Assembly: GCF_019891175.1 (NCBI RefSeq)
Contig: NZ_CP072600.1
Span: 3,286,001 to 3,350,000, forward strand
Length of the DNA stretch: 64,000 bases
Source of the DNA: Leptothermofonsia sichuanensis E412
GTDB lineage: Bacteria; Cyanobacteriota; Cyanobacteriia; Leptolyngbyales; Leptolyngbyaceae
Reading direction: 5' to 3'
Shown: positions 1 to 64,000 of the stretch, piece after piece
Layout of the letters: the number at the start of each line of letters is the position of its first letter
Position numbering within the stretch: position 1 is the stretch's first letter
Translations under genes and position numbers: made by a program
Notes under the pieces: generated by a model
Told to the model about the DNA's origin: nothing
The model's input: only the letters and a program-made list of their open reading frames with translations
Database searches by the model: none

Positions 1-8
1 CCTTAGAC

Positions 9-251
9 TTGAAAAAGACAAAAATAATTAAGGGGTCGGCACCCTCAGAGAGTACAGATCAGTTAATTAAAATTTTGATCGATGGGGGGGCTACAGTTGT
101 TGGTTCAACAGGTACTGGAGCGGTTGTATACGATGGATTGGCAATCACTAAACCATCGGATATCAGTCCAACGAACAATGATTATCGTGAAAAAAATGCA
201 AAAGGACAGACAATGGGATTTGATGAAAATCTTAAGTCCATGGAATCTTAA
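9..251 (+). CDS. possible 3' part of a small unknown protein
   Basis: An open frame of 80 codons from a TTG at position 9. The frame is also open upstream to the window edge, so this may be the 3' end of a longer gene. No ribosome-binding site can be judged. The sequence is more AT-rich than its neighbours. The protein has a Gly/Thr/Val-rich stretch near residues 26-40 and a polar C-terminus ending in SMES. I recognise no family. It ends 2 bases before the convergent stop of chlH. It could be a real small gene, a truncated gene or chance. Confidence 0.35.
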   Translation: MKKTKIIKGSAPSESTDQLIKILIDGGATVVGSTGTGAVVYDGLAITKPSDISPTNNDYREKNAKGQTMGFDENLKSMES

Positions 252-253
252 GC

Positions 254-3200
254 CTATGTAGGATGGCGTTCTCCCAGGGTGGAGGGATTCAGATTGACGC
301 CTTCCAGTTCTTCGTCAGTTTCCGCATAAAGTTGCTGGAGCTTCTTCAATGTGTTTTCGTCCGGTTGCCAGAAATTCCGTCCGTGTGCCTCCAGCATTCT
401 GCCAACAACGTTACGAAATGCCTCCGGGTTAGCCTGACGCAGTTTATTGGCCATCTCCGGGTCAAGGGCATAGGTGGCGGCAGCCTGGTCATAAACCCAG
501 GACTCCTGAAAGCCCGTTGTACCGCTCCAGCCGATCAGAGCCGTCATCCGTTGGGAAATTTCGTAGGCACCCCCCGATCCCTGTGCCGCCATTGCCTCTG
601 CCCAGCGGGGATTCAGCAACTTGGAACGATATTCCAACCGTAGTAGTTCTTCCAGCTTGCGGGGAGTGGTGTCTTTGGAAAAGCTCTCGACAAAACTGGT
701 TTGGACGGGCTTGCGCTGTTTGGTTTCTGCAAAGCGTTGCTGTTCGGCAGCTTGTTTCAGTCCACCAGTGTTGGCGTAGTATTCCTGAATATCCGTGAGT
801 CCATATTCAACCGAGTCGATTTCCTGAACGATGCGATCGCAACTGCTCAGTAGAGTCTTCAACACCTCTGGGCGGGATTGCCCCCTGTCCTGTCTGCCGT
901 AACTGAACACATTGCGGCTTTGCCAGGTCTGCCCCAGCTCATCGCTCGACTCCCAGTTGGAAGCAACCACCTGGTCATTTACCAGAGAGCCAAAATCTCC
1001 CGCCGGATTGGAGAAGAGACGGGCAGAAACGTTTTCAACCCCCTGGGACTTTAATGCCAGGGCATGTTTGCGAATGAAGTTCTGGTCCTCTGGCTCATCC
1101 GCTTCCGCCGCCCGACAAAACAGGTCATCCAGCAGTTCGATGATATTGACAAAACTATCCCGGAAGATCCCAGACAGGTTTGCCAGCACGTCAATCCGGG
1201 GATGATCCAGGTCTGCCAGGGGTTTTAGCTCGTAACGCACAATCCGTCCAGTACCTTCCTTGACCGGTTCTGCCCCCACCAGTTCCAGCAAAATGCCGAG
1301 GGACTCACCCTTTGTCTTAATTGCATCCAGTCCCCACAGCATGACGGCAACCGTCTCCGGATAGGCTCCCCCGTGTTCAGCCTGATGCTGGGCGATGATC
1401 TGGCGGGCAATTTCCCGTCCCCGTTCATAGGCAGCAGGGGAGGGCATCCGGTAAGGATCAAGGGCATGGATATTACGTCCAGTGGGCAGGACGCCAGGAC
1501 CATCCCGCAACAGGTCGCCGCCGGGAGCGGGGGGGATGTATTCCCCATTCAGTCCCCGCAGCAGATTCGTGAGTTCGTCGCTATTTTGCAGGAGCAGGTC
1601 ACGGATCTGGAGGGCACTATCGATTTTGGCGCGATCGCCACCTGACTGGCGTATCGTTTCTTCGCTGACAGACTCACCGTGGGCAATGGTAGCGATCGTC
1701 TGGGCAGACAGATCTTCGCCAAAATAGGCTTGCAGATAGCGCTCTAATTCCTCGGCTGTGGGGGGGCTGCCGAGGGTGTGCAACCCGGAAGAAAAGAGGC
1801 GATTTTCCAGCACTTGCAGATACTCATAGAGTTTCACCAGATAGCGGCTGAAGGCATCAGTGCTGAACAGACGGGCATTTTCTGGAATCAGAGCAATCCC
1901 CAGCTTGCGGGCATCCTCAAACGGACAGTCTGCCTCCAGTCCGGTGTCTACCAGTTTTTTGCAAATCGCTTCCTTGAGGGCGCTGTTTTTCTGGGGATCT
2001 TCCCGGTATTCCGTAATCAAATCTCGCAGCACTACCAGTTCCTTATACAGACCGGCACGCCCATAGGGCGGTACGTTATGGGAAATCAGCACCCCATAGC
2101 CTCTGCGCTTTGCCAGGATCGACTCGGAGGGGTTGTTGGCCGCGTAGATGTAGAGGTTGGGTAAGTCTCCCAGCAGAATGTCAGACCAGGAATAGCCTGT
2201 GTTACCAAGAGGAGAGCCGGGCAACCATTCAACGGTGCCGTGCATCCCAAAGTGAACCACTGCGTGGGCGCGGAACTCTTTTTGCAACCACTGGTAAAAG
2301 GCCGCGTACTGGGGATGGGGGGTCAGATCCCGTTCAAACATGAGTCGCATGGGGTCGCCAGCAATTCCCAGAGGGGGCTGTACGCCAATCCAGATGTTAC
2401 CCAACTGGACTCCGCCCAGCAGAAACTCATCTCCCAGAGTTTTGATGCCAGTATCCGTCAGGGATTTCCAGTTTTTCCTGACCCAGGAGGTGCGCAGGTA
2501 GCCAAGCCAGGATTCGAGGGAGCGGGCAGGGACGGTAGTGGGTATGGGGTATCGGGTGTCGGAGGTGCCCTCCCCGTTCCCGGCCCCCGTTCCCCGGCCC
2601 CCGGTCCCCGGCTTCACAGTCCCCTGCTCCATTGCCTCATCGGCATCCTTCACCCACTTGATCAGGGTTTCGCCGTCTTCGGGCAAGTCTCCAACGGTGT
2701 AACCCTGGGACTTGAGAGCATGGAGGAAGTTGAGCAGCGATCGCGGCACATTCAGCAGGGCAGCAGTTCCGACTGCACCATAGCCAGGAGGAAAGCCATA
2801 GAGAATAATGGCGATTCGGCGTTCTGCCGGGGGAGTGCGGCGCAGTTCAATCCAGTGCTTCAGGCGAGCGGTCAGGCGCTGAACGCGATCGGGGATCAGG
2901 TAAATGTCTTCCCCAACTAAGCCGCCCAGGGGAATGGTATCAATCGCCCCATCCAGTTCTGGCAGGGCATAGAGAACCACACTCTGCAACCCGCCAATTC
3001 CCTGCCGTGTCCAGGAATGGATATCCTGAATCAGCAGCGGAGCCGCCACAAGATAGGGGACATTCTTGGCACTCAGGATGCGTCTGGCTACGTCTACCTG
3101 TCGGCCCGCCTCCATTGAACCTGCTGGCCCCCCAACCAGGGGAAAGCCAATGGTAGACACGATCGCATCCACTGGAACAGCCTCACTTGATAGAGACAGC

Positions 3201-4204
3201 GTTTCAACCTTTCCCTGCTGGCGCTGCTGCTGTTCATAGGCTGTGGTAATCAGGTCACGCACCGCCACATGCCCTTCAACCCCATTGATGAAAATCGGCA
3301 ATGGTACCAGTCCCGCGGACTCAAAGGCACGAATCAACCTGGGAATGTAGGGCTGTTTGGTAATGACGTGTTTGCGGTACAGGAGAAGGGCAATCACTGG
3401 GGACCGGGTATCGGGTATCGGATACCGGGCGTAGGAGGAGCCATTGCCAGTTGCCGGGCGTGAATTCGCTAATTTCCCATCTCCCCTCGTTTCCTTTGAC
3501 CCCGGTCTCCCGTCCCCGGTCCCTGATCTCCGACTCGAATACCATTCGAGATACTTCCTGGGGGACTCAAAATAGCCGCTGTAGTCGGGGTGGAGTAGCC
3601 CAAGGTTGGGGGTTTCGAGGGGAGGAGGAATCTCACCGACTTTCAGACCCAGGTACTTTTCTGCCAGAGTCCAGAATAGAGCTGCAACATTTTCAGAGCC
3701 GCCTGCATTCCAGTAGCCATAGATAATCAGCCAGTTACGGAGATCCTGGACTTTCTGGACGGGAACAAATTTGAGCAGTTTGGGTCCGGTTTTGAGGAAG
3801 CTGAGGTAACCAGCCAGTTTGTCCTCTTCCCGTCCGCTGCTAAATTTGCTGAGGATAAACTGAATTGGTTTCGGCATTCCCTTGGGCTTGTCCCCGATCG
3901 CAAATTTGCCCAGGCGAGTCAGGCTCATCAGTTCCAGGGCAGACTCAAACACAAGCCGGATAGGAATTTCCTGCACCCGTTCTCGCAACCAGAGGACCTG
4001 GTCATAGTCAAACAGGAGGCTGGCAAAGAACACCTGGGCACCCTGGAGGGCGGCTTCAACGGTTGCGGGCTGGCTGCTGAGGTCGCGATCGCTAAATACC
4101 TGGATGTCCAGTTCCGGGCAGCGTTTCTGCACCAGTTCGGCTGTCTGCCGATACAGGTTGGCATTAAAAGATTCAAACCCGACAATAAGCACAATGCGTT
4201 GCAT
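254..4204 (-). CDS. chlH: magnesium chelatase subunit H (ChlH/BchH), with two repeat-like inserts
   Basis: The large porphyrin-binding subunit of Mg-chelatase, which with ChlI and ChlD inserts Mg2+ into protoporphyrin IX, the first committed step of chlorophyll synthesis. At 1316 residues it is about the usual family length. The CobN/Mg-chelatase core is clear: GGVQLGNIWIGVQPPLGIAG, ERDLTPHPQYAAFY, HFGMHGTVEWLPG and the C-terminal SGGAYEISQRMTALIGWSGT. Two stretches do not look like ChlH: about residues 220-275 (DNA 3398-3545) and about 525-560 (DNA 2530-2640). Both are rich in Gly, Arg, Thr and Pro and both encode RYPIP. Their DNA is the same kind of short-period repeat seen between genes elsewhere in the window. 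Cyanobacteria often carry more than one chlH-like gene, so this may be a second copy. The family assignment is very safe; the role of the inserts is unknown. Confidence 0.95.
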   Translation of the reverse strand: MQRIVLIVGFESFNANLYRQTAELVQKRCPELDIQVFSDRDLSSQPATVEAALQGAQVFFASLLFDYDQVLWLRERVQEIPIRLVFESALELMSLTRLGKFAIGDKPKGMPKPIQFILSKFSSGREEDKLAGYLSFLKTGPKLLKFVPVQKVQDLRNWLIIYGYWNAGGSENVAALFWTLAEKYLGLKVGEIPPPLETPNLGLLHPDYSGYFESPRKYLEWYSSRRSGTGDGRPGSKETRGDGKLANSRPATGNGSSYARYPIPDTRSPVIALLLYRKHVITKQPYIPRLIRAFESAGLVPLPIFINGVEGHVAVRDLITTAYEQQQRQQGKVETLSLSSEAVPVDAIVSTIGFPLVGGPAGSMEAGRQVDVARRILSAKNVPYLVAAPLLIQDIHSWTRQGIGGLQSVVLYALPELDGAIDTIPLGGLVGEDIYLIPDRVQRLTARLKHWIELRRTPPAERRIAIILYGFPPGYGAVGTAALLNVPRSLLNFLHALKSQGYTVGDLPEDGETLIKWVKDADEAMEQGTVKPGTGGRGTGAGNGEGTSDTRYPIPTTVPARSLESWLGYLRTSWVRKNWKSLTDTGIKTLGDEFLLGGVQLGNIWIGVQPPLGIAGDPMRLMFERDLTPHPQYAAFYQWLQKEFRAHAVVHFGMHGTVEWLPGSPLGNTGYSWSDILLGDLPNLYIYAANNPSESILAKRRGYGVLISHNVPPYGRAGLYKELVVLRDLITEYREDPQKNSALKEAICKKLVDTGLEADCPFEDARKLGIALIPENARLFSTDAFSRYLVKLYEYLQVLENRLFSSGLHTLGSPPTAEELERYLQAYFGEDLSAQTIATIAHGESVSEETIRQSGGDRAKIDSALQIRDLLLQNSDELTNLLRGLNGEYIPPAPGGDLLRDGPGVLPTGRNIHALDPYRMPSPAAYERGREIARQIIAQHQAEHGGAYPETVAVMLWGLDAIKTKGESLGILLELVGAEPVKEGTGRIVRYELKPLADLDHPRIDVLANLSGIFRDSFVNIIELLDDLFCRAAEADEPEDQNFIRKHALALKSQGVENVSARLFSNPAGDFGSLVNDQVVASNWESSDELGQTWQSRNVFSYGRQDRGQSRPEVLKTLLSSCDRIVQEIDSVEYGLTDIQEYYANTGGLKQAAEQQRFAETKQRKPVQTSFVESFSKDTTPRKLEELLRLEYRSKLLNPRWAEAMAAQGSGGAYEISQRMTALIGWSGTTGFQESWVYDQAAATYALDPEMANKLRQANPEAFRNVVGRMLEAHGRNFWQPDENTLKKLQQLYAETDEELEGVNLNPSTLGERHPT
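2530..2640. repeat. short-period C/G-rich repeat carried in frame inside chlH (second insert)
   Basis: The run consists of GGTATCGGGTGTCGG-like units followed by CCCGTTCCC/CCCGGCCCC units. It encodes a Gly/Thr/Arg/Pro-rich linker with TRYPIP just before the conserved ChlH segment SLESWLGYLRTS. Similar DNA occurs at 3398-3545, 18693-18775 and 26548-26580. Confidence 0.6.
3398..3545. repeat. short-period repeat carried in frame inside chlH (first insert)
   Basis: The DNA contains tandem units like GGTATCGGGTATCGGATACC followed by CCCGGTCTCCCGTCCCCGG. It translates as a low-complexity segment including RYPIPDTRSP and interrupts otherwise conserved ChlH sequence. Confidence 0.6.
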
Positions 4205-4442
4205 ACAGAACTCACTGAGAATTCTCAGCTATAGCGTTTCCCTTCTGGATGAGGTACATCTCATCTGGTTGACTCAAAGGTTCTACAACCAGTGTAATGA
4301 ACATTTAATTTTGCACCATTACAAACCTGTGTCGATTGGGTTACCCTGCGGGAAGCAAGCTACGCTGTCGCTTTACCCAACCTGCGGTGCAGAACGTTTG
4401 GATGGCTCTCCTGGTTCGCCAGGGATCCGCTGTTCGTTGTCG
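4205..4442. other. intergenic region between map and chlH with small palindromes
   Basis: No gene is supported here. Around 4335-4435 there are short GC-rich palindromic words (CCCTGCGGGAAGC and CGCCAGGGATCC-like) of the kind scattered through cyanobacterial spacers. Related words occur near 7900. chlH (start at 4204) and map (end at 4443) run in the same direction. Confidence 0.4.
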
Positions 4443-5267
4443 TCAAACCTTTGTGCGATCGGTCAAAATTTCATACCCATCATCCGTGACAAGAACGGTG
4501 TGCTCAAACTGAGCAGAGAGCGCATTATCTACGGTAACGACCGTCCAGCGGTCATGGAGGGTACGGGTCACTTTAGATCCAGCATTTACAATGGGTTCGA
4601 TCGCCAGTGTCATCCCCGCCCTCAATTTAACATTGGGCATAGAATGGGTGCGGAAGTTAAACACCGACGGCTCTTCATGCAAATTACGCCCAACACCGTG
4701 CCCGGTATAGTCTTCCACCACACTAAACCCACTGGCACGGACGTGATCTTCAATGGCTCCTGCCAGATCAAGCAGGCAGGCACCTGCCCTGACCTGTTGA
4801 ATGCCCTTGTAAAGAGCTTCTTCAGCAACCTGGATCAGCCGTGCGGCGGCAGGAGTGACTCTTCCAACGGGGATGGTAATGCAGGAATCTCCGTGGAAGC
4901 CTTCAAAATAAGCCCCAGTATCAACTTTGAGTACGTCCCCTTCGCGGATTACCTTCTTCCGGTTAGGAATCCCGTGAACCACTTCCTGGTTGATGCAGGC
5001 ACAAATGGATGCAGGGAATCCGTGGTAGCCCTTGAAACTGGGAGTGGCGCCCATCTCACGAATCCGCTTTTCAGCATAAGCATCCAGATCAGCCGTTGTC
5101 ATCCCTGGCTTCACCAGTTCAGCAATTTCTTTCAGCACGGTTGCCACAACTCTGGCAGCCTGCCGCATCACTTCAATTTCCTGCGGTGTCTTCACCTCTG
5201 CCCCCCGACGACTACGTTTCAGGGATGGTAAGGCGGATGGTGTAAACAACTGGCTGAGGAGATTCAT
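4443..5267 (-). CDS. map: type I methionine aminopeptidase
   Basis: Removes the initiator methionine from new proteins in the cytoplasm. It is 274 residues long with the pita-bread fold metal ligands in order: the two Asp in [16 protein letters not shown], His in [12 protein letters not shown], Glu in AIEPI and Glu in QFEHT. The substrate-pocket motif [20 protein letters not shown] is present. About 25 residues precede the catalytic domain, a short extension without the zinc-finger or SEC-C type cysteines. It lies upstream of chlH in the same direction with a 238-base repeat-containing gap, so co-transcription is uncertain. Cyanobacteria usually have several map genes. Confidence 0.95.
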
Positions 5268-5463
5268 AGGACTTCAGGCAGGACATTAAAAAAGCACTTC
5301 CTTTAGATTAACTTAGAATTCCGCCAAACTTGTCGCAGTTTCTATGGGGCTGTGCTTCTAAGCAAACTCTGCTCATAAACCTGAAAAATCAACTGCAAAA
5401 TTCAACCTGATTCGGTTTCACCTTGATAGGATGACAGCATTGTTACTGATCTGATCTGACGTT

Positions 5464-6531
5464 ATGAAACCCGTTTGGAAGTACGCGATTGCAGGGTTTG
5501 TTGGTCTTATTATCGGATTTTCCTTTGCCTCCTGTGGACAGCAAAGCGGTGATGGAGTCGAAGCAGAAAGTTCACTCAGGTTCAGATTTGTCGAGGGAAA
5601 GGCGAATCATCCCAATCGTTTACTGGAAGTTCAGATCAATGGAGTGATTTTGAACAGTCCATCCAGCGGTTTTACCGGATTTTCGGAAGGTGGGGTGACC
5701 TATGGTTACCAGGTGCAGCGTCTGCTGGAGCGTATCAGTCAGGATGATCGAATTAAGGGCATCCTGCTGAGAGTTTCTACACCTGGGGGAACCGTAGTAG
5801 GGTCTGATGCCATTTACAAAGCCCTGATTGCCTACCGGGACAAAACTAAAAAGCCCGTGATTGCCTACGTTGAGGGGCTGTCAGCATCCGGTGGTGTGAT
5901 GTCTATGGTAGGGGCAGAGGCCATTTATGCGGCTCCGGGGAGCCTGATTGGCAGTATTGGTGTATTGGGACCCAGCCTGACGTATTTTGATGGTCCCGTT
6001 GCGACCGAGGGGGGCATTTTAGGCGGGGGGATCACCACCAGAAATGGGATTCAGCGAACCACGATTGCTGCCGGACGGGGAAAGGATCTGGGAAACCCTT
6101 TCCGCAGAGCCACTGAGGAAGAAATTGCCGTGTTGCGGCAGGGCGTGAATAATCTTTACGATAATTTTGTTCGCCATGTTGCAACGACCCGCAAGATTGA
6201 CGAAAAGCAGATCCGTGACCAGATGGGAGCACTGATTTTTGATAACCGGACGGCAGAGAAATACAAATTAATTGACGGAACCAGGAGCCGACAAGAGGCG
6301 ATCGCCGAACTGGCAAAACGGGCAAAGGTTGGTGAAGACTATCAACTGATCCGGGTCAGTGAATCCAGAGGCATTCTGACTGGTTTATTGGGAGAACATT
6401 CCCTGGTGAACCGTGGTGATCAAACCGGGAAGATGATTGAGCGCGATCGCTGCGATGCCACCACCCAGGTTGCCCTGGTTTACTTTGGAGACATAACGCA
6501 ACTCTGCTCAAAGGTGGTGAGTGGTCAGTAG
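5464..6531 (+). CDS. sppA: signal peptide peptidase SppA (family S49), membrane-anchored
   Basis: A serine protease that degrades cleaved signal peptides and other membrane-associated peptides; 355 residues, the short one-domain SppA form. The N-terminus has a hydrophobic segment (about residues 8-23) ending in FASC, so Cys24 could be lipid-modified. The S49 core follows: STPGGTVVGSDAIYKAL, then LSASGG with the likely nucleophile Ser142, IGSIGVLGP, and AAGRGKDLG with the likely general-base Lys207. It is divergent from map with about 196 bases between, which should hold both promoters. The C-terminal 60 residues are not recognised. Confidence 0.9.
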   Translation: MKPVWKYAIAGFVGLIIGFSFASCGQQSGDGVEAESSLRFRFVEGKANHPNRLLEVQINGVILNSPSSGFTGFSEGGVTYGYQVQRLLERISQDDRIKGILLRVSTPGGTVVGSDAIYKALIAYRDKTKKPVIAYVEGLSASGGVMSMVGAEAIYAAPGSLIGSIGVLGPSLTYFDGPVATEGGILGGGITTRNGIQRTTIAAGRGKDLGNPFRRATEEEIAVLRQGVNNLYDNFVRHVATTRKIDEKQIRDQMGALIFDNRTAEKYKLIDGTRSRQEAIAELAKRAKVGEDYQLIRVSESRGILTGLLGEHSLVNRGDQTGKMIERDRCDATTQVALVYFGDITQLCSKVVSGQ

Positions 6532-6619
6532 ACTGAGGGGAAACAGATCAGCCTGGTGTACTAACCTGGTGTATTAACCTGCACTGGTCTGGCCTCCGTA
6601 TCCCCTGTTCTGGAACCCA

Positions 6620-7114
6620 TTACTTCACTGCAATCTCTCCCACCATACCCGCTTCTGCATGGCCGGGGATAGTGCAACGGAGGCGGTATGTTCCGGCTTT
6701 GATGGGAATAAAAACCCACTCGGCTTCAGCACCGGGCCGAAGTTCCAGTTCATGAATCGCGCCTTTGACTTCAACCTTACCGGCTTCAACTTTCTGGTTC
6801 CAGATGTTGTCAGCAAAGTCCTTGGACGTGAAGTAATGCTTTAAGGCACTGGGATTACTCAGTACCAGCCTGTAACGTTTGCCTGAGGAGAATTCCAGAT
6901 GATCTGGGACAAACTTCAACTCGTTTTCCGGGTTGCCCAGACTGACCTTTGTTTCAATCGCAGGTTGCTGAGAGAGGTCGCCAGAGGGAACCTGAGCCGC
7001 GATCGCAGCCACTGGAGTCATCAAACCCACCAGCCAGAGGAAGCCTGCCAGCACCCCGCACAAAATGGATGGATAATGCTTCCAGTGATTTAGCCAATCA
7101 ACTGAATGGTTCAT
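6620..7114 (-). CDS. plastocyanin-like cupredoxin, exported
   Basis: A type 1 copper-type protein of 164 residues from the ATG at 7114. A TTG 54 bases upstream would add 18 residues but lies before a good signal/anchor segment, so I prefer the ATG. The hydrophobic stretch (about residues 14-41, ending PVAAIAA) suggests export or anchoring. The cupredoxin fold ends with the ligand set His in LKHYF and Cys, His and Met in CTIPGHAEAGM. It looks more like the cupredoxin_1/sulfocyanin-like group than like photosynthetic plastocyanin, so an electron-transfer or copper-binding role outside the cytoplasm is inferred. Confidence 0.8.
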   Translation of the reverse strand: MNHSVDWLNHWKHYPSILCGVLAGFLWLVGLMTPVAAIAAQVPSGDLSQQPAIETKVSLGNPENELKFVPDHLEFSSGKRYRLVLSNPSALKHYFTSKDFADNIWNQKVEAGKVEVKGAIHELELRPGAEAEWVFIPIKAGTYRLRCTIPGHAEAGMVGEIAVK

Positions 7115-7339
7115 AGGTTGAGTAGGATAACCGATAGCCTGCACAGGGCAGGGGGTGAGGAGAGGCAACCGGGCACCTGTAGCAGGTGTCCATCAAAGGT
7201 TCTACCGATATTAAACCGATATTAGACAGAGATGAGGCAGATACCCGGTTGAACGCTTTGCGCCGTAGGGCTTCTACAATCTAAAATCGCAAATTCAAAC
7301 ATCCAAAATGGTATTGGAGCCGTTGGAACGCCCAAAAAC

Positions 7340-7657
7340 TTATTCGGTGGTTCGAATGGATGCCCGATGCAATGGCAGACTGAGCACACAGGCAACCGTT
7401 AACAGGTAGGACAGCGCACTGGTCAACTTAATGCTGGTTAGAACCAGTTCCCATTCTGGCAAAATCAATTTCTGCAAGCCAACCGCCAGACAATGCACCA
7501 ACCAGTAGGCAAAGCTCATCATCAAAAGAACCCGGTTTGTGCCTTCAGGGTCACTGGCGTCTGGACGCTTATCCGTTAATAACAAGAGCAGACCCGCGAT
7601 CGCAGCAAAGAAAGAGAGAATTAATAAATCGTGATGCCAGGAAAGGTGAACCATCAT
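7340..7657 (-). CDS. small three-helix membrane protein, unknown
   Basis: It has 105 residues with three likely membrane segments, about residues 9-27, 43-62 and 75-98. A polar loop with DKRPDASDPEGTNR lies between the first two. Two ATGs are adjacent (MMVHLS). I do not recognise the family; it resembles short conserved cyanobacterial membrane proteins. It lies between the cupredoxin and the MORN-repeat gene, all on the minus strand, but the gaps (225 and 285 bases) give no evidence for an operon. Confidence 0.6.
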   Translation of the reverse strand: MMVHLSWHHDLLILSFFAAIAGLLLLLTDKRPDASDPEGTNRVLLMMSFAYWLVHCLAVGLQKLILPEWELVLTSIKLTSALSYLLTVACVLSLPLHRASIRTTE

Positions 7658-7834
7658 TATTTCAAAACCCTGTTAAGCAAACATCCTTCGGAAATTTGGG
7701 ATTCAGTCTAAAGGATGAGGTATTCTGAAAGACAGCAATCCTTACAAACAGCAATAGAATCAGGGATTTTCTTAAAAAAACTCAAAATTAGTGTTACGGC
7801 AGAGGACGGGGAGGACAGAGAACCGGGAAGGAAA

Positions 7835-7942
7835 GATGACGGGAACAGGGGTTGGGCGTTACCCCTCACTCCTCACTCCTCACTTCTCACTCCACCCTGC
7901 GGGAACGCCAGAAGCGAAGACTCCTCACCCCTCCCTCCCAAA
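7835..7942. repeat. low-complexity CTCACTCCTCACTTCTCACT repeat
   Basis: Heptamer-like tandem units (CCTCACT and TCTCACT) occupy about 7860-7895. They are followed by the palindromic word CCCTGCGGGAACGCC. This is typical of the short tandem repeats in cyanobacterial spacers; a related run occurs at 14030-14082. Confidence 0.5.
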
Positions 7943-8704
7943 CTATCGCCTGAAGTATTTACCCTCTCTCCACACCCCTTCCAGAAGTGCCCCGTTGGTA
8001 AAGATGTAGGTTCCGCGTCCGTGCTGCCTGCCATCGCGAAACTCCCCCTCATAGCGGTTGCCGCTGGGGAAAGTGCATACCCCGGAGCCATTCAGCACAC
8101 CGTCGCGAAAGTTGCCTTCACACCGGGTGCCGTTGGCAAAGGTGAAGATTCCCCGCCCCTCCTGCTGGCTGTTCTTGAACGTTCCCTCGTAGCGATTGCC
8201 ACTTGGGAAGGTGCATGTCCCCTGGCCGTTCAGCAGGTCATTTTGAAATTCGCCAACGCACCGGGTACCATCGGCAAAGGTAAATGTTCCCACACCCTCC
8301 CGTTTACCATTGACAAACTGCCCCTCGTAGCGATTGCCGCTGGGAAAGATGCATATTCCTTTACCATTCAAGAAATCATTCCGAAACTCTCCTTCACAGC
8401 GGGTACTATCCGCAAAGATGAATACCCCTCGTCCCTGGCGACGGCTGTTGCGCAATTCCCCCTCATACCGGTTTCCACTGGGAAATCGACAAATTCCTCG
8501 ACCATTCACCAACCCATCACGGGAAGGACCTTCGCAGTAATTACTGGCAATCAGGAATTGAGTGTGTGCATTTGCCTTTGGGAAATCACGGGTATGATCG
8601 ATTGCGCTGGCAACCAGGGTGGCGATCGCAACCATTCCCAGTTGCCCTGTCAAGCGGAATGATAGAAAAAACATCTGGTTGAATAGATGTGCAAATTGCT
8701 TCAT
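7943..8704 (-). CDS. MORN-repeat protein with N-terminal signal/anchor
   Basis: The ATG at 8704 gives 253 residues. A GTG 21 bases upstream is also open but is less likely. A hydrophobic segment near residues 14-36 suggests export or anchoring. From about residue 60 the rest is MORN repeats with period about 23: repeated FPSGNRYEGEF and FADGTRCEGEF units joined by NGKGIC-like turns, alternating in two flavours. Seven to eight units can be seen. In known proteins MORN repeats bind lipids or act as scaffolds. Here the cysteine in every second repeat is notable. The exact function is unknown. Confidence 0.85.
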   Translation of the reverse strand: MKQFAHLFNQMFFLSFRLTGQLGMVAIATLVASAIDHTRDFPKANAHTQFLIASNYCEGPSRDGLVNGRGICRFPSGNRYEGELRNSRRQGRGVFIFADSTRCEGEFRNDFLNGKGICIFPSGNRYEGQFVNGKREGVGTFTFADGTRCVGEFQNDLLNGQGTCTFPSGNRYEGTFKNSQQEGRGIFTFANGTRCEGNFRDGVLNGSGVCTFPSGNRYEGEFRDGRQHGRGTYIFTNGALLEGVWREGKYFRR

Positions 8705-9273
8705 TGATCTGGAGACTGTGATCACATCTCAAGTTAAAATGCATACTCAATCTAAAAAAAGATTTTTATCTGATTTTTCATCTCTTTTTTCATCTCTTTA
8801 AAGATTGGAAATCCTGATAAGCAGCATAATGACCTGTAGTCAGTATGAAGGTTGAAATGGAATGGACAGCGATCAATTCTCCTCTACTTGCTTTACGACC
8901 AATGCCTGCTTCATGGACAATATCTGCTTCACGAATGTCTGTCTCGCGAATATCTGTCTCACGAATGTCTGTCTTACGAACACTGCCTGACTCAGAAACG
9001 ATGAACATTTTAGATGAATGTCTGTTCATGAAAAACCTGAGTTATTGTAAGCAAGTTTAGATTCTACTCAAATCCTTTTGTCCGCAATCCTTTTGTCTTC
9101 ACCTTTAGCCCGGCATGATAGCAGTTTCAGCGGGTTTAACTCAATGAATTTTCTCAAGAGTTTGACAACTGGTTTATCCATTCAGGGAACAATAAATTTG
9201 ACCTATTTTTCCGGTATTTTTTTGCTTTCCCTGGCGCTGATGCCTTAGCCGTAAGACTTTCTCAAGTTCGCTC
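8705..9273. other. 569-base spacer with a small tandem repeat
   Basis: This spacer lies between the divergent MORN-repeat gene and the DUF3370 gene. It holds the 15-bp tandem repeat at 8916-8990. The short frames crossing it in both directions are repeat-driven (TDIRE periodicity on the minus strand) and lack support as genes. The end near 9200-9270 is AT-rich and probably holds the promoter of the downstream plus-strand gene. Confidence 0.4.
8916..8990. repeat. 15-bp tandem repeat, about four to five units
   Basis: The units are variants of ACGAATGTCTGTCTC, with three close copies at 8931-8975 and degenerate units on either side. The period is a multiple of three, so open frames cross it by chance. 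Confidence 0.75.
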
Positions 9274-10749
9274 ATGTTTCAGTTGTTATCTTTTATTACC
9301 CTTGCCCAGACGGTATCCGCTCCCGTTGTTCCTCCTACCCTTCCCCCCCCTCCTTCAAGACCTAAAGCCCCTCCTTCCCAAGAGGTAATTCCACCCCAGG
9401 AGCGCTTAAAACCTCAGGAAACCCTTCAAGTTCAGGAAATCTTTCAGCCCCAGGAGTTACGCGCTCTACCAGGGCAACTGGATACTGTTCCAGTTTTTAA
9501 TAGCAACAGTCCAGAGGTTGTTCAAACAGAAGGTATTTTACTTTCAACCTTTCCACCGGATGGCATGCGGGATCCATCGGCGCATTTAAACTTTCCCTTT
9601 AAAGGACGGTTTGATGTGTTCTCCCATCATATTGCCAGAGCCAGGAATTCCAGCCAGACCCGTACCCTGTTTCAAGGCATCATTTTGTACAACCCTTCGG
9701 ATCAGCTGATCAAAGTGGATGTGTTGCAGGGAGCCACCTATTTAACCCGCCCCGATGCCTTGTTTGTAGACTTACCCTCCTATGTGGAAGACCCCCTGGG
9801 GAAAGTCTATGCAGGACCGGGCAGTCGGGCGATGAATGATGTGTTGCGTGGACGCAAACACGGTAGTATTCCATCGTCTCTTATTATTCCCCCCGGTGGC
9901 AGCCAGATGTTGATGAATCTGCCAATTCCAGTAGGGAATTTGACCCCTTCTTCCAATGGGCGATCGAGCCTGTTTCGGCTGGTGAGTAGTGGCACTGTTT
10001 ATGTGGCGAGTCTGGCCATGTTTGCTCCGCTCAACCCGGATGGGACGGAGCGGATTCCGACGCTGGATGAATGGAAAGCACTGCTGGTCAGTAGCAGTCT
10101 GGCGGGACCCCGCGATATTCCCCCAACCCCCATGCAGAAGGATTATGCCCAGGTTATTTATGGGCGTGTTGCTGGAGTGGCTGTGGGTTCTGAGTGGCGG
10201 GCAAATGTTACGGATAATCCAAAGGTCGATTATCTGACGATTCCTAAACGGGGACAGGCTTTTTCCTATGGGCTGAGCACTTTATATCGGGGCACCTTTG
10301 GTACAGGTCAAATCCAGAGTGCCAAGCTGTTAGCCCGTTACCCCGATACCGCGTATCAGGCTCATGGCAATTATGGGATTCAATATAGTTTGACGCTACC
10401 GCTCTATAACAAAACAAGGCAGCGGGAAACGGTCGCGATCGCCCTGCAAACGCCCTTAAAGGAAGACAGAGCCAAAGGGGGGTTGTTATTCTTTCAACCG
10501 CCAGAGAATCGAATATTTTTCCGGGGGCCAGTGCGGCTTCGCTATACAGATGACCAGGGCGTTGCTCAAACCCGTTATATCCATGTGATTATGCAGCGTG
10601 GGCAGGCGGGAGAACCCCTGGTTGTTTTGAATATGCCGCCAGGTGATCGCCGCTCAGTCCAGATCGATTTTCTCTACCCTCCCGACTCTACGCCTCCCCA
10701 GGTGTTGACCGTGAAAACCCTGGAAACCGCTGTCACGGCTGGGAAGTGA
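9274..10749 (+). CDS. DUF3370 family protein, exported
   Basis: It has 491 residues. The N-terminus is short and hydrophobic (LLSFITLAQTVSAPVV), probably a signal peptide, followed by a Pro/Gln-rich linker with PPPPS and PQE repeats to about residue 65. The remainder matches my memory of DUF3370, a family found widely in cyanobacteria and of unknown function, with segments such as FKGRFDVFSHHIA, LFQGIILYNPS and LPIPVGNLTPSSNGRS. The domain is probably beta-rich and acts outside the cytoplasm. There is no operon partner: the next gene is on the opposite strand. Confidence 0.75.
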   Translation: MFQLLSFITLAQTVSAPVVPPTLPPPPSRPKAPPSQEVIPPQERLKPQETLQVQEIFQPQELRALPGQLDTVPVFNSNSPEVVQTEGILLSTFPPDGMRDPSAHLNFPFKGRFDVFSHHIARARNSSQTRTLFQGIILYNPSDQLIKVDVLQGATYLTRPDALFVDLPSYVEDPLGKVYAGPGSRAMNDVLRGRKHGSIPSSLIIPPGGSQMLMNLPIPVGNLTPSSNGRSSLFRLVSSGTVYVASLAMFAPLNPDGTERIPTLDEWKALLVSSSLAGPRDIPPTPMQKDYAQVIYGRVAGVAVGSEWRANVTDNPKVDYLTIPKRGQAFSYGLSTLYRGTFGTGQIQSAKLLARYPDTAYQAHGNYGIQYSLTLPLYNKTRQRETVAIALQTPLKEDRAKGGLLFFQPPENRIFFRGPVRLRYTDDQGVAQTRYIHVIMQRGQAGEPLVVLNMPPGDRRSVQIDFLYPPDSTPPQVLTVKTLETAVTAGK

Positions 10750-10758
10750 GGGGTGTTC

Positions 10759-11259
10759 TCAGGACAATTCCGACTTCAGCGATTTGACCATCCACAACGA
10801 CTGGGGGCGGAAACCCAGGCTGTAGTATAAGTTGAGGGCAGGCTGATTTGCCTGAAAGACCTGCACCCCTATCTGGCGATCGCCTTTTATGCTTGCCCAT
10901 GCTTCGGCATAGCGCATCAGGGCAGTCCCCAGGCCTCGCCGTCGATGTTCCGGGGCGACATAGAGTAAAAAGATGTGGGTGTGGCGATCGCCCCGCCGTT
11001 GATCAATGGCAGTCCCCATCCAGAGACAGGCGACTGGTTGTTTCCGACTCAATGGCAGTGAAAGGTCTTCATCTGTGACCCTGACCCACCAGAGCGGTGT
11101 CTCTCGCGAAAGATACTGGTCAACCGTCTGAGCCAGGTGAGAATAATCTTCTCCTGGCTCCATTTCTTCATAGGTCTGCCGCATGAACTTGAGCAACAGA
11201 GTACGATCCAGGCTGGAGCCTGAATAAAGCTGATAACCCTGAGGGAAGGAATCAGGCAT
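10759..11259 (-). CDS. GNAT family N-acetyltransferase
   Basis: It has 166 residues. The acetyl-CoA binding motif A is clear at about residues 98-123 (LLYVAPEHRRRGLGTALM, the R/Q-x-x-G-x-G/A loop). It is followed by the usual C-terminal strand and turn (VFQANQPALNLYYSLGF). The N-terminal third carries the substrate-side elements. The acceptor cannot be told from sequence. It converges with the DUF3370 gene with only 9 bases between the stops. Confidence 0.88.
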   Translation of the reverse strand: MPDSFPQGYQLYSGSSLDRTLLLKFMRQTYEEMEPGEDYSHLAQTVDQYLSRETPLWWVRVTDEDLSLPLSRKQPVACLWMGTAIDQRRGDRHTHIFLLYVAPEHRRRGLGTALMRYAEAWASIKGDRQIGVQVFQANQPALNLYYSLGFRPQSLWMVKSLKSELS

Positions 11260-11285
11260 TCTGGATGGGACTTTCGATGCGTGCT

Positions 11286-11528
11286 CTACAGGGATTCCGT
11301 CAGAGCCATGTCATCGGGTAAACCCTTAATCAAAGTCGAAAGAGAAGGGGGCAGGTCTGCAACTGAATCCGACTTGGGAACGATCGCCCTTGCCGGAGTA
11401 GCCTCCTCAACCGGGGCCGGAGCCGCCATGTCAGATGGTAGAAAAATTCGGGAACTGACCGCAACCAGCGCCACCAGGAACACAAGCACAATTAAAAAGG
11501 GAGCCACATACTGCCGGAAGAACGCCAT
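11286..11528 (-). CDS. small single-helix membrane protein, unknown
   Basis: It has 80 residues. One N-terminal membrane helix (about residues 8-30) is followed by an Ala/Pro-rich acidic tail. It starts at ATG 11528. It lies 26 bases upstream of the acetyltransferase start, so the two may be co-transcribed. No family is recognised. Confidence 0.5.
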   Translation of the reverse strand: MAFFRQYVAPFLIVLVFLVALVAVSSRIFLPSDMAAPAPVEEATPARAIVPKSDSVADLPPSLSTLIKGLPDDMALTESL

Positions 11529-11611
11529 AGGTAGAGTCGTAAAAACTTTATTGAAGAAAGATAGAATTTCCTGAGATTTTACTCAAGATTTGTGACATTT
11601 CTTTTCCTATC

Positions 11612-12988
11612 CTATCGTGAGCCAGGGTTGTTCTCATCCACCGGGAAGGAATTTCTGTTCGATGAGTTCCAGGGGGCAAAAAATGGCAGGAGTGCAAGCC
11701 CTGGTATAGCCGCCACCAGGGTAATTAGAAAGAAAAGTGCCCATCCAGGTTCAGCCGCTTCTGCCAGTCCGGGTATTGCCTGGAGGGAGGGAGTCGCCTG
11801 CGTCAGCCGCTGGGCAAGTTCACCACTGGCAGGTCCCGCCAGAAAGTCCCTTCCCACTGCCATCAGGCTGGACAGGAGGGCAAATTGGGTTGCCGAAAAC
11901 CGGGGATTGCAAAGACTGATCAGAAATCCCAGAAAGCCGGCTGTCCCCAGTCCACCACAAAAGTTTTCGACATTGACGGCAAGCACCAGGGCTGTATAGT
12001 TTTTGCCCACCACGGCGAGGGCAAAATAGCCCAGGTTACTGATTGCCTGTAAGCCTCCGAATATCCACAGAGAGCGATTAATGCCAAGCTGACTGAGCAG
12101 TGCTCCACCCGCCAGCGTACCGACAATAGTGGCAACCAGGCCCATCCCCTGCCGGATATTGCCAATGTCCGCATCGGCGAAACCCAGTCCCTTGCCCCCC
12201 AGGAAAGGAACCGCCATTTTGGCAACCATGGCATCTCCCAGCTTAAACAGAATAATAAACACCAGGGTAAAAACGGCTTGTTTCCACCCCTGGCGACGAA
12301 AGAATTCCAGAAATGGCTGAACGACTGCCTGTTCTAAGGTTTCGGGTGGGCGGGCGTTACGGGTGGGTTCGGGTGCCTGGAAGGAGGTAATCAACCCAAT
12401 TAACATCAGCAGCGCCATTAAACCATAGACCCAATGCCAGGTAATGCGGTCGGCCAGGTTGAAGGCAATCCACCCAGTAAGCAGTAGAGCAATCCGATAG
12501 CCCAGGATAGTCAGGGATGCCCCGGCTCCCACTTCTCGTTCTTCCAGGGCATCGGCACGATAGGCATCGATCGCAATGTCCTGAGTTGCGCTCAAAAAAG
12601 CCAGCGCCAGAGCAGTGAGTGCCAGCAGTTGCAGACTCAGCGATCGCGGTTGCCCATCCTGGTTCACAATCAGGGCCATCTGGAGGGCGAGTGCCAGAAT
12701 TGCCCCAATCAGCCCCACCTGCGATACGGCCATCCAGCCGCGCCGGCGTCCTAGAACCGGCGGAATAAACCGATCCAGAAAAGGCGACCAGAGGAACTTG
12801 AGGGAATAGGGCAGACTGACCAGACTAAACCAGCCAATGGTACTCAGATCCAGTTGAGCGCGGGTCATCCAGGCTCGAAAGGAGTCATCTGTTAAAGCAA
12901 ACGGTAAACCAGAGGAAAAACCCAGTAGCAGAATGGCTACCATTTTCTGGCTTTGAAAGACACGCCACAGAGATTGAAATTCTTTCAC
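11612..12988 (-). CDS. AmpG-like major facilitator permease
   Basis: A 458-residue integral membrane protein with about 12 membrane segments. The first block (GFSSGLPFALTDDSFRAWMTRAQLDLSTIGWFSL) and the block with LKFLWSPFLDRF match the AmpG/PAT branch of the major facilitator superfamily. In enterobacteria AmpG carries anhydromuropeptides back into the cytoplasm for cell-wall recycling. The same role here is an inference from family. It is located just downstream of lexA on the same strand with about 96 bases between. Confidence 0.85.
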   Translation of the reverse strand: MKEFQSLWRVFQSQKMVAILLLGFSSGLPFALTDDSFRAWMTRAQLDLSTIGWFSLVSLPYSLKFLWSPFLDRFIPPVLGRRRGWMAVSQVGLIGAILALALQMALIVNQDGQPRSLSLQLLALTALALAFLSATQDIAIDAYRADALEEREVGAGASLTILGYRIALLLTGWIAFNLADRITWHWVYGLMALLMLIGLITSFQAPEPTRNARPPETLEQAVVQPFLEFFRRQGWKQAVFTLVFIILFKLGDAMVAKMAVPFLGGKGLGFADADIGNIRQGMGLVATIVGTLAGGALLSQLGINRSLWIFGGLQAISNLGYFALAVVGKNYTALVLAVNVENFCGGLGTAGFLGFLISLCNPRFSATQFALLSSLMAVGRDFLAGPASGELAQRLTQATPSLQAIPGLAEAAEPGWALFFLITLVAAIPGLALLPFFAPWNSSNRNSFPVDENNPGSR

Positions 12989-13084
12989 AGTTCAGGCAAC
13001 GGCTAAGGAGCGGATGGTTTGGACACGACATTCAGCCATCATGCCACAGCCGGGTCTGATTTCCAGAAAGCAAATCCAGTTCGC

Positions 13085-13705
13085 CTATGAAGCTCGTTTG
13101 AACCGCCACACACCAACCAGCACACCCTGAATCTCTACCTGACTGGCAGGTAGTTCAATAATCGGATAAGTATCCCGGTCAGGGTTGCCCGGTTCCAGGG
13201 TAACCTTGCTGCCCTTGCGGCTGTAGTACTTGAGAGTTGTTTGCCCATTGACATGGGCCGCAACAATCGTGCCATTTTTGATTGATTTCGGGTCAGTCGC
13301 TGGCTCCATAATCACCACATCCCCATCATCAATCAGGGCATCAATCATACTCAGTCCCCGGACTCGCAGTGCAAAATAGCGGGGATTCAGCAACAGGTTG
13401 GAAAAGTCAAGGTGCTCCACTTCCACATCCTGGAAGGTTTCCACCAGGCCCGTTGCCGCGATCGCCCCCCGAATGGGCACACCGGGGGAATCGGCATGCA
13501 TCAGCCGAATGGTACGTGCTTTACCTTCATCCCAGCTAATATACCCCTTTGTCTTCAGATGCTCTAACCGACTCTGAACTGGCGCTGGAGATTTCAACCC
13601 CATCGCCCGCATCATTTGCCGAATTGAAGGCGAATGCTGATTTGCCCGAATATATTCTACAAGCCAGTCATATAACTCTTGTTGGGCTTCAGTAAGAGGT
13701 TCCAT
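13085..13705 (-). CDS. lexA: LexA repressor-like protein (S24 family)
   Basis: It has 206 residues. The N-terminal winged helix-turn-helix (about residues 5-70, with SPSIRQMMRAMGLKSPAPVQSR) is followed by the S24 latent-protease domain. The catalytic dyad is present: Ser119 in RGLSM and Lys159 in TLKYY. The scissile Ala84-Gly85 of the Escherichia coli protein reads Ala84-Thr85-Gly86 here (IAATGLVE), so self-cleavage may be slow or shifted. In cyanobacteria LexA often controls genes outside the SOS response, such as carbon, redox or hydrogenase genes. A consensus LexA box lies 42 bases upstream of the start, so autoregulation is likely. Confidence 0.93.
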   Translation of the reverse strand: MEPLTEAQQELYDWLVEYIRANQHSPSIRQMMRAMGLKSPAPVQSRLEHLKTKGYISWDEGKARTIRLMHADSPGVPIRGAIAATGLVETFQDVEVEHLDFSNLLLNPRYFALRVRGLSMIDALIDDGDVVIMEPATDPKSIKNGTIVAAHVNGQTTLKYYSRKGSKVTLEPGNPDRDTYPIIELPASQVEIQGVLVGVWRFKRAS

Positions 13706-13746
13706 AAATGTAAGCAGAGAGAATTAAGCCGCGATAAGCGATGCTT

Positions 13747-13760
13747 AGAACAGGTGTACC
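13747..13760 (-). promoter_or_regulatory. LexA box upstream of lexA
   Basis: Read on the minus strand the site is GGTACACCTGTTCT, an exact match to the published cyanobacterial LexA box RGTACNNNDGTWCB. It ends 42 bases before the lexA ATG. A second partly symmetric GTAC pair (GTAC-N9-GTAC) overlaps it at about 13756-13772. Confidence 0.75.
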
Positions 13761-13839
13761 ATCAAATTGTACGCCTGTCCAGGGTTTTGTGACGGATTAA
13801 AAATTAAATTTTGTGTATGAGAGAAGGAGTTGTCAACTT

Positions 13840-13873
13840 AGACCTCGGAGGTTTTCCAAAACCTCCGAGGTCT
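13840..13873. repeat. perfect 16-bp hairpin
   Basis: The arms AGACCTCGGAGGTTTT and AAAACCTCCGAGGTCT are separated by CC. It lies between argF and lexA. It shares its AGACCTC outer words with the tandem hairpins at 31155-31305. Confidence 0.85.
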
Positions 13874-13970
13874 GGGGAGACGGGTTCCTGGTTTGTCAGG
13901 GATCTGCATGAAAATGCCCCCGCTCTGCGAGAACCCAAAGGCGAACACCCCTTCTCTAACAACCAATAAA

Positions 13971-14021
13971 GGAGGCAGAGCCTCTCAGAGAACGTTCCCC
14001 GGCAGAGCCGCCGGAACGAGA
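13971..14021. repeat. GGCAGAGCC palindromic repeat
   Basis: The element contains GGAGGCAGAGCCTC and GGCAGAGCCGCCGGAACGAG. A related, longer version lies at 48199-48310. It is part of the 373-base lexA-argF spacer, which otherwise holds the hairpin at 13840 and a CTCCCCCTTCACTTCTCACT low-complexity run at 14030-14082. Confidence 0.65.
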
Positions 14022-14078
14022 TAAACACCCTCCTCCCTCACTTCTCACTCCTCCCCCTTCACTTCTCACTCCTCCCCC

Positions 14079-14999
14079 CTACTCCGCTCCCAACAGACTC
14101 GCCAGGAGTGCCTTCTGAGCGTGCATCCGATTTTCTGCCTGGTCCCAGACGCGGGATTGGGGTCCTTCAATGACTGCATCGGTAATTTCTTCTCCCCGAT
14201 GGGCAGGCAGGCAGTGAAGGACGATCGCCTCGCGATCGGCATGTTCCAGCAGGGCTTCATTGACCTGGTAGGGTTGAAAAATCGGGATCCGGCTTTCGGC
14301 CAGATCTTCCTGTCCCATGCTTGCCCAGACATCGGTGTAGATTACATGGGTGCCTTTGGTGGCAGCGATGGGGTCTGTTGTGACAATGACTTCTGTGCGA
14401 CCATCGGCGATCGCGGTTGCCTGGTCAACGATCGCTTCCAGGGGTTGATAGTTGGGAGGAGAAGCTACACGAACATTGACTCCTGCCATGGCGCAGCCCA
14501 GCATCAGGGAATGGGCAACATTATTCCCATCGCCCACGTAGGTTAGTGTCAATCCGGTCAGAGAGCCAAAGGACTCCTGCATTGTTTGTAAATCCGCAAG
14601 AACCTGACAGGGATGCTCCAGGTCACTGAGGGCGTTGATGATTGGGATCCTGGCATAGTCAGCAAAGGTTTCCAGGTCGCGCTGGTCAAAGGTACGAATG
14701 GCCAGGATATCAAGGTAACGATCCAGGACACGGGCAGTGTCCGCAATGGGTTCTCCCCGACTAACCTGGGTCACGCTGGGGTTGAGGTCAAGCACCTGCC
14801 CACCTAGCTGATACATGGCGGCTGAAAAACTGACACGGGTACGTGTCGATGCCTTATAAAACAGTAATCCTAAGGTTTTCTGACACTTCAAATGAACAGC
14901 CCCCGATTTTAACTGGGCTGCCAGGTTGAGCACTTCCTGCAATTCATCCGCTGTTAAATCCGCCAGACTGAGCAAATCCCGCCCATGCAATCCCCCCAT
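14079..14999 (-). CDS. argF: ornithine carbamoyltransferase
   Basis: Makes citrulline from ornithine and carbamoyl phosphate in arginine synthesis. It has 306 residues, normal for the family. The carbamoyl-phosphate motif STRTRVSF is at about residues 51-58, the HPCQ motif (LEHPCQVLADLQT) in the middle and the ornithine/catalytic HCLPAHRGEEI near residue 265. It begins with ATG at 14999. The 3' end is close to a pyrimidine-rich low-complexity spacer. lexA lies downstream on the same strand but about 373 bases away, so it is probably transcribed separately. Confidence 0.96.
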   Translation of the reverse strand: MGGLHGRDLLSLADLTADELQEVLNLAAQLKSGAVHLKCQKTLGLLFYKASTRTRVSFSAAMYQLGGQVLDLNPSVTQVSRGEPIADTARVLDRYLDILAIRTFDQRDLETFADYARIPIINALSDLEHPCQVLADLQTMQESFGSLTGLTLTYVGDGNNVAHSLMLGCAMAGVNVRVASPPNYQPLEAIVDQATAIADGRTEVIVTTDPIAATKGTHVIYTDVWASMGQEDLAESRIPIFQPYQVNEALLEHADREAIVLHCLPAHRGEEITDAVIEGPQSRVWDQAENRMHAQKALLASLLGAE

Positions 15000-15060
15000 G
15001 CTTCCCTATCCTTGATTTGTCTACTGTCCTAAAAACCCTAACAGATCTCCAACCGTTCGC

Positions 15061-15165
15061 CTAGAGCATCGGTTCAGAATTCCAAGAAATCGGATTTCTG
15101 GTGAGAAATTTAACAAAACCTGGGTAGCCAATAGAAGAAATCCGATTTCTGTACCGGCGTTCTAG
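15061..15165. repeat. 105-bp inverted-repeat element, copy 1 (CTAG ends)
   Basis: It begins CTAGAGCATCGG and ends CGGCGTTCTAG. The inner arms GAAATCGGATTTCT and AGAAATCCGATTTC are inverted copies. The other copies are at 52641-52745 and 56050-56154, all 105 bp and in the same orientation. It has no coding capacity, which suggests a miniature inverted-repeat transposable element. Confidence 0.85.
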
Positions 15166-15270
15166 TGGTCTGTCAAATTAAATTTGACAGGTAACTGAAT
15201 ACTGAAAGGCTGATTGAAGTTAAATTTTGAGGGTCTGCGACCCGTCAAAATTTTCCTGACGGAACACTAG
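15162..15270. repeat. TAGTGGTCTGTCA-ended inverted-repeat element, copy 1
   Basis: It starts CTAGTGGTCTGTCAAATT and ends TTCCTGACGGAACACTAG, so the ends are imperfect inverted repeats. Inside are further AAATTTTGA words. A related element from 15267 to about 15345 begins CTAGTAGTCTGTCAG and matches 52111 onward through ATTATTTGGG. Confidence 0.75.
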
Positions 15271-15438
15271 TAGTCTGTCAGCCTTGAAGTTGTCAGTCTG
15301 GGATAGAGAAGGAGTTATTATTTGGGAGTTGAGGTTCCCCAAATAGTCCCCCGCCCCCTGTCTCCTGCGATAGAGGGTGGTTCCTGGATTTTAATGCCGG
15401 GTTGCGGAAGCCTGATCTCCCAGGCTTTCAGCCCTTCA

Positions 15439-17490
15439 TTATGAAGTCAGGTAGGTGTAGCGGCTCAGGCTGCGTTCATAATTTTGCAGAAGCAACTGGG
15501 AGTCTTGCAGCGAAATCCGTCTGTCTTGCATTGCCTGTTCTGTTTGCTGCCGAATGCTTTCGACTAAATCTTCAGAGTTGTACTGGACATAGCCGAGAAC
15601 TTCGGTCATCGTGTCACCTTTGACAACGTGGTCAATCTGATACCCCTTGGGAGTGAGGGTGATATGAACGGCGTTTGTGTCACCGAATAAGTTATGCAGG
15701 TTGCCCATGATTTCCTGGTAGGCACCGTTGAGAAACATGCCCAGGTAGTATGGGTGGTGCTCTACCAGTGGGTGCAGTTCCAGGACGTGTTTCACATCCC
15801 GCAAATCGATGAACTGGTCAATTTTGCCGTCGCTGTCGCAGGTAAGGTCTGCCAGGGTGGCACGCTTGGTGGGTTCTTCATCCAGACGGTGGATGGGCAT
15901 GATGGGGAAAAGCTGGTCGATCGCCCAACTATCCGGTGCAGACTGAAACACTGACAGGTTGACGTAGTAAATGGATGCCATGATCTTTTCCAGATCTTCC
16001 AGGTCATCGGGCACGTATTCCTGTTGCCGCACAATACCCAGAATTTTTTCACAGCAGGCCCAGTAAAGCCGTTCGGCACGGGCACGTTCAGGCAAACTGA
16101 CGTAGCCAAAGTTGAACAGGCTGATGGCTTCTTCCTTAAATTGGGTGGCGTCGTGATAAGCCTCCTGGTAGTTCTCTTCGCTGATGGATTCGTAGGTTTC
16201 GTAAAGGTTGCGAATGATCAGGTGTTCTTTTTCCTGGAGCGGTTCGGGAGGGCTGGAGGGGGCATCACTGGTGCCCAGGACGTTGAATACCAGGACCGAC
16301 TGATGGGAGGCGATCGCCCGGCCACTTTCACTGATCAGGGTTGGAACAGCCAGATTTCGCTCGGCACAGGCTTCCTTCACCTCTGCGACAATGTCATTCG
16401 CATAATTCTGGATATTGTAGTTTTTAGAGGCATAGAAATTAGTTTTGGAACCGTCATAGTCCACCCCCAGGCCCCCACCGACGTCCATGTACTTCATGTT
16501 CGCCCCAAGTTTTGCCAGTTCCACATAGATCTGGCTGGCTTCCCGAATGGCATCCTTGATCACCGCGATCGAGGAGATCTGGGAGCCGATGTGATAATGC
16601 AGCAGTTGGAGTGAGTCCAGCAGGTCAGCGGCGCGGAGTTGCTCAACCGTTTCCAGAATTTCAGGGATGGTCAGCCCAAATTTGGCCCGATCGCCAGCGG
16701 AAGTGCCCCAGCGTCCAATTCCTTTGCTGCTCAACTTGGCTCGAACTCCCACAATTGGTCGGATTCCAAGTTTGCGCCCGGCTTCAATGACCAGGGAAAC
16801 TTCTTCGATTTGTTCCAGCACAATAATGGGGATTTTCCCAAGTTGCTGTGCCAGGATTGCCATCTCGATGTATTCCCGGTCTTTGTAACCATTGCAAATC
16901 AGCAGTGCGCCCGGAGTTTTTAGACTGGCCAGGGCAATCATCAATTCCGGTTTTGATCCCGCTTCTAAGCCAAACTGGTAGGGCTTGCCAAACTTGACGA
17001 GTGCTTCAATTAAGTGGCGCTGTTGATTACACTTCACCGGAAATACGCCCCGGTAAACGCCATCGTAGTTATAGCGGGCGATCGCTTTGGCAAATGCCGC
17101 ATTCAGGCGCTCAATCCGGTCTTCCAAAATATCGGAGAAGCGGATTAGGAGGGGCAGATCAAGATTACGAAGTTTGAGGGCATTGACCAGTTCATAGAGA
17201 TCTAAGGAGCCACCGCGATCGCCCAGGGGAGAGACGGTGACGTGTCCGGCTGCATTGATGGAAAAATAAGGCTCTCCCCAACCTGTAATCCGGTAAAGTT
17301 CTTCGCTGTCTTCTATGGACCAGTTTTTTTTAACGGACCCGTTGCCAGACTCCAGAGCCTGCCGCGAGGTCTGGTCAGAGGTTTGATGAGCGGACGCCTC
17401 CTGATTGCGTTTTCGGACGGTGGTTTCTTCATGCAAACCAGACAGGGCTTTTTCACCCTCTACCTTGGGAGAGCCTGATTTTCCGACCAT
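15439..17490 (-). CDS. speA: biosynthetic arginine decarboxylase
   Basis: A PLP enzyme that converts arginine to agmatine, the first step of polyamine synthesis in cyanobacteria. From the ATG at 17490 it has 683 residues. An upstream ATG at 17541 would add 17 residues, but only the downstream start has a GAGG before it. The PLP lysine lies in GVFPVKCNQQRHL. The alanine-racemase-type barrel follows (HYHIGSQI; MKYMDVGGGLGVDYDG), then the C-terminal beta-domain. The first 60 residues are polar and variable. It is not adjacent to agmatinase or agmatine deiminase genes here. Related SpeA proteins are 640-700 residues. Confidence 0.93.
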   Translation of the reverse strand: MVGKSGSPKVEGEKALSGLHEETTVRKRNQEASAHQTSDQTSRQALESGNGSVKKNWSIEDSEELYRITGWGEPYFSINAAGHVTVSPLGDRGGSLDLYELVNALKLRNLDLPLLIRFSDILEDRIERLNAAFAKAIARYNYDGVYRGVFPVKCNQQRHLIEALVKFGKPYQFGLEAGSKPELMIALASLKTPGALLICNGYKDREYIEMAILAQQLGKIPIIVLEQIEEVSLVIEAGRKLGIRPIVGVRAKLSSKGIGRWGTSAGDRAKFGLTIPEILETVEQLRAADLLDSLQLLHYHIGSQISSIAVIKDAIREASQIYVELAKLGANMKYMDVGGGLGVDYDGSKTNFYASKNYNIQNYANDIVAEVKEACAERNLAVPTLISESGRAIASHQSVLVFNVLGTSDAPSSPPEPLQEKEHLIIRNLYETYESISEENYQEAYHDATQFKEEAISLFNFGYVSLPERARAERLYWACCEKILGIVRQQEYVPDDLEDLEKIMASIYYVNLSVFQSAPDSWAIDQLFPIMPIHRLDEEPTKRATLADLTCDSDGKIDQFIDLRDVKHVLELHPLVEHHPYYLGMFLNGAYQEIMGNLHNLFGDTNAVHITLTPKGYQIDHVVKGDTMTEVLGYVQYNSEDLVESIRQQTEQAMQDRRISLQDSQLLLQNYERSLSRYTYLTS

Positions 17491-17664
17491 TGGAGCTGAA
17501 ACCTCGCGAACACTACAGAAATGCCAGTGTACCGCATTCATCGTCGGGTTGCTGGTAGGGGGGGATACGGGAAAATGGGATAGAGGAGTGATGGGGTGAT
17601 GGAGAGATGATAAGAATACTTATCCACCCGCCTGCCGGTTGCCCCCTCCACCCCTCTACTCTCC

Positions 17665-18141
17665 TCACTCTTCCTCTGCCGCTTCTGCTGGAGGTTCTGG
17701 TGTTGCGACTGGTGCCGTCGTCGTGGTTGTGGGTTTCGCAGGTTCAGCTTTGGGTGGAGGGGGAGGACTCATGACCAGGGGAGGTTCAGGCTTGTTTTCG
17801 ATCCCTAACTGGTTTTTAGCCGCTGCGATCGCCGCTGCCGCTGTACTTTTGCCAACTTCCAGAAGAGATTTACCCGTCTCGCTCAAAACCTGATCAGCAC
17901 TTGGCTTTTCTGTGCTCATACTGTTAACCCATCCCCGAAAGTTCCAGCCAGTGCGATAGCCAGTTTTCCAGATCCATTCACCAAATACCAGAACCAGACA
18001 CACAACTAACCAGAGCAGATAGCCCGTCTCTTTCAGGATTGTCCAGGTGACTGCCACGGACTGCTGATAGGTTGCAGCCGTGGATTGATCCGTAATGGTT
18101 TTCCAGAGTTTATTTGCCTGGGTTTGAATTTGAGTACTCAT
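17665..18141 (-). CDS. small membrane protein with Pro/Ala/Thr-rich tail, unknown
   Basis: It has 158 residues. A single strong membrane segment (about residues 38-60, LLWLVVCLVLVFGEWIW) is followed by an Ala-rich stretch and a low-complexity C-terminus with runs of Pro and Thr ending in EEE. I recall similar short proteins in cyanobacteria but no assigned function. It starts with ATG at 18141. It sits between pyrB and speA on the same strand. Confidence 0.6.
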   Translation of the reverse strand: MSTQIQTQANKLWKTITDQSTAATYQQSVAVTWTILKETGYLLWLVVCLVLVFGEWIWKTGYRTGWNFRGWVNSMSTEKPSADQVLSETGKSLLEVGKSTAAAAIAAAKNQLGIENKPEPPLVMSPPPPPKAEPAKPTTTTTAPVATPEPPAEAAEEE

Positions 18142-18381
18142 TTATAATCTCCCTATTTCCCTAAGTACGGTGGAGGCACAGGTATCCAGTGGGATAGCCC
18201 AGAGTATTTTCCCGACTCGACCGTATAAAGCCCAGTATTAAACCCAGGAAGGTTTCAGGTAGGTTTAATTTAGCAGGCTAAACAAGTCAAGCCTATGATG
18301 CCATGCTATCGAGATAGCGTACAGAGGTTATGAGCCAAAAAACTTTGACCGCCAAAATATTCTGAATATTCTGACAAATTC

Positions 18382-19428
18382 TCAGGCTTTGCCGCTTCCC
18401 ATTAAGTAAAGGAGTGCCATGCGGACGGCAACCCCGCTGGTCACCTGCTGAGAAATTAAACTGAACTGGGGATCATCCATCAGATCGGAACTAATTTCAA
18501 CACCGCGATTGACTGGACCTGGATGCAGCACTTTGACCGCGGGGTTGCAAAGCTTCAGGCGATCGCGGGTGATCCCAAACATCTGATGGTACTCGCGTAA
18601 GCTGGGTAACAAATGACTCGTCATTCGCTCCTTCTGCAATCGCAGGGTCATCACAAAATCTGCATCCCGGATAGCAGGTTCAAGGGACCAGTGGAGAAAC
18701 AGCCTGCGGGAGAAGGTAGTACCGGATGTCGGGTGACTCGCCGTACCCCAGACCCCAGACCCCGGATCCGGCTCTTTGATAAACGCCTCAAATAGCCGGG
18801 GCAGCAGTGTCGGAGGTCCTGCCAGGTGAACTTCTGCTCCGCTGGCGGTAAGACTCCAGATATTGGAACGGGCAACGCGGGAGTGGAGGATGTCCCCCAC
18901 GATCGCAATTTTCTTGTTCTGTAATAGAGACAGTCGCGGCTGGTCAGGGTCAAGGATGGTGCAAATGGTAAACAGATCCAGCAATGCCTGGGATGGATGC
19001 TCATGTTGACCGTCCCCCGCATTCAAGACACCCACTTTGACATTCAGCCGATCCATTTCGCGGGCGATCGCGTGGGGCACACCTGCTTCCTTATGCCGTA
19101 CCACCATCATGTCGGTGCCCATTGCCAGATAGGTTTTGGCCGTGTCCAGAATGGTTTCGCCCTTAGTCAGGGAAGAGGTGCCTGGGGCAAAGTTAAGAAT
19201 ATCTGCTGAAAGGCGCTTGGCTGCCAGTTCAAAGCTGCTACGGGTGCGCGTGGATGGTTCAAAAAAAAGATTGGTCACCACCTGTCCCTGTAGGGTAGGA
19301 ACCTTCTTCGTCCGACGGGACAATACTTCTCGAAAACTGTTGGCTGTTTGTAAGACAGTATCGTATTCCAGCGGTGTGAAGTCAGCCAGGGAAAGGACGT
19401 GGCGGCGTGTCCAGATGGGAGTAGCCAT
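18382..19428 (-). CDS. pyrB: aspartate carbamoyltransferase catalytic chain, with an insert
   Basis: Catalyses carbamoyl phosphate plus aspartate to carbamoyl-aspartate in pyrimidine synthesis. I use the ATG at 19428 (348 residues, beginning [17 protein letters not shown]) because family members start like this. An ATG at 19506 would add 26 unconserved residues. Motifs: [43 protein letters not shown] and [13 protein letters not shown]. Between [12 protein letters not shown] and [15 protein letters not shown] lie about 28 extra residues ([16 protein letters not shown] and following) encoded by repeat-like DNA at 18693-18775. All catalytic motifs remain intact, so the enzyme is probably active. 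Confidence 0.94.
18693..18775. repeat. repeat-like insert inside pyrB
   Basis: The DNA includes GTACCCCAGACCCCAGACCC and GGTAGTACCGGATGTCGGGT. This is the same style of short-period CCC/GGG repeat as in the chlH inserts and at 26548-26580. It adds about 28 residues in frame to PyrB in a position where the family normally has a short loop. Confidence 0.55.
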
Positions 19429-19588
19429 ACCGAAAACCGAGGAAGGAACGCCTTCAGCGTACATGAATTGGTCCGCCAGGGCGGACAGATTTTCGGTGGG
19501 CTGCATAAGTTCAGGTAAAGGAAAGCGAAAGTATCCTTTCTTTTTCAGCCACTCTGATCCCCTTTCAGGACTGTTTGGAAGTTAGCCC

Positions 19589-20236
19589 TTACAACTGATG
19601 GGATACCGGCAGGCACCGTTGTGCCCGTCCATCTTTAGAGAACTTGACGGATATACCGGGGTCTTCCTGCCGCAGAATCTGGTTGTCTGTTCCCAGGATG
19701 CGGACTTCACAGACCCCGGTTGCCCCCAGTGCCATCAGAGCAAAAACCCCATTGCTGCTGCGATCGCGCAAAATTTGACCATCGTTGAAGGTGGCTTCGA
19801 CCGCAGCTACTTTAGGTTTTAAGACCTGTCCATACAAAATGGTGTAGCGATCGCCCTGTTGCTTTTCAGAGCGGCTGATGTTGTAGTCAATTAACGTTTC
19901 AGGTCTGGTTTGGAGGGCTTTGGGGCTATAACTATCACTACTGCTTACCTGCCAGCCAATGCCACTTCGTTTAACCACCTTGTGCCCGAAGATGCGCTTC
20001 ATCGCTGCCTTGCGATCGTCCCCAGGACAGAGTCCACTAAACAGAACAATCACCCCGTTGGACCAGCGCTGGGTACTCAGTACTTGAAAATCTTCAGCTC
20101 TGACCTTGCCATCCGTTGAGCAGAAAGCACTTTGCTGAATCAGATCTTTCGGCAGAGCCGTTGCCAGAATAGAGAGTGCACAGCTCGAAGTGGTTAAGCC
20201 GATGAGTCCAGTGATGCCAATCAGCAACCGTTTCAT
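19589..20236 (-). CDS. exported protein, unknown
   Basis: It has 215 residues and begins MKRLLIGITGLIGLTTSSCALS, either a signal peptide or a lipoprotein signal with Cys19. The mature part has four or more further cysteines and no motif I recognise. It lies upstream of pyrB on the same strand with a gap of about 160 bases. It is plausibly a secreted or periplasmic cyanobacterial protein of unknown role. Confidence 0.6.
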   Translation of the reverse strand: MKRLLIGITGLIGLTTSSCALSILATALPKDLIQQSAFCSTDGKVRAEDFQVLSTQRWSNGVIVLFSGLCPGDDRKAAMKRIFGHKVVKRSGIGWQVSSSDSYSPKALQTRPETLIDYNISRSEKQQGDRYTILYGQVLKPKVAAVEATFNDGQILRDRSSNGVFALMALGATGVCEVRILGTDNQILRQEDPGISVKFSKDGRAQRCLPVSHQL

Positions 20237-20508
20237 GGGTAATGGTTGAAAAAGTTAAGCCTATCTTTACAGTCTGCCCCAGACATGCGGGGATTTCGCG
20301 AATCTTACGACATAGTTTATAAAGCTTTAACTCCCTGAATGAGGGAATCCTGACAATCTCATCTCAGCATCTGGTCGGGATAATTTGTATCCTGTCATAC
20401 CATAATCCTGAAACTCCAGTCCCAGCAGGCTTCTATGAGTGATGCAACTGCCTTCAGAAGTGGTATAAATTCTTTACACCTATGAAAGGCATCGAGGAGT
20501 AAATAAAA

Positions 20509-21276
20509 ATGCCACTTTCAAAACGTTGTCTTGCAGAGTTTATAGGCACTTTCTGGCTTGTCTTTGGGGGCTGTGGCAGTGCTGTCATTGCAGCTTCTTT
20601 TCCCTACACAACCGATCCGGCCCAGGGGAGTAACTATTTTGGACTTGGTTTCCTGGGAGTATCCTTAGCCTTTGGCCTGACGGTGTTAACGATGGCCTAC
20701 GCGATCGGTCATATCTCCGGTTGCCACCTCAACCCGGCGGTTTCCTTTGGTTTATTTGCCGCCCGGCGGTTCCCTGGGTCTGAGCTTTTACCCTATATTG
20801 TTGTCCAGGTATTAGGGGCTATTGCTGCCGCTGGACTGCTGCTACTGATTGCGGGTGGTCGTGCAGGCGGTTATGTCCTCGAAGGGACAAACCCGCTGGC
20901 AACCAATGGATTTGGTCCCCATTCTCCAGGTGGTTATTCTCTCCTGGCTTGCTTTTTGGCTGAACTGCTACTGACCTTCTTTTTTCTGCTGATTATCCTG
21001 GGTGCAACCGATCGCCGTGCTCCCGAAGCTCTGGCTCCCGTTGCAATTGGTCTGGCACTGACTCTGATTCACCTGATCAGCATTCCCATCACCAACACGT
21101 CTGTCAACCCGGCTCGTAGCACTGGTCCTGCTTTGTTTGCGGGGCTTGAACTGATTGGTCAGCTCTGGTTGTTCTGGGTTGCGCCGATTCTGGGGGCAGT
21201 CCTGGCAGGGCTACTTTATTATTCTGTGTTTGAAACTCCAACCCGCCAGGAAGATCGGGAAGTTGCTCGCGTATAG
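20509..21276 (+). CDS. aqpZ: aquaporin Z-type water channel
   Basis: A six-helix major intrinsic protein of 255 residues that forms a water channel in the cytoplasmic membrane. Both NPA boxes are present: [14 protein letters not shown] (first half) and [16 protein letters not shown] (second half). The Arg after the second NPA, the following STGPA and the first-half His are typical of the water-selective AqpZ branch rather than glycerol facilitators. GAGGAG is found about 15 bases before the ATG. Confidence 0.95.
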
Positions 21277-21348
21277 GTTTTTAGCAAACCGGTTTTTAGT
21301 TAGACAGCCCTGTCGCTTAGGATCGAGGATTTAATAACCTGTGGAAAT

Positions 21349-21408
21349 AACCACAAAGGCACAAAGAACACAAAGCAAGTTCTTTGTGCTTTTTGTGTCT
21401 TTGTGGTT
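21349..21408. repeat. ACCACAAAGGCACAAAG hairpin repeat (full copy)
   Basis: The arms AACCACAAAGGCACAAAG and the inverse CTTTTTGTGTCTTTGTGGTT pair around a short centre. Another full copy is at 41560-41617. Half copies are at 26444-26470, 27976-28001, 49562-49582 and 53179-53202. They sit downstream of or between genes. Confidence 0.8.
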
Positions 21409-21593
21409 CTGTTTAGTACGGCATCTTAATTAATCCACACTCCTTAAAGTTAGCGGCAGAGCTATTTAATCAGCCATCATGGGGCAGGTTTTATCGCCAG
21501 AGCGATGTACGTGATCAGGGTATGCTCATAGCCTCATTACCAGACCCCTGCCTGGCAACGAGCCTAAATGGGGCGCTAAGCACATACACAGCC

Positions 21594-21701
21594 ATATAGC
21601 AGTCGCCATCCAGGTCAGGACAAAGAGAAGGCTCAAAACCTGTGATGCCGTCATCCTTTCTTCTCTATACCCTGTTCCCTGTTCCCTGTCTCCTGCTATA
21701 A
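21594..21701. repeat. ATAGCAGTC-headed dispersed repeat, copy 1
   Basis: It begins ATATAGCAGTCGCCATCCAG, contains GTCATC, and ends with the GTTCCCTGTTCCCTG run and CTCCTGCTATAA. The second copy is at 39374-39480. Shorter GTTCCCTG runs also occur near 28955. Confidence 0.75.
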
Positions 21702-21721
21702 ACCTATCCCATGCTATAAAC

Positions 21722-22285
21722 TCAAACGGGCTGATATTGAGCGTTCAGGAACCGATTGGCAAATTTCATCAGGTCGCCCAGATCAGTGTCTCCGTCGCGA
21801 TCGCTATCCAGAAAGGTCCTCAGCAGTGAGTTACTGCCCTGCCCGGAGGTACTGGTGCCCATATTCAGGAACTTGAGCACAATTGGAACCAATGTGGGTA
21901 AAAGTCCCTGAATCATCCCAGCATCCAGACCTGTCTTTTGAGCAATGCCCTGGATGATTTGTTGTTGCAGAGGGGGAGGAATCAGGGAGTCCAGGGCGGA
22001 TGTTCCCAAATTACTGCCAGCCAATTGACCCACCAGGCCGCCCAGATTTCCACCGCCCAATTGACCCAGCAGGCCTTCCAGTGCCGGATTTCCTCCGGTC
22101 TGTTGCTGCAACACCGGGCGCAGAAAACCACCCAAAGCTGACAGCACCGACTGCGCTGTGGATACATCAATCCCGTTTTGATCTGCCAGTTGTTGAACAG
22201 AACTGGTTAGAGAACTGAGCTGGTCAATGCTGGCTTGCTGATTGGGGTTATTAATCGCACTCAGCATTTCAAAGAAAAGTCCCAT
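21722..22285 (-). CDS. DUF937 (YidB-like) protein with EF-hand-like tail
   Basis: It starts at ATG 22285 (MGLFFEMLSAINNPN) and has 187 residues; longer frames overlap the upstream gene. The middle is a Gln/Gly/Leu-rich helical region, and the last 30 residues include DSDRDGDTDLGDLMKF, which fits an EF-hand/dockerin-like calcium loop. DUF937 proteins are common in cyanobacteria and of unknown function. It is placed 13 bases after the PstS/DUF4912 fusion on the same strand, so probably one operon. Confidence 0.75.
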   Translation of the reverse strand: MGLFFEMLSAINNPNQQASIDQLSSLTSSVQQLADQNGIDVSTAQSVLSALGGFLRPVLQQQTGGNPALEGLLGQLGGGNLGGLVGQLAGSNLGTSALDSLIPPPLQQQIIQGIAQKTGLDAGMIQGLLPTLVPIVLKFLNMGTSTSGQGSNSLLRTFLDSDRDGDTDLGDLMKFANRFLNAQYQPV

Positions 22286-22298
22286 GATTCTGATCCCC

Positions 22299-24230
22299 TT
22301 AAATGGATGAATGGTTTTTTTCAGATTCAACACGAACAGCCTGTGATTGGGCCAGTGGTAACCAGCGACCATCATCTGTGGTGTAGCCAATCTCAACCTG
22401 ACAGTCTCGATCGCTGACTCGGACGGGTAGATGACGATCCTGTTCGGTTTCACTACAGGCAAATTCATACATGGCATGGGGTTCCTGGGTGTCCCCTGCC
22501 ATCTCTGTGACATCGTAGAGGCGTAAGGCCAGGTGTTGCCCTCCCTGTTGCCGCAGGGCGGCTTTGTGCTCATCCGGGACTTCCCAGTAAGCGTAGACAT
22601 CCGCCGGGTTGCGCGGGGTCAGAATAATGCGACTGCTGTGCTCAGTTTCGTGGGCTGGCGTGGGAATGGGTTCGCGATCGCCTGCCAGGATTGAACGATC
22701 GGCGATTGCCGCCCCAGCCGCTGCAACTGCCCCAGCCGCCGCGATATGGGCAGTGCCAGTTTGGATTGGCGTAGCAGGTGCGGGAGCGTTGACACCATCG
22801 GTCAGGTTGGCAGGGGTGCCGACTGGACTACATTGGGGCACCCGAACGTGTTCGGATCTTGCCAGGGTCACCCATTCATCCTTCGCGTTCAGGTAGCCCA
22901 GTTCTACCAGATAGTCCCGATTATCTACCGGAACCGGCAAATGCAGATCACACTGTTTCTGGTAGTCGCACTCAAACTGTTGCATGGTGTGAGGCGGTTG
23001 ACTGTCCAGGTTGATGTCAGTGACATCGTAAAGGCGCAGAGCCTGCTTCTTGCCCTGTGCCTGATAGAGTTTCTTATCATCCTCTGACAGTTCCCAGTAG
23101 ACATAGACATCGCGGCAATTGCGGGGAGTCAAAATGATCCGACTGGGATGCCTGGCAGATGCCAGGGGAGCACTGCGCCCCCGTAACCACCAGAGCAACA
23201 GAGGCAGTCCCAGCAGGGGCAACAGTAACCACCAGAGGGAACCTGCCGGGGGTTGCCCTTCCTGGGCTGGTGTCTGAGTATCCTTCCCGGTTTCAGTCGT
23301 AACAACATCAGGCTGTTGAGCTTCAGGGGCTTTCATGGCTTCGCTCCTGGCAGCCTCAACCACCGTCTGACTTTCAGGTGCCAGGGCATAGCCTAAAAAT
23401 GCCTGTACCTCAGGGCTGGCGGCTGGTCCGCGGTAAACGTAAGCCAGCGGCTGGGAAAAGGGGTATCGGGGATCGGTTGGAAGGGTTTTGTGTAGCTGAA
23501 GAATGCGAATATTCGGATTGTCCAGAACCTGGTCGGCGATCGCATAGCTCACACCGTCAGTGCCCAGATTTTGAACGACAGCCGTTGTCTCGTCTTCTTT
23601 CAGCTTAAGGGCATTCGCCCCTGGTTCAAACTTGCCTTTCTGAAAAACCGGGTAATTCAGGAACGCCTGCCGGGTGTCGCTTGTTTCCGGGCGATCAACC
23701 AGGCGCACCGGGCCTTTTGCCCCTCCGACCTGGGACCAGTCCGTGATTTCACCGCGAAAGATTTTGGCAAACTGGTCAATTGTTAAGCTGCCTTTAAACG
23801 GGTTGTCAGGTGCCACAATAACGGCAATCTTGTGGCGAGCAACGGGAACGGCAACCAATCCCTCAGCCTTTTCAGCCGCCGTCAGGGGACGCCCGATGGC
23901 GACCAGATCCACCTTGCCCTGGCGCAGGTCTTCCAGTGCTGCATCCGTTGATTTACGGGTAATGGCAACGTTTGTCCCGGCAAACTGTTGTTCAAAGCGT
24001 TGTTTCAAAGTCTGATTAATGGTGTCCATCTGGCTTGAACCATTAATCGTAATTCTGGTTCCTCTGGCAACTGTTTGCGGGAGGGAAAAGGGTGGGGGTG
24101 AAGCAGTTTGCGCAGCCACGGATGGAAGCAGAGCTGTTTTTAATGCATCAAATTGAAGTCTGGAAGTGACTGCCAGAGCCAGTAAAGCCAGTAAAGGAAT
24201 GACAGCCTTTTTCTGTTGCAAAATCACCAT
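22299..24230 (-). CDS. PstS-like binding domain fused to two DUF4912 domains
   Basis: It has 643 residues. An N-terminal signal segment (about residues 8-42) leads to a phosphate-type periplasmic binding domain (about 55-305; INGSSQMDTINQTLKQRFEQ, DLVAIGRPLTAAEK, VIVAPDNPFKGSLTIDQFAKIFRGEITDW). A membrane helix follows (LWWLLLPLLGLPLLLWWL, about 330-347). Then come two DUF4912 repeats, each beginning SRIILTPRN..DVYVYWE or ..DVYAYWE, joined by an Ala-rich linker. The order predicts an outside binding domain and cytoplasmic DUF4912 domains. A phosphate-sensing or surface scaffold role is inferred, not shown. The strongest partner is the DUF937 gene 13 bases downstream. Confidence 0.85.
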   Translation of the reverse strand: MVILQQKKAVIPLLALLALAVTSRLQFDALKTALLPSVAAQTASPPPFSLPQTVARGTRITINGSSQMDTINQTLKQRFEQQFAGTNVAITRKSTDAALEDLRQGKVDLVAIGRPLTAAEKAEGLVAVPVARHKIAVIVAPDNPFKGSLTIDQFAKIFRGEITDWSQVGGAKGPVRLVDRPETSDTRQAFLNYPVFQKGKFEPGANALKLKEDETTAVVQNLGTDGVSYAIADQVLDNPNIRILQLHKTLPTDPRYPFSQPLAYVYRGPAASPEVQAFLGYALAPESQTVVEAARSEAMKAPEAQQPDVVTTETGKDTQTPAQEGQPPAGSLWWLLLPLLGLPLLLWWLRGRSAPLASARHPSRIILTPRNCRDVYVYWELSEDDKKLYQAQGKKQALRLYDVTDINLDSQPPHTMQQFECDYQKQCDLHLPVPVDNRDYLVELGYLNAKDEWVTLARSEHVRVPQCSPVGTPANLTDGVNAPAPATPIQTGTAHIAAAGAVAAAGAAIADRSILAGDREPIPTPAHETEHSSRIILTPRNPADVYAYWEVPDEHKAALRQQGGQHLALRLYDVTEMAGDTQEPHAMYEFACSETEQDRHLPVRVSDRDCQVEIGYTTDDGRWLPLAQSQAVRVESEKNHSSI

Positions 24231-24813
24231 AACAGTTATGTCCGTGATTGGTTAAAGACCAGTTGAACAGCGGTTTTTAAGCAATGGCGCGATCGCTGAA
24301 ATCGAATCCTGTAGCAGGTATCAGGTGTCAGGAAAAGGAGTACAGAATAAGCGTTTTCAGGTTCTTTTTACGTTCTAATGTGTCCTCACCCTGATGGCTA
24401 AGGCATAAATTCTGTGTGCTCTCCTGACTTTTATGCCTTTACAGGATAAAACAAAAGATTACAGCAAAGAATAATAAAACTATTAAATACTGACCCGATT
24501 TACAATTGCATGGCACTGACAGAAGGCTAAAAGTCTAACCTGCCCATAGCAGTCCTAAATCAGTTGTGAGAGTAAGAGGCTTTGTGAGAAAGGATTCCTG
24601 GGGAATCCTTTCTCACAATCCAGATAGGATCGCTATATATTCTCAAAATTTATCTTCTTCAAGCGTGATTAAAGAGGGTTAGCTCAAATCTTGCAGCAGT
24701 GTCAGAAACCGGGTTTCTTGCCATTCACTTAACCTAAAAGCCTTGATTCTTCGTTCAGAAACCCAGTTTCTCAAGGCTTGTTGAGAATGGTGCCAGATCT
24801 CAGTTAATCTGCT
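24231..24813. other. 583-base spacer with hairpin repeats
   Basis: It lies between the GTPase gene (ends at 24814, minus strand) and the start of the PstS/DUF4912 gene. It contains the element at 24546-24636 and a pair of inverted words at about 24702-24775 (GAAACCGGGTTTCTTG and CAGAAACCCAGTTTCTCAAG), which resembles the 105-bp element but is more diverged. The PstS/DUF4912 promoter should lie in about 24240-24500. Confidence 0.5.
24546..24636. repeat. ATAGCAGTCCT-ended inverted-repeat element, copy 1
   Basis: The outer ends ATAGCAGTCCT and AGGATCGCTAT are inverted. The core is a perfect 17-bp hairpin at 24582-24618 (TTGTGAGAAAGGATTCC, loop TGG, and its complement). The second copy, inverted relative to this one, is at 47339-47418. 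Confidence 0.8.
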
Positions 24814-26298
24814 TCATTTCAGGGAATGGCGACTCAAATCCACCTTTGCCCGCAGTTCATCCTTAATACGATTCAGGATCGAGGCTTCATCCAGCGATGC
24901 CAGAATGCGAGTGACTACAGCTTTGGGTCCCTCCGGTCCCCAGGAGGCTCCATTGGCCAGGTATGCTTTAGTCACCTGTCCAATCCCATAGGAAGAAACC
25001 CCTGCCACCCCTGCCTGAGTTACGGCAACCGAGGCATAGGCAGCCAGGGAAACCCCTCCAGTAGCGGGGGCAGATAGCCCTAACAGCGTTTTCAGGGAAC
25101 TTAAGCCCAGGTTTGCCACCAGTTCGCTGGCAGTGATGCCACCCATTGAGAGGGCAATCTTTTGCAGCAGGCTGACGGCGGCCTGCTGGTTCATGGGAAT
25201 TCCATACAGTTTTGACAGAGACAGAATCATAACGATATCAATCACCGCGCTACTGAGGATATCAACCACTGTGACGGGATTGAGGGCGATCGCCACTGCC
25301 TTCGTCATCACCCCATTCCAGATGATGCGATTGGCACTCTGGTCGCGGATTTCCATTTTACGCTCGACCAGTCGTTCATTTGCCTCATCGGCATACAGCA
25401 TGGAGTTGAGTGCCACCAGGGACTTTCCTTCCCGATGGAGAATCTCCAGAATCTTCAACTTCAGGTCTGCGATCTGGGGTTTGCCAACGCTCAATTGAGC
25501 CGCCAGGGTGCCATCAGCGCGGCGCACGGCTCTTGCCACCAGGGGAGAAGCCGCCGCCATCACAATTTCGTCAGGCGACAGCAGTTCCCGCACCCGCTGG
25601 TCCCGAATCTTTTCGTAAATGGCAAGGCGATCGGCATCAGGATACTGGTCAATTTTGTTAAACACCAGCAGGATGGGCTTGCTCGCTTCCCGCAGTTCAG
25701 ACAATGCCTGGTATTCCACCTTAGTCATGTCACCCGCGACCAGGAACAGGATCAGGTCTGCCTGTTTAGCAATCTGGCGTGCCAGGGCTTCCCGCGCCTC
25801 GCCATTAATTTCGTCAATACCGGGGGTGTCGATCAGTTCAATACAGGAATTACCAATGCTGGGCAGAGCCACTCGCAGTAGGGGATGTTCAACACCTGCT
25901 ATGGTTTCCTGGGTGATACGCCAGTTCGCACTTTGACAGACGCGGGTAACACCATGAATCGGGCCTGTCTCAAATACCTGATCACCCAGGAGCGCATTCA
26001 GCAGAGATGACTTACCGCGCCCCACCATGCCAAATACCGCAATGTGAACCACCTGGCGATCGAGCTTGTCCAGCATGGACTCCAGCCCACCAATTTCTGG
26101 CTCCAATCCCCGCCGCTCCTGAGGGGACAGATCTAAATTTTCTACCAGATCTCGCAGGGCACTCTGTGCCTGACGGTAATTCAGTTCCGCCTGGATATTT
26201 TCAAACCCGGAAATCGCCTCATCCAACTCCTGATCCAGTTCACCATCTAATTCACCGGAGCGGGATACATTTTCCAGATTGAAGGGCAGTTCAGACAT
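24814..26298 (-). CDS. dynamin/Era-like GTPase with C-terminal hydrophobic domain
   Basis: It starts at ATG 26298 (MSELPFNLENV) and has 494 residues; longer frames add an unlikely N-terminus. GTPase motifs: G1 GMVGRGKSS (residues 90-98), G3 DTPGIDE and G4 NKIDQ. The N-terminal 80 residues are helical and acidic. The C-terminal half has two or three hydrophobic stretches (AVAIALNPVTVVDILSSAVIDIVMIL; SLAAYASVAVTQAGVAGVSSYGIG), as in the DUF697 group of membrane-associated GTPases. Cyanobacterial homologues are annotated as GTP-binding proteins of unknown function. The gene stands alone. Confidence 0.85.
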   Translation of the reverse strand: MSELPFNLENVSRSGELDGELDQELDEAISGFENIQAELNYRQAQSALRDLVENLDLSPQERRGLEPEIGGLESMLDKLDRQVVHIAVFGMVGRGKSSLLNALLGDQVFETGPIHGVTRVCQSANWRITQETIAGVEHPLLRVALPSIGNSCIELIDTPGIDEINGEAREALARQIAKQADLILFLVAGDMTKVEYQALSELREASKPILLVFNKIDQYPDADRLAIYEKIRDQRVRELLSPDEIVMAAASPLVARAVRRADGTLAAQLSVGKPQIADLKLKILEILHREGKSLVALNSMLYADEANERLVERKMEIRDQSANRIIWNGVMTKAVAIALNPVTVVDILSSAVIDIVMILSLSKLYGIPMNQQAAVSLLQKIALSMGGITASELVANLGLSSLKTLLGLSAPATGGVSLAAYASVAVTQAGVAGVSSYGIGQVTKAYLANGASWGPEGPKAVVTRILASLDEASILNRIKDELRAKVDLSRHSLK

Positions 26299-26693
26299 GG
26301 ATTGGAATCGAAGATAGACAAACAGCAGGATTTCCTCCCCCGATCCTAGACGATTCTTCTGATCCTTTGCGTGAACAGCCCGATTGGAGGCTGGCAGACG
26401 TTTTGAATGCATACCACAGCATCCCAGGGGAAGCCCAGGAATGACTCTGTGTTCTCTGTGCCTCTGTGGTAGAGTTCCAGGTTATCCGGTTTATTTAATC
26501 TACGAGAACTGTCCCCAGGTTACAGCGGTTATTCATTGATTTCGCTACACCCGGTACCCGATACCCGGTACCCAACGCCCAGGAAATGTGGCTTACTCAT
26601 CTGAAAATCCCTGTAACAGGCACCCCTGAATGTAAACCACTCCATTGATCAGTTAACTTTAGAGACGTGAGATCATTCAGGACCCCTGCTCCC
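26299..26693. other. 395-base divergent spacer (GTPase / GST-like genes)
   Basis: It contains a half copy of the CACAGAGG repeat at 26444-26470 and a GGTACCCGATACCCGGTACC run at 26548-26580. That run is the intergenic version of the repeat found in frame in chlH. The promoters for both divergent genes must lie here, but I cannot place them. Confidence 0.45.
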
Positions 26694-27905
26694 ATGACTG
26701 TTGCTCCCTTAAGCTGGACAGAACTCGAAGCGCTTACAGATTTTCAGATTGATCCGGTGAATGGACCGACCAATGCTCAGGCTCGGCTACGTTTATTTGG
26801 CCAGCCTGAGTCGGACGTGCGGGTCACGTTGTATCGTGACAACCACGCCTGGTGCCCTTACTGTCAGAAGGTCTGGCTCTGGCTTGAGGAAAAACAAATT
26901 CCCTACCGCATCGAGAAGGTAACGATGTTTTGTTATGGGGAGAAGGAAAGCTGGTACAAACGCAAGGTGCCATCAGGGATGCTACCGGCGATCGAACTGG
27001 ATGGACGGCTGATTACTGAAAGTGATGATATTTTGATTGCCCTGGAACAGGTTTTTGGTCCGTTGACCCAGGGAATGGAAGATCCGCTGGTCATTCCCCT
27101 GCGACGTCTGGAGCGGCTCCTGTTTAGGGCCTGGTGTAGCTGGCTTTGCTATCCGCCAATGTTACCCGGGCAAGAGCATCGCAACCGGGATCAATTTATC
27201 AACGTTGTAAACCAGGTCGAGTCCGCCCTGGCAAGTACCCCTGGTCCCTACTTCCTGGAGGAATTCGGTACTGTCGATGTCATCTTTACACCCTATGTGG
27301 AGCGCATGAATGCCAGTCTGTATTATTACAAAGGGTACTCCTTGCGGGAGGATAACCCCCGGTTAGCAGCCTGGTTTGAGGCCATGGAAAGCCGCCCGAC
27401 CTATCGCGGTACCCAGAGTGATTTTCATACCCATGTACATGATCTGCCACCACAGATGGGGGGCTGTTGGGAAAATGATGAGCCGCAAATGCGTTTGAAT
27501 AAGCATCGAGTGGATAATGGACCCTGGTTTGGTTTACCTGATGTCACTTACCCGGAGCCAGAAAACGCTCGTCAGGAAACCCTCTATCGGGTGATGCGGC
27601 ACCGTGCCAACATTATTCGGGTCAATCCTGGGGATGACCAGTTGGTTGATCAGGCGTTGCGGTGTGCCCTCACCTTGATGATGACGGGTGAGGTGTGTAC
27701 ACCCCCAACTGGCTCGGATCCGGCTCTGCGGTATCTGCGCGATCGCATCAGTGTCCCCCGTGACATGTCGATCTATGCGGCTAAACATCTGAGAGAAGCG
27801 TTGGAGAAAACCGCAGCTCTAGTGGGTGAAGGACAGGGTGCTCCGATTCCAATCAGGCATCGCCGGGATCAAGACCCGGCTAATTTTGCTAGCATACCTT
27901 CTTAA
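26694..27905 (+). CDS. glutathione S-transferase family protein
   Basis: It starts at ATG 26694 ([17 protein letters not shown]), 403 residues; an upstream GTG would add 9. The thioredoxin-like N-domain carries WCPYCQK at about residues 54-60, a glutaredoxin-type CPYC redox motif, followed by [24 protein letters not shown], the usual cis-Pro and Ser-containing glutathione-binding region. The helical C-domain is larger than in standard GSTs. An additional 130 residues follow (from about residue 270) that I do not recognise. A plant/cyanobacterial GST-like or glutaredoxin-linked reductase role is likely; the substrate is unknown. Confidence 0.85.
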
Positions 27906-27975
27906 ACCACGTTGAGGCTCGTCCAACTCAACGCTTCAGGATCGTGGATGAAATAAACCGAAAACCTTAGAACTT

Positions 27976-28001
27976 ACCACAGAGGCAGAAAGGACACAGA
28001 G
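27976..28001. repeat. half copy of the CACAGAGG repeat
   Basis: ACCACAGAGGCAGAAAGGACACAGAG lies downstream of the GST-like gene. The flank continues like the spacer at 53179-53235 (GTGCCTGC versus TCCTGTGT, then a GGTATTCCGGGC-like word), so these two half copies share more than the core. Confidence 0.6.
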
Positions 28002-28065
28002 CCAATTCCGGGTGCCTGCTGGATACCTGGGCTAAAGTTTCACGGGTTATAAAATCCTCCTTCCA

Positions 28066-28755
28066 CTAATTTTCTTCTATCCAGCGCCAGTTCGGGCGGT
28101 TCCAATCATATACCCCCTGAATTTCGTATTCAGCCCCGGTATCAAATCGCACAATGCAACTCGCATTATTCAATCCTGTTTCGACTACAGGGTCTTCTCC
28201 AGTTTCAGATTCTGCCGGATTGGGTGGTTCGCGCACGTCAATCACGGTACAGGGAAACCATTCCCGGCTACAGGGTCCATCCTCCTGTACCCATTCCCAC
28301 AAACCATTGGTCACTTCGATGCGATCGCCGGCCTTCAACCGTATCAGTTCACGCTGATCGTCTGCATACTGAGCTAAATGGAACGGCTTCACCTGCTCCA
28401 ACCATTGCACCCCGTAGCGATCGCGAATAAATTGAACAGAACCAGAATCTCGCTCCTGCACCCAGTCATTGAGCAACGTGGTCTTCCAGGAGCGGTTTTC
28501 GCTTTCTTCCCGCTGGATAAATGTCAGTAAAGCCTGACGCTCCTCGACGGTTAAAGGATTTAATGGATTGTCAGCCTGTCCATTGCAACCAGCCTTTCCA
28601 GCATTGCCGTGGTTATTAGCTTCAGGTTGATTTTGAGTGAATTCCTGGACGGCCTGTAACAGAATTTGCTTTTGCTGACTGCTGAGGGGGCAGGAAAACA
28701 ACTCACACTGTCTGAATGCGGCATCCAGAGCAGCTTCAATCTCAAGTTGGGTCAT
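28066..28755 (-). CDS. conserved hypothetical protein
   Basis: It has 229 residues and starts at ATG 28755. The N-terminal part is helical with an Asn/Gln-rich linker (about residues 42-66). The C-terminal part (about 130-229) is rich in Trp, Asp and Glu, with IEVTNGLWEWVQEDGPCSREWFPCTVIDV and a last block YEIQGVYDWNRPNWRWIEEN that looks like a small beta-barrel. I recall cyanobacterial relatives without known function. No signal peptide or membrane segment is seen. Confidence 0.65.
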   Translation of the reverse strand: MTQLEIEAALDAAFRQCELFSCPLSSQQKQILLQAVQEFTQNQPEANNHGNAGKAGCNGQADNPLNPLTVEERQALLTFIQREESENRSWKTTLLNDWVQERDSGSVQFIRDRYGVQWLEQVKPFHLAQYADDQRELIRLKAGDRIEVTNGLWEWVQEDGPCSREWFPCTVIDVREPPNPAESETGEDPVVETGLNNASCIVRFDTGAEYEIQGVYDWNRPNWRWIEEN

Positions 28756-28925
28756 AGGCTAATTACCAGATGTAGACAGGTTAAAACCACAGGCACAGAC
28801 AATGGTTGGATCTCTGGGAATTGGAGGAAAAGATTAGTTAAAAAGTTAATTCCCCATTATGACAAATCTTGTTTAGAAAATGTTTGTAAATCAATGTAAA
28901 CACATCTCCAGTCTTTGCAACCGTA

Positions 28926-28948
28926 AACCCTGGTTAGCGGGTTTTTTC
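28926..28948 (+). terminator. Rho-independent terminator without an upstream plus-strand gene
   Basis: AAACCC, an 8-base loop TGGTTAGC, then GGGTTT running into TTTT. The run of T makes it work only on the plus strand, yet the nearest genes are on the minus strand. It could end a small RNA starting near 28840-28870. Confidence 0.5.
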
Positions 28949-29004
28949 AGCCTGTTCCCTGTTCCCTGTCTCCTGCGATGAGGGGTGTTCGTATCAGCTT
29001 TTGC

Positions 29005-30753
29005 TCAATCCTCCCCACCAGATAAGGGTTCAAATACCGGGCAAAAGCCGTCTGGCGTCACCCTAAACTCATAAAGGGGAGAGTTGGGATTCCAGCAGCG
29101 CTGCCCCCGGAAGTGTCGGCAATTAGCACAACTCTGGCGCAGGGGAGAGTTGGCATCTACCCAGTCAACCAGGCGATCGCTGCCCTGCCGTAACAATTCT
29201 CGCTGGGGCAAACCTCGCAGTACCAGCTCTTCCCCCTGCCAGCGGGCTTCGATCAGTCCCGTGTCTGCCAGGTTTTTCCAGCGGGGGTCAGCGGTGACAG
29301 CACTGGGGAGAGTGATGGTGACAACTGTATCCAGTTCGGTCAGTTCGCCTTCATAGTTTGCCTCTGGTGCGGCAGGCTGTAAAAAAGTGTCCCCGATTGG
29401 AAGTTCCACCAGGGTGCCTGCTCCCGGTGAGTGGAGATGGTAGCGGTTGTGCAGTTCCTCCAGTCCGGTCAGGTCTGCCAGATAGGTCGGGGACCCATGA
29501 ACAAAGATAACGTGCTGGGGACGCAAATTGTGAATCAATTGCGTGGTACCAGGACTATCACAATGCTGTGCCAGCAAGTAAACTTCAACGGCGGGCAAAA
29601 TGACATCTTCCGGTTCCCGCTCTACCCGTTTGGATCGCCTGGTAGCAGGGGTGGCTTCTGGCTGGGGTAGCTTAGTCGGGCTGGCACGTTTGACTCCCCT
29701 GATTTCATTGACATGGCGGTGGGGTTGTTGAGGTATCAGCACTAACCAGTCTTCCGGGTTGAACTGGTAATACTGGCTCAGGTCAGTGGTTTCATCTGCC
29801 AAAACGATGCAGGGAGCCTGGAGCAACGGGCGATCGCTGCCATCCAGGCGGCGTACTCTGGGGCGCACTTTTTCATCCCAAAATAGGGACTGATGCCGGG
29901 CAAAGTTCTGTACGGCGGGAGGGAGATGAGGCAGGATGTCCAGGTACGCATCGCAACAGGTTGCAACTGTCCCATCAACCCAGATGTCAATGTCCCGACC
30001 TGTGAAATTATGGTGACTCCGCAGCAGCAATAGCAGTTCCTGTGCGAGTCCCAGGGATGGGGCTGGCAGGAGAATGGGTTGTTTTGCGGCGATCGCCTGA
30101 CTGATTCGTTCCGCCAGTTGATTTTCCTGCTGACGGCGGTGGGGGTGGCGGGCTGTACCAAAGGTTCCTTCCACAATCAGGATATCGGGAGAAAACCCCC
30201 TCAGTTCTTCCAGGGGTAACCCTTCCACCAGACGAGAATTCGACAGGAAAAAATCCCCTGTATACAGTACCCGATATGAGCGTGAACTGCCTGCCGGTGT
30301 GTACGTGAGCAGGATAGCCGCCGCTCCAGGCAGATGTCCTGCTGGAAAAAGTTCAGCACTCAGCCCATCTAGAAATTCAACTGGAGTTCGCCAGGGAAGT
30401 GCCTGACACAGGCGGGGAAACTGCTGGAGATCTGTCTGGAGCCAGTTGAGGGGTAAGAGTTGAGTCGTGACTTCACTGGCATAGATCGGAATTTGAGGAA
30501 AGGCGCGATGAAATTCCAGCAATCCTCTGGCATGGTCGGCATGGGCATGACTGCATAGCACCAGATCAGCGGGAGGTCCCTCTTTCCTGGGTACCAGGGG
30601 AGAGAGGTTCTTCAAACCGCAGTCCAGCATAATACGATACGAACCCATGCGAAGCAGGAGGCAAACTCCCTCATCTGCCTGCTCAACGCCGTAAGCTAAA
30701 CACTCTAGCTCGGTCACCTCTGCGCTGCTTCTCCTAAGTGGCTGATGTGTCAC
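29005..30753 (-). CDS. beta-CASP metallo-beta-lactamase-fold hydrolase (RNA-processing type)
   Basis: It has 582 residues with a GTG start at 30753. Motif II is HAHADHARG (about residue 70); the beta-CASP motif with acidic VEGTFGTARHPHRR follows near residues 190-205, and the last motif is GSPTYL. These are the hallmarks of RNA-cutting beta-CASP proteins. Near the C-terminus there is a Cys cluster (SCANCRHFRGQRCWN...GFCPVF), a probable metal site not found in typical family members. An RNA nuclease role is inferred. It is preceded by the 40-residue membrane protein gene, about 120 bases away. Confidence 0.82.
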   Translation of the reverse strand: MTHQPLRRSSAEVTELECLAYGVEQADEGVCLLLRMGSYRIMLDCGLKNLSPLVPRKEGPPADLVLCSHAHADHARGLLEFHRAFPQIPIYASEVTTQLLPLNWLQTDLQQFPRLCQALPWRTPVEFLDGLSAELFPAGHLPGAAAILLTYTPAGSSRSYRVLYTGDFFLSNSRLVEGLPLEELRGFSPDILIVEGTFGTARHPHRRQQENQLAERISQAIAAKQPILLPAPSLGLAQELLLLLRSHHNFTGRDIDIWVDGTVATCCDAYLDILPHLPPAVQNFARHQSLFWDEKVRPRVRRLDGSDRPLLQAPCIVLADETTDLSQYYQFNPEDWLVLIPQQPHRHVNEIRGVKRASPTKLPQPEATPATRRSKRVEREPEDVILPAVEVYLLAQHCDSPGTTQLIHNLRPQHVIFVHGSPTYLADLTGLEELHNRYHLHSPGAGTLVELPIGDTFLQPAAPEANYEGELTELDTVVTITLPSAVTADPRWKNLADTGLIEARWQGEELVLRGLPQRELLRQGSDRLVDWVDANSPLRQSCANCRHFRGQRCWNPNSPLYEFRVTPDGFCPVFEPLSGGED

Positions 30754-30874
30754 CTATGGTGCCTGGGGGTATCGATGCTGGAAACGGCCCTCCAGGAAAC
30801 TTGAAAAGACGCTCCGCGCCTTTCAATGTCCAGGTGCAACTGCAACCAATCAACCCAAAAGATTACTCTACCGG

Positions 30875-30997
30875 CTAGTGAGCCGAACCATTGCCATGAT
30901 AGTTGTCGGAATCGTAAAAGCCGTTCCGTGTCCCAAAGAATAGACACGCCACGATAAAGACAGCCGTCAGCACAGGCAGAATTAATTTGACATCCAT
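30875..30997 (-). CDS. 40-residue single-helix membrane protein
   Basis: An ATG at 30997 opens a 40-codon frame ending in TAG at 30875. The protein has one membrane helix (about residues 4-22, VKLILPVLTAVFIVACLFFG) followed by a polar tail rich in Asn, Asp and Gly (RNGFYDSDNYHGNGSAH). AGAG lies about 14 bases upstream. Its composition is that of the small membrane proteins found in photosynthetic complexes, and I think the tail is conserved in cyanobacteria, but I cannot name a known subunit. Confidence 0.6.
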   Translation of the reverse strand: MDVKLILPVLTAVFIVACLFFGTRNGFYDSDNYHGNGSAH

Positions 30998-31154
30998 TTT
31001 TTATGACTCTCTATGACCAGAAAAAACTAAGCCGATTCAACCAGCTTGTTGATAGACTTCAACTTCAGGAATTGTAAAACAATATTCCCATTCCCCTGTC
31101 ATTTCACAGATTTTTGCAACAAGTCTTGTAACGAAGAGATTGATTATTATTCTC

Positions 31155-31305
31155 AGACCTCCGATTTCTGGGGTGTCCCGTATCCATTGGCTCAAATTTC
31201 AGGAGAAATCGGAGGTCTTAGGTTATCTATGGCGGCGGGTCAGACCTCCGATTTCTGGGGTGCCCCGCATCCATTGGCTCAAATTCCAGGAGAAATCGGA
31301 GGTCT
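31155..31305. repeat. two tandem 64-bp hairpins (period 87)
   Basis: Copies at 31155-31218 and 31242-31305 each begin AGACCTCCGATTTCT and end AGAAATCGGAGGTCT, a perfect 15-bp stem with a 34-base loop. The loops differ at only three or four positions. They lie 13 bases beyond the stop of the giant GDPD gene, so they could act as its terminator or as an mRNA end stabiliser. Confidence 0.85.
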
Positions 31306-31318
31306 TGGGCTATCGCCG

Positions 31319-34300
31319 CTACTGGTAAAGGTAGCAACCGGGTTTTACACGCTCAGCAAGAATGGGGAGTTCTCGTTGAGAATGGTTTCGATCAAAGGGA
31401 CTGGAAAAGCGATCGCCCCAGCCTGACCAGGGAGAACGTCTTCCATAGCCCAAGCCAGCGGGTAGTGCCAGCGGTTCTTCCGAACCGATCCCTGTCTTCC
31501 CGCTAATTCCTCCCTGGCCCACACGCGGATCCAGGTTGAGTGGTTCACCTAACCGCAACAGGATAATCTCGTTATTATCGATCCCAGGAGGGCGACCCAC
31601 TGAGAAAGGATAGTTGTTGTCATTGGCAACCAGAATTGTAGTGGCATCAATCACCAGTACATTTTCAATGGTTTCAAATGGGAAGGTGAAGAGGGTAATG
31701 CCATCCCCATTCAGGTCGTTGGGATCTGGAATATTCAGAAGATCCGCAATCTCAGTCTTGGCAACAAAACCCCTGGCATCAATCTGAGAGAAATCAATTT
31801 TAAAAATCTTCTTGAACTGAGCCGTTGCTCCCTGACCCGAATCGCGCTCAATAACCAGAAACTCATTGGCATTGATGGCAGCCAGATCGCCAATGGCATG
31901 GTTGGGATTGGCAAGGGGATAGTAGCCAACCAGCCCAGTGTATTGTTGGGCTGCCAGATCAAACTCATAGATCCGCAGGGCATTGGTGGGATCGCCTGCT
32001 ACAAAACCCTCCAGCATGGGATACAGTTTGGCACCATCGGGGCTGATTGCCATCCCCTCGAAGCCCCTGGAGCGTGCCAGATTGGGAACCTCCGGCGAAA
32101 TGAGGTAGGTGCTGACAACACTGACTCCTGTACCGGGGAAGTCGGTGAAGAAACCGTCTACTCCCAGGTCAATAAACTGCTGGTATTCTGCGGCTGGGTT
32201 ACCCAGGTAGTCTGAAGCCAGGAAGAACCCTTCGTTGCGGAGGGTGTAGAGGTGGACAAGCAACCCTGCCGCATGGGCATCCTGAATCAGGCTGGTGGGT
32301 GTACCCAGAACCCGGTCGGCATCGCTGATCACGCCATCGCCATTTAAATCATCGGGGAGGCCATTTCCGTCGCGATCGACCGTTGTGGCGGGAATAATTC
32401 GGCGCTTGTCGGGACCAATGCCAGTGGCGTAAGTGGCGATCTCTGCCAGCCCTGCTGGGGTAATCAGATCCGCATAGGTGCGCGTGTCTCCACTGACTAC
32501 AAAGTCATAGGGTCTGCCCGATCCACCAATCAGTTGAACCAGTGGCAGATCCACATTTGCCGCCGGCATGATGGTGCTGTTTAAGGCTTTAAGATTGCTC
32601 ACCTCGAAGGACTGAATGTAGACCCGGCTGGGATCGGTGAAGCCATTGGCAACCAGGGTATCAATCAGTAACTGGCTGGTGTTGTAGCCCTGATCTTGAA
32701 AGAACACCGGGTGTTTGGTTTCGGGATAGATGCCAATTTTGCGCCCGGTTTCCTGTTCAACCTGTTTCACCAATTCAATGATCTCTGCCAGGGTGGGTAC
32801 CTTTAAGCCATCGTTATTGAAGTTGGTACCGCGCAGAGCAGGTAAGCGCTCGATCGCATTCAGTGTCTTGATTTCTGCCAGGGTGAAGTCTTCTGCAAAC
32901 CAGCCCGTTCGTGCCACCCCATCCAGAATCTTGGTCGTAAGGCGATTGGCAAATTCGGGACGCTGATATACATCGGTGCTGGTATCGGTGGTGTTGAGAG
33001 AGCCGTCTGCATTCAGGACTGCCAGCATGGGTTCGTGGCGGGCAATCAGAATCCCATCTCTGGTCACGACCAGGTCTGGTTCGATGAAGTCAGCGCCCTG
33101 GGCGATCGCCAGTTTGTAGGCTGCCAGGGTGTGTTCGGGGCGCTCTCCACTGGCTCCCCGATGTCCAATCACAATTGGGGCATTGCCGCTGAGGGTATCA
33201 AAAAATCCTCTGGGTTGAAGCAGATCAGGGCTTTGGGGCGATCGGACAACATCACTGATGATCTGGCTCCGGACCAGGTCACCTGTGCCAGGGAAATCGG
33301 TAAAGAAGCCATCAACTCCCAGCCGGATGAACTGCTGATACTCCAATTGGGGGTTGCCGTTATAGTCAGATGCCAGGAACCGTGCCTCGTTGCGGAAGGT
33401 GTAGGGATGGACCAGCAAGCCCAGGTCGTGGGCATCCCGTACCAGGCTGGTGGGGGGCAGCGTGATGCGATCGGCATCGTTGATCACGCCATCGTTGTTC
33501 AGGTCATCGGGTAGCCCATCATTGTTATTGTCCACATTCTTGACAGAGACGATCATCCGCTTCCAGGGACCAATCCCATCCGCATAGGTGGCGATTTCTG
33601 CAAGTCCCGCAGGTGTTTGCAAATCAGCGTAGGTTCGAGTGTCGCCCCTGACTGTGAAATCGTAAGGACGGGCATTGACACTTTCATAGAGGAGAGAGCC
33701 ATCCGCGTAATTGACATCGAAGGCATCCAGCAGTTGCACCAGCGGCAGGTTGACCCCGGCGGCGGGCATAATTGTCGTTCTCAAATCCTTCAGGTTAGAC
33801 ACCTCAAAGGATTGGATAAAAATCCGTCCCGGATTGGTAAAGTCCTTTGCCACCAGGGTGTTAATCAGTTTTTCTTCCAGAGACAGCCCCAGGCCATCGT
33901 GGAAGGTCGGATGCTTGGTTTCCGGGTAGATGCCAATTTGCCGTCCGGTAATTGCTTCTTCCCGTTTGACCAGATCAATGATTTCTTCCAGGGTAGGGAT
34001 TTGAAATACTCCGTTAAATGCCTGAGTCCGATAGCCTTGAGGCATGACTGCCCGCAGGGTTTTAATTTCTGCCAGGGTGAAGTCGGAGGCAAAAAACCCT
34101 TCTTCGGCAATACCATCCACAAGTTTGGTGGTGCGGCGATCAGCAAATTCGGGGCGGCTGGCAACGTCGGTGGTGTTAATCAGGTTCGGTTCATGGCGGG
34201 CAATCAGGTAGCCGTCCCTGGTGGCAACCAGATCCGGTTCGATGAAATCTGCTCCCCGACGAATTGCCAGTTGGTAAGCTTCCAGGGTGTGTTCTGGCAG

Positions 34301-34876
34301 TTCACCACTGGCACCCCGGTGTCCAATGACAAGCGGTGGCTGACCGTAGAGGGTGTAGAGAGGAGAGTAATTGGGAGTTGAAATGGGGGCATCCAGCAAT
34401 TTGCCTGTGGCATCAAAGTGCAGCAAATAGGGTCCAAATTCATCCCCAACCCAGATGGTGCCGTCGCTGGCAATCACAAAGGATTCAACGTCAAAGTCTG
34501 CCCCAGTCAGCAGGCGATCGCTCGTATTTTCATTGACGATACTGAAGGGAACTTTGCGATCGGGGTCTGCAAGCTGCAAGAAGTCAAGGATGCGAACGCT
34601 GCCGTCACCGCCATCTTCTCCGCGGAAACTGGGATCGACACGGTAAATTCGCAGCAAGAAATCAGCGCTATTCTCCTTACGACCATAACCATTATCAGCC
34701 ATGAACCAGTAGATACCGTCATTATCGGCAAACTGGACACCGCTGAACCCCTGGACGGGTTGTCCAGGAAAGGGACCTGTGCGGTTGTTTGCAACAATGC
34801 CGTCACCGGAGAGTGGTCCCTCAGCAAAGGTATCGGCTGGTAGAGAGGCAAACCCAATGAGTGTAATATCTGCCAT
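31319..34876 (-). CDS. esterase-like phytase domain interrupted by two glycerophosphodiester phosphodiesterase domains
   Basis: It starts at ATG 34876 ([12 protein letters not shown]), 1185 residues; an ATG 27 bases upstream would add 9. The first 175 residues are the front half of a phytase-like esterase domain ([48 protein letters not shown]). Two complete GDPD domains follow, about 183-520 and 568-905. Each has the [15 protein letters not shown] motif, FIEPDLV.TRDG and ARHEP, and each ends with a calcium-loop-like [18 protein letters not shown] stretch. From about residue 920 the phytase-like domain resumes ([39 protein letters not shown]). GDPD enzymes release glycerol phosphate from phosphodiesters, so phosphorus scavenging is likely. 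No clear signal peptide is seen. Confidence 0.9.
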
Positions 34877-35241
34877 AAATTTTTTGATGGAATGCTGGAG
34901 CATTCAAACGTTAGAATTCCGTCCAAGCATCCCACCTGAAATTTAAGAATTGCCTATCTTAACTTGAAGGTTCTATTCAGTTTGAATTAAAAAAAAGTTT
35001 TCCAGATCGCCGTCAAGTTGTTGCAGATTTCAGTGTCCAACAATTGACCAGTGATGATGGGTTGATTTTGGTGATAGAGAGGGATTGCCATTACCGCATC
35101 AGTGAGTGGGTGACCGTGCGATCGCCCCCTCTTGTATGGGATTACCCTCAAAACCATGTTGGAATTTCTCTCTTATGCTGTTGAACGACATTTTCCACCC
35201 ATCACTGCTATCTATTTACCTATCTAGAATGGATTTGTAAT
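34877..35241. other. spacer with a transposase remnant
   Basis: This is the 365-base region upstream of the giant GDPD gene. About 34998-35090 on the plus strand encodes a broken piece that reads PDRRQVVADFSVQQLTSDDG, similar to the N-terminus of IS1380-family transposases. The rest shows nothing I can name. Confidence 0.4.
34998..35090 (+). pseudogene. fragment of an IS1380-type transposase N-terminus
   Basis: One frame reads RRQVVADFSVQQLTSDDGLILVIERD without a start codon. It resembles the beginning of IS1380 transposases (R-x-x-V-V-A-D-F ... T/S-S-D-x-G-L-L-L). After about 30 residues the similarity stops and no catalytic part follows. No insertion-sequence ends can be seen. Confidence 0.4.
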
Positions 35242-35397
35242 CTACTGAGTCTGAGTCAGGGCAGCAATCTGGGTGCAGAAGTGAGTGTTGACGCCATCTA
35301 ACTGCTGTTGTTGTTGGTCCCGGTTGGGAGTAAGGCGTTTGATTTTGGGTTGGCGTCCATTCACGGAGTCTTTGAGGGCTTCGGTGTTAATCGGCAT
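35242..35397 (-). CDS. 51-residue small protein overlapping the HTH-type gene
   Basis: It starts at ATG 35397, inside the last codons of the upstream gene (overlap of 11 bases), and ends with TAG at 35242. The protein begins MPINTEALKDSVNGRQPKIK, is Gln-rich in the middle and has no recognised domain. The overlap suggests translational coupling. It could be a co-factor of the upstream DNA-binding-type protein or a chance frame. Confidence 0.4.
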   Translation of the reverse strand: MPINTEALKDSVNGRQPKIKRLTPNRDQQQQQLDGVNTHFCTQIAALTQTQ

Positions 35398-35653
35398 CGG
35401 TTGAAATCTCCTGGAGCAGTAGGGTTTTGAATTTTTCGAGGGAGCGGCAGCGTTTGAGGAACAGAACTAGACGAGTCAACAACTGCAAGTCAGCGATCGA
35501 ATACATCTCAAACTCATTGGGTTCGATGCATAACTCTTGCAGCCACCAGCGCAAGGTGCGTTCTGGGACTCGTTTTCCTCTGACTCTCGAAAGCTGCCAG
35601 CGGAGTTCTGTTAGGGAGTACCACTCGGCTTCAAGAACTTGGGAGGAAGGCAT
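35387..35653 (-). CDS. small helix-turn-helix-type protein
   Basis: It starts at ATG 35653 (MPSSQVLEAEWYSLTEL), 88 residues; a TTG at 35701 would add 16. The order SLTELRWQLSRVRGKRVPERTLRWWLQEL, then SIADLQLLTRLVLFLKRCRSLEKFKTLL resembles the winged helix-turn-helix of MerR-like regulators, though no wing or effector domain is seen. It is divergent from the ribbon-helix-helix gene, with a perfect palindrome between. Confidence 0.5.
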   Translation of the reverse strand: MPSSQVLEAEWYSLTELRWQLSRVRGKRVPERTLRWWLQELCIEPNEFEMYSIADLQLLTRLVLFLKRCRSLEKFKTLLLQEISTDAD

Positions 35654-35721
35654 GGCAGTCTCACTCGTTGCCGGTTGGTTATGGGTGCATTGCAGCGGCA
35701 ATGAATCTTTGCATGAATACT

Positions 35722-35755
35722 GGCTGATTGGTTACTTATTAGTAACCAATCAGCC
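35722..35755. promoter_or_regulatory. perfect 15-bp palindrome between divergent small regulators
   Basis: The arms GGCTGATTGGTTACT and AGTAACCAATCAGCC are separated by TATT. It lies 69 bases upstream of the start of the HTH-type gene and 38 bases upstream of the ribbon-helix-helix gene. The position is that of a shared operator. It could instead be a dispersed repeat, though I see no second copy in this window. Confidence 0.55.
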
Positions 35756-35792
35756 GAGATTACTTGCATTCAGCTACGTGGGAGTAGTATTA

Positions 35793-35999
35793 ATGCAGCA
35801 AATGAGTAAGTTGGAAGATGTGAGCAAGCGAGTATTTATTACTATCCCGGATGCTGTCTTTGCGGATCTGGAGGACTGGGCAGACCAGCAAGGTAGACCC
35901 ACCGCTAACCTTGCAGCCTTCTTAGTTGAAACGGCAATCAGGCAAGCGAAGGATAAGGGAGAGTTCAAGCCTCGTTCTGCAAATGAAAAAGACAAGTAA
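35793..35999 (+). CDS. ribbon-helix-helix (CopG/Arc-like) protein
   Basis: It has 68 residues from the ATG at 35793; a second ATG 9 bases on would give 65. The core KRVFITIPDAVFADLEDWADQQGRPTANLAAFLVETAIRQAK is a strand followed by two helices, as in CopG/Arc proteins. Families like this in cyanobacteria are often annotated as CopG-like and are sometimes antitoxins. No toxin gene is apparent immediately downstream: only a 36-codon frame follows, then Uma2. Confidence 0.7.
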   Translation: MQQMSKLEDVSKRVFITIPDAVFADLEDWADQQGRPTANLAAFLVETAIRQAKDKGEFKPRSANEKDK

Positions 36000-36010
36000 G
36001 GGCGATCGCC

Positions 36011-36121
36011 ATGTCACAACTGTTTCAAAACCCTATCGATGTTAACCTGCTCCAACGCTGCATCTTGATGGCGGAAACGGATTTTGCTGAAGCAGTTCAG
36101 GTCTTCCAACAATCTATTTGA
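36011..36121 (+). CDS. possible 36-residue small protein
   Basis: An ATG 11 bases after the ribbon-helix-helix stop opens a 36-codon frame (MSQLFQNPIDVNLLQRCILM and further, ending FQQSI). The codon use is like the neighbours and a HIP1 octamer lies just before it. No family is recognised. Confidence 0.25.
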   Translation: MSQLFQNPIDVNLLQRCILMAETDFAEAVQVFQQSI

Positions 36122-36185
36122 AACCGTCCCATTCCCAAAGAATGCCCACCTTACCAATTCGCTGACAACATTCGAGGTGTTCCTC

Positions 36186-36806
36186 ATGGTTCAGGCACTC
36201 CAACGACCACTCACCTTTGACGAATTTCTCGCCTGGTATCCAGATGACGGTTGTATTTATGAATTGATTGATGGGAGGGTTGTACCGGTGAATCCCACAG
36301 GTCCCCATGAAAAGCTATCAGGCTTTCTGGTGAATCAACTCAACCAGGCGATCGCCCAGGCGAACCTGCCTTATTTCATTCCTCGCACGGCCACCGTGAA
36401 ACCCTTCAGAGAACAGGCAGGCTATAAACCGGATGTGGTGATTCTGGATGAGCGATCGCTCAAGGATGAACCACGGTGGGACAAAGAATCCACAGTTGTC
36501 TTGGGCAAAACTTGCAAACTGGTGATTGAAGTTGCTTCCACCAACTGGCGCGACGACTACGAACGCAAGTTGCCTGACTACGAGGAAATGGGCATTGCCG
36601 AATACTGGATTGTGGATTATCTGGGCATTGCCGCTGCCCGTCATATCGGTAAACCTAAGCTGCCAACTGTCAGCATTTATGGGTTGGAGGACGGAGAATA
36701 TCAGCTCAAACAGTTCCGGGGAGAAGAACACATCGTGTCCTCAGTTCTGCCAGCATTAGACCTAAGCGTTAACCAGATTGTGTCGGCGGGGAGGGTTGCT
36801 GAGTGA
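36186..36806 (+). CDS. Uma2 family (DUF820) PD-(D/E)XK endonuclease-like protein
   Basis: It starts at ATG 36186 (MVQALQRPLTFDEFLAWYPD), 206 residues. Uma2 features: Tyr-Glu-Leu-Ile-Asp-Gly at about residues 27-32, then PRTATVKPFREQAGYKPDVVI with the catalytic Asp, then LVIEVASTNWRDDYERKLPDYEEMGIAEYWIVD containing the E-V-x-S and D-x-x-x-K part of the nuclease core. These proteins are greatly expanded in cyanobacteria and their biological role is unknown; some are linked to mobile DNA. The 5' part of the spacer before it holds no gene. Confidence 0.88.
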   Translation: MVQALQRPLTFDEFLAWYPDDGCIYELIDGRVVPVNPTGPHEKLSGFLVNQLNQAIAQANLPYFIPRTATVKPFREQAGYKPDVVILDERSLKDEPRWDKESTVVLGKTCKLVIEVASTNWRDDYERKLPDYEEMGIAEYWIVDYLGIAAARHIGKPKLPTVSIYGLEDGEYQLKQFRGEEHIVSSVLPALDLSVNQIVSAGRVAE

Positions 36807-37123
36807 CCTGGAAAGACGCACGAATTAACTTTTCAAAAACTGCGCCAATTCACGAGATCTACGGTGGGAGAGCGCAACGAAGCTGTGGTGTTCGAGCGGT
36901 TGATGGAGCAATGCCGTGTCAAGCGACCCACGGGTGGACAACCTCTGAAATGACCCCCTATTTTCAGCATTGCTGATTTTCGGTATGAATTGAGCATTGT
37001 ATGAATTGAAACTTCGTTCCAATTCATACGGCTATTCAGCACTCCCTTTTTCTACTGGAATCCACTGCAAGCAGACCAAATTGAGCTAACCTTGCAACAG
37101 AGGATACCAGACTCGCCGTTGCC
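36807..37123. other. 317-base spacer with a gene-like fragment and a dispersed repeat
   Basis: Directly after the Uma2 stop and in the same frame, about 36807-36948 stays open for 46 codons, with an Arg/Glu-rich stretch (RSTVGERNEAVVFERLMEQC). It has no start codon and may be a remnant. 36971-37041 is the TGCTGA-ended hairpin repeat. Confidence 0.4.
36971..37041. repeat. TGCTGA-ended hairpin repeat, copy 1
   Basis: The core hairpin at 36999-37029 has arms GTATGAATTGAAAC and GTTCCAATTCATAC. The outer words TGCTGA and ATTCAGCA are inverted. Copy 2 is at 63562-63631, about 70 bases upstream of nifH. Confidence 0.8.
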
Positions 37124-39289
37124 ATGACAGATCCATCGACCCAATCCTGCTGTTTTCTGTTAGAAAGTTCGCCAAGTCCCATCTATCAGCGCATTACAGC
37201 AGGATATAAACATGCCCTTGAAAACCGGGGACATCGAGTCCTTTATTTTGAACCCGGGCAATATCTTGATTTTGACGACGCCCTGAAACATCTGCTTGAC
37301 ATCCTGGCGTTGCAAACCGTTGATTACTTTCTGGTTTTTGATAACTCGCCCCTCTCCACCTTCTATTTACAGGCATCTAATGGCTTTGTATTCGAAAAAA
37401 ATGAAGCCATCCTTATTTTTATCCATCACGATAATATCTGGAGTTATCTGGCATCTACAGAGGGCGAACCGGGGAGCAATCTTCTAGAAGGATGGTACCG
37501 CGTTGAGCAGAGAAGTATCCATTTTTGCCTTGAATATAGCAATTACATTGACCTGAGAACCCTGGGGTTTAATTGGGTTCATCCGATTTCTCACGGATCT
37601 GAATTTCAACGAAAAGATGCTTCTGCCTATCAGCATGACGTGTTATTTGTTGGGCATGTTTTGCCTGGCATTCAAGACGTTTTTGACCGCTTTGAATCGT
37701 TGCCTTTCTCCCATCTGGTCGCGGCTGATTTTTGGGCACGGCTCGCTGCTCTCGACAAACCGATCGCCCCATCAGCTATTGCCTATGCCAGTCAGTATGG
37801 CTCTGTGGGCAGTCCGGCGTTTATCCAGCCGCGATCGCTTTACCATTACGTCATCAATCTTCTATCCCCCTGTTTCCGTGGCGAACTGATCAAACGGCTA
37901 AATCCACAATTTGACATTCACATTATGGGGGGAGATCCGGGCTATATCAGCGGCAGTCCGAGAGACCGCAGAATTGAGCAGCAGAATATTGCTTACTATC
38001 CACCGACCGGGGACGCCCAGGCAACCAGAGAAGCCTATGCCAGTTCTAAAATCAACCTGAATATTACCAGTATCCAGTTTGATGATGCGGTCGTAAACCG
38101 GGTAATTGATGTTGGTGCAGTTGGTGGGTTTATATTGACCGATCGGCGCTCCGATCTGAGTCAAATTACAACTGTGAGTCAGGAAATTAGCTATGGCTCA
38201 ATGAATGAATTGAATCACAAAATTGATTACTATTTGACTCACGAGAAAGAGAGAATTGAAGTCTCCGATCAGCTCCATCAAGATGTAATCAGTCGTTGCA
38301 CCTACGATCGATTGGTTGAATTTATCTTTTCAAAGCTCAATTCTATGGAAAAACTAGATGCCGAAGCAATCTGCGTTGACCTGGGATGTGGCACTCGCAA
38401 ACCGGAAGGGTTCATTGGGGTGGATACATTTCCTGCACCCAACGTCGATATTGTGGCTGACTTAAACCGCTCGTTTCCGTTTCCCGATAGTAGTGTTGAT
38501 TATGTTCGTGCCTATGATGTGGTTGAACACTTAGAAAATCGAATTCATACAATGAATGAGATCTGGCGAATCTGTAAGCCTGGTGCATTCGTTGATATTC
38601 GAGTTCCTTCAACCGATGGTCGTGGAGCATTTCAGGATCCGACACATGTTAGCTTTTGGAATTTGAATTCATTTAAGTATTATGCAATTGAATTTCCAAC
38701 CTATCTTGATTTGTGTCAGCGGTATGGATTTCAAGGGTGGTTCAGTATTGTTAAATTAGGGCATGAACCGGAAACACCGGATGGAGTGGTCTACGTCGGG
38801 GCGGTCTTGAAAGCCGTAAAATCCGATGACTTTTTGAATCAGGACTTTACGGAACGATTCAACCTCAACTCCCTGAATCTGATCCTTTTTCCAGACTGGT
38901 CCCAGTCAGGAGAAGCGTTGTATCAGGAATTAGGTGCCGTCCTGCACGTTTTGGGTACCCATCCCCAGCGCCAGAAAATGACCTTACTGGTTGATCGGGG
39001 TAATTTCCCTGAAACAACTGAAAGTAGTCTGGAGGCGATTCTGTACGATCTGGCGCTCAATCTGTTGCTCACTAATGGGATTGATATAGCCAGTGATGGA
39101 CCGGCAATTTCCCTGGTTGAAAATCTGAGCTGGCATGAATATAAACTTTTAATTCAACAGATTTCTGGGCGGATTCCACTTTCCCAGGAAAATCAGGAGA
39201 TTTTGACTGCTTTTGGGATAGAAGATCTGCCAGTTTGTAGTTTGGAAACCCTGAAAAAAGGGGAACTACTGGTTGACGAACTGGCTTAA
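37124..39289 (+). CDS. glycosyltransferase-methyltransferase fusion
   Basis: It has 721 residues. About 1-400 is a CgeB-like glycosyltransferase (ESSPSPIYQRITAGYKHALENRGHRVLYF at the start; ASSKINLNITSIQFDDAVVNRVIDVGAVGGFILTD in the nucleotide-sugar half). From about 415 there is a class I methyltransferase: VDLGCGTRKPEGFIGVD, then D-x-x-P-F-P and YDVVEHLENRIHTMNEIWRICKPGAF. The last 150 residues (about 570-721) look like a degenerate further glycosyltransferase segment. Such fusions occur in glycan or surface polysaccharide gene sets, but no other glycan genes are in this window. The target is unknown. Confidence 0.85.
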   Translation: MTDPSTQSCCFLLESSPSPIYQRITAGYKHALENRGHRVLYFEPGQYLDFDDALKHLLDILALQTVDYFLVFDNSPLSTFYLQASNGFVFEKNEAILIFIHHDNIWSYLASTEGEPGSNLLEGWYRVEQRSIHFCLEYSNYIDLRTLGFNWVHPISHGSEFQRKDASAYQHDVLFVGHVLPGIQDVFDRFESLPFSHLVAADFWARLAALDKPIAPSAIAYASQYGSVGSPAFIQPRSLYHYVINLLSPCFRGELIKRLNPQFDIHIMGGDPGYISGSPRDRRIEQQNIAYYPPTGDAQATREAYASSKINLNITSIQFDDAVVNRVIDVGAVGGFILTDRRSDLSQITTVSQEISYGSMNELNHKIDYYLTHEKERIEVSDQLHQDVISRCTYDRLVEFIFSKLNSMEKLDAEAICVDLGCGTRKPEGFIGVDTFPAPNVDIVADLNRSFPFPDSSVDYVRAYDVVEHLENRIHTMNEIWRICKPGAFVDIRVPSTDGRGAFQDPTHVSFWNLNSFKYYAIEFPTYLDLCQRYGFQGWFSIVKLGHEPETPDGVVYVGAVLKAVKSDDFLNQDFTERFNLNSLNLILFPDWSQSGEALYQELGAVLHVLGTHPQRQKMTLLVDRGNFPETTESSLEAILYDLALNLLLTNGIDIASDGPAISLVENLSWHEYKLLIQQISGRIPLSQENQEILTAFGIEDLPVCSLETLKKGELLVDELA

Positions 39290-39359
39290 AAGCCTATCCC
39301 AAAAGCCCCGACGGTCAAAGCTGAAACTTAGACTCAGGAAATTTTCCGATAGATTTTAA
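39288..39359. repeat. 72-bp dispersed repeat, copy 1
   Basis: TAAAAGCCTATCCCAAAAGC through ATTTTCCGATAGATTTTAA. The outer words TAAAAGCCTATCC and GGATAGACTTTTA (seen better in the other copies) are inverted. Tandem copies lie at 49417-49485 and 49486-49557. Confidence 0.75.
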
Positions 39360-39373
39360 TCAAGGAACCGTTT

Positions 39374-39480
39374 ATATAGCAGTCACCATTCAGATCAGGA
39401 CAAATTAGAACGCTGGAAACCTGATCTCGTCATCTTTATCTTCCCGATACCCCGTCTCCTGTTCCCTGTCCCCGGCTACA
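39374..39480. repeat. ATAGCAGTC-headed dispersed repeat, copy 2
   Basis: ATATAGCAGTCACCATTCAG through GTTCCCTGTCCCCGGCTACA. The first copy is at 21594-21701. Together with the 72-bp repeat it fills most of the 364-base spacer before the oligopeptide-binding gene; no gene is seen there. Confidence 0.7.
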
Positions 39481-39653
39481 AGAAACTGTTTGTAAACTGG
39501 TGTTAAATCCATCCAGGCGTTTACAGCTCAAAGGTTTCAAGAACAGGGCATTTGTTCTATATTTGTTCTACAAAACCTTGAATTCCCTGCCTGTCAGGGC
39601 GTTTATATTTATTTACAAACAGTTTCTAGATTTGATTTCTTCATCATTATTGT

Positions 39654-41504
39654 GTGACTACTTGTGTGACTATTCGCCAGACAGTTCTCCAAACATTTCA
39701 GTTGCGATCGCGGTCCTTCCTGATGGCTGGTTTTATTTGCCTGCTGCTGTTGTTGCTTTCAGGTTGCCGCCCAGCAAACTTTCGTTCCCAGGCGGTACAG
39801 GGTTCCCAGCTTGTTTTGAGTGCCCTGACCGATCCTAAAACCTTTAACTATGCCAATAATCAATCCTTTCCCAATATCTTTCTGTTCACCTACGAGGGAT
39901 TGACCCGCGAAAACGGCGTGACAGGGGAAATTGAGCCAGCTCTGGCAGAATCCTGGGAAATTTCCCCCGATCAAAAGCGCGTGGTGTTTACCTTACGAAA
40001 GGGGCTGAAATGGTCAGATGGCCATCCTCTGACTGTCGATGATGTGGTGTTTACCTATCGAGATATTGTTGCCAATCCCGAAATTCCTACAGATGGCAAG
40101 GACAGTCTTCGCATTGGTTCTGAAGGGTTGTTTCCCCAGGTGCGTAAGTTGGGCGATCGCCAGGTCGAGTTTCTTTTGCCAGAACCCTTTGCGCCCCTGC
40201 TCCGGGCAACCGCTGCTCCCGATGGCATCCTGATTATGCCCAAACATGCCCTGGAGGAAACCCTGCGCACAAAAGGCCCCGATGGTAATTTGAAATTCAT
40301 TTCCACCTGGAACACCGATACCCCCCCTGACCAGATCATTGTCAACGGTCCCTATCTGCTGGACAGCTACACCGCCGGTCAACGCCTGGTGTTTCGTAGG
40401 AATCCCTACTACTGGCGTCAGGACGACCAGGGCAATCCCTTACCTAAAGTGGATCGAATAGTCTGGCAGTTTGTTGAAAGCACCGATACCCAGCTTCTGC
40501 GCTTCCGTTCCGGTGAGTTGGATATCATGGGCGATTCCCGTCCCCTGCGTCCAGAATATTACTCGCTGCTGAAGCGGGAAGAAAAGCGCGGTAACTTTCG
40601 GGTGTATCATGGCGGCCCCTGGTCAGGCATCCTCTATCTGGCATTTAACCTGAACAAAGCCCAGGATGCCAGCGGCAAGCCAGTGGTTGACCCGGTGAAG
40701 TCCCGCTGGTTTAATAATCTGGCGTTCCGGCAGGCAGTGGCTTATGCGATTAACCGCGATCGCATCAACATCAACCTGTTTCGGGGTCTGGGCGTAATTC
40801 AGAACTCCCCGATTTCGGTGCAAAGCCCCTATTTTCTGTCTCCCGCAGAGGGATTGAAAGTCTATGCCTATAATCCAGAAAAAGCCAGAGAACTGCTGCT
40901 GGGAGCAGGCTTCCGATACAATTCCCAGGGGCAATTATTGGATGCAGAGGGCAATCGGGTACGGTTCACACTCCTGACCAATGCCAGCAACCTGGTACGG
41001 GTGGCCATGGGTGCCCAGATCCGGCAAGACCTGGATCAGATTGGTATTCAGGTAGATTTTAATGCCATCAACTTCAATACTCTGGGTGACAAACTGTCAA
41101 CCACACGGGATTGGGATGCCCACATCATCGGCTTCACTGGCGGCATCGACCCCCACGGTTCGGCCAACTTCTGGATGAGCAATGGAGCTTCCCATTATTT
41201 CAACTTGAAGTCCCAACCTGGACAACAACCCCTCCAGAATTGGGAAGCCGCTGACTACGAAAAAGAAATCGATCGCCTGTTTATTGCGGGTGCCAGGGAA
41301 CTCGATGAATCGAAACGAAAAGTAATTTATGCAGAATTTCAGCGTCTCGTCCAGGAGCAACTCCCAATTTTGCTCCTGGTGAACGATTCTGCTCTGATGG
41401 CAGTCCGCAATAAGGTTGAAGGTTTGAAGTACACAGGCTTACCCAGTTGGGGCTTGTGGAATATCCAGGAACTTCAGATCAAAGACAATGCGGTTGCCCA
41501 TTGA
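39654..41504 (+). CDS. oligopeptide/dipeptide-type ABC transporter substrate-binding lipoprotein
   Basis: A family 5 binding protein (SBP_bac_5) for a peptide or nickel-type ABC importer, anchored outside the cytoplasmic membrane. The lipobox is LLLSGC. The GTG at 39654 gives 616 residues with RSRSF before the hydrophobic core; an ATG at 39723 (593 residues) would leave no positive charge, so a start upstream is more likely. Domain marks: EGLTRENGVTGEIEPALAESWEIS, FTLRKGLKWSDGHPLTVDDVVFTY, and FRQAVAYAINRDRI. No permease or ATPase genes are adjacent, so it is an orphan binding protein. Confidence 0.9.
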   Translation: MTTCVTIRQTVLQTFQLRSRSFLMAGFICLLLLLLSGCRPANFRSQAVQGSQLVLSALTDPKTFNYANNQSFPNIFLFTYEGLTRENGVTGEIEPALAESWEISPDQKRVVFTLRKGLKWSDGHPLTVDDVVFTYRDIVANPEIPTDGKDSLRIGSEGLFPQVRKLGDRQVEFLLPEPFAPLLRATAAPDGILIMPKHALEETLRTKGPDGNLKFISTWNTDTPPDQIIVNGPYLLDSYTAGQRLVFRRNPYYWRQDDQGNPLPKVDRIVWQFVESTDTQLLRFRSGELDIMGDSRPLRPEYYSLLKREEKRGNFRVYHGGPWSGILYLAFNLNKAQDASGKPVVDPVKSRWFNNLAFRQAVAYAINRDRININLFRGLGVIQNSPISVQSPYFLSPAEGLKVYAYNPEKARELLLGAGFRYNSQGQLLDAEGNRVRFTLLTNASNLVRVAMGAQIRQDLDQIGIQVDFNAINFNTLGDKLSTTRDWDAHIIGFTGGIDPHGSANFWMSNGASHYFNLKSQPGQQPLQNWEAADYEKEIDRLFIAGARELDESKRKVIYAEFQRLVQEQLPILLLVNDSALMAVRNKVEGLKYTGLPSWGLWNIQELQIKDNAVAH

Positions 41505-41559
41505 CCTGATTAGTACATCCAAGACACCAGAGAATGGGGAGTTTATAATCTGAGGCTTC

Positions 41560-41617
41560 ACCACAGAGGCACGGAGGACACCGAGAAGTTCCTTTGTGCT
41601 CTCTGTGTCTCTGTGGT
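41560..41617. repeat. CACAGAGG hairpin repeat, full copy 2
   Basis: The inverted halves ACCACAGAGGCACGGAGGAC and CTCTGTGTCTCTGTGGT flank AAGTTCC. It lies between the convergent stops of the binding-protein gene and the 68-residue gene, where it could serve as a two-way terminator. Confidence 0.75.
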
Positions 41618-41678
41618 AAAACATCTAATCTTTCAATTTATTTCATCCACGATCCCGATGTACTGAGGAATGCAGATT

Positions 41679-41885
41679 TTATAAGTCGATCAGTTTCAAC
41701 CGCCCTGCCTGCACATAGTCAAAAATACGATTGATCTGGCTGCGATCTTCGTCTGTAAGCTTGCGTTCAGCCAGTAGCGCGGATGTTAACTGCAAATGCT
41801 GCATACGGGTTATCTGACCAGACGCCACAATTTGATCCGTAAGATGCCTGATGGCTGAGTTTGATTTTCCTGGAACGCTTCCCAT
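41679..41885 (-). CDS. small conserved cyanobacterial protein
   Basis: It has 68 residues, all helical and polar, beginning MGSVPGKSNSAIRHLTDQIV. I recall similar short proteins in cyanobacteria without assigned function. It starts 8 bases after the stop of the upstream 185-residue gene, so the two form one operon. Confidence 0.65.
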   Translation of the reverse strand: MGSVPGKSNSAIRHLTDQIVASGQITRMQHLQLTSALLAERKLTDEDRSQINRIFDYVQAGRLKLIDL

Positions 41886-41893
41886 AGGAGTAA

Positions 41894-42451
41894 TTACTGA
41901 GTCGGAATAGTGCTTTTCGTCTCTTCAATCATCGTAACCAGTTTGTAGACTCCATCCTCAAACAGTTGCGTTGTACGCACCCGATGATTCAGTGTTGTCA
42001 GGGCAATCAATTCGTTATAAAAGGTTTTACAGCCCTGTAATGTGCGGCTTCCCCGGTAAACAATCAAATCGTCTGTGATTGCCCAGGCAATGCCAGAAAA
42101 GCCCGTTGCCTTTTCCCCGCCCAGGGTATAGACTTCGTCGGTCAGTGGAAAAACCAGGGTTCCCTCACGAAAATCGCCATAGTAGTGGGCGGTTACTTCC
42201 CTGGGGGTATCAATACGGACAGTGTTGGTCTGCACATACTGTGAACCGTTGATCTCAATGGTGACCCGTACCAGATGTTCATCCATGAGCGCTCCCGTCG
42301 GGCTGATCCGGCGGGCAACGCCTTCCCATGTCCCACAGTTGCGGAGAAAGGCAAGGGGAACCTTGAACTCGTTGCAGGTCAAGCTGGGAATGCCCAGTCC
42401 ATCCGTTTCAGCGATTTGAAAGAGAGCCATTGTTTGTTCCAGTTCACTCAT
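41894..42451 (-). CDS. calycin-like conserved hypothetical protein (possibly DUF3598)
   Basis: It has 185 residues and starts at ATG 42451. Predicted mostly beta: NCGTWEGVARRISPTGALMDEH, VTIEINGSQYVQTNTVRID, and GFSGIAWAITDDLIVYRGSRTL. This is the style of lipocalin-like cyanobacterial proteins such as DUF3598, though I am not sure. No signal peptide. It is paired with the 68-residue gene 8 bases downstream. Confidence 0.6.
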   Translation of the reverse strand: MSELEQTMALFQIAETDGLGIPSLTCNEFKVPLAFLRNCGTWEGVARRISPTGALMDEHLVRVTIEINGSQYVQTNTVRIDTPREVTAHYYGDFREGTLVFPLTDEVYTLGGEKATGFSGIAWAITDDLIVYRGSRTLQGCKTFYNELIALTTLNHRVRTTQLFEDGVYKLVTMIEETKSTIPTQ

Positions 42452-42550
42452 CCCTCAAGCATTCCAATCGATCTTATCCCTCTTTAATCACTCTTGAAGA
42501 AAATAAATTCTGAGCGTACCTCGTTTCCACGGTGCTGCCTGGACGTAGCT

Positions 42551-43636
42551 TTAAGCGGCTTGCTTATGCCGGCGACCAATTTTTTGACTCATTTCACGAC
42601 TGGTGCGCTGATATTCATGCACAATTGGTTTCCGTTCTGTCTGATAGGCTTCTACGGCCACCTCTATCTGAGCAGAGGAGACAAGGTGGCGTACCAGGGA
42701 CAGTGCATCTTCAAATCCGGCGGTCATGCCGCGAGCGCGGGTTGGGCTTTTAGCATGGGCAGCATCGCCAATCAAAACAATCCGTCCCTGACACAGGCGA
42801 GGCAAGGGAGGAATATCGTAGGAGTAGCGGCTGACGATGTGTTCAGGTGGGGTGGCCTCAATCACAGCACGGGCTTCTTTGGGGAGTTTTGCCAGTTCCC
42901 TGGCAGGGATGAGCGAGTTTTGGGGTCTGAGACTACCTCTTTCACTGTCTTCCAGGTCTTTTTCAATGAAGAATCCCCAGTGGGTGCGATCGCCACCGAT
43001 GTCGAAGAAATTGGCATAAATACCCCGCCCTCGGACATACACAATGAAGTTGCCTTCCGGGCAAAATACCTTATCAGTAACAACCCCCCGCCAGACCAGA
43101 TCGCCGAGGTAGCAAAGCTCTACTCCAGGGACAACAAACTGACGCACCTTAGAAACAATGCCATCTGCTCCTACCAGCAGATCCCCTTCCCATTCGCTGC
43201 CGTCCTTAAAATGGGCTGTGACGCTGTGGGCCGTCTGGGTGATGGATTGTAAATCAACACCACAATGGAGACACTCAGGCGGCAGTGGGCGAAGCAGGGC
43301 TTCCAGAATTGCCGTGCGATGGACCAGCATCCCCGGCAGTTCATGGCTGGCATTGGTGACCGACTCGGAACTGATAACGTCACCCCGCAGGTTACGGAAC
43401 TCGAAGCACCTGACGGGTGAACCCGCGTGAATGATCTGGTTGCAAATTTCAGGATTGCCCTGGTGGAGAGCTTCCATCCCTGCCTGCACCAGGAAAATCC
43501 CACATCCCTCGGTGCGCGGATAGGGTGCTTTCTCAAACACAGTTACCTGAAACCCCTGCTGGAGTAGCAAGTTTGCAAGATAAACCCCCGATGTTCCAGC
43601 ACCAACAATACCAATACGGCTATTTAGAGAAACCAT
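42551..43636 (-). CDS. FAD-dependent monooxygenase (aromatic hydroxylase type)
   Basis: It has 361 residues and starts at ATG 43636. The Rossmann GIVGAGTSGVYLANLLLQQGFQVTVFEKA FAD-binding motif is at residues 8-38. DGSEWEGDLLVGADGIVSKVR is the DG motif and VLIGDAAHAKSPTRARGMTAGFEDALSL the second FAD motif. This puts it in the FAD_binding_3 group (para-hydroxybenzoate hydroxylase-like). The substrate is unknown. The C-terminal tail is basic (SQKIGRRHKQAA). Confidence 0.88.
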   Translation of the reverse strand: MVSLNSRIGIVGAGTSGVYLANLLLQQGFQVTVFEKAPYPRTEGCGIFLVQAGMEALHQGNPEICNQIIHAGSPVRCFEFRNLRGDVISSESVTNASHELPGMLVHRTAILEALLRPLPPECLHCGVDLQSITQTAHSVTAHFKDGSEWEGDLLVGADGIVSKVRQFVVPGVELCYLGDLVWRGVVTDKVFCPEGNFIVYVRGRGIYANFFDIGGDRTHWGFFIEKDLEDSERGSLRPQNSLIPARELAKLPKEARAVIEATPPEHIVSRYSYDIPPLPRLCQGRIVLIGDAAHAKSPTRARGMTAGFEDALSLVRHLVSSAQIEVAVEAYQTERKPIVHEYQRTSREMSQKIGRRHKQAA

Positions 43637-44059
43637 TGACTTAACCTCACTGTTGAAAGGGGGAATTGGATATCAGGCTTTACCATGAGCGTTGAGCCAA
43701 CGGTGTCAGGCGGCAGCGGTCAGTAGTCAGGAATCAGGAGCGATCAACTACAGGCTGACAGTCAAACCATCCGTAAGTGCTGGTCAGGAACGCTGTGAAG
43801 TCTCAAACTGGATGTAGATTGTTACAGATTCATACAGAAGCTGTTGCATCAAGGGTTACATGCTGAAATAATTAGATTTTGGAGAGGTCTATACAAGATT
43901 TTTTTTAGAAAAAGCATAAGTCTCAGCAGAGTGGGGCAATGATGACTTCTGCTATCACCCATTCTAGCGAACGGTTCCTTATCCCTGAGAGTACCCCTGA
44001 GAGGTATCTTTTTATCGGTTATCTATTAAGAAATCAGAAGGGTTCTTCCGGCTTGCCGG

Positions 44060-44087
44060 TGAAAGAGTAGCGTAAGCTACTCTTTCA
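44060..44087. repeat. 11-12 bp hairpin
   Basis: The arms GAAAGAGTAGC and GCTACTCTTTC are separated by GTAA. No second copy was seen. Confidence 0.6.
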
Positions 44088-44120
44088 TCTAAAACAAAAT
44101 TCCTGGAATATTGATAAGGA

Positions 44121-44156
44121 ACTGGATGAGTTGAAATCGGTTTCAGTTCATCCAGT
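44121..44156 (-). terminator. 16-bp hairpin downstream of the repeat membrane protein
   Basis: The arms ACTGGATGAGTTGAAA and TTTCAGTTCATCCAGT (two G-T wobbles) are separated by TCGG. It lies 28 bases after the stop at 44185. There is no long T run on the minus strand, so it may be an mRNA-end hairpin rather than a classical terminator. Confidence 0.5.
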
Positions 44157-44184
44157 CTTTCGGTCATTCAATGGGGGATGGGGT

Positions 44185-47100
44185 TTAACTGGCGGCGATC
44201 GCCCCTGCTCCAGCGGCTGCAACGGCAGAGATTAATGCCGTCATGAACAACCACCAGGCGGCGGCGGCGGCGGCTTTGCGGGTTTCTTCCATCTGAAGTT
44301 GGGCCTGGCGCTTGACGGTTTCCAATCGCCGTTGGGCTTCCATTTGAATGCGCTCAGCCCGTTGCAGCACGTTGTTTCGTGCCGCTTCAATCTGGTCAAT
44401 CACCCGATTCGCATCAGCTTCAGAAATATCTCGACGGGAACTGAGAATGGCAACCAGGGTATCCCGGTCAAAAGCGCTGAGGCGTGCTCGTAATGCTTCA
44501 AAGCCTGCCTGCGGGTCATCAAACAGGGTTCGTACATCCTGCTGAATCCCGTCGTAGTTGAGTTCAGGGCGATTCAGGGAGTTGAGGTAATTGCGAAGGC
44601 GCGCAAAGATCCGGTCAATTACTTCCTGAATCCTGGCTTGAATCTGCCGCACCTGATCACGCACGGATTCGATTTGATCTACAATCCGATTGGCTTCTGC
44701 TTCTGTCATGTCTGGGCGCTGAGCCAGTAGCGCAACCAGTGTGGAGCGGTCGAACCGGGAGAGGCGATCGCCCAGGCTGTGCAAGCCTTCCCTGGGCGAC
44801 TGAACCAGCAGTTCCAGGTCGCGCTTAATCCCTTCAGGGTTGAGTTCTTCTTTTTCAGTATGGCGCAGGTAGTCCTCAATGCTGGCTTCAAAATCCATCA
44901 CCGTTTGCTGAGTCCGCAATGCCAGACGACGGGGAGATCGGATAAGTTGCCGAATGGCGGCTAAGGTTTGATCGATGGCTCGATTGACCTGTGCCTCGTT
45001 CAGGTCTTCTCGCTGACTGAGTAAGCGTACCAGTGTTTCCCGGTCAATCTTAGACAGGCGTTTCCGTAAGGCATAGCTTCCCTGTTTAGGGTCTTCTAAG
45101 AGGGTTTTCAGATCACGTTGAATCCCCTCCGGATTGAGTTCTTCCAGATTCGTCCGTCGGAGATAGTCGGCAATTGCGTTCACGGTCTGGTCATACTGGT
45201 CTTTTGCCGCATCAACCAGGATGCGCGGCGAATGAATAAAGCGATACCAGGTGGATTCCACATCATCCAGAATTCGATTGGCTTCTGCTTCGCTGATGTC
45301 TTCCCGCTGGCGCAGCAGTTGCACCAGCGTGTCGCGGTCAATGTGAGCAGCCCGGTATCGGAGTGCCTGTAAGCCCAACTGAGGGTCGTTCAATAGCAGT
45401 TGCAGATCTTGCTTAATCCCCTCTGGATTGAGTTCTGACTTCCCCGTGTTACGCAGGTAAGATTCCAGCCGTCTCTGGAATTCAGCCAATTTCTGGCTGG
45501 CCTGCTCATTCAGGGAGCGGGATTCAAACAGGACGCGATCGCGGGTGGCTTCCAGGGCATTCAGAATAATCTCTGCCTCAGTCGGGGTGACATCCGAACG
45601 GCGTAGAAGAATGGCCCGTAAGGTTCCCCGGTGATAGGGCTGCAATCGGTGCTGGAGCGTTGCATCGTCGGCTTCCTCATCTTCCAGCAGAGCCTTAAAG
45701 GCTGGCAGGATGCCTTCGGAGACAAGTTGCTCTTTGGGCGTCAGGGTCAGGTAGATTTCAACCCGTTGTTTCAGGTCAACTTCAACTTCAATTTCTCTCG
45801 CAGTGACTGCTCCTGCAAAGACATCCCGGCGAATGGACTCCAATTGATCTGCAATTTGCTGGATCTTTGCCTCTGTAAATACGCCTCTAGACCCCAGCAA
45901 TTCCGCAAAATAGGAGCGGTTCAGTTGGGATAACTGTTGCGCAATGGCCCCCGGATCGGCACTGGGGTCATAGAGCACCTCGCGGAATTCTCGATTAATC
46001 GTTGCCGGGTTCATCTGCCAGGAGTACTTATTCAGTAAGTACTGTTCCACATCACTGCGAATGGGACTGTAGGCAGGGGTGTCAGACGTTGCTGCCTTGA
46101 GTTGGGCGACCACGTTGTTCGTTTGCGCTGAAATTCTGTCTGGAGCATCTTTTAAGCGGCTGATCACATTCTCCAGATCCAGATCGGAAACGTCGGTGCG
46201 CCCAATTAACATGCCAACGATTGCATTCAAGCCGACTTGCAGACTTTGTTGTAAAAAACCAGCCGACTTTTCAGGTGAAGTTCCTGACGGCTCAGATCGC
46301 GATCGCTCTGCCAGCAGGCGGTCTAACCTGGCATTCAATTCCTGAATTTGTAAATCTCCTGGTCTGGTGGATTGCAGGTAATCGACTATTTCTGCCATGG
46401 AATCCCGCTGCGATCGACGCCCTACAGTTTGCTGCCACACCCCTTCCAGCAGATCGGCAATACGATTTACTTCTTCCCGGCTGAAATCGGTCCGATGGCT
46501 GACCAGATCTACAAAGGTCTGGCGGTCAATATGGCGCAGGCGATCGCTGTCTGCAAGTTGGGCAATTTCAGGATCATTCAATAACACTTCAAAATCGCGC
46601 CGAATTTGCGCCAGATCAAAGCGCGGTAGTTGAATCCGATGGACATAGTCCTCAATGGACTCGCGAATGCTGGTAGGATCAATGCCGGAACCCAATTCAT
46701 GCCGAACGGCAGCAGCAACGGCTTCTGCGGTTGAAACAACCTGTTTCTTGGCCGCTCGACTACCAATGGCAGCGGTGGCGGCTCCAAAGATTGCCTGAAA
46801 ACCGGAAGTTGCCGCATTGACGACTGAACCCACTAAAGACCCGACAGTACTTGAGCTGACCCACACCAGAAGTGTAAAGTAGGCTGCCCAAATCACCAGA
46901 CCAATAATGGCACCCAATACGGCGTTATTAGACAGTAGACTTAATTGAACAGCGAGGAAACAGGCGATAAACAATGAAATTGTGACCGTTACCAGGGTCC
47001 AGATGCCGACTCCCATCCCAATTTTGCGAATGGTTGTCCCCATATCTTCGATATCAGAATCTGGCTCGTCTGAAACTGGAGAAGATAAACGCCCCAGGTA

Positions 47101-47310
47101 GGAAATCCCTGTTGCAACAGACAAATTGGTCAGTAAAAGCTGCATTGCAAACGCAAGTAGCAGACCCGAAATTAAAGCAATAAAAAATTGGGGTCCTGAA
47201 AATAAGACCGATGCTGCTTCCGGTGTGATTGGCTGTGGGGAAACGGGTACTTGGGCAACCCAACGCTGATTGATCCAGGGCTGTGTGAATAAAGATGTAA
47301 TGTCAGGCAT
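44185..47310 (-). CDS. large membrane protein built from about eight 75-residue repeats
   Basis: AGGAG stands 6 bases before the ATG at 47310, which fixes the start (1041 residues). N-terminal membrane segments are at about residues 40-62, 100-125 and 133-155. From about residue 215 the protein is a string of repeats of the form [DE]YL..T...ELNPEGI..DL..LL.DP..G...L..RL...DR.TLV.LL..R.D..EAEAN.I.D.IE. The last four are nearly identical and the first four diverged. A membrane-spanning, Ala-rich tail closes the protein. The repeats look helical. Function unknown; I recall uncharacterised cyanobacterial membrane proteins of this type. Confidence 0.8.
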   Translation of the reverse strand: MPDITSLFTQPWINQRWVAQVPVSPQPITPEAASVLFSGPQFFIALISGLLLAFAMQLLLTNLSVATGISYLGRLSSPVSDEPDSDIEDMGTTIRKIGMGVGIWTLVTVTISLFIACFLAVQLSLLSNNAVLGAIIGLVIWAAYFTLLVWVSSSTVGSLVGSVVNAATSGFQAIFGAATAAIGSRAAKKQVVSTAEAVAAAVRHELGSGIDPTSIRESIEDYVHRIQLPRFDLAQIRRDFEVLLNDPEIAQLADSDRLRHIDRQTFVDLVSHRTDFSREEVNRIADLLEGVWQQTVGRRSQRDSMAEIVDYLQSTRPGDLQIQELNARLDRLLAERSRSEPSGTSPEKSAGFLQQSLQVGLNAIVGMLIGRTDVSDLDLENVISRLKDAPDRISAQTNNVVAQLKAATSDTPAYSPIRSDVEQYLLNKYSWQMNPATINREFREVLYDPSADPGAIAQQLSQLNRSYFAELLGSRGVFTEAKIQQIADQLESIRRDVFAGAVTAREIEVEVDLKQRVEIYLTLTPKEQLVSEGILPAFKALLEDEEADDATLQHRLQPYHRGTLRAILLRRSDVTPTEAEIILNALEATRDRVLFESRSLNEQASQKLAEFQRRLESYLRNTGKSELNPEGIKQDLQLLLNDPQLGLQALRYRAAHIDRDTLVQLLRQREDISEAEANRILDDVESTWYRFIHSPRILVDAAKDQYDQTVNAIADYLRRTNLEELNPEGIQRDLKTLLEDPKQGSYALRKRLSKIDRETLVRLLSQREDLNEAQVNRAIDQTLAAIRQLIRSPRRLALRTQQTVMDFEASIEDYLRHTEKEELNPEGIKRDLELLVQSPREGLHSLGDRLSRFDRSTLVALLAQRPDMTEAEANRIVDQIESVRDQVRQIQARIQEVIDRIFARLRNYLNSLNRPELNYDGIQQDVRTLFDDPQAGFEALRARLSAFDRDTLVAILSSRRDISEADANRVIDQIEAARNNVLQRAERIQMEAQRRLETVKRQAQLQMEETRKAAAAAAWWLFMTALISAVAAAGAGAIAAS

Positions 47311-47338
47311 AGACTCTCCTAATCTGGGCGTACGCTTT

Positions 47339-47418
47339 ATAGCCATCCTGTTTGGATTGTGGGCAAGAATTCTTGCTCACAAAGCCTCTCACTCTCACAA
47401 CGGATTCAGGACTGCTAT
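47339..47418. repeat. ATAGCAGTCCT-ended element, copy 2 (inverted)
   Basis: In reverse orientation to 24546-24636: the ends are ATAGCCATCCTG and CAGGACTGCTAT. The core arms GGGCAAGAATTCTTGCTCAC show the same internal hairpin with changes on both sides that keep pairing. It is just upstream of the repeat membrane protein. Confidence 0.75.
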
Positions 47419-47649
47419 ATGAATAAGCTGCCAGTTTTTGAACTAATACAGGGTTATGAAGCGAGGATGGCACCGCTGTTCTAAGAGTCTCGCTTACGTC
47501 AGGTAGAAGCATCTCTCCTGAGTTGGAACCTGTGTCCATACCTTGCTGATTAATCTATACCTTGCTAATTAATTTGATCAGATGCCATCCCGAAACAGAC
47601 CCACTAATAATCCATACCCGAAATCAGCAACCCCCTTGTGGAGACTCTT

Positions 47650-48111
47650 ATGGAAGATGGGAAACAAGCCGATAGCACGGACGATCTGTACGACCTGAAG
47701 CGCTTCTTGCAAGCCCAGGAAACTGATTACGAACGGGCACTGTCCGAGATCAGGAATGGACGGAAACGCTCTCACTGGATGTGGTATATCTTTCCTCAAT
47801 TCGACGGTCTGGGGTTCAGTCAGACTTCTAAACGATATTCGATTAAAAGCATTGCAGAAGCTAAGGCTTATCTGAGCCATCCTGTTCTCGGTCCACGATT
47901 GATAGAGTGCATTGAGGCAACCCGCAGCATCGAGGGGCGCTCCGCATACGAGATTTTTGGATCCCCTGACGATATGAAGTTGAAATCCTGTGCCACTCTG
48001 TTTGCATACGTGTCGTCTCCAGGGTCAGTGTTTGACCGGCTCCTTGACAGGTTCTTTCAGGGCGATCGCGATCGTAAAACACTCAGCCTGCTTAACCGGC
48101 ATCATTCATGA
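47650..48111 (+). CDS. DUF1810 family protein
   Basis: It has 153 residues from the ATG at 47650, with GGAG 5 bases before it; a GTG 12 bases upstream is also possible. The core LKRFLQAQETDYERALSEIRNGRKRSHWMWYIFPQFDGLG and ALLG-type helices (YLSHPVLGPRLIECIEATRSIEGRSAYEIFGSPDDMKLKS) match DUF1810, a family found in bacteria and eukaryotes with no proven function. The C-terminal end NRHHS overlaps no other gene. Confidence 0.85.
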   Translation: MEDGKQADSTDDLYDLKRFLQAQETDYERALSEIRNGRKRSHWMWYIFPQFDGLGFSQTSKRYSIKSIAEAKAYLSHPVLGPRLIECIEATRSIEGRSAYEIFGSPDDMKLKSCATLFAYVSSPGSVFDRLLDRFFQGDRDRKTLSLLNRHHS

Positions 48112-48198
48112 GAGTTGGCAGACGGCAGGTAAACACATCCTTGAAAAGGTTTATAACCCTCTTCTGTCACTTCTGCTGGAAAAATTTATAACCAACCC

Positions 48199-48310
48199 TC
48201 GTTCCAGGTTTCCAGCCTGGAATGGAGGTTCAGAGGCTCTGTCTCAAGTAAACCTGAAAAGAGGCAGAGCCTGGGATTTGCCATTTCCAGGCAGAGCCGT
48301 GGAAACGAGG
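48199..48310. repeat. CTCGTTCCA...TGGAAACGAG inverted-repeat element
   Basis: The ends CTCGTTCCAGG and CGTGGAAACGAG are inverted; inside are GAGGCAGAGCCTGG and CAGGCAGAGCCG. It is related to 13971-14021. It occupies most of the 297-base spacer before the pentapeptide-repeat gene; no gene is seen there. Confidence 0.7.
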
Positions 48311-48408
48311 TATTTTCAGAATGTATCTGCTTTAAGAGGGATAAATAGCCAGAAATACTGGACAGTTTGGGGAGAAAACTCTCTTCCCCTGATTTATGCG
48401 GCGAAGCC

Positions 48409-48954
48409 CTATCGATTTAACCCAATCACTCCTTTCAGTTTAGCCCCAGTAAAGCTGGCACCCGTGACATCAGCCCCTGTAAAATTGGCATCTTCTAAAT
48501 CAGCTCCTGTAAAATTAGCATTTTGCAAATTTGCACCGGTTAGAATTGCATCTTCTAGATCAGCATTTTGCAAATTTGCACCGCTCAGATTGGCGTTGCT
48601 TAAATTGGCTTTCTCCAGATCAGCTCGAGTCAGGTTGGCATTTTGCAAGTTTGCACCGCTGAGATCAGCGTTCTCCAAATTGGCACCCTGAAGGTCACAC
48701 CCGGGACATTGTTTGGTTGAATGCAATTGATTCAGGGCTTCACGCCCAGCCATTGCTTGCGCGATTGCTTGATCCTTGCCCGGTTGTTGAGCCGTGGTTT
48801 GTGTTGAAGGTGGCGAAACAGCTACTTGCGATGAAACAGCCGCTTGCGGTGAAGCGTCAGCTTGCGGTTGTCCAACGTTGAATGTTGGAAAACACCCCAC
48901 TAAGGCGCTGGAGCTTAGTAGGACGATCGCCTTTGAAATTGTGATCATTTGCAT
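48409..48954 (-). CDS. pentapeptide-repeat lipoprotein
   Basis: It has 181 residues. The N-terminus MQMITISKAIVLLSSSALVGC ends in a lipobox with Cys21. An Ala/Gln/Ser-rich linker follows, then from about residue 85 a run of A(D/N)LxxA(N/D)L pentapeptides (DLQGANLENADLSGANLQNA and so on), about 17 units, forming a right-handed beta-helix. Function unknown; other pentapeptide proteins act as gyrase mimics or scaffolds. No toxin or immunity partner is near. Confidence 0.85.
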   Translation of the reverse strand: MQMITISKAIVLLSSSALVGCFPTFNVGQPQADASPQAAVSSQVAVSPPSTQTTAQQPGKDQAIAQAMAGREALNQLHSTKQCPGCDLQGANLENADLSGANLQNANLTRADLEKANLSNANLSGANLQNADLEDAILTGANLQNANFTGADLEDANFTGADVTGASFTGAKLKGVIGLNR

Positions 48955-49079
48955 TTTTAACAGTATCAGTTCTACAAAACGATTTCTTTCTGTGTCTTAC
49001 ACTGCTGAAGTTTAACATCGGTTTGTTTAATAACCATCTAACCAGGGTTAGACTCTGAGTTACCTCAGTTCCTCCGCAC

Positions 49080-49277
49080 TCATCTACTCACCAAAAACAT
49101 TACAGGAATGGCAGCCAATTGGATCAATATGGAAAAAACAACCAGAGCAGGTAGCGAAAAACCATACAAAATGCTCATCAAGGCGCTACCTGCAAACCAG
49201 GCCAGTCCATATCCGGTAGCGTAATTGACTCTGTTACGCTCTGGATGATGGTTGCAGTCATTTATGACCCCTTTCAC
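49080..49277 (-). CDS. small two-helix membrane protein, unknown
   Basis: It has 65 residues with a GTG start at 49277, two hydrophobic segments (about residues 22-40 and 44-62) and a polar His/Asn-rich N-terminus. No Shine-Dalgarno sequence is obvious. The frame is short and unsupported by neighbours, so it is uncertain. Confidence 0.4.
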   Translation of the reverse strand: MKGVINDCNHHPERNRVNYATGYGLAWFAGSALMSILYGFSLPALVVFSILIQLAAIPVMFLVSR

Positions 49278-49307
49278 AAAGCTTGAAAGAAGACCCTATC
49301 CCCAGAG

Positions 49308-49410
49308 CACATATCGCAAAATCTGGATTCATTACAACGTGAACGCCTCACCTGCGCCGAATTTGAGCACCGCTATGCCGCCATGCCCGACATCAAGAAA
49401 AGGAACATAA
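49308..49410 (+). pseudogene. N-terminal fragment of a Uma2 (DUF820) gene
   Basis: The frame reads DSLQRERLTCAEFEHRYAAM and then PDIKK, the start region of the Uma2 subgroup with F-E-x-R-Y-x-A-M-P. The continuation is missing; the 72-bp repeats begin where the gene stops. There is no start codon in frame. Confidence 0.45.
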
Positions 49411-49416
49411 ATTTCT

Positions 49417-49557
49417 TAAAGCCGATCCGAAAGCTCCAATGGACAAAGCCCAAACTCAGACTGAAGAAGTTTTCGGATAGACTTTAAAAGCCTATCCAAA
49501 AAGCCCAAACGGACAAAGCCCAAACTTCAGACTGAAGAAGTTTTCGGGTAGACTTTT
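49417..49557. repeat. 72-bp dispersed repeat, two tandem copies
   Basis: Copies at 49417-49485 and 49486-49557 share AAGCCCAAACTCAGACTGAA and GAAGTTTTCGGATAGACTTT-like stretches. The third copy is at 39288-39359. Confidence 0.8.
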
Positions 49558-49656
49558 AGTGCACTTTGTGTCTTTGTGGTTCAAACTAACAACTGGCGGG
49601 TTATTTTCGGCAACCTGCCCTGGCAAGCGAATAAGCCTTCGTGAATTAACTTTGCC

Positions 49657-50835
49657 GTGCCAACTTCTGACCCCACAATTTACCTCGACTACCATGCCAC
49701 CACCCCCGTCGATCGCCGCGTCGCTGATCGCGTCTATCACTTCATGACGCAGGAGTTTGGCAATGCCAGCAGTGTGGATCATGAGTGGGGCGATCGCGCC
49801 GAAGCTGCCATCAAGCAGGCTGCCCAACACGCTGCTGCCCTGATTGGAGCTTCACCGCGGGAAATTGTCTGGACATCGGGTGCAACCGAGAGTATCAATC
49901 TGGCGATTCAGGGCAGCCTTCCGACTCTTCTCGCCCCGCCTGGAAGAGGGGCTGGGGGTGAGGGCAAACACCGCATTGGCCTGATGCCGATCGAACACAA
50001 AGCCGTCCTCGATACCTGTCGTGCGTTGGGAAAAAGAGGTTGGGCTGAGTTAATTTATCTACAGGTGGATTCCAGAGGCAGACTTGACCTGGAACATTTG
50101 GAGCAAGTCTGTGCGGGGGGACTGTCCCTGCTCTGTGTCATGGCAGCTAACAACGAGATTGGTAATATTTACCCGATTCAGGCGATCGCTCAAATTGCTC
50201 AACGCTACAACATCCCTTTTCTATGTGACGGCTCTCAGGCAGTCGGGAAAATTCCAATTCGATTTACAGACTGGGGACTGACCTATCTCGCGATTTCTGC
50301 CCATAAATTCTACGGACCCAAAGGTGTTGGAGCACTCGTTGTTCGCAGGGGGCATCATTTGGAGCCATTGATCTTTGGTGGCGGTCATCAGCGAGGAATG
50401 CGATCGGGCACGCTCAATGTGCCAGGGATTGTAGGGTTGGGAGAAGCGTGTCGGTTGCGATCGCTGGAAATGGAAGCAGATGAGCCGGCGATCGCGGCTA
50501 AACGTGACAGGCTCCAGGAATTACTTGTAGAAAAAATTCCTGACCTGGTAGTCAATGGAGATGTCGATCATCGTCTGGCAGGTAATTTACACATTGCAAT
50601 GCCAGGTATTCCCAACAGTGCCATCATTGCGAGAGTTCGCCACCAACTGGCTATCTCAACGGGTTCAGCCTGCTCTTCTGGAGTTGAAACTCCATCCCAC
50701 GTCCTGCAGGCTCTCAATTTACCTGAAGGTTTAATCGATGGGGCACTGCGTATTGGTATTGGGAAATTTACAACTTATGAGGAAATAGAGCGCACTGCAA
50801 CTATCCTTCATAAGACTGTAGCGTTTTTCAAGTGA
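49657..50835 (+). CDS. cysteine desulfurase (NifS/IscS type) next to the nif genes
   Basis: A PLP enzyme that takes sulfur from cysteine for Fe-S cluster assembly. It has a GTG start at 49657 and 392 residues. The N-terminal YLDYHATTPVD and FGNASSVDHEWGDRAEAAI, the PLP lysine SAHKFYGPKG, and the active-site Cys in STGSACSSGVETPSHVL are all present. A low-complexity segment (LLAPPGRGAGGEG, DNA 49930-49968) stands where the family has a short loop. It converges with the fdxB-methyltransferase pair, with stops overlapping by 8 bases. It may serve nitrogenase cluster assembly, but a distinct nifS normally lies upstream of nifU, outside this window. Confidence 0.9.
   Translation: MPTSDPTIYLDYHATTPVDRRVADRVYHFMTQEFGNASSVDHEWGDRAEAAIKQAAQHAAALIGASPREIVWTSGATESINLAIQGSLPTLLAPPGRGAGGEGKHRIGLMPIEHKAVLDTCRALGKRGWAELIYLQVDSRGRLDLEHLEQVCAGGLSLLCVMAANNEIGNIYPIQAIAQIAQRYNIPFLCDGSQAVGKIPIRFTDWGLTYLAISAHKFYGPKGVGALVVRRGHHLEPLIFGGGHQRGMRSGTLNVPGIVGLGEACRLRSLEMEADEPAIAAKRDRLQELLVEKIPDLVVNGDVDHRLAGNLHIAMPGIPNSAIIARVRHQLAISTGSACSSGVETPSHVLQALNLPEGLIDGALRIGIGKFTTYEEIERTATILHKTVAFFK
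49930..49968. repeat. CGCCTGGAAGAGGGGCTGGG-type repeat inside the cysteine desulfurase gene
   Basis: The DNA CTGGAAGAGGGGCTGGGGGT encodes PGRGAGGEG within a loop of the enzyme. It is a word often seen as interspersed repeats in cyanobacteria. The reading frame stays intact. Confidence 0.5.
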
Positions 50836-51469
50836 GTGAGGTACGTTTGATGACCCTCGCAACAATGTGAAAAAGATGCCAGTGTTTCTGCTCCCCAATC
50901 GCGGTGACACCCGGATGTTCTTCTTCCTCTAACCACTCGACCTCAAAGGGCTGGAGCAGGGCTTCAACCTGTTCGCGACTGTGATGGGTCCGGTTGGGAT
51001 AGATGATCCAGGAATCTCGATCGCCAAACAATTGCCCACAGAAACGTCCTCCTGGTTTGAGCGATGTAACAATGGTGTCCCACAAGTGCGGAAAATTGGT
51101 GGGTGGACAGAAGGTGAGGCAAAAGCTGGCATTGATCAGATCAATCGCCGGAGGTAAGGTCAATTCCTCAAAGCGGATTCGTTGTGTTTGCAACCGGGCA
51201 GGCTGAAGATCAGGACGCTTGAGCAGGCGATCAAAAGCTTCCTGTTCCCCATCAATGGCTAAAACACGCCAGCCCCGTCGCAGCAACTCTACGGTGTCGC
51301 GTCCATCTCCACAACCCAGATCTACGGCCAGACGGGGTTCAGCAGAGGACGGTTCTGCGTCAAACTGATCTAACGCTTTAAGCAGGGTGTCGCGGGGTGG
51401 GCGGCCTTCCACCGCTTGATAGTAGGTCGCCCAGTGCTGCCCGGAGAGAGGATCAGTCGATTGAGTCAT
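50828..51469 (-). CDS. class I SAM-dependent methyltransferase, coupled to fdxB
   Basis: It has 213 residues. The SAM motif [27 protein letters not shown] is at about residues 49-75; [20 protein letters not shown] and [13 protein letters not shown] are later motifs. It resembles the TehB-like group of small methyltransferases; the substrate is unknown. Its ATG overlaps the fdxB stop by ATGA, so it is translated from the nif transcript. It is the last gene of the minus-strand nif series. Confidence 0.85.
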
Positions 51470-51768
51470 AGGCCAGCGATCGCAAGTTCGACATGGGTCT
51501 GACAGTTCTTAGGACAGACTCTAGCACAGGCTTCACAGCCCACACAATTATCAACATTGGTGATTGTCATCACCTTGCGCTCAATTTCATCTTCCTCTTC
51601 ATCATCAACGAATTCCCCCTCTTCATTCAGCGCCCGTAGTGCCATCACGTTGCGTCCGCAGGTTTTTAAGCATCTGCCACAGCCAATGCAACGGGAAATA
51701 TCGATCGCTTGCAGAAATCTAGGTGTCCAGACTTTGCCACCGAATGTGAGTCCTGTAAATGTGGTCAT
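51466..51768 (-). CDS. fdxB: 4Fe-4S ferredoxin FdxB
   Basis: It starts at ATG 51768 ([20 protein letters not shown]), 100 residues; longer frames overlap feoA. Two cluster motifs: [15 protein letters not shown] and [15 protein letters not shown], with a spacer of about 40 residues rich in Asp/Glu (DDEEEDEIE), as in the FdxB/FdxN-related proteins of cyanobacterial nif clusters. It probably donates electrons in nitrogen fixation or cofactor synthesis. Confidence 0.9.
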
Positions 51769-51838
51769 GATTGTGTTCACTTCGTTAGAAATCGGCTGTG
51801 CAACCATTTTGACTTCTCTCCCATAACTCTTAAGAAGA

Positions 51839-52093
51839 TTAATGCCCAACAATGCGGACATAAATAGCGCTAATCACGGTTTCATCCAGGGCATGGCAAT
51901 CGCGCCCCACACGCACAATAAATCGAGGAAATCGTTGTTCGATGGCAATGGTCTGTCCTGGAGCCAGCCCCAATTTTCTGAGCTTTTGGGCTGTCGCATC
52001 GCATATGGAACTGATGCGCGTGATCACACCACGCTCCTGCGATCGCAATAGTTTCAATGATGTGCCCTGAACTGAAAACCCTGTTGTCAGCAT
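51839..52093 (-). CDS. feoA: FeoA-family small SH3-like protein
   Basis: It has 84 residues, with [25 protein letters not shown], a small SH3-like FeoA domain. In other bacteria FeoA acts with the ferrous iron transporter FeoB, which is not here. In nif clusters of cyanobacteria a FeoA-like gene often lies near fdxH; the link is probably iron supply or regulation of it. It starts at ATG 52093, with the repeat element at 52111 just upstream. Confidence 0.85.
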
Positions 52094-52110
52094 TGTATGG
52101 TTCCTCGGAG

Positions 52111-52207
52111 TAGTGGTTTGTCAACTTTGTAGTTGTGAGTCTGGGATCGGGAAGAGGTTATTATTTGGGGGTTTTCAACCCACAAAATAATTCTTGACAG
52201 ACCAGTA
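52111..52207. repeat. TAGTGGTTTGTCA-ended inverted-repeat element, copy 2
   Basis: It begins TAGTGGTTTGTCAACTT and ends TTCTTGACAGACCAGTA; inside is TTATTATTTGGGGGTTTTCA, matching 15267-15345. It fills the fdxH-feoA gap, so it is within the nif series. Confidence 0.75.
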
Positions 52208-52225
52208 GGGGAAATCGGACAGGCT

Positions 52226-52525
52226 CTAAACCAGATAGGCTTCCTGGTGGGTGCGGATCGTGCAATCAGAACGAGGATAGGCAACACAAAGCAGCACAAA
52301 TCCTTTGGCAATCTGTTCATCGTCCAGAAAGATTTGTTCGGACTGATCCAACTCACCCTCAACGACTTTGCCAACACAACTGGAACAGGAACCGAAATGG
52401 CAGGAGAAAGGTAAATCTAAGCCCTGTGCTTCAGCCGCTTCCAGAATTGTGGTGGTGTCTTCAACAGGAATTGTGAGATCGATCGCACGTTTTTTGTTGA
52501 TTAGATGGACTTGATAGGTCGCCAT
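52226..52525 (-). CDS. fdxH: 2Fe-2S ferredoxin FdxH (nitrogenase electron donor)
   Basis: It starts at ATG 52525 with GGAG 9 bases before it; 99 residues. A plant-type 2Fe-2S fold with cysteines in [12 protein letters not shown] and LLCVAYP. It carries the FdxH-type start [20 protein letters not shown] and the His/Gln-rich end THQEAYLV. In cyanobacteria FdxH reduces the Fe protein NifH. It follows hesB in the usual order. Confidence 0.93.
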
Positions 52526-52640
52526 GATTGTGTTCTCCAAAATCAGAACCGATTTGCATTTCAAGGCATGAGCAGATTGCAGATAACAAACTAACCACGA
52601 TTCCTGGTAAGGCTATCCCTATAAGGGGCAGGACTCGTTC

Positions 52641-52745
52641 CTGGAGCACCAGTTCAAAATTCCAGGAAATCGGATTTCTGGTGAGAAACTCAACGAAGCC
52701 TGGGTATCTGATAGAAGAAACCCGATTTCTGTACCGACGTTCTAG
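52641..52745. repeat. 105-bp inverted-repeat element, copy 2 (at the hesB stop)
   Basis: The end CGACGTTCTAG contains the hesB stop codon (CTA at 52742-52744 is TAG on the minus strand). The outer end here reads CTGGAGC rather than CTAGAGC. It lies between hesB and fdxH. Confidence 0.85.
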
Positions 52746-53110
52746 CTGCACGGTACCCCTGCCGGTGAACAATCCCCTGCCTTAAAGGATTGCCCGCAAC
52801 CACAGGATTCTGTGGCATTGGGGTTACTGAACTTAAACCCACTTTGGGTTAAGCCTTCAACATAATTAATCAGCACTCCATCCAGTAAAGGTGCGCTCTG
52901 GCGATCGATGTAGACCCTCACTCTTCCTTCCTGCAACACATCATCGGGTTTGGGTTCGCTGGTGATATCCAGGGCGTACTGATAGCCGCTGCAACCGCCA
53001 TCCGTTACCGAAACGCGGACTCCCCGTTGGGTGGGATTTTCACCCTTTGCAGAGCCTTGCAGAAATGTTCGTAACCGCAGTTCAGCAATTTCCGTCAAAA
53101 ATACTGTCAT
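52742..53110 (-). CDS. hesB: HesB, A-type Fe-S carrier
   Basis: An Fe-S cluster scaffold/carrier of the IscA type for nitrogenase assembly. It starts at ATG 53110 with GGAGG 6 bases before it; 122 residues. It has the three conserved cysteines: VTDGGCSGYQY and ESCGCG. The C-terminus is AGVPCS, the usual end of HesB. The stop codon is shared with a 105-bp repeat element that begins right there. Confidence 0.92.
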   Translation of the reverse strand: MTVFLTEIAELRLRTFLQGSAKGENPTQRGVRVSVTDGGCSGYQYALDITSEPKPDDVLQEGRVRVYIDRQSAPLLDGVLINYVEGLTQSGFKFSNPNATESCGCGQSFKAGDCSPAGVPCS

Positions 53111-53264
53111 ACAACCTCCAGTAAGAGTAGGAAAAACTTGAGATCGTGGATGCAATCAACCGAAAAACTCAGGACTTTACCACGGAGGCACAGAGGACAC
53201 AGCGTGATTCCTGTGTTCCCTCCAGGTATTCCGGGCAAGATTTCAGGTGCTGAATCCTTATTCT

Positions 53265-53534
53265 TTAGTGAATGGCATCGGCACAATGGATGCGGGCAAG
53301 ACAGAAGCGAGAACATCGGGTGCGCCGTAAACTATAGCGCTGGGTACAGACAGGAATCATTAAAATTCCAAGCACAATCAGCAACTGGATAAACCAGGGT
53401 GCATATATCACGCTGAGAAACAGGCAAAATCTGCCAATCATGGTAGTGACTATTTGCATAACCTCGTCTGACAGCCGGAGACTGAGGGAGAGGAGCGCGA
53501 TCGCAATAATCAGCGTAATCACTGAAACCAGCAT
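53265..53534 (-). CDS. small membrane protein between hesA and hesB
   Basis: It has 89 residues, with two membrane segments (about 1-22 and 38-62) and a Cys/Arg-rich tail. It starts at ATG 53534, overlapping the end of hesA by 16 bases. I do not recognise the family. The tail could be non-native, since the gap after it holds a half CACAGAGG repeat at 53179-53202. Confidence 0.45.
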   Translation of the reverse strand: MLVSVITLIIAIALLSLSLRLSDEVMQIVTTMIGRFCLFLSVIYAPWFIQLLIVLGILMIPVCTQRYSLRRTRCSRFCLARIHCADAIH

Positions 53535-54316
53535 GATGTTTCCTCCTGTGCATTAGATTCTGCAAGGCGGCGACTCTTCGCACCACAGACCGGACAGTCA
53601 GGGTCATGGTAGGGCCGCCGCTTGGCAAACTCAGCGCGGCTCAAATCCATCGTCAACAATTGGGAATACAACGGCGTTCCCAGACCTGTAATCAGCTTGA
53701 TGGCTTCCAATGCTGTGAGGCAGGCCAGCGTTCCTGAAACGGCACCCAGCACCCCAAAACCGCGTTTATCCCAATCGGGTTTTTCGGGAAAAATACAGGA
53801 CAGACAGGGCGTTAAACCTGGAACAATGGTGGTCAGGTAGGCATCCATATCATTCATGGCGGCTTCGACCATTGGTTTGCCCCAGCGCACACAGGCGGCA
53901 TTGAGCAACTCGCGCTCCACAAAGTTATGGGCGCAATCCAGCACAAGATCAGCAGATTGTACGAGCGTATCCACATTTTCAGGTGTCACGTAGTCGCAAA
54001 TTGCATCAATTTGCACATCTGGATTAATCGCTTCCAGGGTGGCTTTTGCCTTGAAGACGCGGGGCTTACCGACCCAGTCGTGGGTCATCAAAACCTGGCG
54101 ATTCATGTCATCCAGGCGCAGTTCCCCCCCTCGCAAAAGAATGAGGCGTCCGACCCCTGCCACTGCCAGGTAGAGTGCTGCTGTTGCCCCAAGTCCACCC
54201 ACTCCAGTGACTAAAACCGTTGTATCTTTCAGTCGCTGCTGCGACTCTTCACCAAACCCAGGCAGCATGATTTGACGACGATAGCGTTCTAATTCGGTTG
54301 GTGTCAGGGTTTGCAT
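53519..54316 (-). CDS. hesA: HesA, ThiF/MoeB-like adenylyltransferase
   Basis: It has 265 residues. The ATP-binding GVGGLGATAALYLAVAGVG motif is at about 37-55, and the zinc pairs are CLSCIFP and CPVCGAK near the C-terminus. HesA is a ThiF-like protein always found in cyanobacterial nif clusters; a role in activating a sulfur carrier or in molybdenum cofactor delivery to nitrogenase has been proposed. The zinc and nucleotide motifs are intact. Confidence 0.92.
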   Translation of the reverse strand: MQTLTPTELERYRRQIMLPGFGEESQQRLKDTTVLVTGVGGLGATAALYLAVAGVGRLILLRGGELRLDDMNRQVLMTHDWVGKPRVFKAKATLEAINPDVQIDAICDYVTPENVDTLVQSADLVLDCAHNFVERELLNAACVRWGKPMVEAAMNDMDAYLTTIVPGLTPCLSCIFPEKPDWDKRGFGVLGAVSGTLACLTALEAIKLITGLGTPLYSQLLTMDLSRAEFAKRRPYHDPDCPVCGAKSRRLAESNAQEETSCWFQ

Positions 54317-54350
54317 GTTGCTATCTCCACTCAGTCATTTGGAATTCAGG

Positions 54351-54668
54351 TTAATCGGAGCCAATTTCAGACAGTAAAACCACATTTTGGGGTTTATCGT
54401 TGAACACCTTGAACAGCTTTTCGTCCAGGGGTGAAGAGGTCGTAAAGGTGTTATAAGCCTGTTCCAGTGCTGTCTGGTAACGCTTCAGCTTCTCGAATTC
54501 ATCCAAATCTGGAGCTTCTGAGTCAATGGCTTTAATGAGGGACGAAAACTTCTGAAGAATATGCAGCCGATTCACGTTAACGAATTGTGGATCGTAGGGA
54601 AGTCCGAAGAATTCAAGGTAATCTTCTGCATTAACCAGTTGATTAAATTGAGCCAGGGTTTTACTCAT
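54351..54668 (-). CDS. nifW: NifW nitrogenase-stabilising protein
   Basis: It has 105 residues (MSKTLAQFNQLVNAEDYLEFFGLPYD; VNRLHILQKFSSLIKAID). The protein protects the MoFe protein or helps its assembly in other diazotrophs. The start codon overlaps the stop of the DUF683 gene (ATGA), so translation is coupled. It ends 34 bases before hesA. Confidence 0.93.
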   Translation of the reverse strand: MSKTLAQFNQLVNAEDYLEFFGLPYDPQFVNVNRLHILQKFSSLIKAIDSEAPDLDEFEKLKRYQTALEQAYNTFTTSSPLDEKLFKVFNDKPQNVVLLSEIGSD

Positions 54669-54886
54669 GGTTTCTGCTCCCGTTGTTTTAGCTGGGTTTT
54701 GAGTTGCTCGATCTGCCAGTAGATCTGGTAAGTCTCTGTTGCTGCCTCAATCAGGCGTTCATAATTGGTGGGTAATCCTTCTGCCAGATCATGGAGATCC
54801 ATTTTCATTTGGCCCGCTTTACTGTTCAGGCGCTTGATTTGATTTTTGAGTTCCTCAGTGGTCAAAATTTCAGTTGTTTGACCCAT
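54665..54886 (-). CDS. DUF683 (CCE_0567-like) nif-associated protein
   Basis: It starts at ATG 54886 with GGAGG 6 bases before it; 73 residues. Two helices of the CCE_0567 family (NQIKRLNSKAGQMKMDLHDLAEGLP; AATETYQIYWQIEQLKTQL). The family is found only beside nitrogenase genes and its function is unknown; FeS or iron-binding has been suggested for relatives. Coupled to nifW by a four-base overlap. Confidence 0.9.
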   Translation of the reverse strand: MGQTTEILTTEELKNQIKRLNSKAGQMKMDLHDLAEGLPTNYERLIEAATETYQIYWQIEQLKTQLKQREQKP

Positions 54887-55123
54887 AAAACCTCCGTTTG
54901 TTTTGAGTCTATTTAGATCTCTAACTTGTTTTTTAAGCGGCTGTTTGAAAAGGTAAGAGCGGTTAAACCTGTCACTACAAACCCAGAGTTTTAGAGGTAT
55001 GCATTCGGATTTTTCAGCTTGTAGTGATGACTTCATTCATCGGTTTGTAGTGATGACTTCAGTCATCGAAATAACCTGGATCAAACCTTTAAAGCATCCG
55101 CTAAGAAGTCAGAGATCTGGACC

Positions 55124-55591
55124 TTAGAGCCTGCCAACTTCGGGAAAGCGGTTTGCCAGATTGATGCCGGATTCAACAAGTTTTGCGCCTTCTGCCTCCA
55201 GCTTTTCCAGAGAGTCAAACCCAAACCGTTGAGCATCCCGCAGGGTTTTGGAGACGATCAGCAGGCGACCGGAAAAAACCAGTGCCCAGCCAAATCCCTC
55301 ATGGCTCAGGTCGATGACAACCTGGCAAAGGAGTCCGGTTTTCTCTTCAATCCGGTGGGCGATCGCCCGATAGAATGCCAGAATTCGTCCTTTGGTGATG
55401 GGGTCTACGTCCCCTTCTACCGAAATTTCCCGTTTCTGGGCTTTGCTGACCACATAGGGTTTCAGCAATAATTCATCAGACCAGTTGCGATAGGTGCCAT
55501 AGGGATCATTGGCACGGATTTGTTGGGCGATCGCCTTCAAAAAGGGGCTGTTTGCTGTATTTGTCGGGGTTGGAGTCGTGGTAGCGGTCAT
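55124..55591 (-). CDS. DUF269 NifX-associated protein
   Basis: It has 155 residues, the DUF269 family, seen next to nifX in almost all diazotrophs (PFLKAIAQQIRANDPYGTYRNWSDE; LLLKPYVVSKAQKREI). Function is not established. Its start overlaps the nifX stop by ATGA. A spacer of about 237 bases separates it from the DUF683 gene and contains tandem TTGTAGTGATGACTTCA-type words (about 55018-55070). Confidence 0.92.
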   Translation of the reverse strand: MTATTTPTPTNTANSPFLKAIAQQIRANDPYGTYRNWSDELLLKPYVVSKAQKREISVEGDVDPITKGRILAFYRAIAHRIEEKTGLLCQVVIDLSHEGFGWALVFSGRLLIVSKTLRDAQRFGFDSLEKLEAEGAKLVESGINLANRFPEVGRL

Positions 55592-56007
55592 AGGGTTACT
55601 TCTTCCTTTGTGTCATCAAGTTCATCCAGGGCGGGACTGCGTTGCAACAGGGCTTTTCTCAGCCAGGGTGGGGGACTACCGTTCAGGGTTTGCACCAATT
55701 TCGTCAGAACATCTGTAATTTCTTGTTCTTCTGACTGGGCTTTGATGGGGGTAATGCGCTGCTTGATCAGGCGCGCTGCCGCACTCCCCCCAATGGTTGA
55801 TACATAAATGATGGTGCAATCATGTAGGGCTTCGATTTTGGGCAATAATTTATCTTCGTTGCCGTCTTCATTTAAGTTGCCATCAAACTTTAAGGTTTCA
55901 ACAAACTGATAGTCTGTTTGATTGACCTCATACACATCAATCTTTTTAGCTGATCCGAAGTGGGAATTGATGTGTATGTTATCGCTGGTTGTGAAGGCAA
56001 TTTTCAT
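55588..56007 (-). CDS. nifX: NifX, nitrogenase cofactor carrier
   Basis: It starts at ATG 56007 with AGGAGGAG about 6 bases before it, 139 residues. The NifX/NafY-type domain MKIAFTTSDNIHINSHFGSA binds the FeMo-co precursor and passes it between NifB and NifEN. The C-terminal stretch is acidic. It follows nifN after a 105-bp repeat element at 56050-56154 in the intergenic region. Confidence 0.94.
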   Translation of the reverse strand: MKIAFTTSDNIHINSHFGSAKKIDVYEVNQTDYQFVETLKFDGNLNEDGNEDKLLPKIEALHDCTIIYVSTIGGSAAARLIKQRITPIKAQSEEQEITDVLTKLVQTLNGSPPPWLRKALLQRSPALDELDDTKEEVTL

Positions 56008-56049
56008 GGAATCTCCTCCTTTGATTGAAATGAACGTAATATCATTGCA

Positions 56050-56154
56050 CCAGGGCATTGGTTCAGAATCCCAAGAAATCAGATTTCTGGGGAGAAATTC
56101 AACGAAACCTGGGTATCCGGTAGAAGAAATCCGATTTCTGTACCGGCGTTCTAG
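56050..56154. repeat. 105-bp inverted-repeat element, copy 3 (at the nifN stop)
   Basis: The end CGGCGTTCTAG contains the nifN stop codon (CTA at 56151-56153 is TAG on the minus strand). The other end reads CCAGGGCATTGG. It lies between nifN and nifX inside the nif series. Confidence 0.85.
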
Positions 56155-57455
56155 TGCCTGGCATGGTTTTCTTCCTGTTCCAAAAACAAATTCCCCAGGT
56201 CAAACAGCAGTTGCATGACACCGCGATAGCCAGTGGTGCAGCGTTGACCGTTGCCGAGGCGATCAAAGATGGGATAGCCCAGACGATAGAGGGGGCTGTG
56301 CAGACGACGGGCGATCGCTGCGACGTTAGAATTACCAATTAACAAATCAGAACCAGCGGCCAGCCGCTCAAAGTCTTCCAAATCGCCAATGACAACGGTT
56401 TCTACTGGCAGACTTTCCAGCAACGGGGATCGGGTGGTGGTCACGGCAGCCTGAACCTCTGCCCCCATGCTTTGCAGAAAGTGAACTGTTGACCAGAGCA
56501 AGTCGGGTTCCAGTGCCAGGGATACCCGTTTGCGTCCAAAAAAGAAGTGGGTATCCAGCATGGCATCTTGCAGTTGAGTCCGCTGCCGCCGGTACTTATC
56601 GGGCACGGGTAGCCCACTCAGGTCTGCCAGTCCCTCTAAAAAGCTATCCACGGCATCCAGATTACTCAAACTGGGAAAGACCTCATAGGGAATGCCGAAC
56701 CGGGTCTGCAAGACCTCCGCTGCACTTCGCATACTGTCACCCAATGCCAGGGTGTAAACTGAACTGCCAATTTCCCGCAGTTCTGCCAGGCTGGTACCGC
56801 CACTGGTGACCGTGTTATAGGAATCATCTAAATGTCCATCCAGGGAGAGGGACAGATCGGGAACGGCGATCGCGCTCAAGCCAAAGGCTGCCACGATTTC
56901 TTTAATTTCCTGGACATCTCCTGGTGCAAAGGCAGAACTGATCAGAAGCGTGATTTGATCGGGGCGGGTTTCTCCGGGTTGGGGCAACTCCCTGAGAATG
57001 CTTTCAACCGTCGCCGCAAAACCATCCTGTAGCGCACCTTTGAAATCTGGTGTAGAGACAAAGACGATGGGTAAATCATGGAGTTCAGGATGACGTTTAC
57101 GAATAGTTTGCAAAATCCCTGTCATATCATCCCCACGGGTTTCGGTTAATCCCGTGGTGCACAGTCCAATCATCGACGGCTTTGACTTTTCCACTAACGT
57201 CAAAATGGCCTGCTCAACATTTTCTTCACCCCCCAGGATTGTGCTGACTTCGGTCATGGCAGTGGTTGACAGAGGAATGGCCTCCCGAAAGTGGCGGACG
57301 AGCATGACTTTGGCAAAGGCGGTGCAACCCTGGGAGCCATGAAACAGGGGCATGATACCTTTGAGTCCCAGAAATGCCAGGGCAGCACCCAGGGGCTGGC
57401 TCTGCTTGAGGGGATTGACCGCAACGGATTTTCTTGGTGTTGTAATAGTTGCCAT
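56151..57455 (-). CDS. nifN: NifN, FeMo-cofactor scaffold subunit
   Basis: It starts at ATG 57455 with GAGG 8 bases before it, overlapping the nifE stop (TAATG); 434 residues. NifN pairs with NifE to form the scaffold on which FeMo-co is matured. Motifs: NPLKQSQPLGAALAFLGLKG and the P-cluster-type Cys in LFHGSQGCTAF, and GLCTTGLTETRGDDM. The stop codon coincides with the end of a repeat element. Confidence 0.96.
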   Translation of the reverse strand: MATITTPRKSVAVNPLKQSQPLGAALAFLGLKGIMPLFHGSQGCTAFAKVMLVRHFREAIPLSTTAMTEVSTILGGEENVEQAILTLVEKSKPSMIGLCTTGLTETRGDDMTGILQTIRKRHPELHDLPIVFVSTPDFKGALQDGFAATVESILRELPQPGETRPDQITLLISSAFAPGDVQEIKEIVAAFGLSAIAVPDLSLSLDGHLDDSYNTVTSGGTSLAELREIGSSVYTLALGDSMRSAAEVLQTRFGIPYEVFPSLSNLDAVDSFLEGLADLSGLPVPDKYRRQRTQLQDAMLDTHFFFGRKRVSLALEPDLLWSTVHFLQSMGAEVQAAVTTTRSPLLESLPVETVVIGDLEDFERLAAGSDLLIGNSNVAAIARRLHSPLYRLGYPIFDRLGNGQRCTTGYRGVMQLLFDLGNLFLEQEENHARH

Positions 57456-58834
57456 TAAATGACCTCCGTATCCCACGGGGCTGGTTTGCGAACTTGTGCC
57501 CAAACCGGGCTATACAGGGCTTCTTCCAGCTCTCGGGCCATTTCCACCATGCCAACATAGCCGGCATAGGGATGGTGACGCTCCTGATTGATGTCGAGAA
57601 AAGGAATTTTGGCCTTCAGAGCGGTGTACTGGTTTCGTCCGCCAGCGATCAGCATGTCGGCTCTGGTTTGGGCAATCACCCGCAGAAGTTCCTGGGCATT
57701 GCCCTTCTCCAGCATGATGCCGTCCTGACCCAGCAATTCTTTGATGCGAGCTTTGTCTTCTTCAGTACTTTTTTTGGTGCTGGTGGCACACACTTCCATA
57801 CCCAGATCTTTTGCCGCAGAAATGATGGACCAGCTTTTTACTCCGCCGGTGTAAAGCACCACGCGCTTGCCTTTCAAGCGAGCGCGATAGGGTGCCAGCG
57901 CATCATCTAATCGATGGGTTTCTTCGGTGATGAGTTGTTCGACTCGTTGTTGCAAATCCGCATCCCCTAACCTGGCAGCAATATTGCGCAAACAGCGGTT
58001 CATATCTGCCACCCCGTAGAAAGATTCTTCGATATAGGGAATGCCGTAGCGCTCCTCCATTTTGCGGGCCATGTTGATCAGGGCTTTGGAGCAGATCATC
58101 ACGTTGAGTTTAGCCCGGTGGGAACAGGCAATATCCTGATAGCGCCCGTCGCCGGTAATTTGAGCCAGAACCCGAATTCCCAATTTCTCAAACAGGGGCA
58201 GCACGCCCCACAGTTCGCCCGCAATGTTGTACTCTCCAATCAGGTTGATGTCGTAGGGGGTGGTATACTCTGGTTCCCGTGTGCCGACCACATATTCCAG
58301 CAGACTTTCTCCTCCGACCCGGTTGCCTAAATTTTTACTGCCAATAAACCCGGGAGAATTCACGGGAACAACAGGCACGCCGGTCTTCTCTGCCGCTTTC
58401 TGGCACACGGCATCCAGATCATCCCCAATCAGGGCGGTTACACAGGTGGAGTAGACAAATACAGCGGCAGGATTGTAGCGCTCTTTCACCTCCAGAATGG
58501 CTTTGTAGAGCTTTTTCTCACCACCGAAGATGACATCATTTTCACTCAGGTCAGTCGTAAAGCCCATTTTGTAAAGCATTGAGCCAGAGGAAAGGCTGCC
58601 GCGACTGCCCCAGGAGTTTCCAGCACAGGCGATGGGTCCATGCACCAGATGGGCAGCATCCGTAATCGGCACCAGGGCAATCATCGCTCCATCAAAGGCG
58701 CAGCCTCCCTGGGCAGCTCCAGGTTGGGCTACCTGAGTGCAGGATTTATTCTTACCTTTGCCTTCTTTTTTGTGATTGTGTTCACAGGCTGACTCGCTCA
58801 GAAGTTCGTTGATTTTGCCTTGAGTGAGTTTCAT
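57455..58834 (-). CDS. nifE: NifE, FeMo-cofactor scaffold subunit
   Basis: It has 459 residues. The conserved cysteines are in GGCAFDGA (about residue 45), [15 protein letters not shown] (about 70) and [12 protein letters not shown] (about 130). This is the NifD-like half of the NifEN scaffold. It starts [23 protein letters not shown]; no clear Shine-Dalgarno sequence (the region before it is CT-rich). nifN starts in its stop codon. Confidence 0.96.
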
Positions 58835-58885
58835 GGGAGTAGGAGGGGGGAATAAGAAATCTAGAGGTCGAGCGGTTCAGGTGAA

Positions 58886-59178
58886 TTAGCAGATGTATTT
58901 TTTGATGTCTTCATCGCAAACATCTGAGAGATAGCTGAGGGCACGAAAACGCAGGGAAACGAATTCGTTGTAGAAGGGGTTCAGTTCACACAGGGGTGGG
59001 TTTGGAAGGGATGTCCGAAAAGGGTGAAGCGACGCTCAAAGGGACAGGTGCAGGGAATGAGTTTACAGATCAGATGGGCAATACACGGGTCATGAATTTC
59101 GAGGCAATTAATCCAGTGGCGGATGGGTGTGAGAATCTCGACGGGAGGAGGCGTAGAGGGATGGGAGAGAGTAGCCAT
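58886..59178 (-). pseudogene. Mo-dependent nitrogenase C-terminal-domain gene, frameshifted
   Basis: Between nifK and nifE, cyanobacteria carry a small gene with the Mo-nitro_C domain. Here ATG 59178 opens MATLSHPSTPPPVEILTPIR and, through CKLIPCTCPFERRFTLFGHPFQTHP, ends prematurely near 58984 (65 residues). In the minus-one frame the expected continuation appears at once: PPLCELNPFYNEFVSLRFRALSYLSDVCDEDIKKYIC with a TAA at 58886. One base is missing (or two extra) near 59000 in a C-rich run. It is either a real inactivation, a programmed shift or a sequencing error. The protein's role is unknown. Confidence 0.85.
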
Positions 59179-59203
59179 AGGAAAGAAGGGGGGTAGGAGG
59201 TAG

Positions 59204-59250
59204 GGGCGGGTTTACTATCAGATTTGATAACGGTTGATTGAAACCCGCCC
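59204..59250. repeat. GGGCGGGTTT...AAACCCGCCC hairpin repeat
   Basis: A 10-bp perfect stem with a 27-base loop (ACTATCAGATTTGATAACGG and further). It lies between the nifK stop (59263) and the Mo-nitro_C gene start (59178), where it could weaken read-through in the nif transcript. I recall similar GGGGCGGGTTTACT elements as dispersed repeats in cyanobacteria. Confidence 0.65.
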
Positions 59251-59262
59251 GTACAGGGGAGA

Positions 59263-60801
59263 TTAGCGAATCAGATCATAGGAAATGTCTGTTTTCGCCG
59301 GGATGATGGTGTTGCGATCGAGTTCATCCAGGATTGTGTTCACCACCCAATTCAGGATGTTGATGGTGCCCTGGTAGCCGTAGGTGGCATAGCGGTGCAG
59401 GTGATGGCGATCGAAGATGGGATAGCCAATGCGCACGATGGGCGTGTGAGTGTCGCGCCACAGGTACTTGCCGTAGGAATTACCGATGAAGAAGTCAACG
59501 GGTTCCGTGAACAGCAAGGATCGCAGGTGCCACAGATCTTTGCCACCCCAGATAGTGGCACCAGCGCCAAAGGGGCTGGAGTCAAGCAGGGCACGCAGTT
59601 CTGCCTCAAACTCTTCGTTGCTGTTGGTCACCACAATATGTACCGGTTCTGCGCCCACTTCCAATAAGAATTGGGTTAAGCCAATCACCAGATCCGGATC
59701 ACCGTAGTAGGCGACTTTCTTGCCATGCAACCAGGCCTGGGAGTCTGTGATGGCATCCACGGCGCGACCCCGTTCTTCTTCCAGTTCCCTGGGAATTGGT
59801 TTACCCGTTAAGGCAGACAGTTTCATCAGAAACTCATCGGTGCCACGAATACCAACCGGGCGGCTGACGCAGGTTTTTTGTCCCCAGTCTTTCTCAATGT
59901 ATTCCCGGGTTTTGATGGTGGAGTAAGCCTGGAAGGCGATCGTCGCTTCTCCATTGATGGCATCCGCCGCATCTTCCAGCCTGGTCCCCCCTGGGTACAT
60001 GTTGTATTCGCCAGTATTGGGAGAATCCAGGTATTCTGAGTTGTCTGCCAGCAGCGTGTAGTCAACGTCCATCAATGTAGCAATGCGCTTGATTTCGCGC
60101 AGATTGCCAATGTAGGTTTCAAACCCAGGAATGAAGTTGATTTTACCGTTGCTGGTTTCCGCCTTTCTGTCTTTGGTCAGGTTGGTCAGAATCCCCTTCA
60201 TCATGTTGTCGTAGCCTGTGATGTGGGAACCGACAAAGCTGGGGGTGTGGGCATAGGGGACTGGAAATTCCTGGGGAACAGAACCCGCCGTCTTGGCATT
60301 GTTGATGAAGGCTTGCAGGTCATCCCCAATTACTTCTGCCATGCAGGTGGTGCAAACGGCGATCATTTTGGGCTTATACAGGTTGTAGCTGTTTGCCAGG
60401 CCCTCAATCAAGTTGTTTTGTCCCCCAAAGACTGCTGCATCCTCAGTCATGGAAGATGAGACTGCCGAGAAGGGTTCCTTAAAGTGACGGGTGAAGTGAC
60501 TGCGAAAATAGGCAACACACCCCTGGGAACCATGTACAAAAGGCAGAGTACCTTCAAATCCAACGGCTGCCAGGATAGCACCGAGAGGCTGGCAGGCTTT
60601 AGCGGGGTTTACGGTTAACGCTTCCCGGGCAAAGTTTTTCTCACGATATTCCCAGGTCTTAGTCCATTCAGCGGTTTGAGCGACCAGATCGGGATCATGT
60701 CCACCTTCAAACTGCTTTTTAGCGGCAAACAGTTCCTGATATTCGTCCTGGTGAAATAATTCAGCGTGATCTTTGATGCGATCGATGTTGTTCTGAGCCA
60801 T
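59263..60801 (-). CDS. nifK: nitrogenase MoFe protein beta subunit (NifK)
   Basis: It starts at ATG 60801 ([21 protein letters not shown]) with GGAG 11 bases before it; 512 residues. A longer open frame to 60942 overlaps nifD but is not the start. P-cluster cysteines: [23 protein letters not shown] and [13 protein letters not shown]. NifK forms the alpha2-beta2 MoFe protein with NifD. The C-terminus ends TDISYDLIR. Confidence 0.97.
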
Positions 60802-60824
60802 GATGGGTGTTCTCCAAAGTTGAT

Positions 60825-60900
60825 GCGAGAGGGGGAAGGTGAGAAACTGGGAGGGTGGGAGGTGGAGGGGGTGGAGCCAGAAATTCAAAGCTTGATCCCC
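60825..60900. repeat. purine-rich intergenic repeat between nifD and nifK
   Basis: The run GGGAGGGTGGGAGGTGGAGG is followed by GCCAGAAATTCAAAGCTTGA. The same layout occurs in the nifH-nifD gap (62425-62545: polypurine, then GTCAGAAATTCAACATTTAA). The transcript is C/U-rich here. Confidence 0.6.
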
Positions 60901-60913
60901 CCATCCCCTTCGT

Positions 60914-62398
60914 CTACGCCTCAGTTTCTTTCCACGGTGCACCGATCAACCCCCAGGTTGGGCTGTTGAGGGCAAGATCCATGTCACGGGCAAAGATGGC
61001 GAAGCCGTCGTAACCGTGATAAGGACCGGAGTAATCCCAGGAGTGCATCTGACGGAAGGGAAGCGCCATTTTTTGGAACACGTACTTCTCCTTAATGCCA
61101 GAAGCCACCAGGTCAGGCTTCAGTTGTTTGATAAACGCTTCAAACTCATAGGCGGAAACGTCATCGTAAATCAGGGTGCCGTTTTCCACGTAGTGTGTGG
61201 TGCGCTTATAGTCATCGTTGTGCCCAAACTCATAGCCTGTACCGATGAGCTGCATTCCCAGGTCATGGAAGGCGGGAACAACGTGGCGGGGACGCAAGCC
61301 CCCTACCATCAGAGCCACCGTTTTGCCTTCTAGCCGAGGACGGTATTTTTCAATGACTGCCTGGGTTTGGGCTTCGTATTTAGCAATCACGGCTTCTGCC
61401 TTTGCCTGGATGGTTTCATCGAAGCGGGCGGCAATGGTTCTGAGGGATTCGGCAATTTGGGTTGGCCCAAAGAAGTTATATTCCAGCCAGGGAATCCCGT
61501 AGGCTTCTTCCATATGGCGGGAAATGTAGTTCATTGAGCGATAGCAGTGAACCAGATTCAGCTTTACAGAAGGGGTGTTAATCATTTCATGCAGGGTGCC
61601 ATCCCCTGACCACTGAGCCACCACCCGCAGGCCAATTTCTTCTAAGAGAATGCGGCTGGACCAGGCATCACCGCCAATGTTGTAGTCACCAATAATGGCA
61701 ACGTCGTAGGGAGTGCCCTCAGGAATATTGCCTGCTTTCTTTTCCTTGTTGTATTGAGGAAACACCCAGTCCCGCACCGAGTCGTTGGCGATGTGGTGTC
61801 CCAGGGATTGAGAGACTCCCCGGAACCCTTCGCAACGGACAGGAACGACTGTCTTGCCAATTTCTTTAGCAGACTTTTTGGCGACAGCTTCAATGTCATC
61901 GCCAATCAGTCCAATTGGGCATTCAGATTGAATGGAAACGCCCCGGTTGAGGGGGAACAGTTCTTCGAGTTCGGTGATTAATTTGGCCAGTTTTTTGTCT
62001 CCCCCGAACACAATGTCCCGCTCCTGGAAGTCAGAGGTGAACTGCATTGTGCCGAAGGAATCAACCCCGGTGGTGCCAATGTAGTAGTTGCGGCGACCGG
62101 ACCAGGAGTAGTAACCACAACCGACAGGCCCGTGACTGATGTGAATCATGTCCTTGATGGGTCCCCAAACGACGCCTTTAGACCCGGCGTAGGCACAACC
62201 GCGAGTCGTCATTGAACCGGGGACAGATTTGATATTTGACTTGACGCCGCAATCAGATTTGCCTTGTTCGTATACATTCAGATGCTTTTCCCGCTTTTTC
62301 CTGGCTTTATCGGGATAGGCTTCCAGAACTTCTTTGATCAGTTCTTTCTTCGTAACAACGGGATTCTCTTCAAGAGTAGTGGATTCGGGAGGTGTCAT
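60914..62398 (-). CDS. nifD: nitrogenase MoFe protein alpha subunit (NifD)
   Basis: It has 494 residues and starts at ATG 62398. P-cluster cysteines: [11 protein letters not shown] (about residue 94) and [13 protein letters not shown]; the FeMo-co ligands Cys in [13 protein letters not shown] and His in [23 protein letters not shown] are present. The gene is continuous, with no sign of the 11-kb nifD excision element known from heterocystous strains. Confidence 0.97.
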
Positions 62399-62424
62399 AG
62401 TCTGCCTCTCTGGATAGTGGGTAA

Positions 62425-62545
62425 AGGATGGAGGGGAAGAAGGAGAGGGGAGGGAGGAGAGGGAGGGGGGAAGGGGAGGGAAGGAGGAAGGGCAGAGTCA
62501 GAAATTCAACATTTAAAACTCACACACTTGATCGCCCCGTTACCC
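62425..62545. repeat. polypurine tract between nifH and nifD
   Basis: A long run of G/A (about 62425-62495, GGAGAGGGGAGGGAGGAGAG and the like) is followed by an AAATTCAACATTTAAAACTC stretch. Its partner is at 60825-60900. On the nif transcript it becomes a pyrimidine-rich leader to nifD. A comparable G-rich run is at 63755-63835 between nifU and nifH. Confidence 0.6.
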
Positions 62546-62595
62546 AATCAATCCATCACCCCGTTCCCTTCAGAGCCAGTGATCTGTCGGAACTA

Positions 62596-63870
<1,275 letters not shown>

Positions 63871-64000
63871 TCACGCCACCGCTTCCACAACTAAACCGGG
63901 TAAAACACGTTCTCGTAACCGAACCTCAATCGCATTTTTGAGCGTCGCGGTACTGCTGTCACAGGAACCGCAGGCACCTTTGAGGATGACTTTGACCACA
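63871..64000 (-). CDS. nifU: NifU, C-terminal end (cut by the window)
   Basis: The last 43 codons, ending in TGA at 63871-63873. They read VVKVILKGACGSCDSSTATL, then KNAIEVRLRERVLPGLVVEA, the C-terminal Nfu domain of NifU with its Cys-x-x-Cys pair that holds a 4Fe-4S cluster. Most NifU proteins have Pro where this one has Asp (CGSCDSS). NifU is the scaffold that makes Fe-S clusters for nitrogenase. The gene start is outside the window. Confidence 0.9.
   Translation of the reverse strand, partial: VVKVILKGACGSCDSSTATLKNAIEVRLRERVLPGLVVEAVA

What the first reader, a model, noticed from the sequence alone, without database searches (positions are those of the whole stretch)
52641..52745. Same element ends exactly at the TAG stop codon of hesB
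The second copy in the nif region is also placed with its CTAG end in the stop codon of a nif gene, in the same strand and phase (the C completes the last codon, then TAG). Two independent cases argue that stop codons offer a harmless target.
Basis: partly seen in the sequence, partly recalled or inferred. Interest (0 to 1): 0.72.

Follow-up and report, generated by a model that had tools for sequence, protein, structure and literature searches.

The report
Tiny transposon parked at stop codons
A 105-base non-coding jumping element sits exactly at the stop codon of a nitrogen-fixation-cluster gene, and copies of it and its relatives often do the same, because a stop codon spelled CTAG is a landing site where insertion leaves the protein untouched.

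Summary
Window 52641-52745 is a 105-bp MITE whose right CTAG end contains the TAG stop of a hesB/iscA-type gene; a second copy (56050-56154) does the same at nifN. Relatives without the element have the same stops, some spelled CTAG, so it landed on native stops. Of 88 near-full-length copies found in this genome, 28 end on a stop codon and none lies inside a called gene; two further sets gave 12 of 68 and 22 of 58. Compared with empty CTAG sites, stop-codon sites are occupied more than other intergenic ones (odds ratio 3.6, p = 3e-14) but not clearly more than sites within 100 bp on a gene's 3' side (1.37, p = 0.12); gene interiors are almost empty (2 of 1,877). Stop codons are thus one kind of safe 3'-end site, not shown to be a special target. 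The terminal repeats match a 1,670-bp IS1182-family insertion sequence in a relative, not the IS630 elements read here. Two in-frame copies elsewhere imply a 4-bp CTAG duplication, which preserves the whole stop codon. A new MITE family of a known kind; the explanation is largely ordinary and well supported.

The parts
52641..52745 (+). 105-bp MITE copy, both flanking CTAG-type tetranucleotides included
   Evidence: consensus from 23 copies
52641..52644 (.). left copy of the target tetranucleotide, CTGG (CTAG with one transition); far side from hesB
52742..52745 (.). right copy of the target tetranucleotide, CTAG, containing the hesB stop codon
52742..52744 (-). TAG stop codon of the hesB/iscA-type gene (last codons TGC AGC)
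   Evidence: TAG stop at the same place in L072, L073 and L075 without the element
52641..52657 (+). left terminal inverted repeat CTGGAGCACCAGTTCAA (consensus CTAGAGCATCGGTTCAG)
52729..52745 (-). right terminal inverted repeat, read inward CTAGAACGTCGGTACAG
52665..52679 (.). inner near-palindrome GGAAATCGGATTTCT
52716..52730 (.). inner near-palindrome AGAAACCCGATTTCT
52742..53110 (-). hesB/iscA-type gene whose stop is the insertion site (start by the home-made gene caller)
56050..56154 (+). second copy, ending on the nifN stop (56151-56153, minus strand); left end CCAG
56151..57455 (-). nifN gene whose stop is the insertion site of the second copy (start by the home-made gene caller)
15061..15165 (+). 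third copy in the window, not at a stop codon, 62 bp upstream of an ornithine carbamoyltransferase start

Best explanation
A non-coding MITE of about 105 bp was moved in trans by an IS1182-family (DUF772/DDE) transposase that inserts at CTAG-like sites and duplicates the 4 bp. Shown: many copies, terminal repeats shared with a complete IS1182-family element in a relative, CTAG at both ends of both, native stops at the two nif sites. Strongly inferred: the duplication is 4 bp, so when the site is xxC-TAG the gene keeps an intact stop codon and its protein does not change. Inferred: copies that land inside genes or just upstream of starts are removed by selection, copies at or just after stop codons stay, and that filter on a CTAG-seeking element produces the excess at stop codons.
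For: Copies: 113 non-overlapping hits, 88 near full length. Stops: 28/88, 12/68 and 22/58 copies in three sets; pooled occupancy stop 62/222, 3' side 70/317, 5' side 18/371, far 62/755, in genes 2/1,877. In 29 of 29 gene ends of the window's genome and 12 of 12 of G006 the base across the element makes the original codon TAG or TAA, never Tyr. Stops at the same place without the element: hesB in L072, L073 (identical TGC AGC TAG) and L075; nifN ending H-stop in 6 of 10 relatives. Stop-bearing ends keep TA (28 of 29, plus three genes that run into an element) while the other end of the same copies keeps it in 12 of 27 (p 6e-4). Mobiliser: five 1,670-bp copies in G047 with CTAGAGCATCGGTCCAGAACC at both ends and CTAG on both sides, transposase 344.7 bits to IS1182 model NF033551, cut-off 270. 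4 bp: two G006 copies lie in frame inside genes, net 106-4 = 102 bp = 34 codons, one with kinase/AAA domains before and GAF/HATPase domains after it.
Against: No complete partner transposase was found in the window's own genome, so mobility there is historical and the partner is inferred from relatives; no call shows that the IS1182 enzyme moves this element. Among TA-intact ends of unequal sequence the outer base differs more often than the inner (8 vs 2), which a 2-bp TA duplication would also give. In the window's genome the first 25 bp after stops are little occupied (3 of 34), against a smooth 3' safe zone, although G006 shows 8 of 30. The count of intact stop-bearing ends is partly built in, because a copy is only called 'at a stop' if a stop is still there. 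Insertion preference and later selection cannot be separated with these data.
Confidence: 0.83

Rival explanations
1. The insertion machinery itself prefers gene 3' ends, for example because DNA there is easily melted or because of transcription termination, and the stop-codon excess is mainly a targeting effect.
For: 3'-side CTAG sites are filled about six times more (odds ratio) than 5'-side ones; for the related IS5, a role of stress-destabilised DNA in target choice has been proposed (passages of PMC5493358).
Against: The near-total absence from genes (2/1,877) and the low occupancy before starts are what selection predicts; the stop codon itself is not significantly better than other 3'-side sites. 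The G006 set, with better-kept ends, has a lower stop share (12/68 vs 28/88) but only p 0.064.
Confidence: 0.25
2. The element is useful at 3' ends (terminator, RNA stabiliser or clean stop) and copies there are kept by positive selection.
For: Excess at 3' ends in three sets; inner near-palindromes.
Against: No terminator-like site in 52500-53200; the DNA fold of the hesB copy is not unusual (z -1.22); orientation at stops is mixed (right end to the gene 18, left end 9 in the own genome; 5 and 7 in G006).
Confidence: 0.08
3. It is an IS630/Tc1-type MITE with TA duplication.
For: The genome holds at least 150 DDE_3 (IS630-type) hits, one IS630-type group of which also has CTAG at its ends; target core TA; outer bases vary more than inner ones.
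Against: None of the IS630-type elements whose ends were read carries these terminal repeats (not all 150 were read); an IS1182 element does; the in-frame copies need 4 bp.
Confidence: 0.05
4. Chance: two nif copies at stops mean nothing.
For: CTAG is scarce in coding DNA, so stops are a sizeable share of non-genic CTAG sites (70 of 571).
Against: 28/88 against that share gives p 1.4e-5, with two further sets agreeing.
Confidence: 0.01

Closest known systems
IS1182-family insertion sequences (NCBIfam NF033551; Pfam DUF772 plus DDE)
   Same: terminal repeats CTAGAGCATCGGTNCAGAA and CTAG at both ends in the five G047 copies
   Different: the window element is 105 bp, too short for a transposase; IS1272 of this family was reported to replace inverted repeats instead of duplicating a target (passages of PMC5678879), which is not the pattern here
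IS5 (E. coli)
   Same: 4-bp Py-T-A-Pu duplication, CTAG commonest (15 of 24), then CTAA and TTAG (passages of PMC5493358); a similar spectrum of ends appears here
   Different: the partner transposase is best matched by the IS1182 model, with IS5 models below cut-off; full IS versus MITE
Cyanobacterial MITEs such as Nezha
   Same: short non-coding mobile elements in cyanobacteria (Nezha seen here only as a reference-list entry in passages of PMC10969869; details recalled)
   Different: recalled as linked to another IS type; not compared by sequence here
Small mobile repeats (SMR-A) of Haloquadratum walsbyi
   Same: about 110-bp elements with prominent inverted repeats and no transposase (passages of PMC3119063)
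   Different: those are said to cause no target duplication and to match no transposon ends

Membership tests
MITE | short, no transposase gene, many copies | tested here: met
   105 bp; 113 non-overlapping hits, 88 near full length
MITE | terminal inverted repeats shared with an autonomous element | tested here: met
   partner in relative G047; none complete found in the own genome
MITE | target duplication | tested here: met
   CTAG-type tetranucleotides at both ends; 4 bp implied by two in-frame G006 copies; the pairwise comparison of ends alone is inconclusive
IS1182-derived | partner transposase is of the IS1182 family | tested here: met
   NF033551 344.7 bits, cut-off 270; DUF772 and DDE domains
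IS1182-derived | that transposase acts on this element | not testable with these tools
   needs a transposition assay
IS630/Tc1-derived | TA-only duplication | tested here: not met
   106-2 = 104 bp would shift the frame, but both in-gene copies of the G006 relative are in frame; end comparison leans the other way
IS630/Tc1-derived | terminal repeats match an IS630 element | tested here: not met
   the IS630-type elements read have other ends; not all 150 hits were read
IS200/IS605 or REP-type | no target duplication, no long terminal inverted repeats (recalled definition) | tested here: not met
   inverted repeats and CTAG at both ends; no search for a Y1 transposase was made

The most novel reading that the evidence does not exclude
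The IS1182-type machinery aims at gene 3' ends (stop codon plus about 100 bp) through a DNA or transcription feature, so that a CTAG-seeking element has a built-in safe-harbour preference and spreads as a low-cost 3'-end tag, its 4-bp duplication copying the stop codon.
Probability: 0.18. Interest if true: 0.65.

Novelty: new member of a known kind. Interest (0 to 1): 0.42.

Why it matters
It gives a quantified example, repeated in three sets, of how a transposon with a CTAG-type target persists in compact genomes: a target duplication that contains the stop codon makes the insertion silent at protein level. It also supplies a natural gradient (stop, 3' side, 5' side, gene interior) on which insertion bias and purifying selection could be separated, and it links a cyanobacterial repeat family to an IS1182 partner.

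Tried and rejected
My first hypothesis, an IS630-type MITE with TA duplication, was dropped: the IS630-type elements read have other ends, an IS1182 element has matching ends, and in-frame copies need 4 bp. A loose fuzzy search for terminal repeats was uninformative and its output cut. No Rfam match at gathering score in the window. The fold of the element is not unusual. Terminator scan negative for 52500-53200. The own-genome IS1182-like fragment L397 has no matching terminal repeat within the 3.2 kb fetched. Whether the autonomous IS of G047 also lands on stops could not be judged: three candidate ORFs at its ends have no Pfam match. A PDB search with the Uma2-type protein found nothing. 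A search of papers for pieces of the repeat found none; searches listed no paper that I recognised as describing this family or counting stop-codon insertions of an IS1182 MITE; I saw listings, and passages of five papers.

Rows dropped: six opposite-strand self-matches of the 120 rows before tiling (114 used); of 113 hits, 25 partial ones were not counted; G006: 60 of 67 planned stretches fetched, and the model search there scored only 68 candidates and listed those; third set: 80 loci tabled of 85 stretches reported, one match per locus used, 10 loci without a readable left end and 12 copies near locus ends dropped, 58 counted; these loci share no long stretches (at most 68 common 60-mers per pair). 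Gene calls are from a home-made Markov caller, not a curated annotation. Check after drafting: two of the 28 own copies at stops have a gene-side stop other than TAG (one TAA, one TGA); without them the odds ratio is 3.0, p 7.5e-5.

Full report
What is there. Window 52641-52745 is a 105-bp element that begins CTGG and ends CTAG. Three copies were found in the window: 15061-15165, 52641-52745 and 56050-56154. The window is part of a single 6.43-Mb contig (G000), in which CTAG is scarce (1,212 seen, 2,610 expected from trinucleotides, in the sampled 1.62 Mb). A profile from 23 copies gave 120 matches in the genome, six of them opposite-strand echoes. In the stretches fetched around the matches nhmmer gave 113 non-overlapping hits, 88 near full length. 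Consensus ends are CTAGAGCATCGGTTCAG and, read inward from the other side, CTAGAACGCCGGTACAG. 47 of 88 left and 51 of 88 right ends are still exactly CTAG; CTGG, CCAG, TTAG and CTAA make up most of the rest. In 65 copies of exactly 105 bp the eight end columns vary at 16% on average and the inner columns at a median of 6%, though 11 of 97 inner columns reach 14% or more.

The stop codons are native. The minus-strand hesB/iscA-type gene ends TGC AGC TAG at the element. In L073 (genome G009) the gene has the same final codons TGC AGC TAG and no element; in L072 it ends PAGVPCS-TAG, in L075 TGT AGC TAG, in L074 AGC TAA, each without the element (loci). NifN ends ...H-TAG at the second copy; of ten relatives shown, L249, L253 and L255 end H-TAG and L248, L251 and L254 H-TAA, and four end otherwise (L247, L250, L252, L256), none with an element at that place. 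So both genes most likely had their stop there before the insertion.

Genome-wide test. With home-made gene calls, 28 of 88 copies end exactly on a stop codon and none lies inside a called gene. One copy serves two genes, giving 29 gene ends; the gene-side stop is TAG in 27, TAA in one and TGA in one. In 29 of 29 the base across the element makes the original codon TAG or TAA, never a Tyr codon. Empty CTAG sites in the same stretches: 491 inside genes, 501 intergenic, 70 at stops; odds ratio 3.3, p 1.4e-5, or 3.0, p 7.5e-5 if only TAG-side copies count. A related 106-bp family in G006, with well-kept ends (64 of 68 left and 61 of 68 right CTAG), gives 12 of 68 at stops, odds ratio 3.3, p 0.0027, and two copies inside genes. 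A third set of named genomes (mostly Nodosilinea sp. LEGE 07088 and two cyanobacterial MAGs) gives 22 of 58, odds ratio 4.0, p 9.5e-6, none inside called genes.

What the excess means. Splitting sites by position, pooled occupancy is: stop 62/222 (28%), other sites within 100 bp on the 3' side 70/317 (22%), within 100 bp upstream of a start 18/371 (5%), farther away 62/755 (8%), inside genes 2/1,877 (0.1%). Stratified odds ratios: stop versus all other intergenic 3.58 (p 2.7e-14); stop versus 3' side 1.37 (p 0.12); 3' side versus 5' side 5.95 (p 6e-12). Stop codons are therefore not shown to be a special target beyond being safe 3'-end ground. Occupancy values are inflated because the stretches were chosen around copies; only ratios count. 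Against a smooth safe zone, the first 25 bp after stops are little used in the own genome (3 of 34), though not in G006 (8 of 30).

A trace of selection at the site. Of 29 stop-bearing ends 28 keep TA, and three further genes run into an element (one through CTGG in place of CTAG); the opposite end of the same copies keeps TA in 12 of 27 (Fisher p 6e-4, counting the three as losses). Part of this contrast is built in, because a copy counts as 'at a stop' only while a stop is there.

Mobiliser. The own genome has at least 150 IS630-type hits, but the elements whose ends were read have other ends, and 184 of the genome's 186 matches to the terminal repeat (up to 3 mismatches) fall in the fetched stretches, all but four of them in the copies. 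In G006 one terminal repeat leads into a broken gene with a DUF772 domain and an IS1182-type match. A search of 58 genomes (the own and 57 relatives) with that protein found in G047 five near-identical elements of 1,670 bp, each with CTAGAGCATCGGTCCAGAACC at both ends and CTAG on both sides; the 522-aa reading frame scores 344.7 bits to NCBIfam IS1182 (cut-off 270). The own genome shows no match to the broken protein and only a 33-bit IS1182-like fragment without these repeats. I conclude that the 105-bp element is an IS1182-derived MITE whose partner is no longer visible in this genome.

Duplication length. In G006 two copies lie inside reading frames in the phase CTA-Gxx and keep the frame: net 102 bp if 4 bp are duplicated, 104 if 2 bp. 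One gene has kinase and AAA domains before and GAF and HATPase domains after the insert. Pairs such as TTAG/TTAG, CTAA/CTAA and ATAG/ATAG at the two ends fit 4 bp, while unequal TA-intact pairs lean towards outer-base change (8 vs 2), so 4 bp is favoured, not proved. IS5 duplicates Py-T-A-Pu with CTAG commonest (passages of PMC5493358). With 4 bp, the gene-side copy of CTAG holds the whole stop codon.

Verdict. Observation confirmed; the harmless-target reading is supported, with the limit that 3' ends in general, not stop codons alone, are the safe ground. Selection after CTAG-directed insertion is the best explanation; insertion bias to 3' ends is not excluded.

Noticed in passing
L193:5861-6532 (-) and L242:3980-9892 (-), genome G006: Two copies of the 106-bp relative lie in frame inside genes (Uma2-type and a kinase-AAA-GAF-HATPase protein) and add 34 residues.
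   Followed up: partly
G000:C1 copies at 3301061, 6088705 and 3021128: Several copies abut another repeat beginning TAGTGGTCTGTCAA, similar to the ends of an IS630-type element that also shows CTAG at its ends: nested use of CTAG sites.
   Followed up: partly
ends of copies in G000: CTAG ends often show TA to CA or TG transitions (CCAG, CTGG) and vary more than most inner positions; a possible clue to CTAG scarcity.
   Followed up: partly
G000:C1:1153455-1153559: A gene seems to have lost its TAG at the element (CTGG there) and now runs about 18 codons into it.
   Followed up: no
window 31153-31314: Adjacent pair of a 75-nt repeat (93% identical) whose ends, GACCTCCGATTTCT and AGAAATCGGAGGTC, are inverted.
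   Followed up: no
G000 genome: At least 150 DDE_3 (IS630-type) transposase hits, many with identical scores.
   Followed up: no
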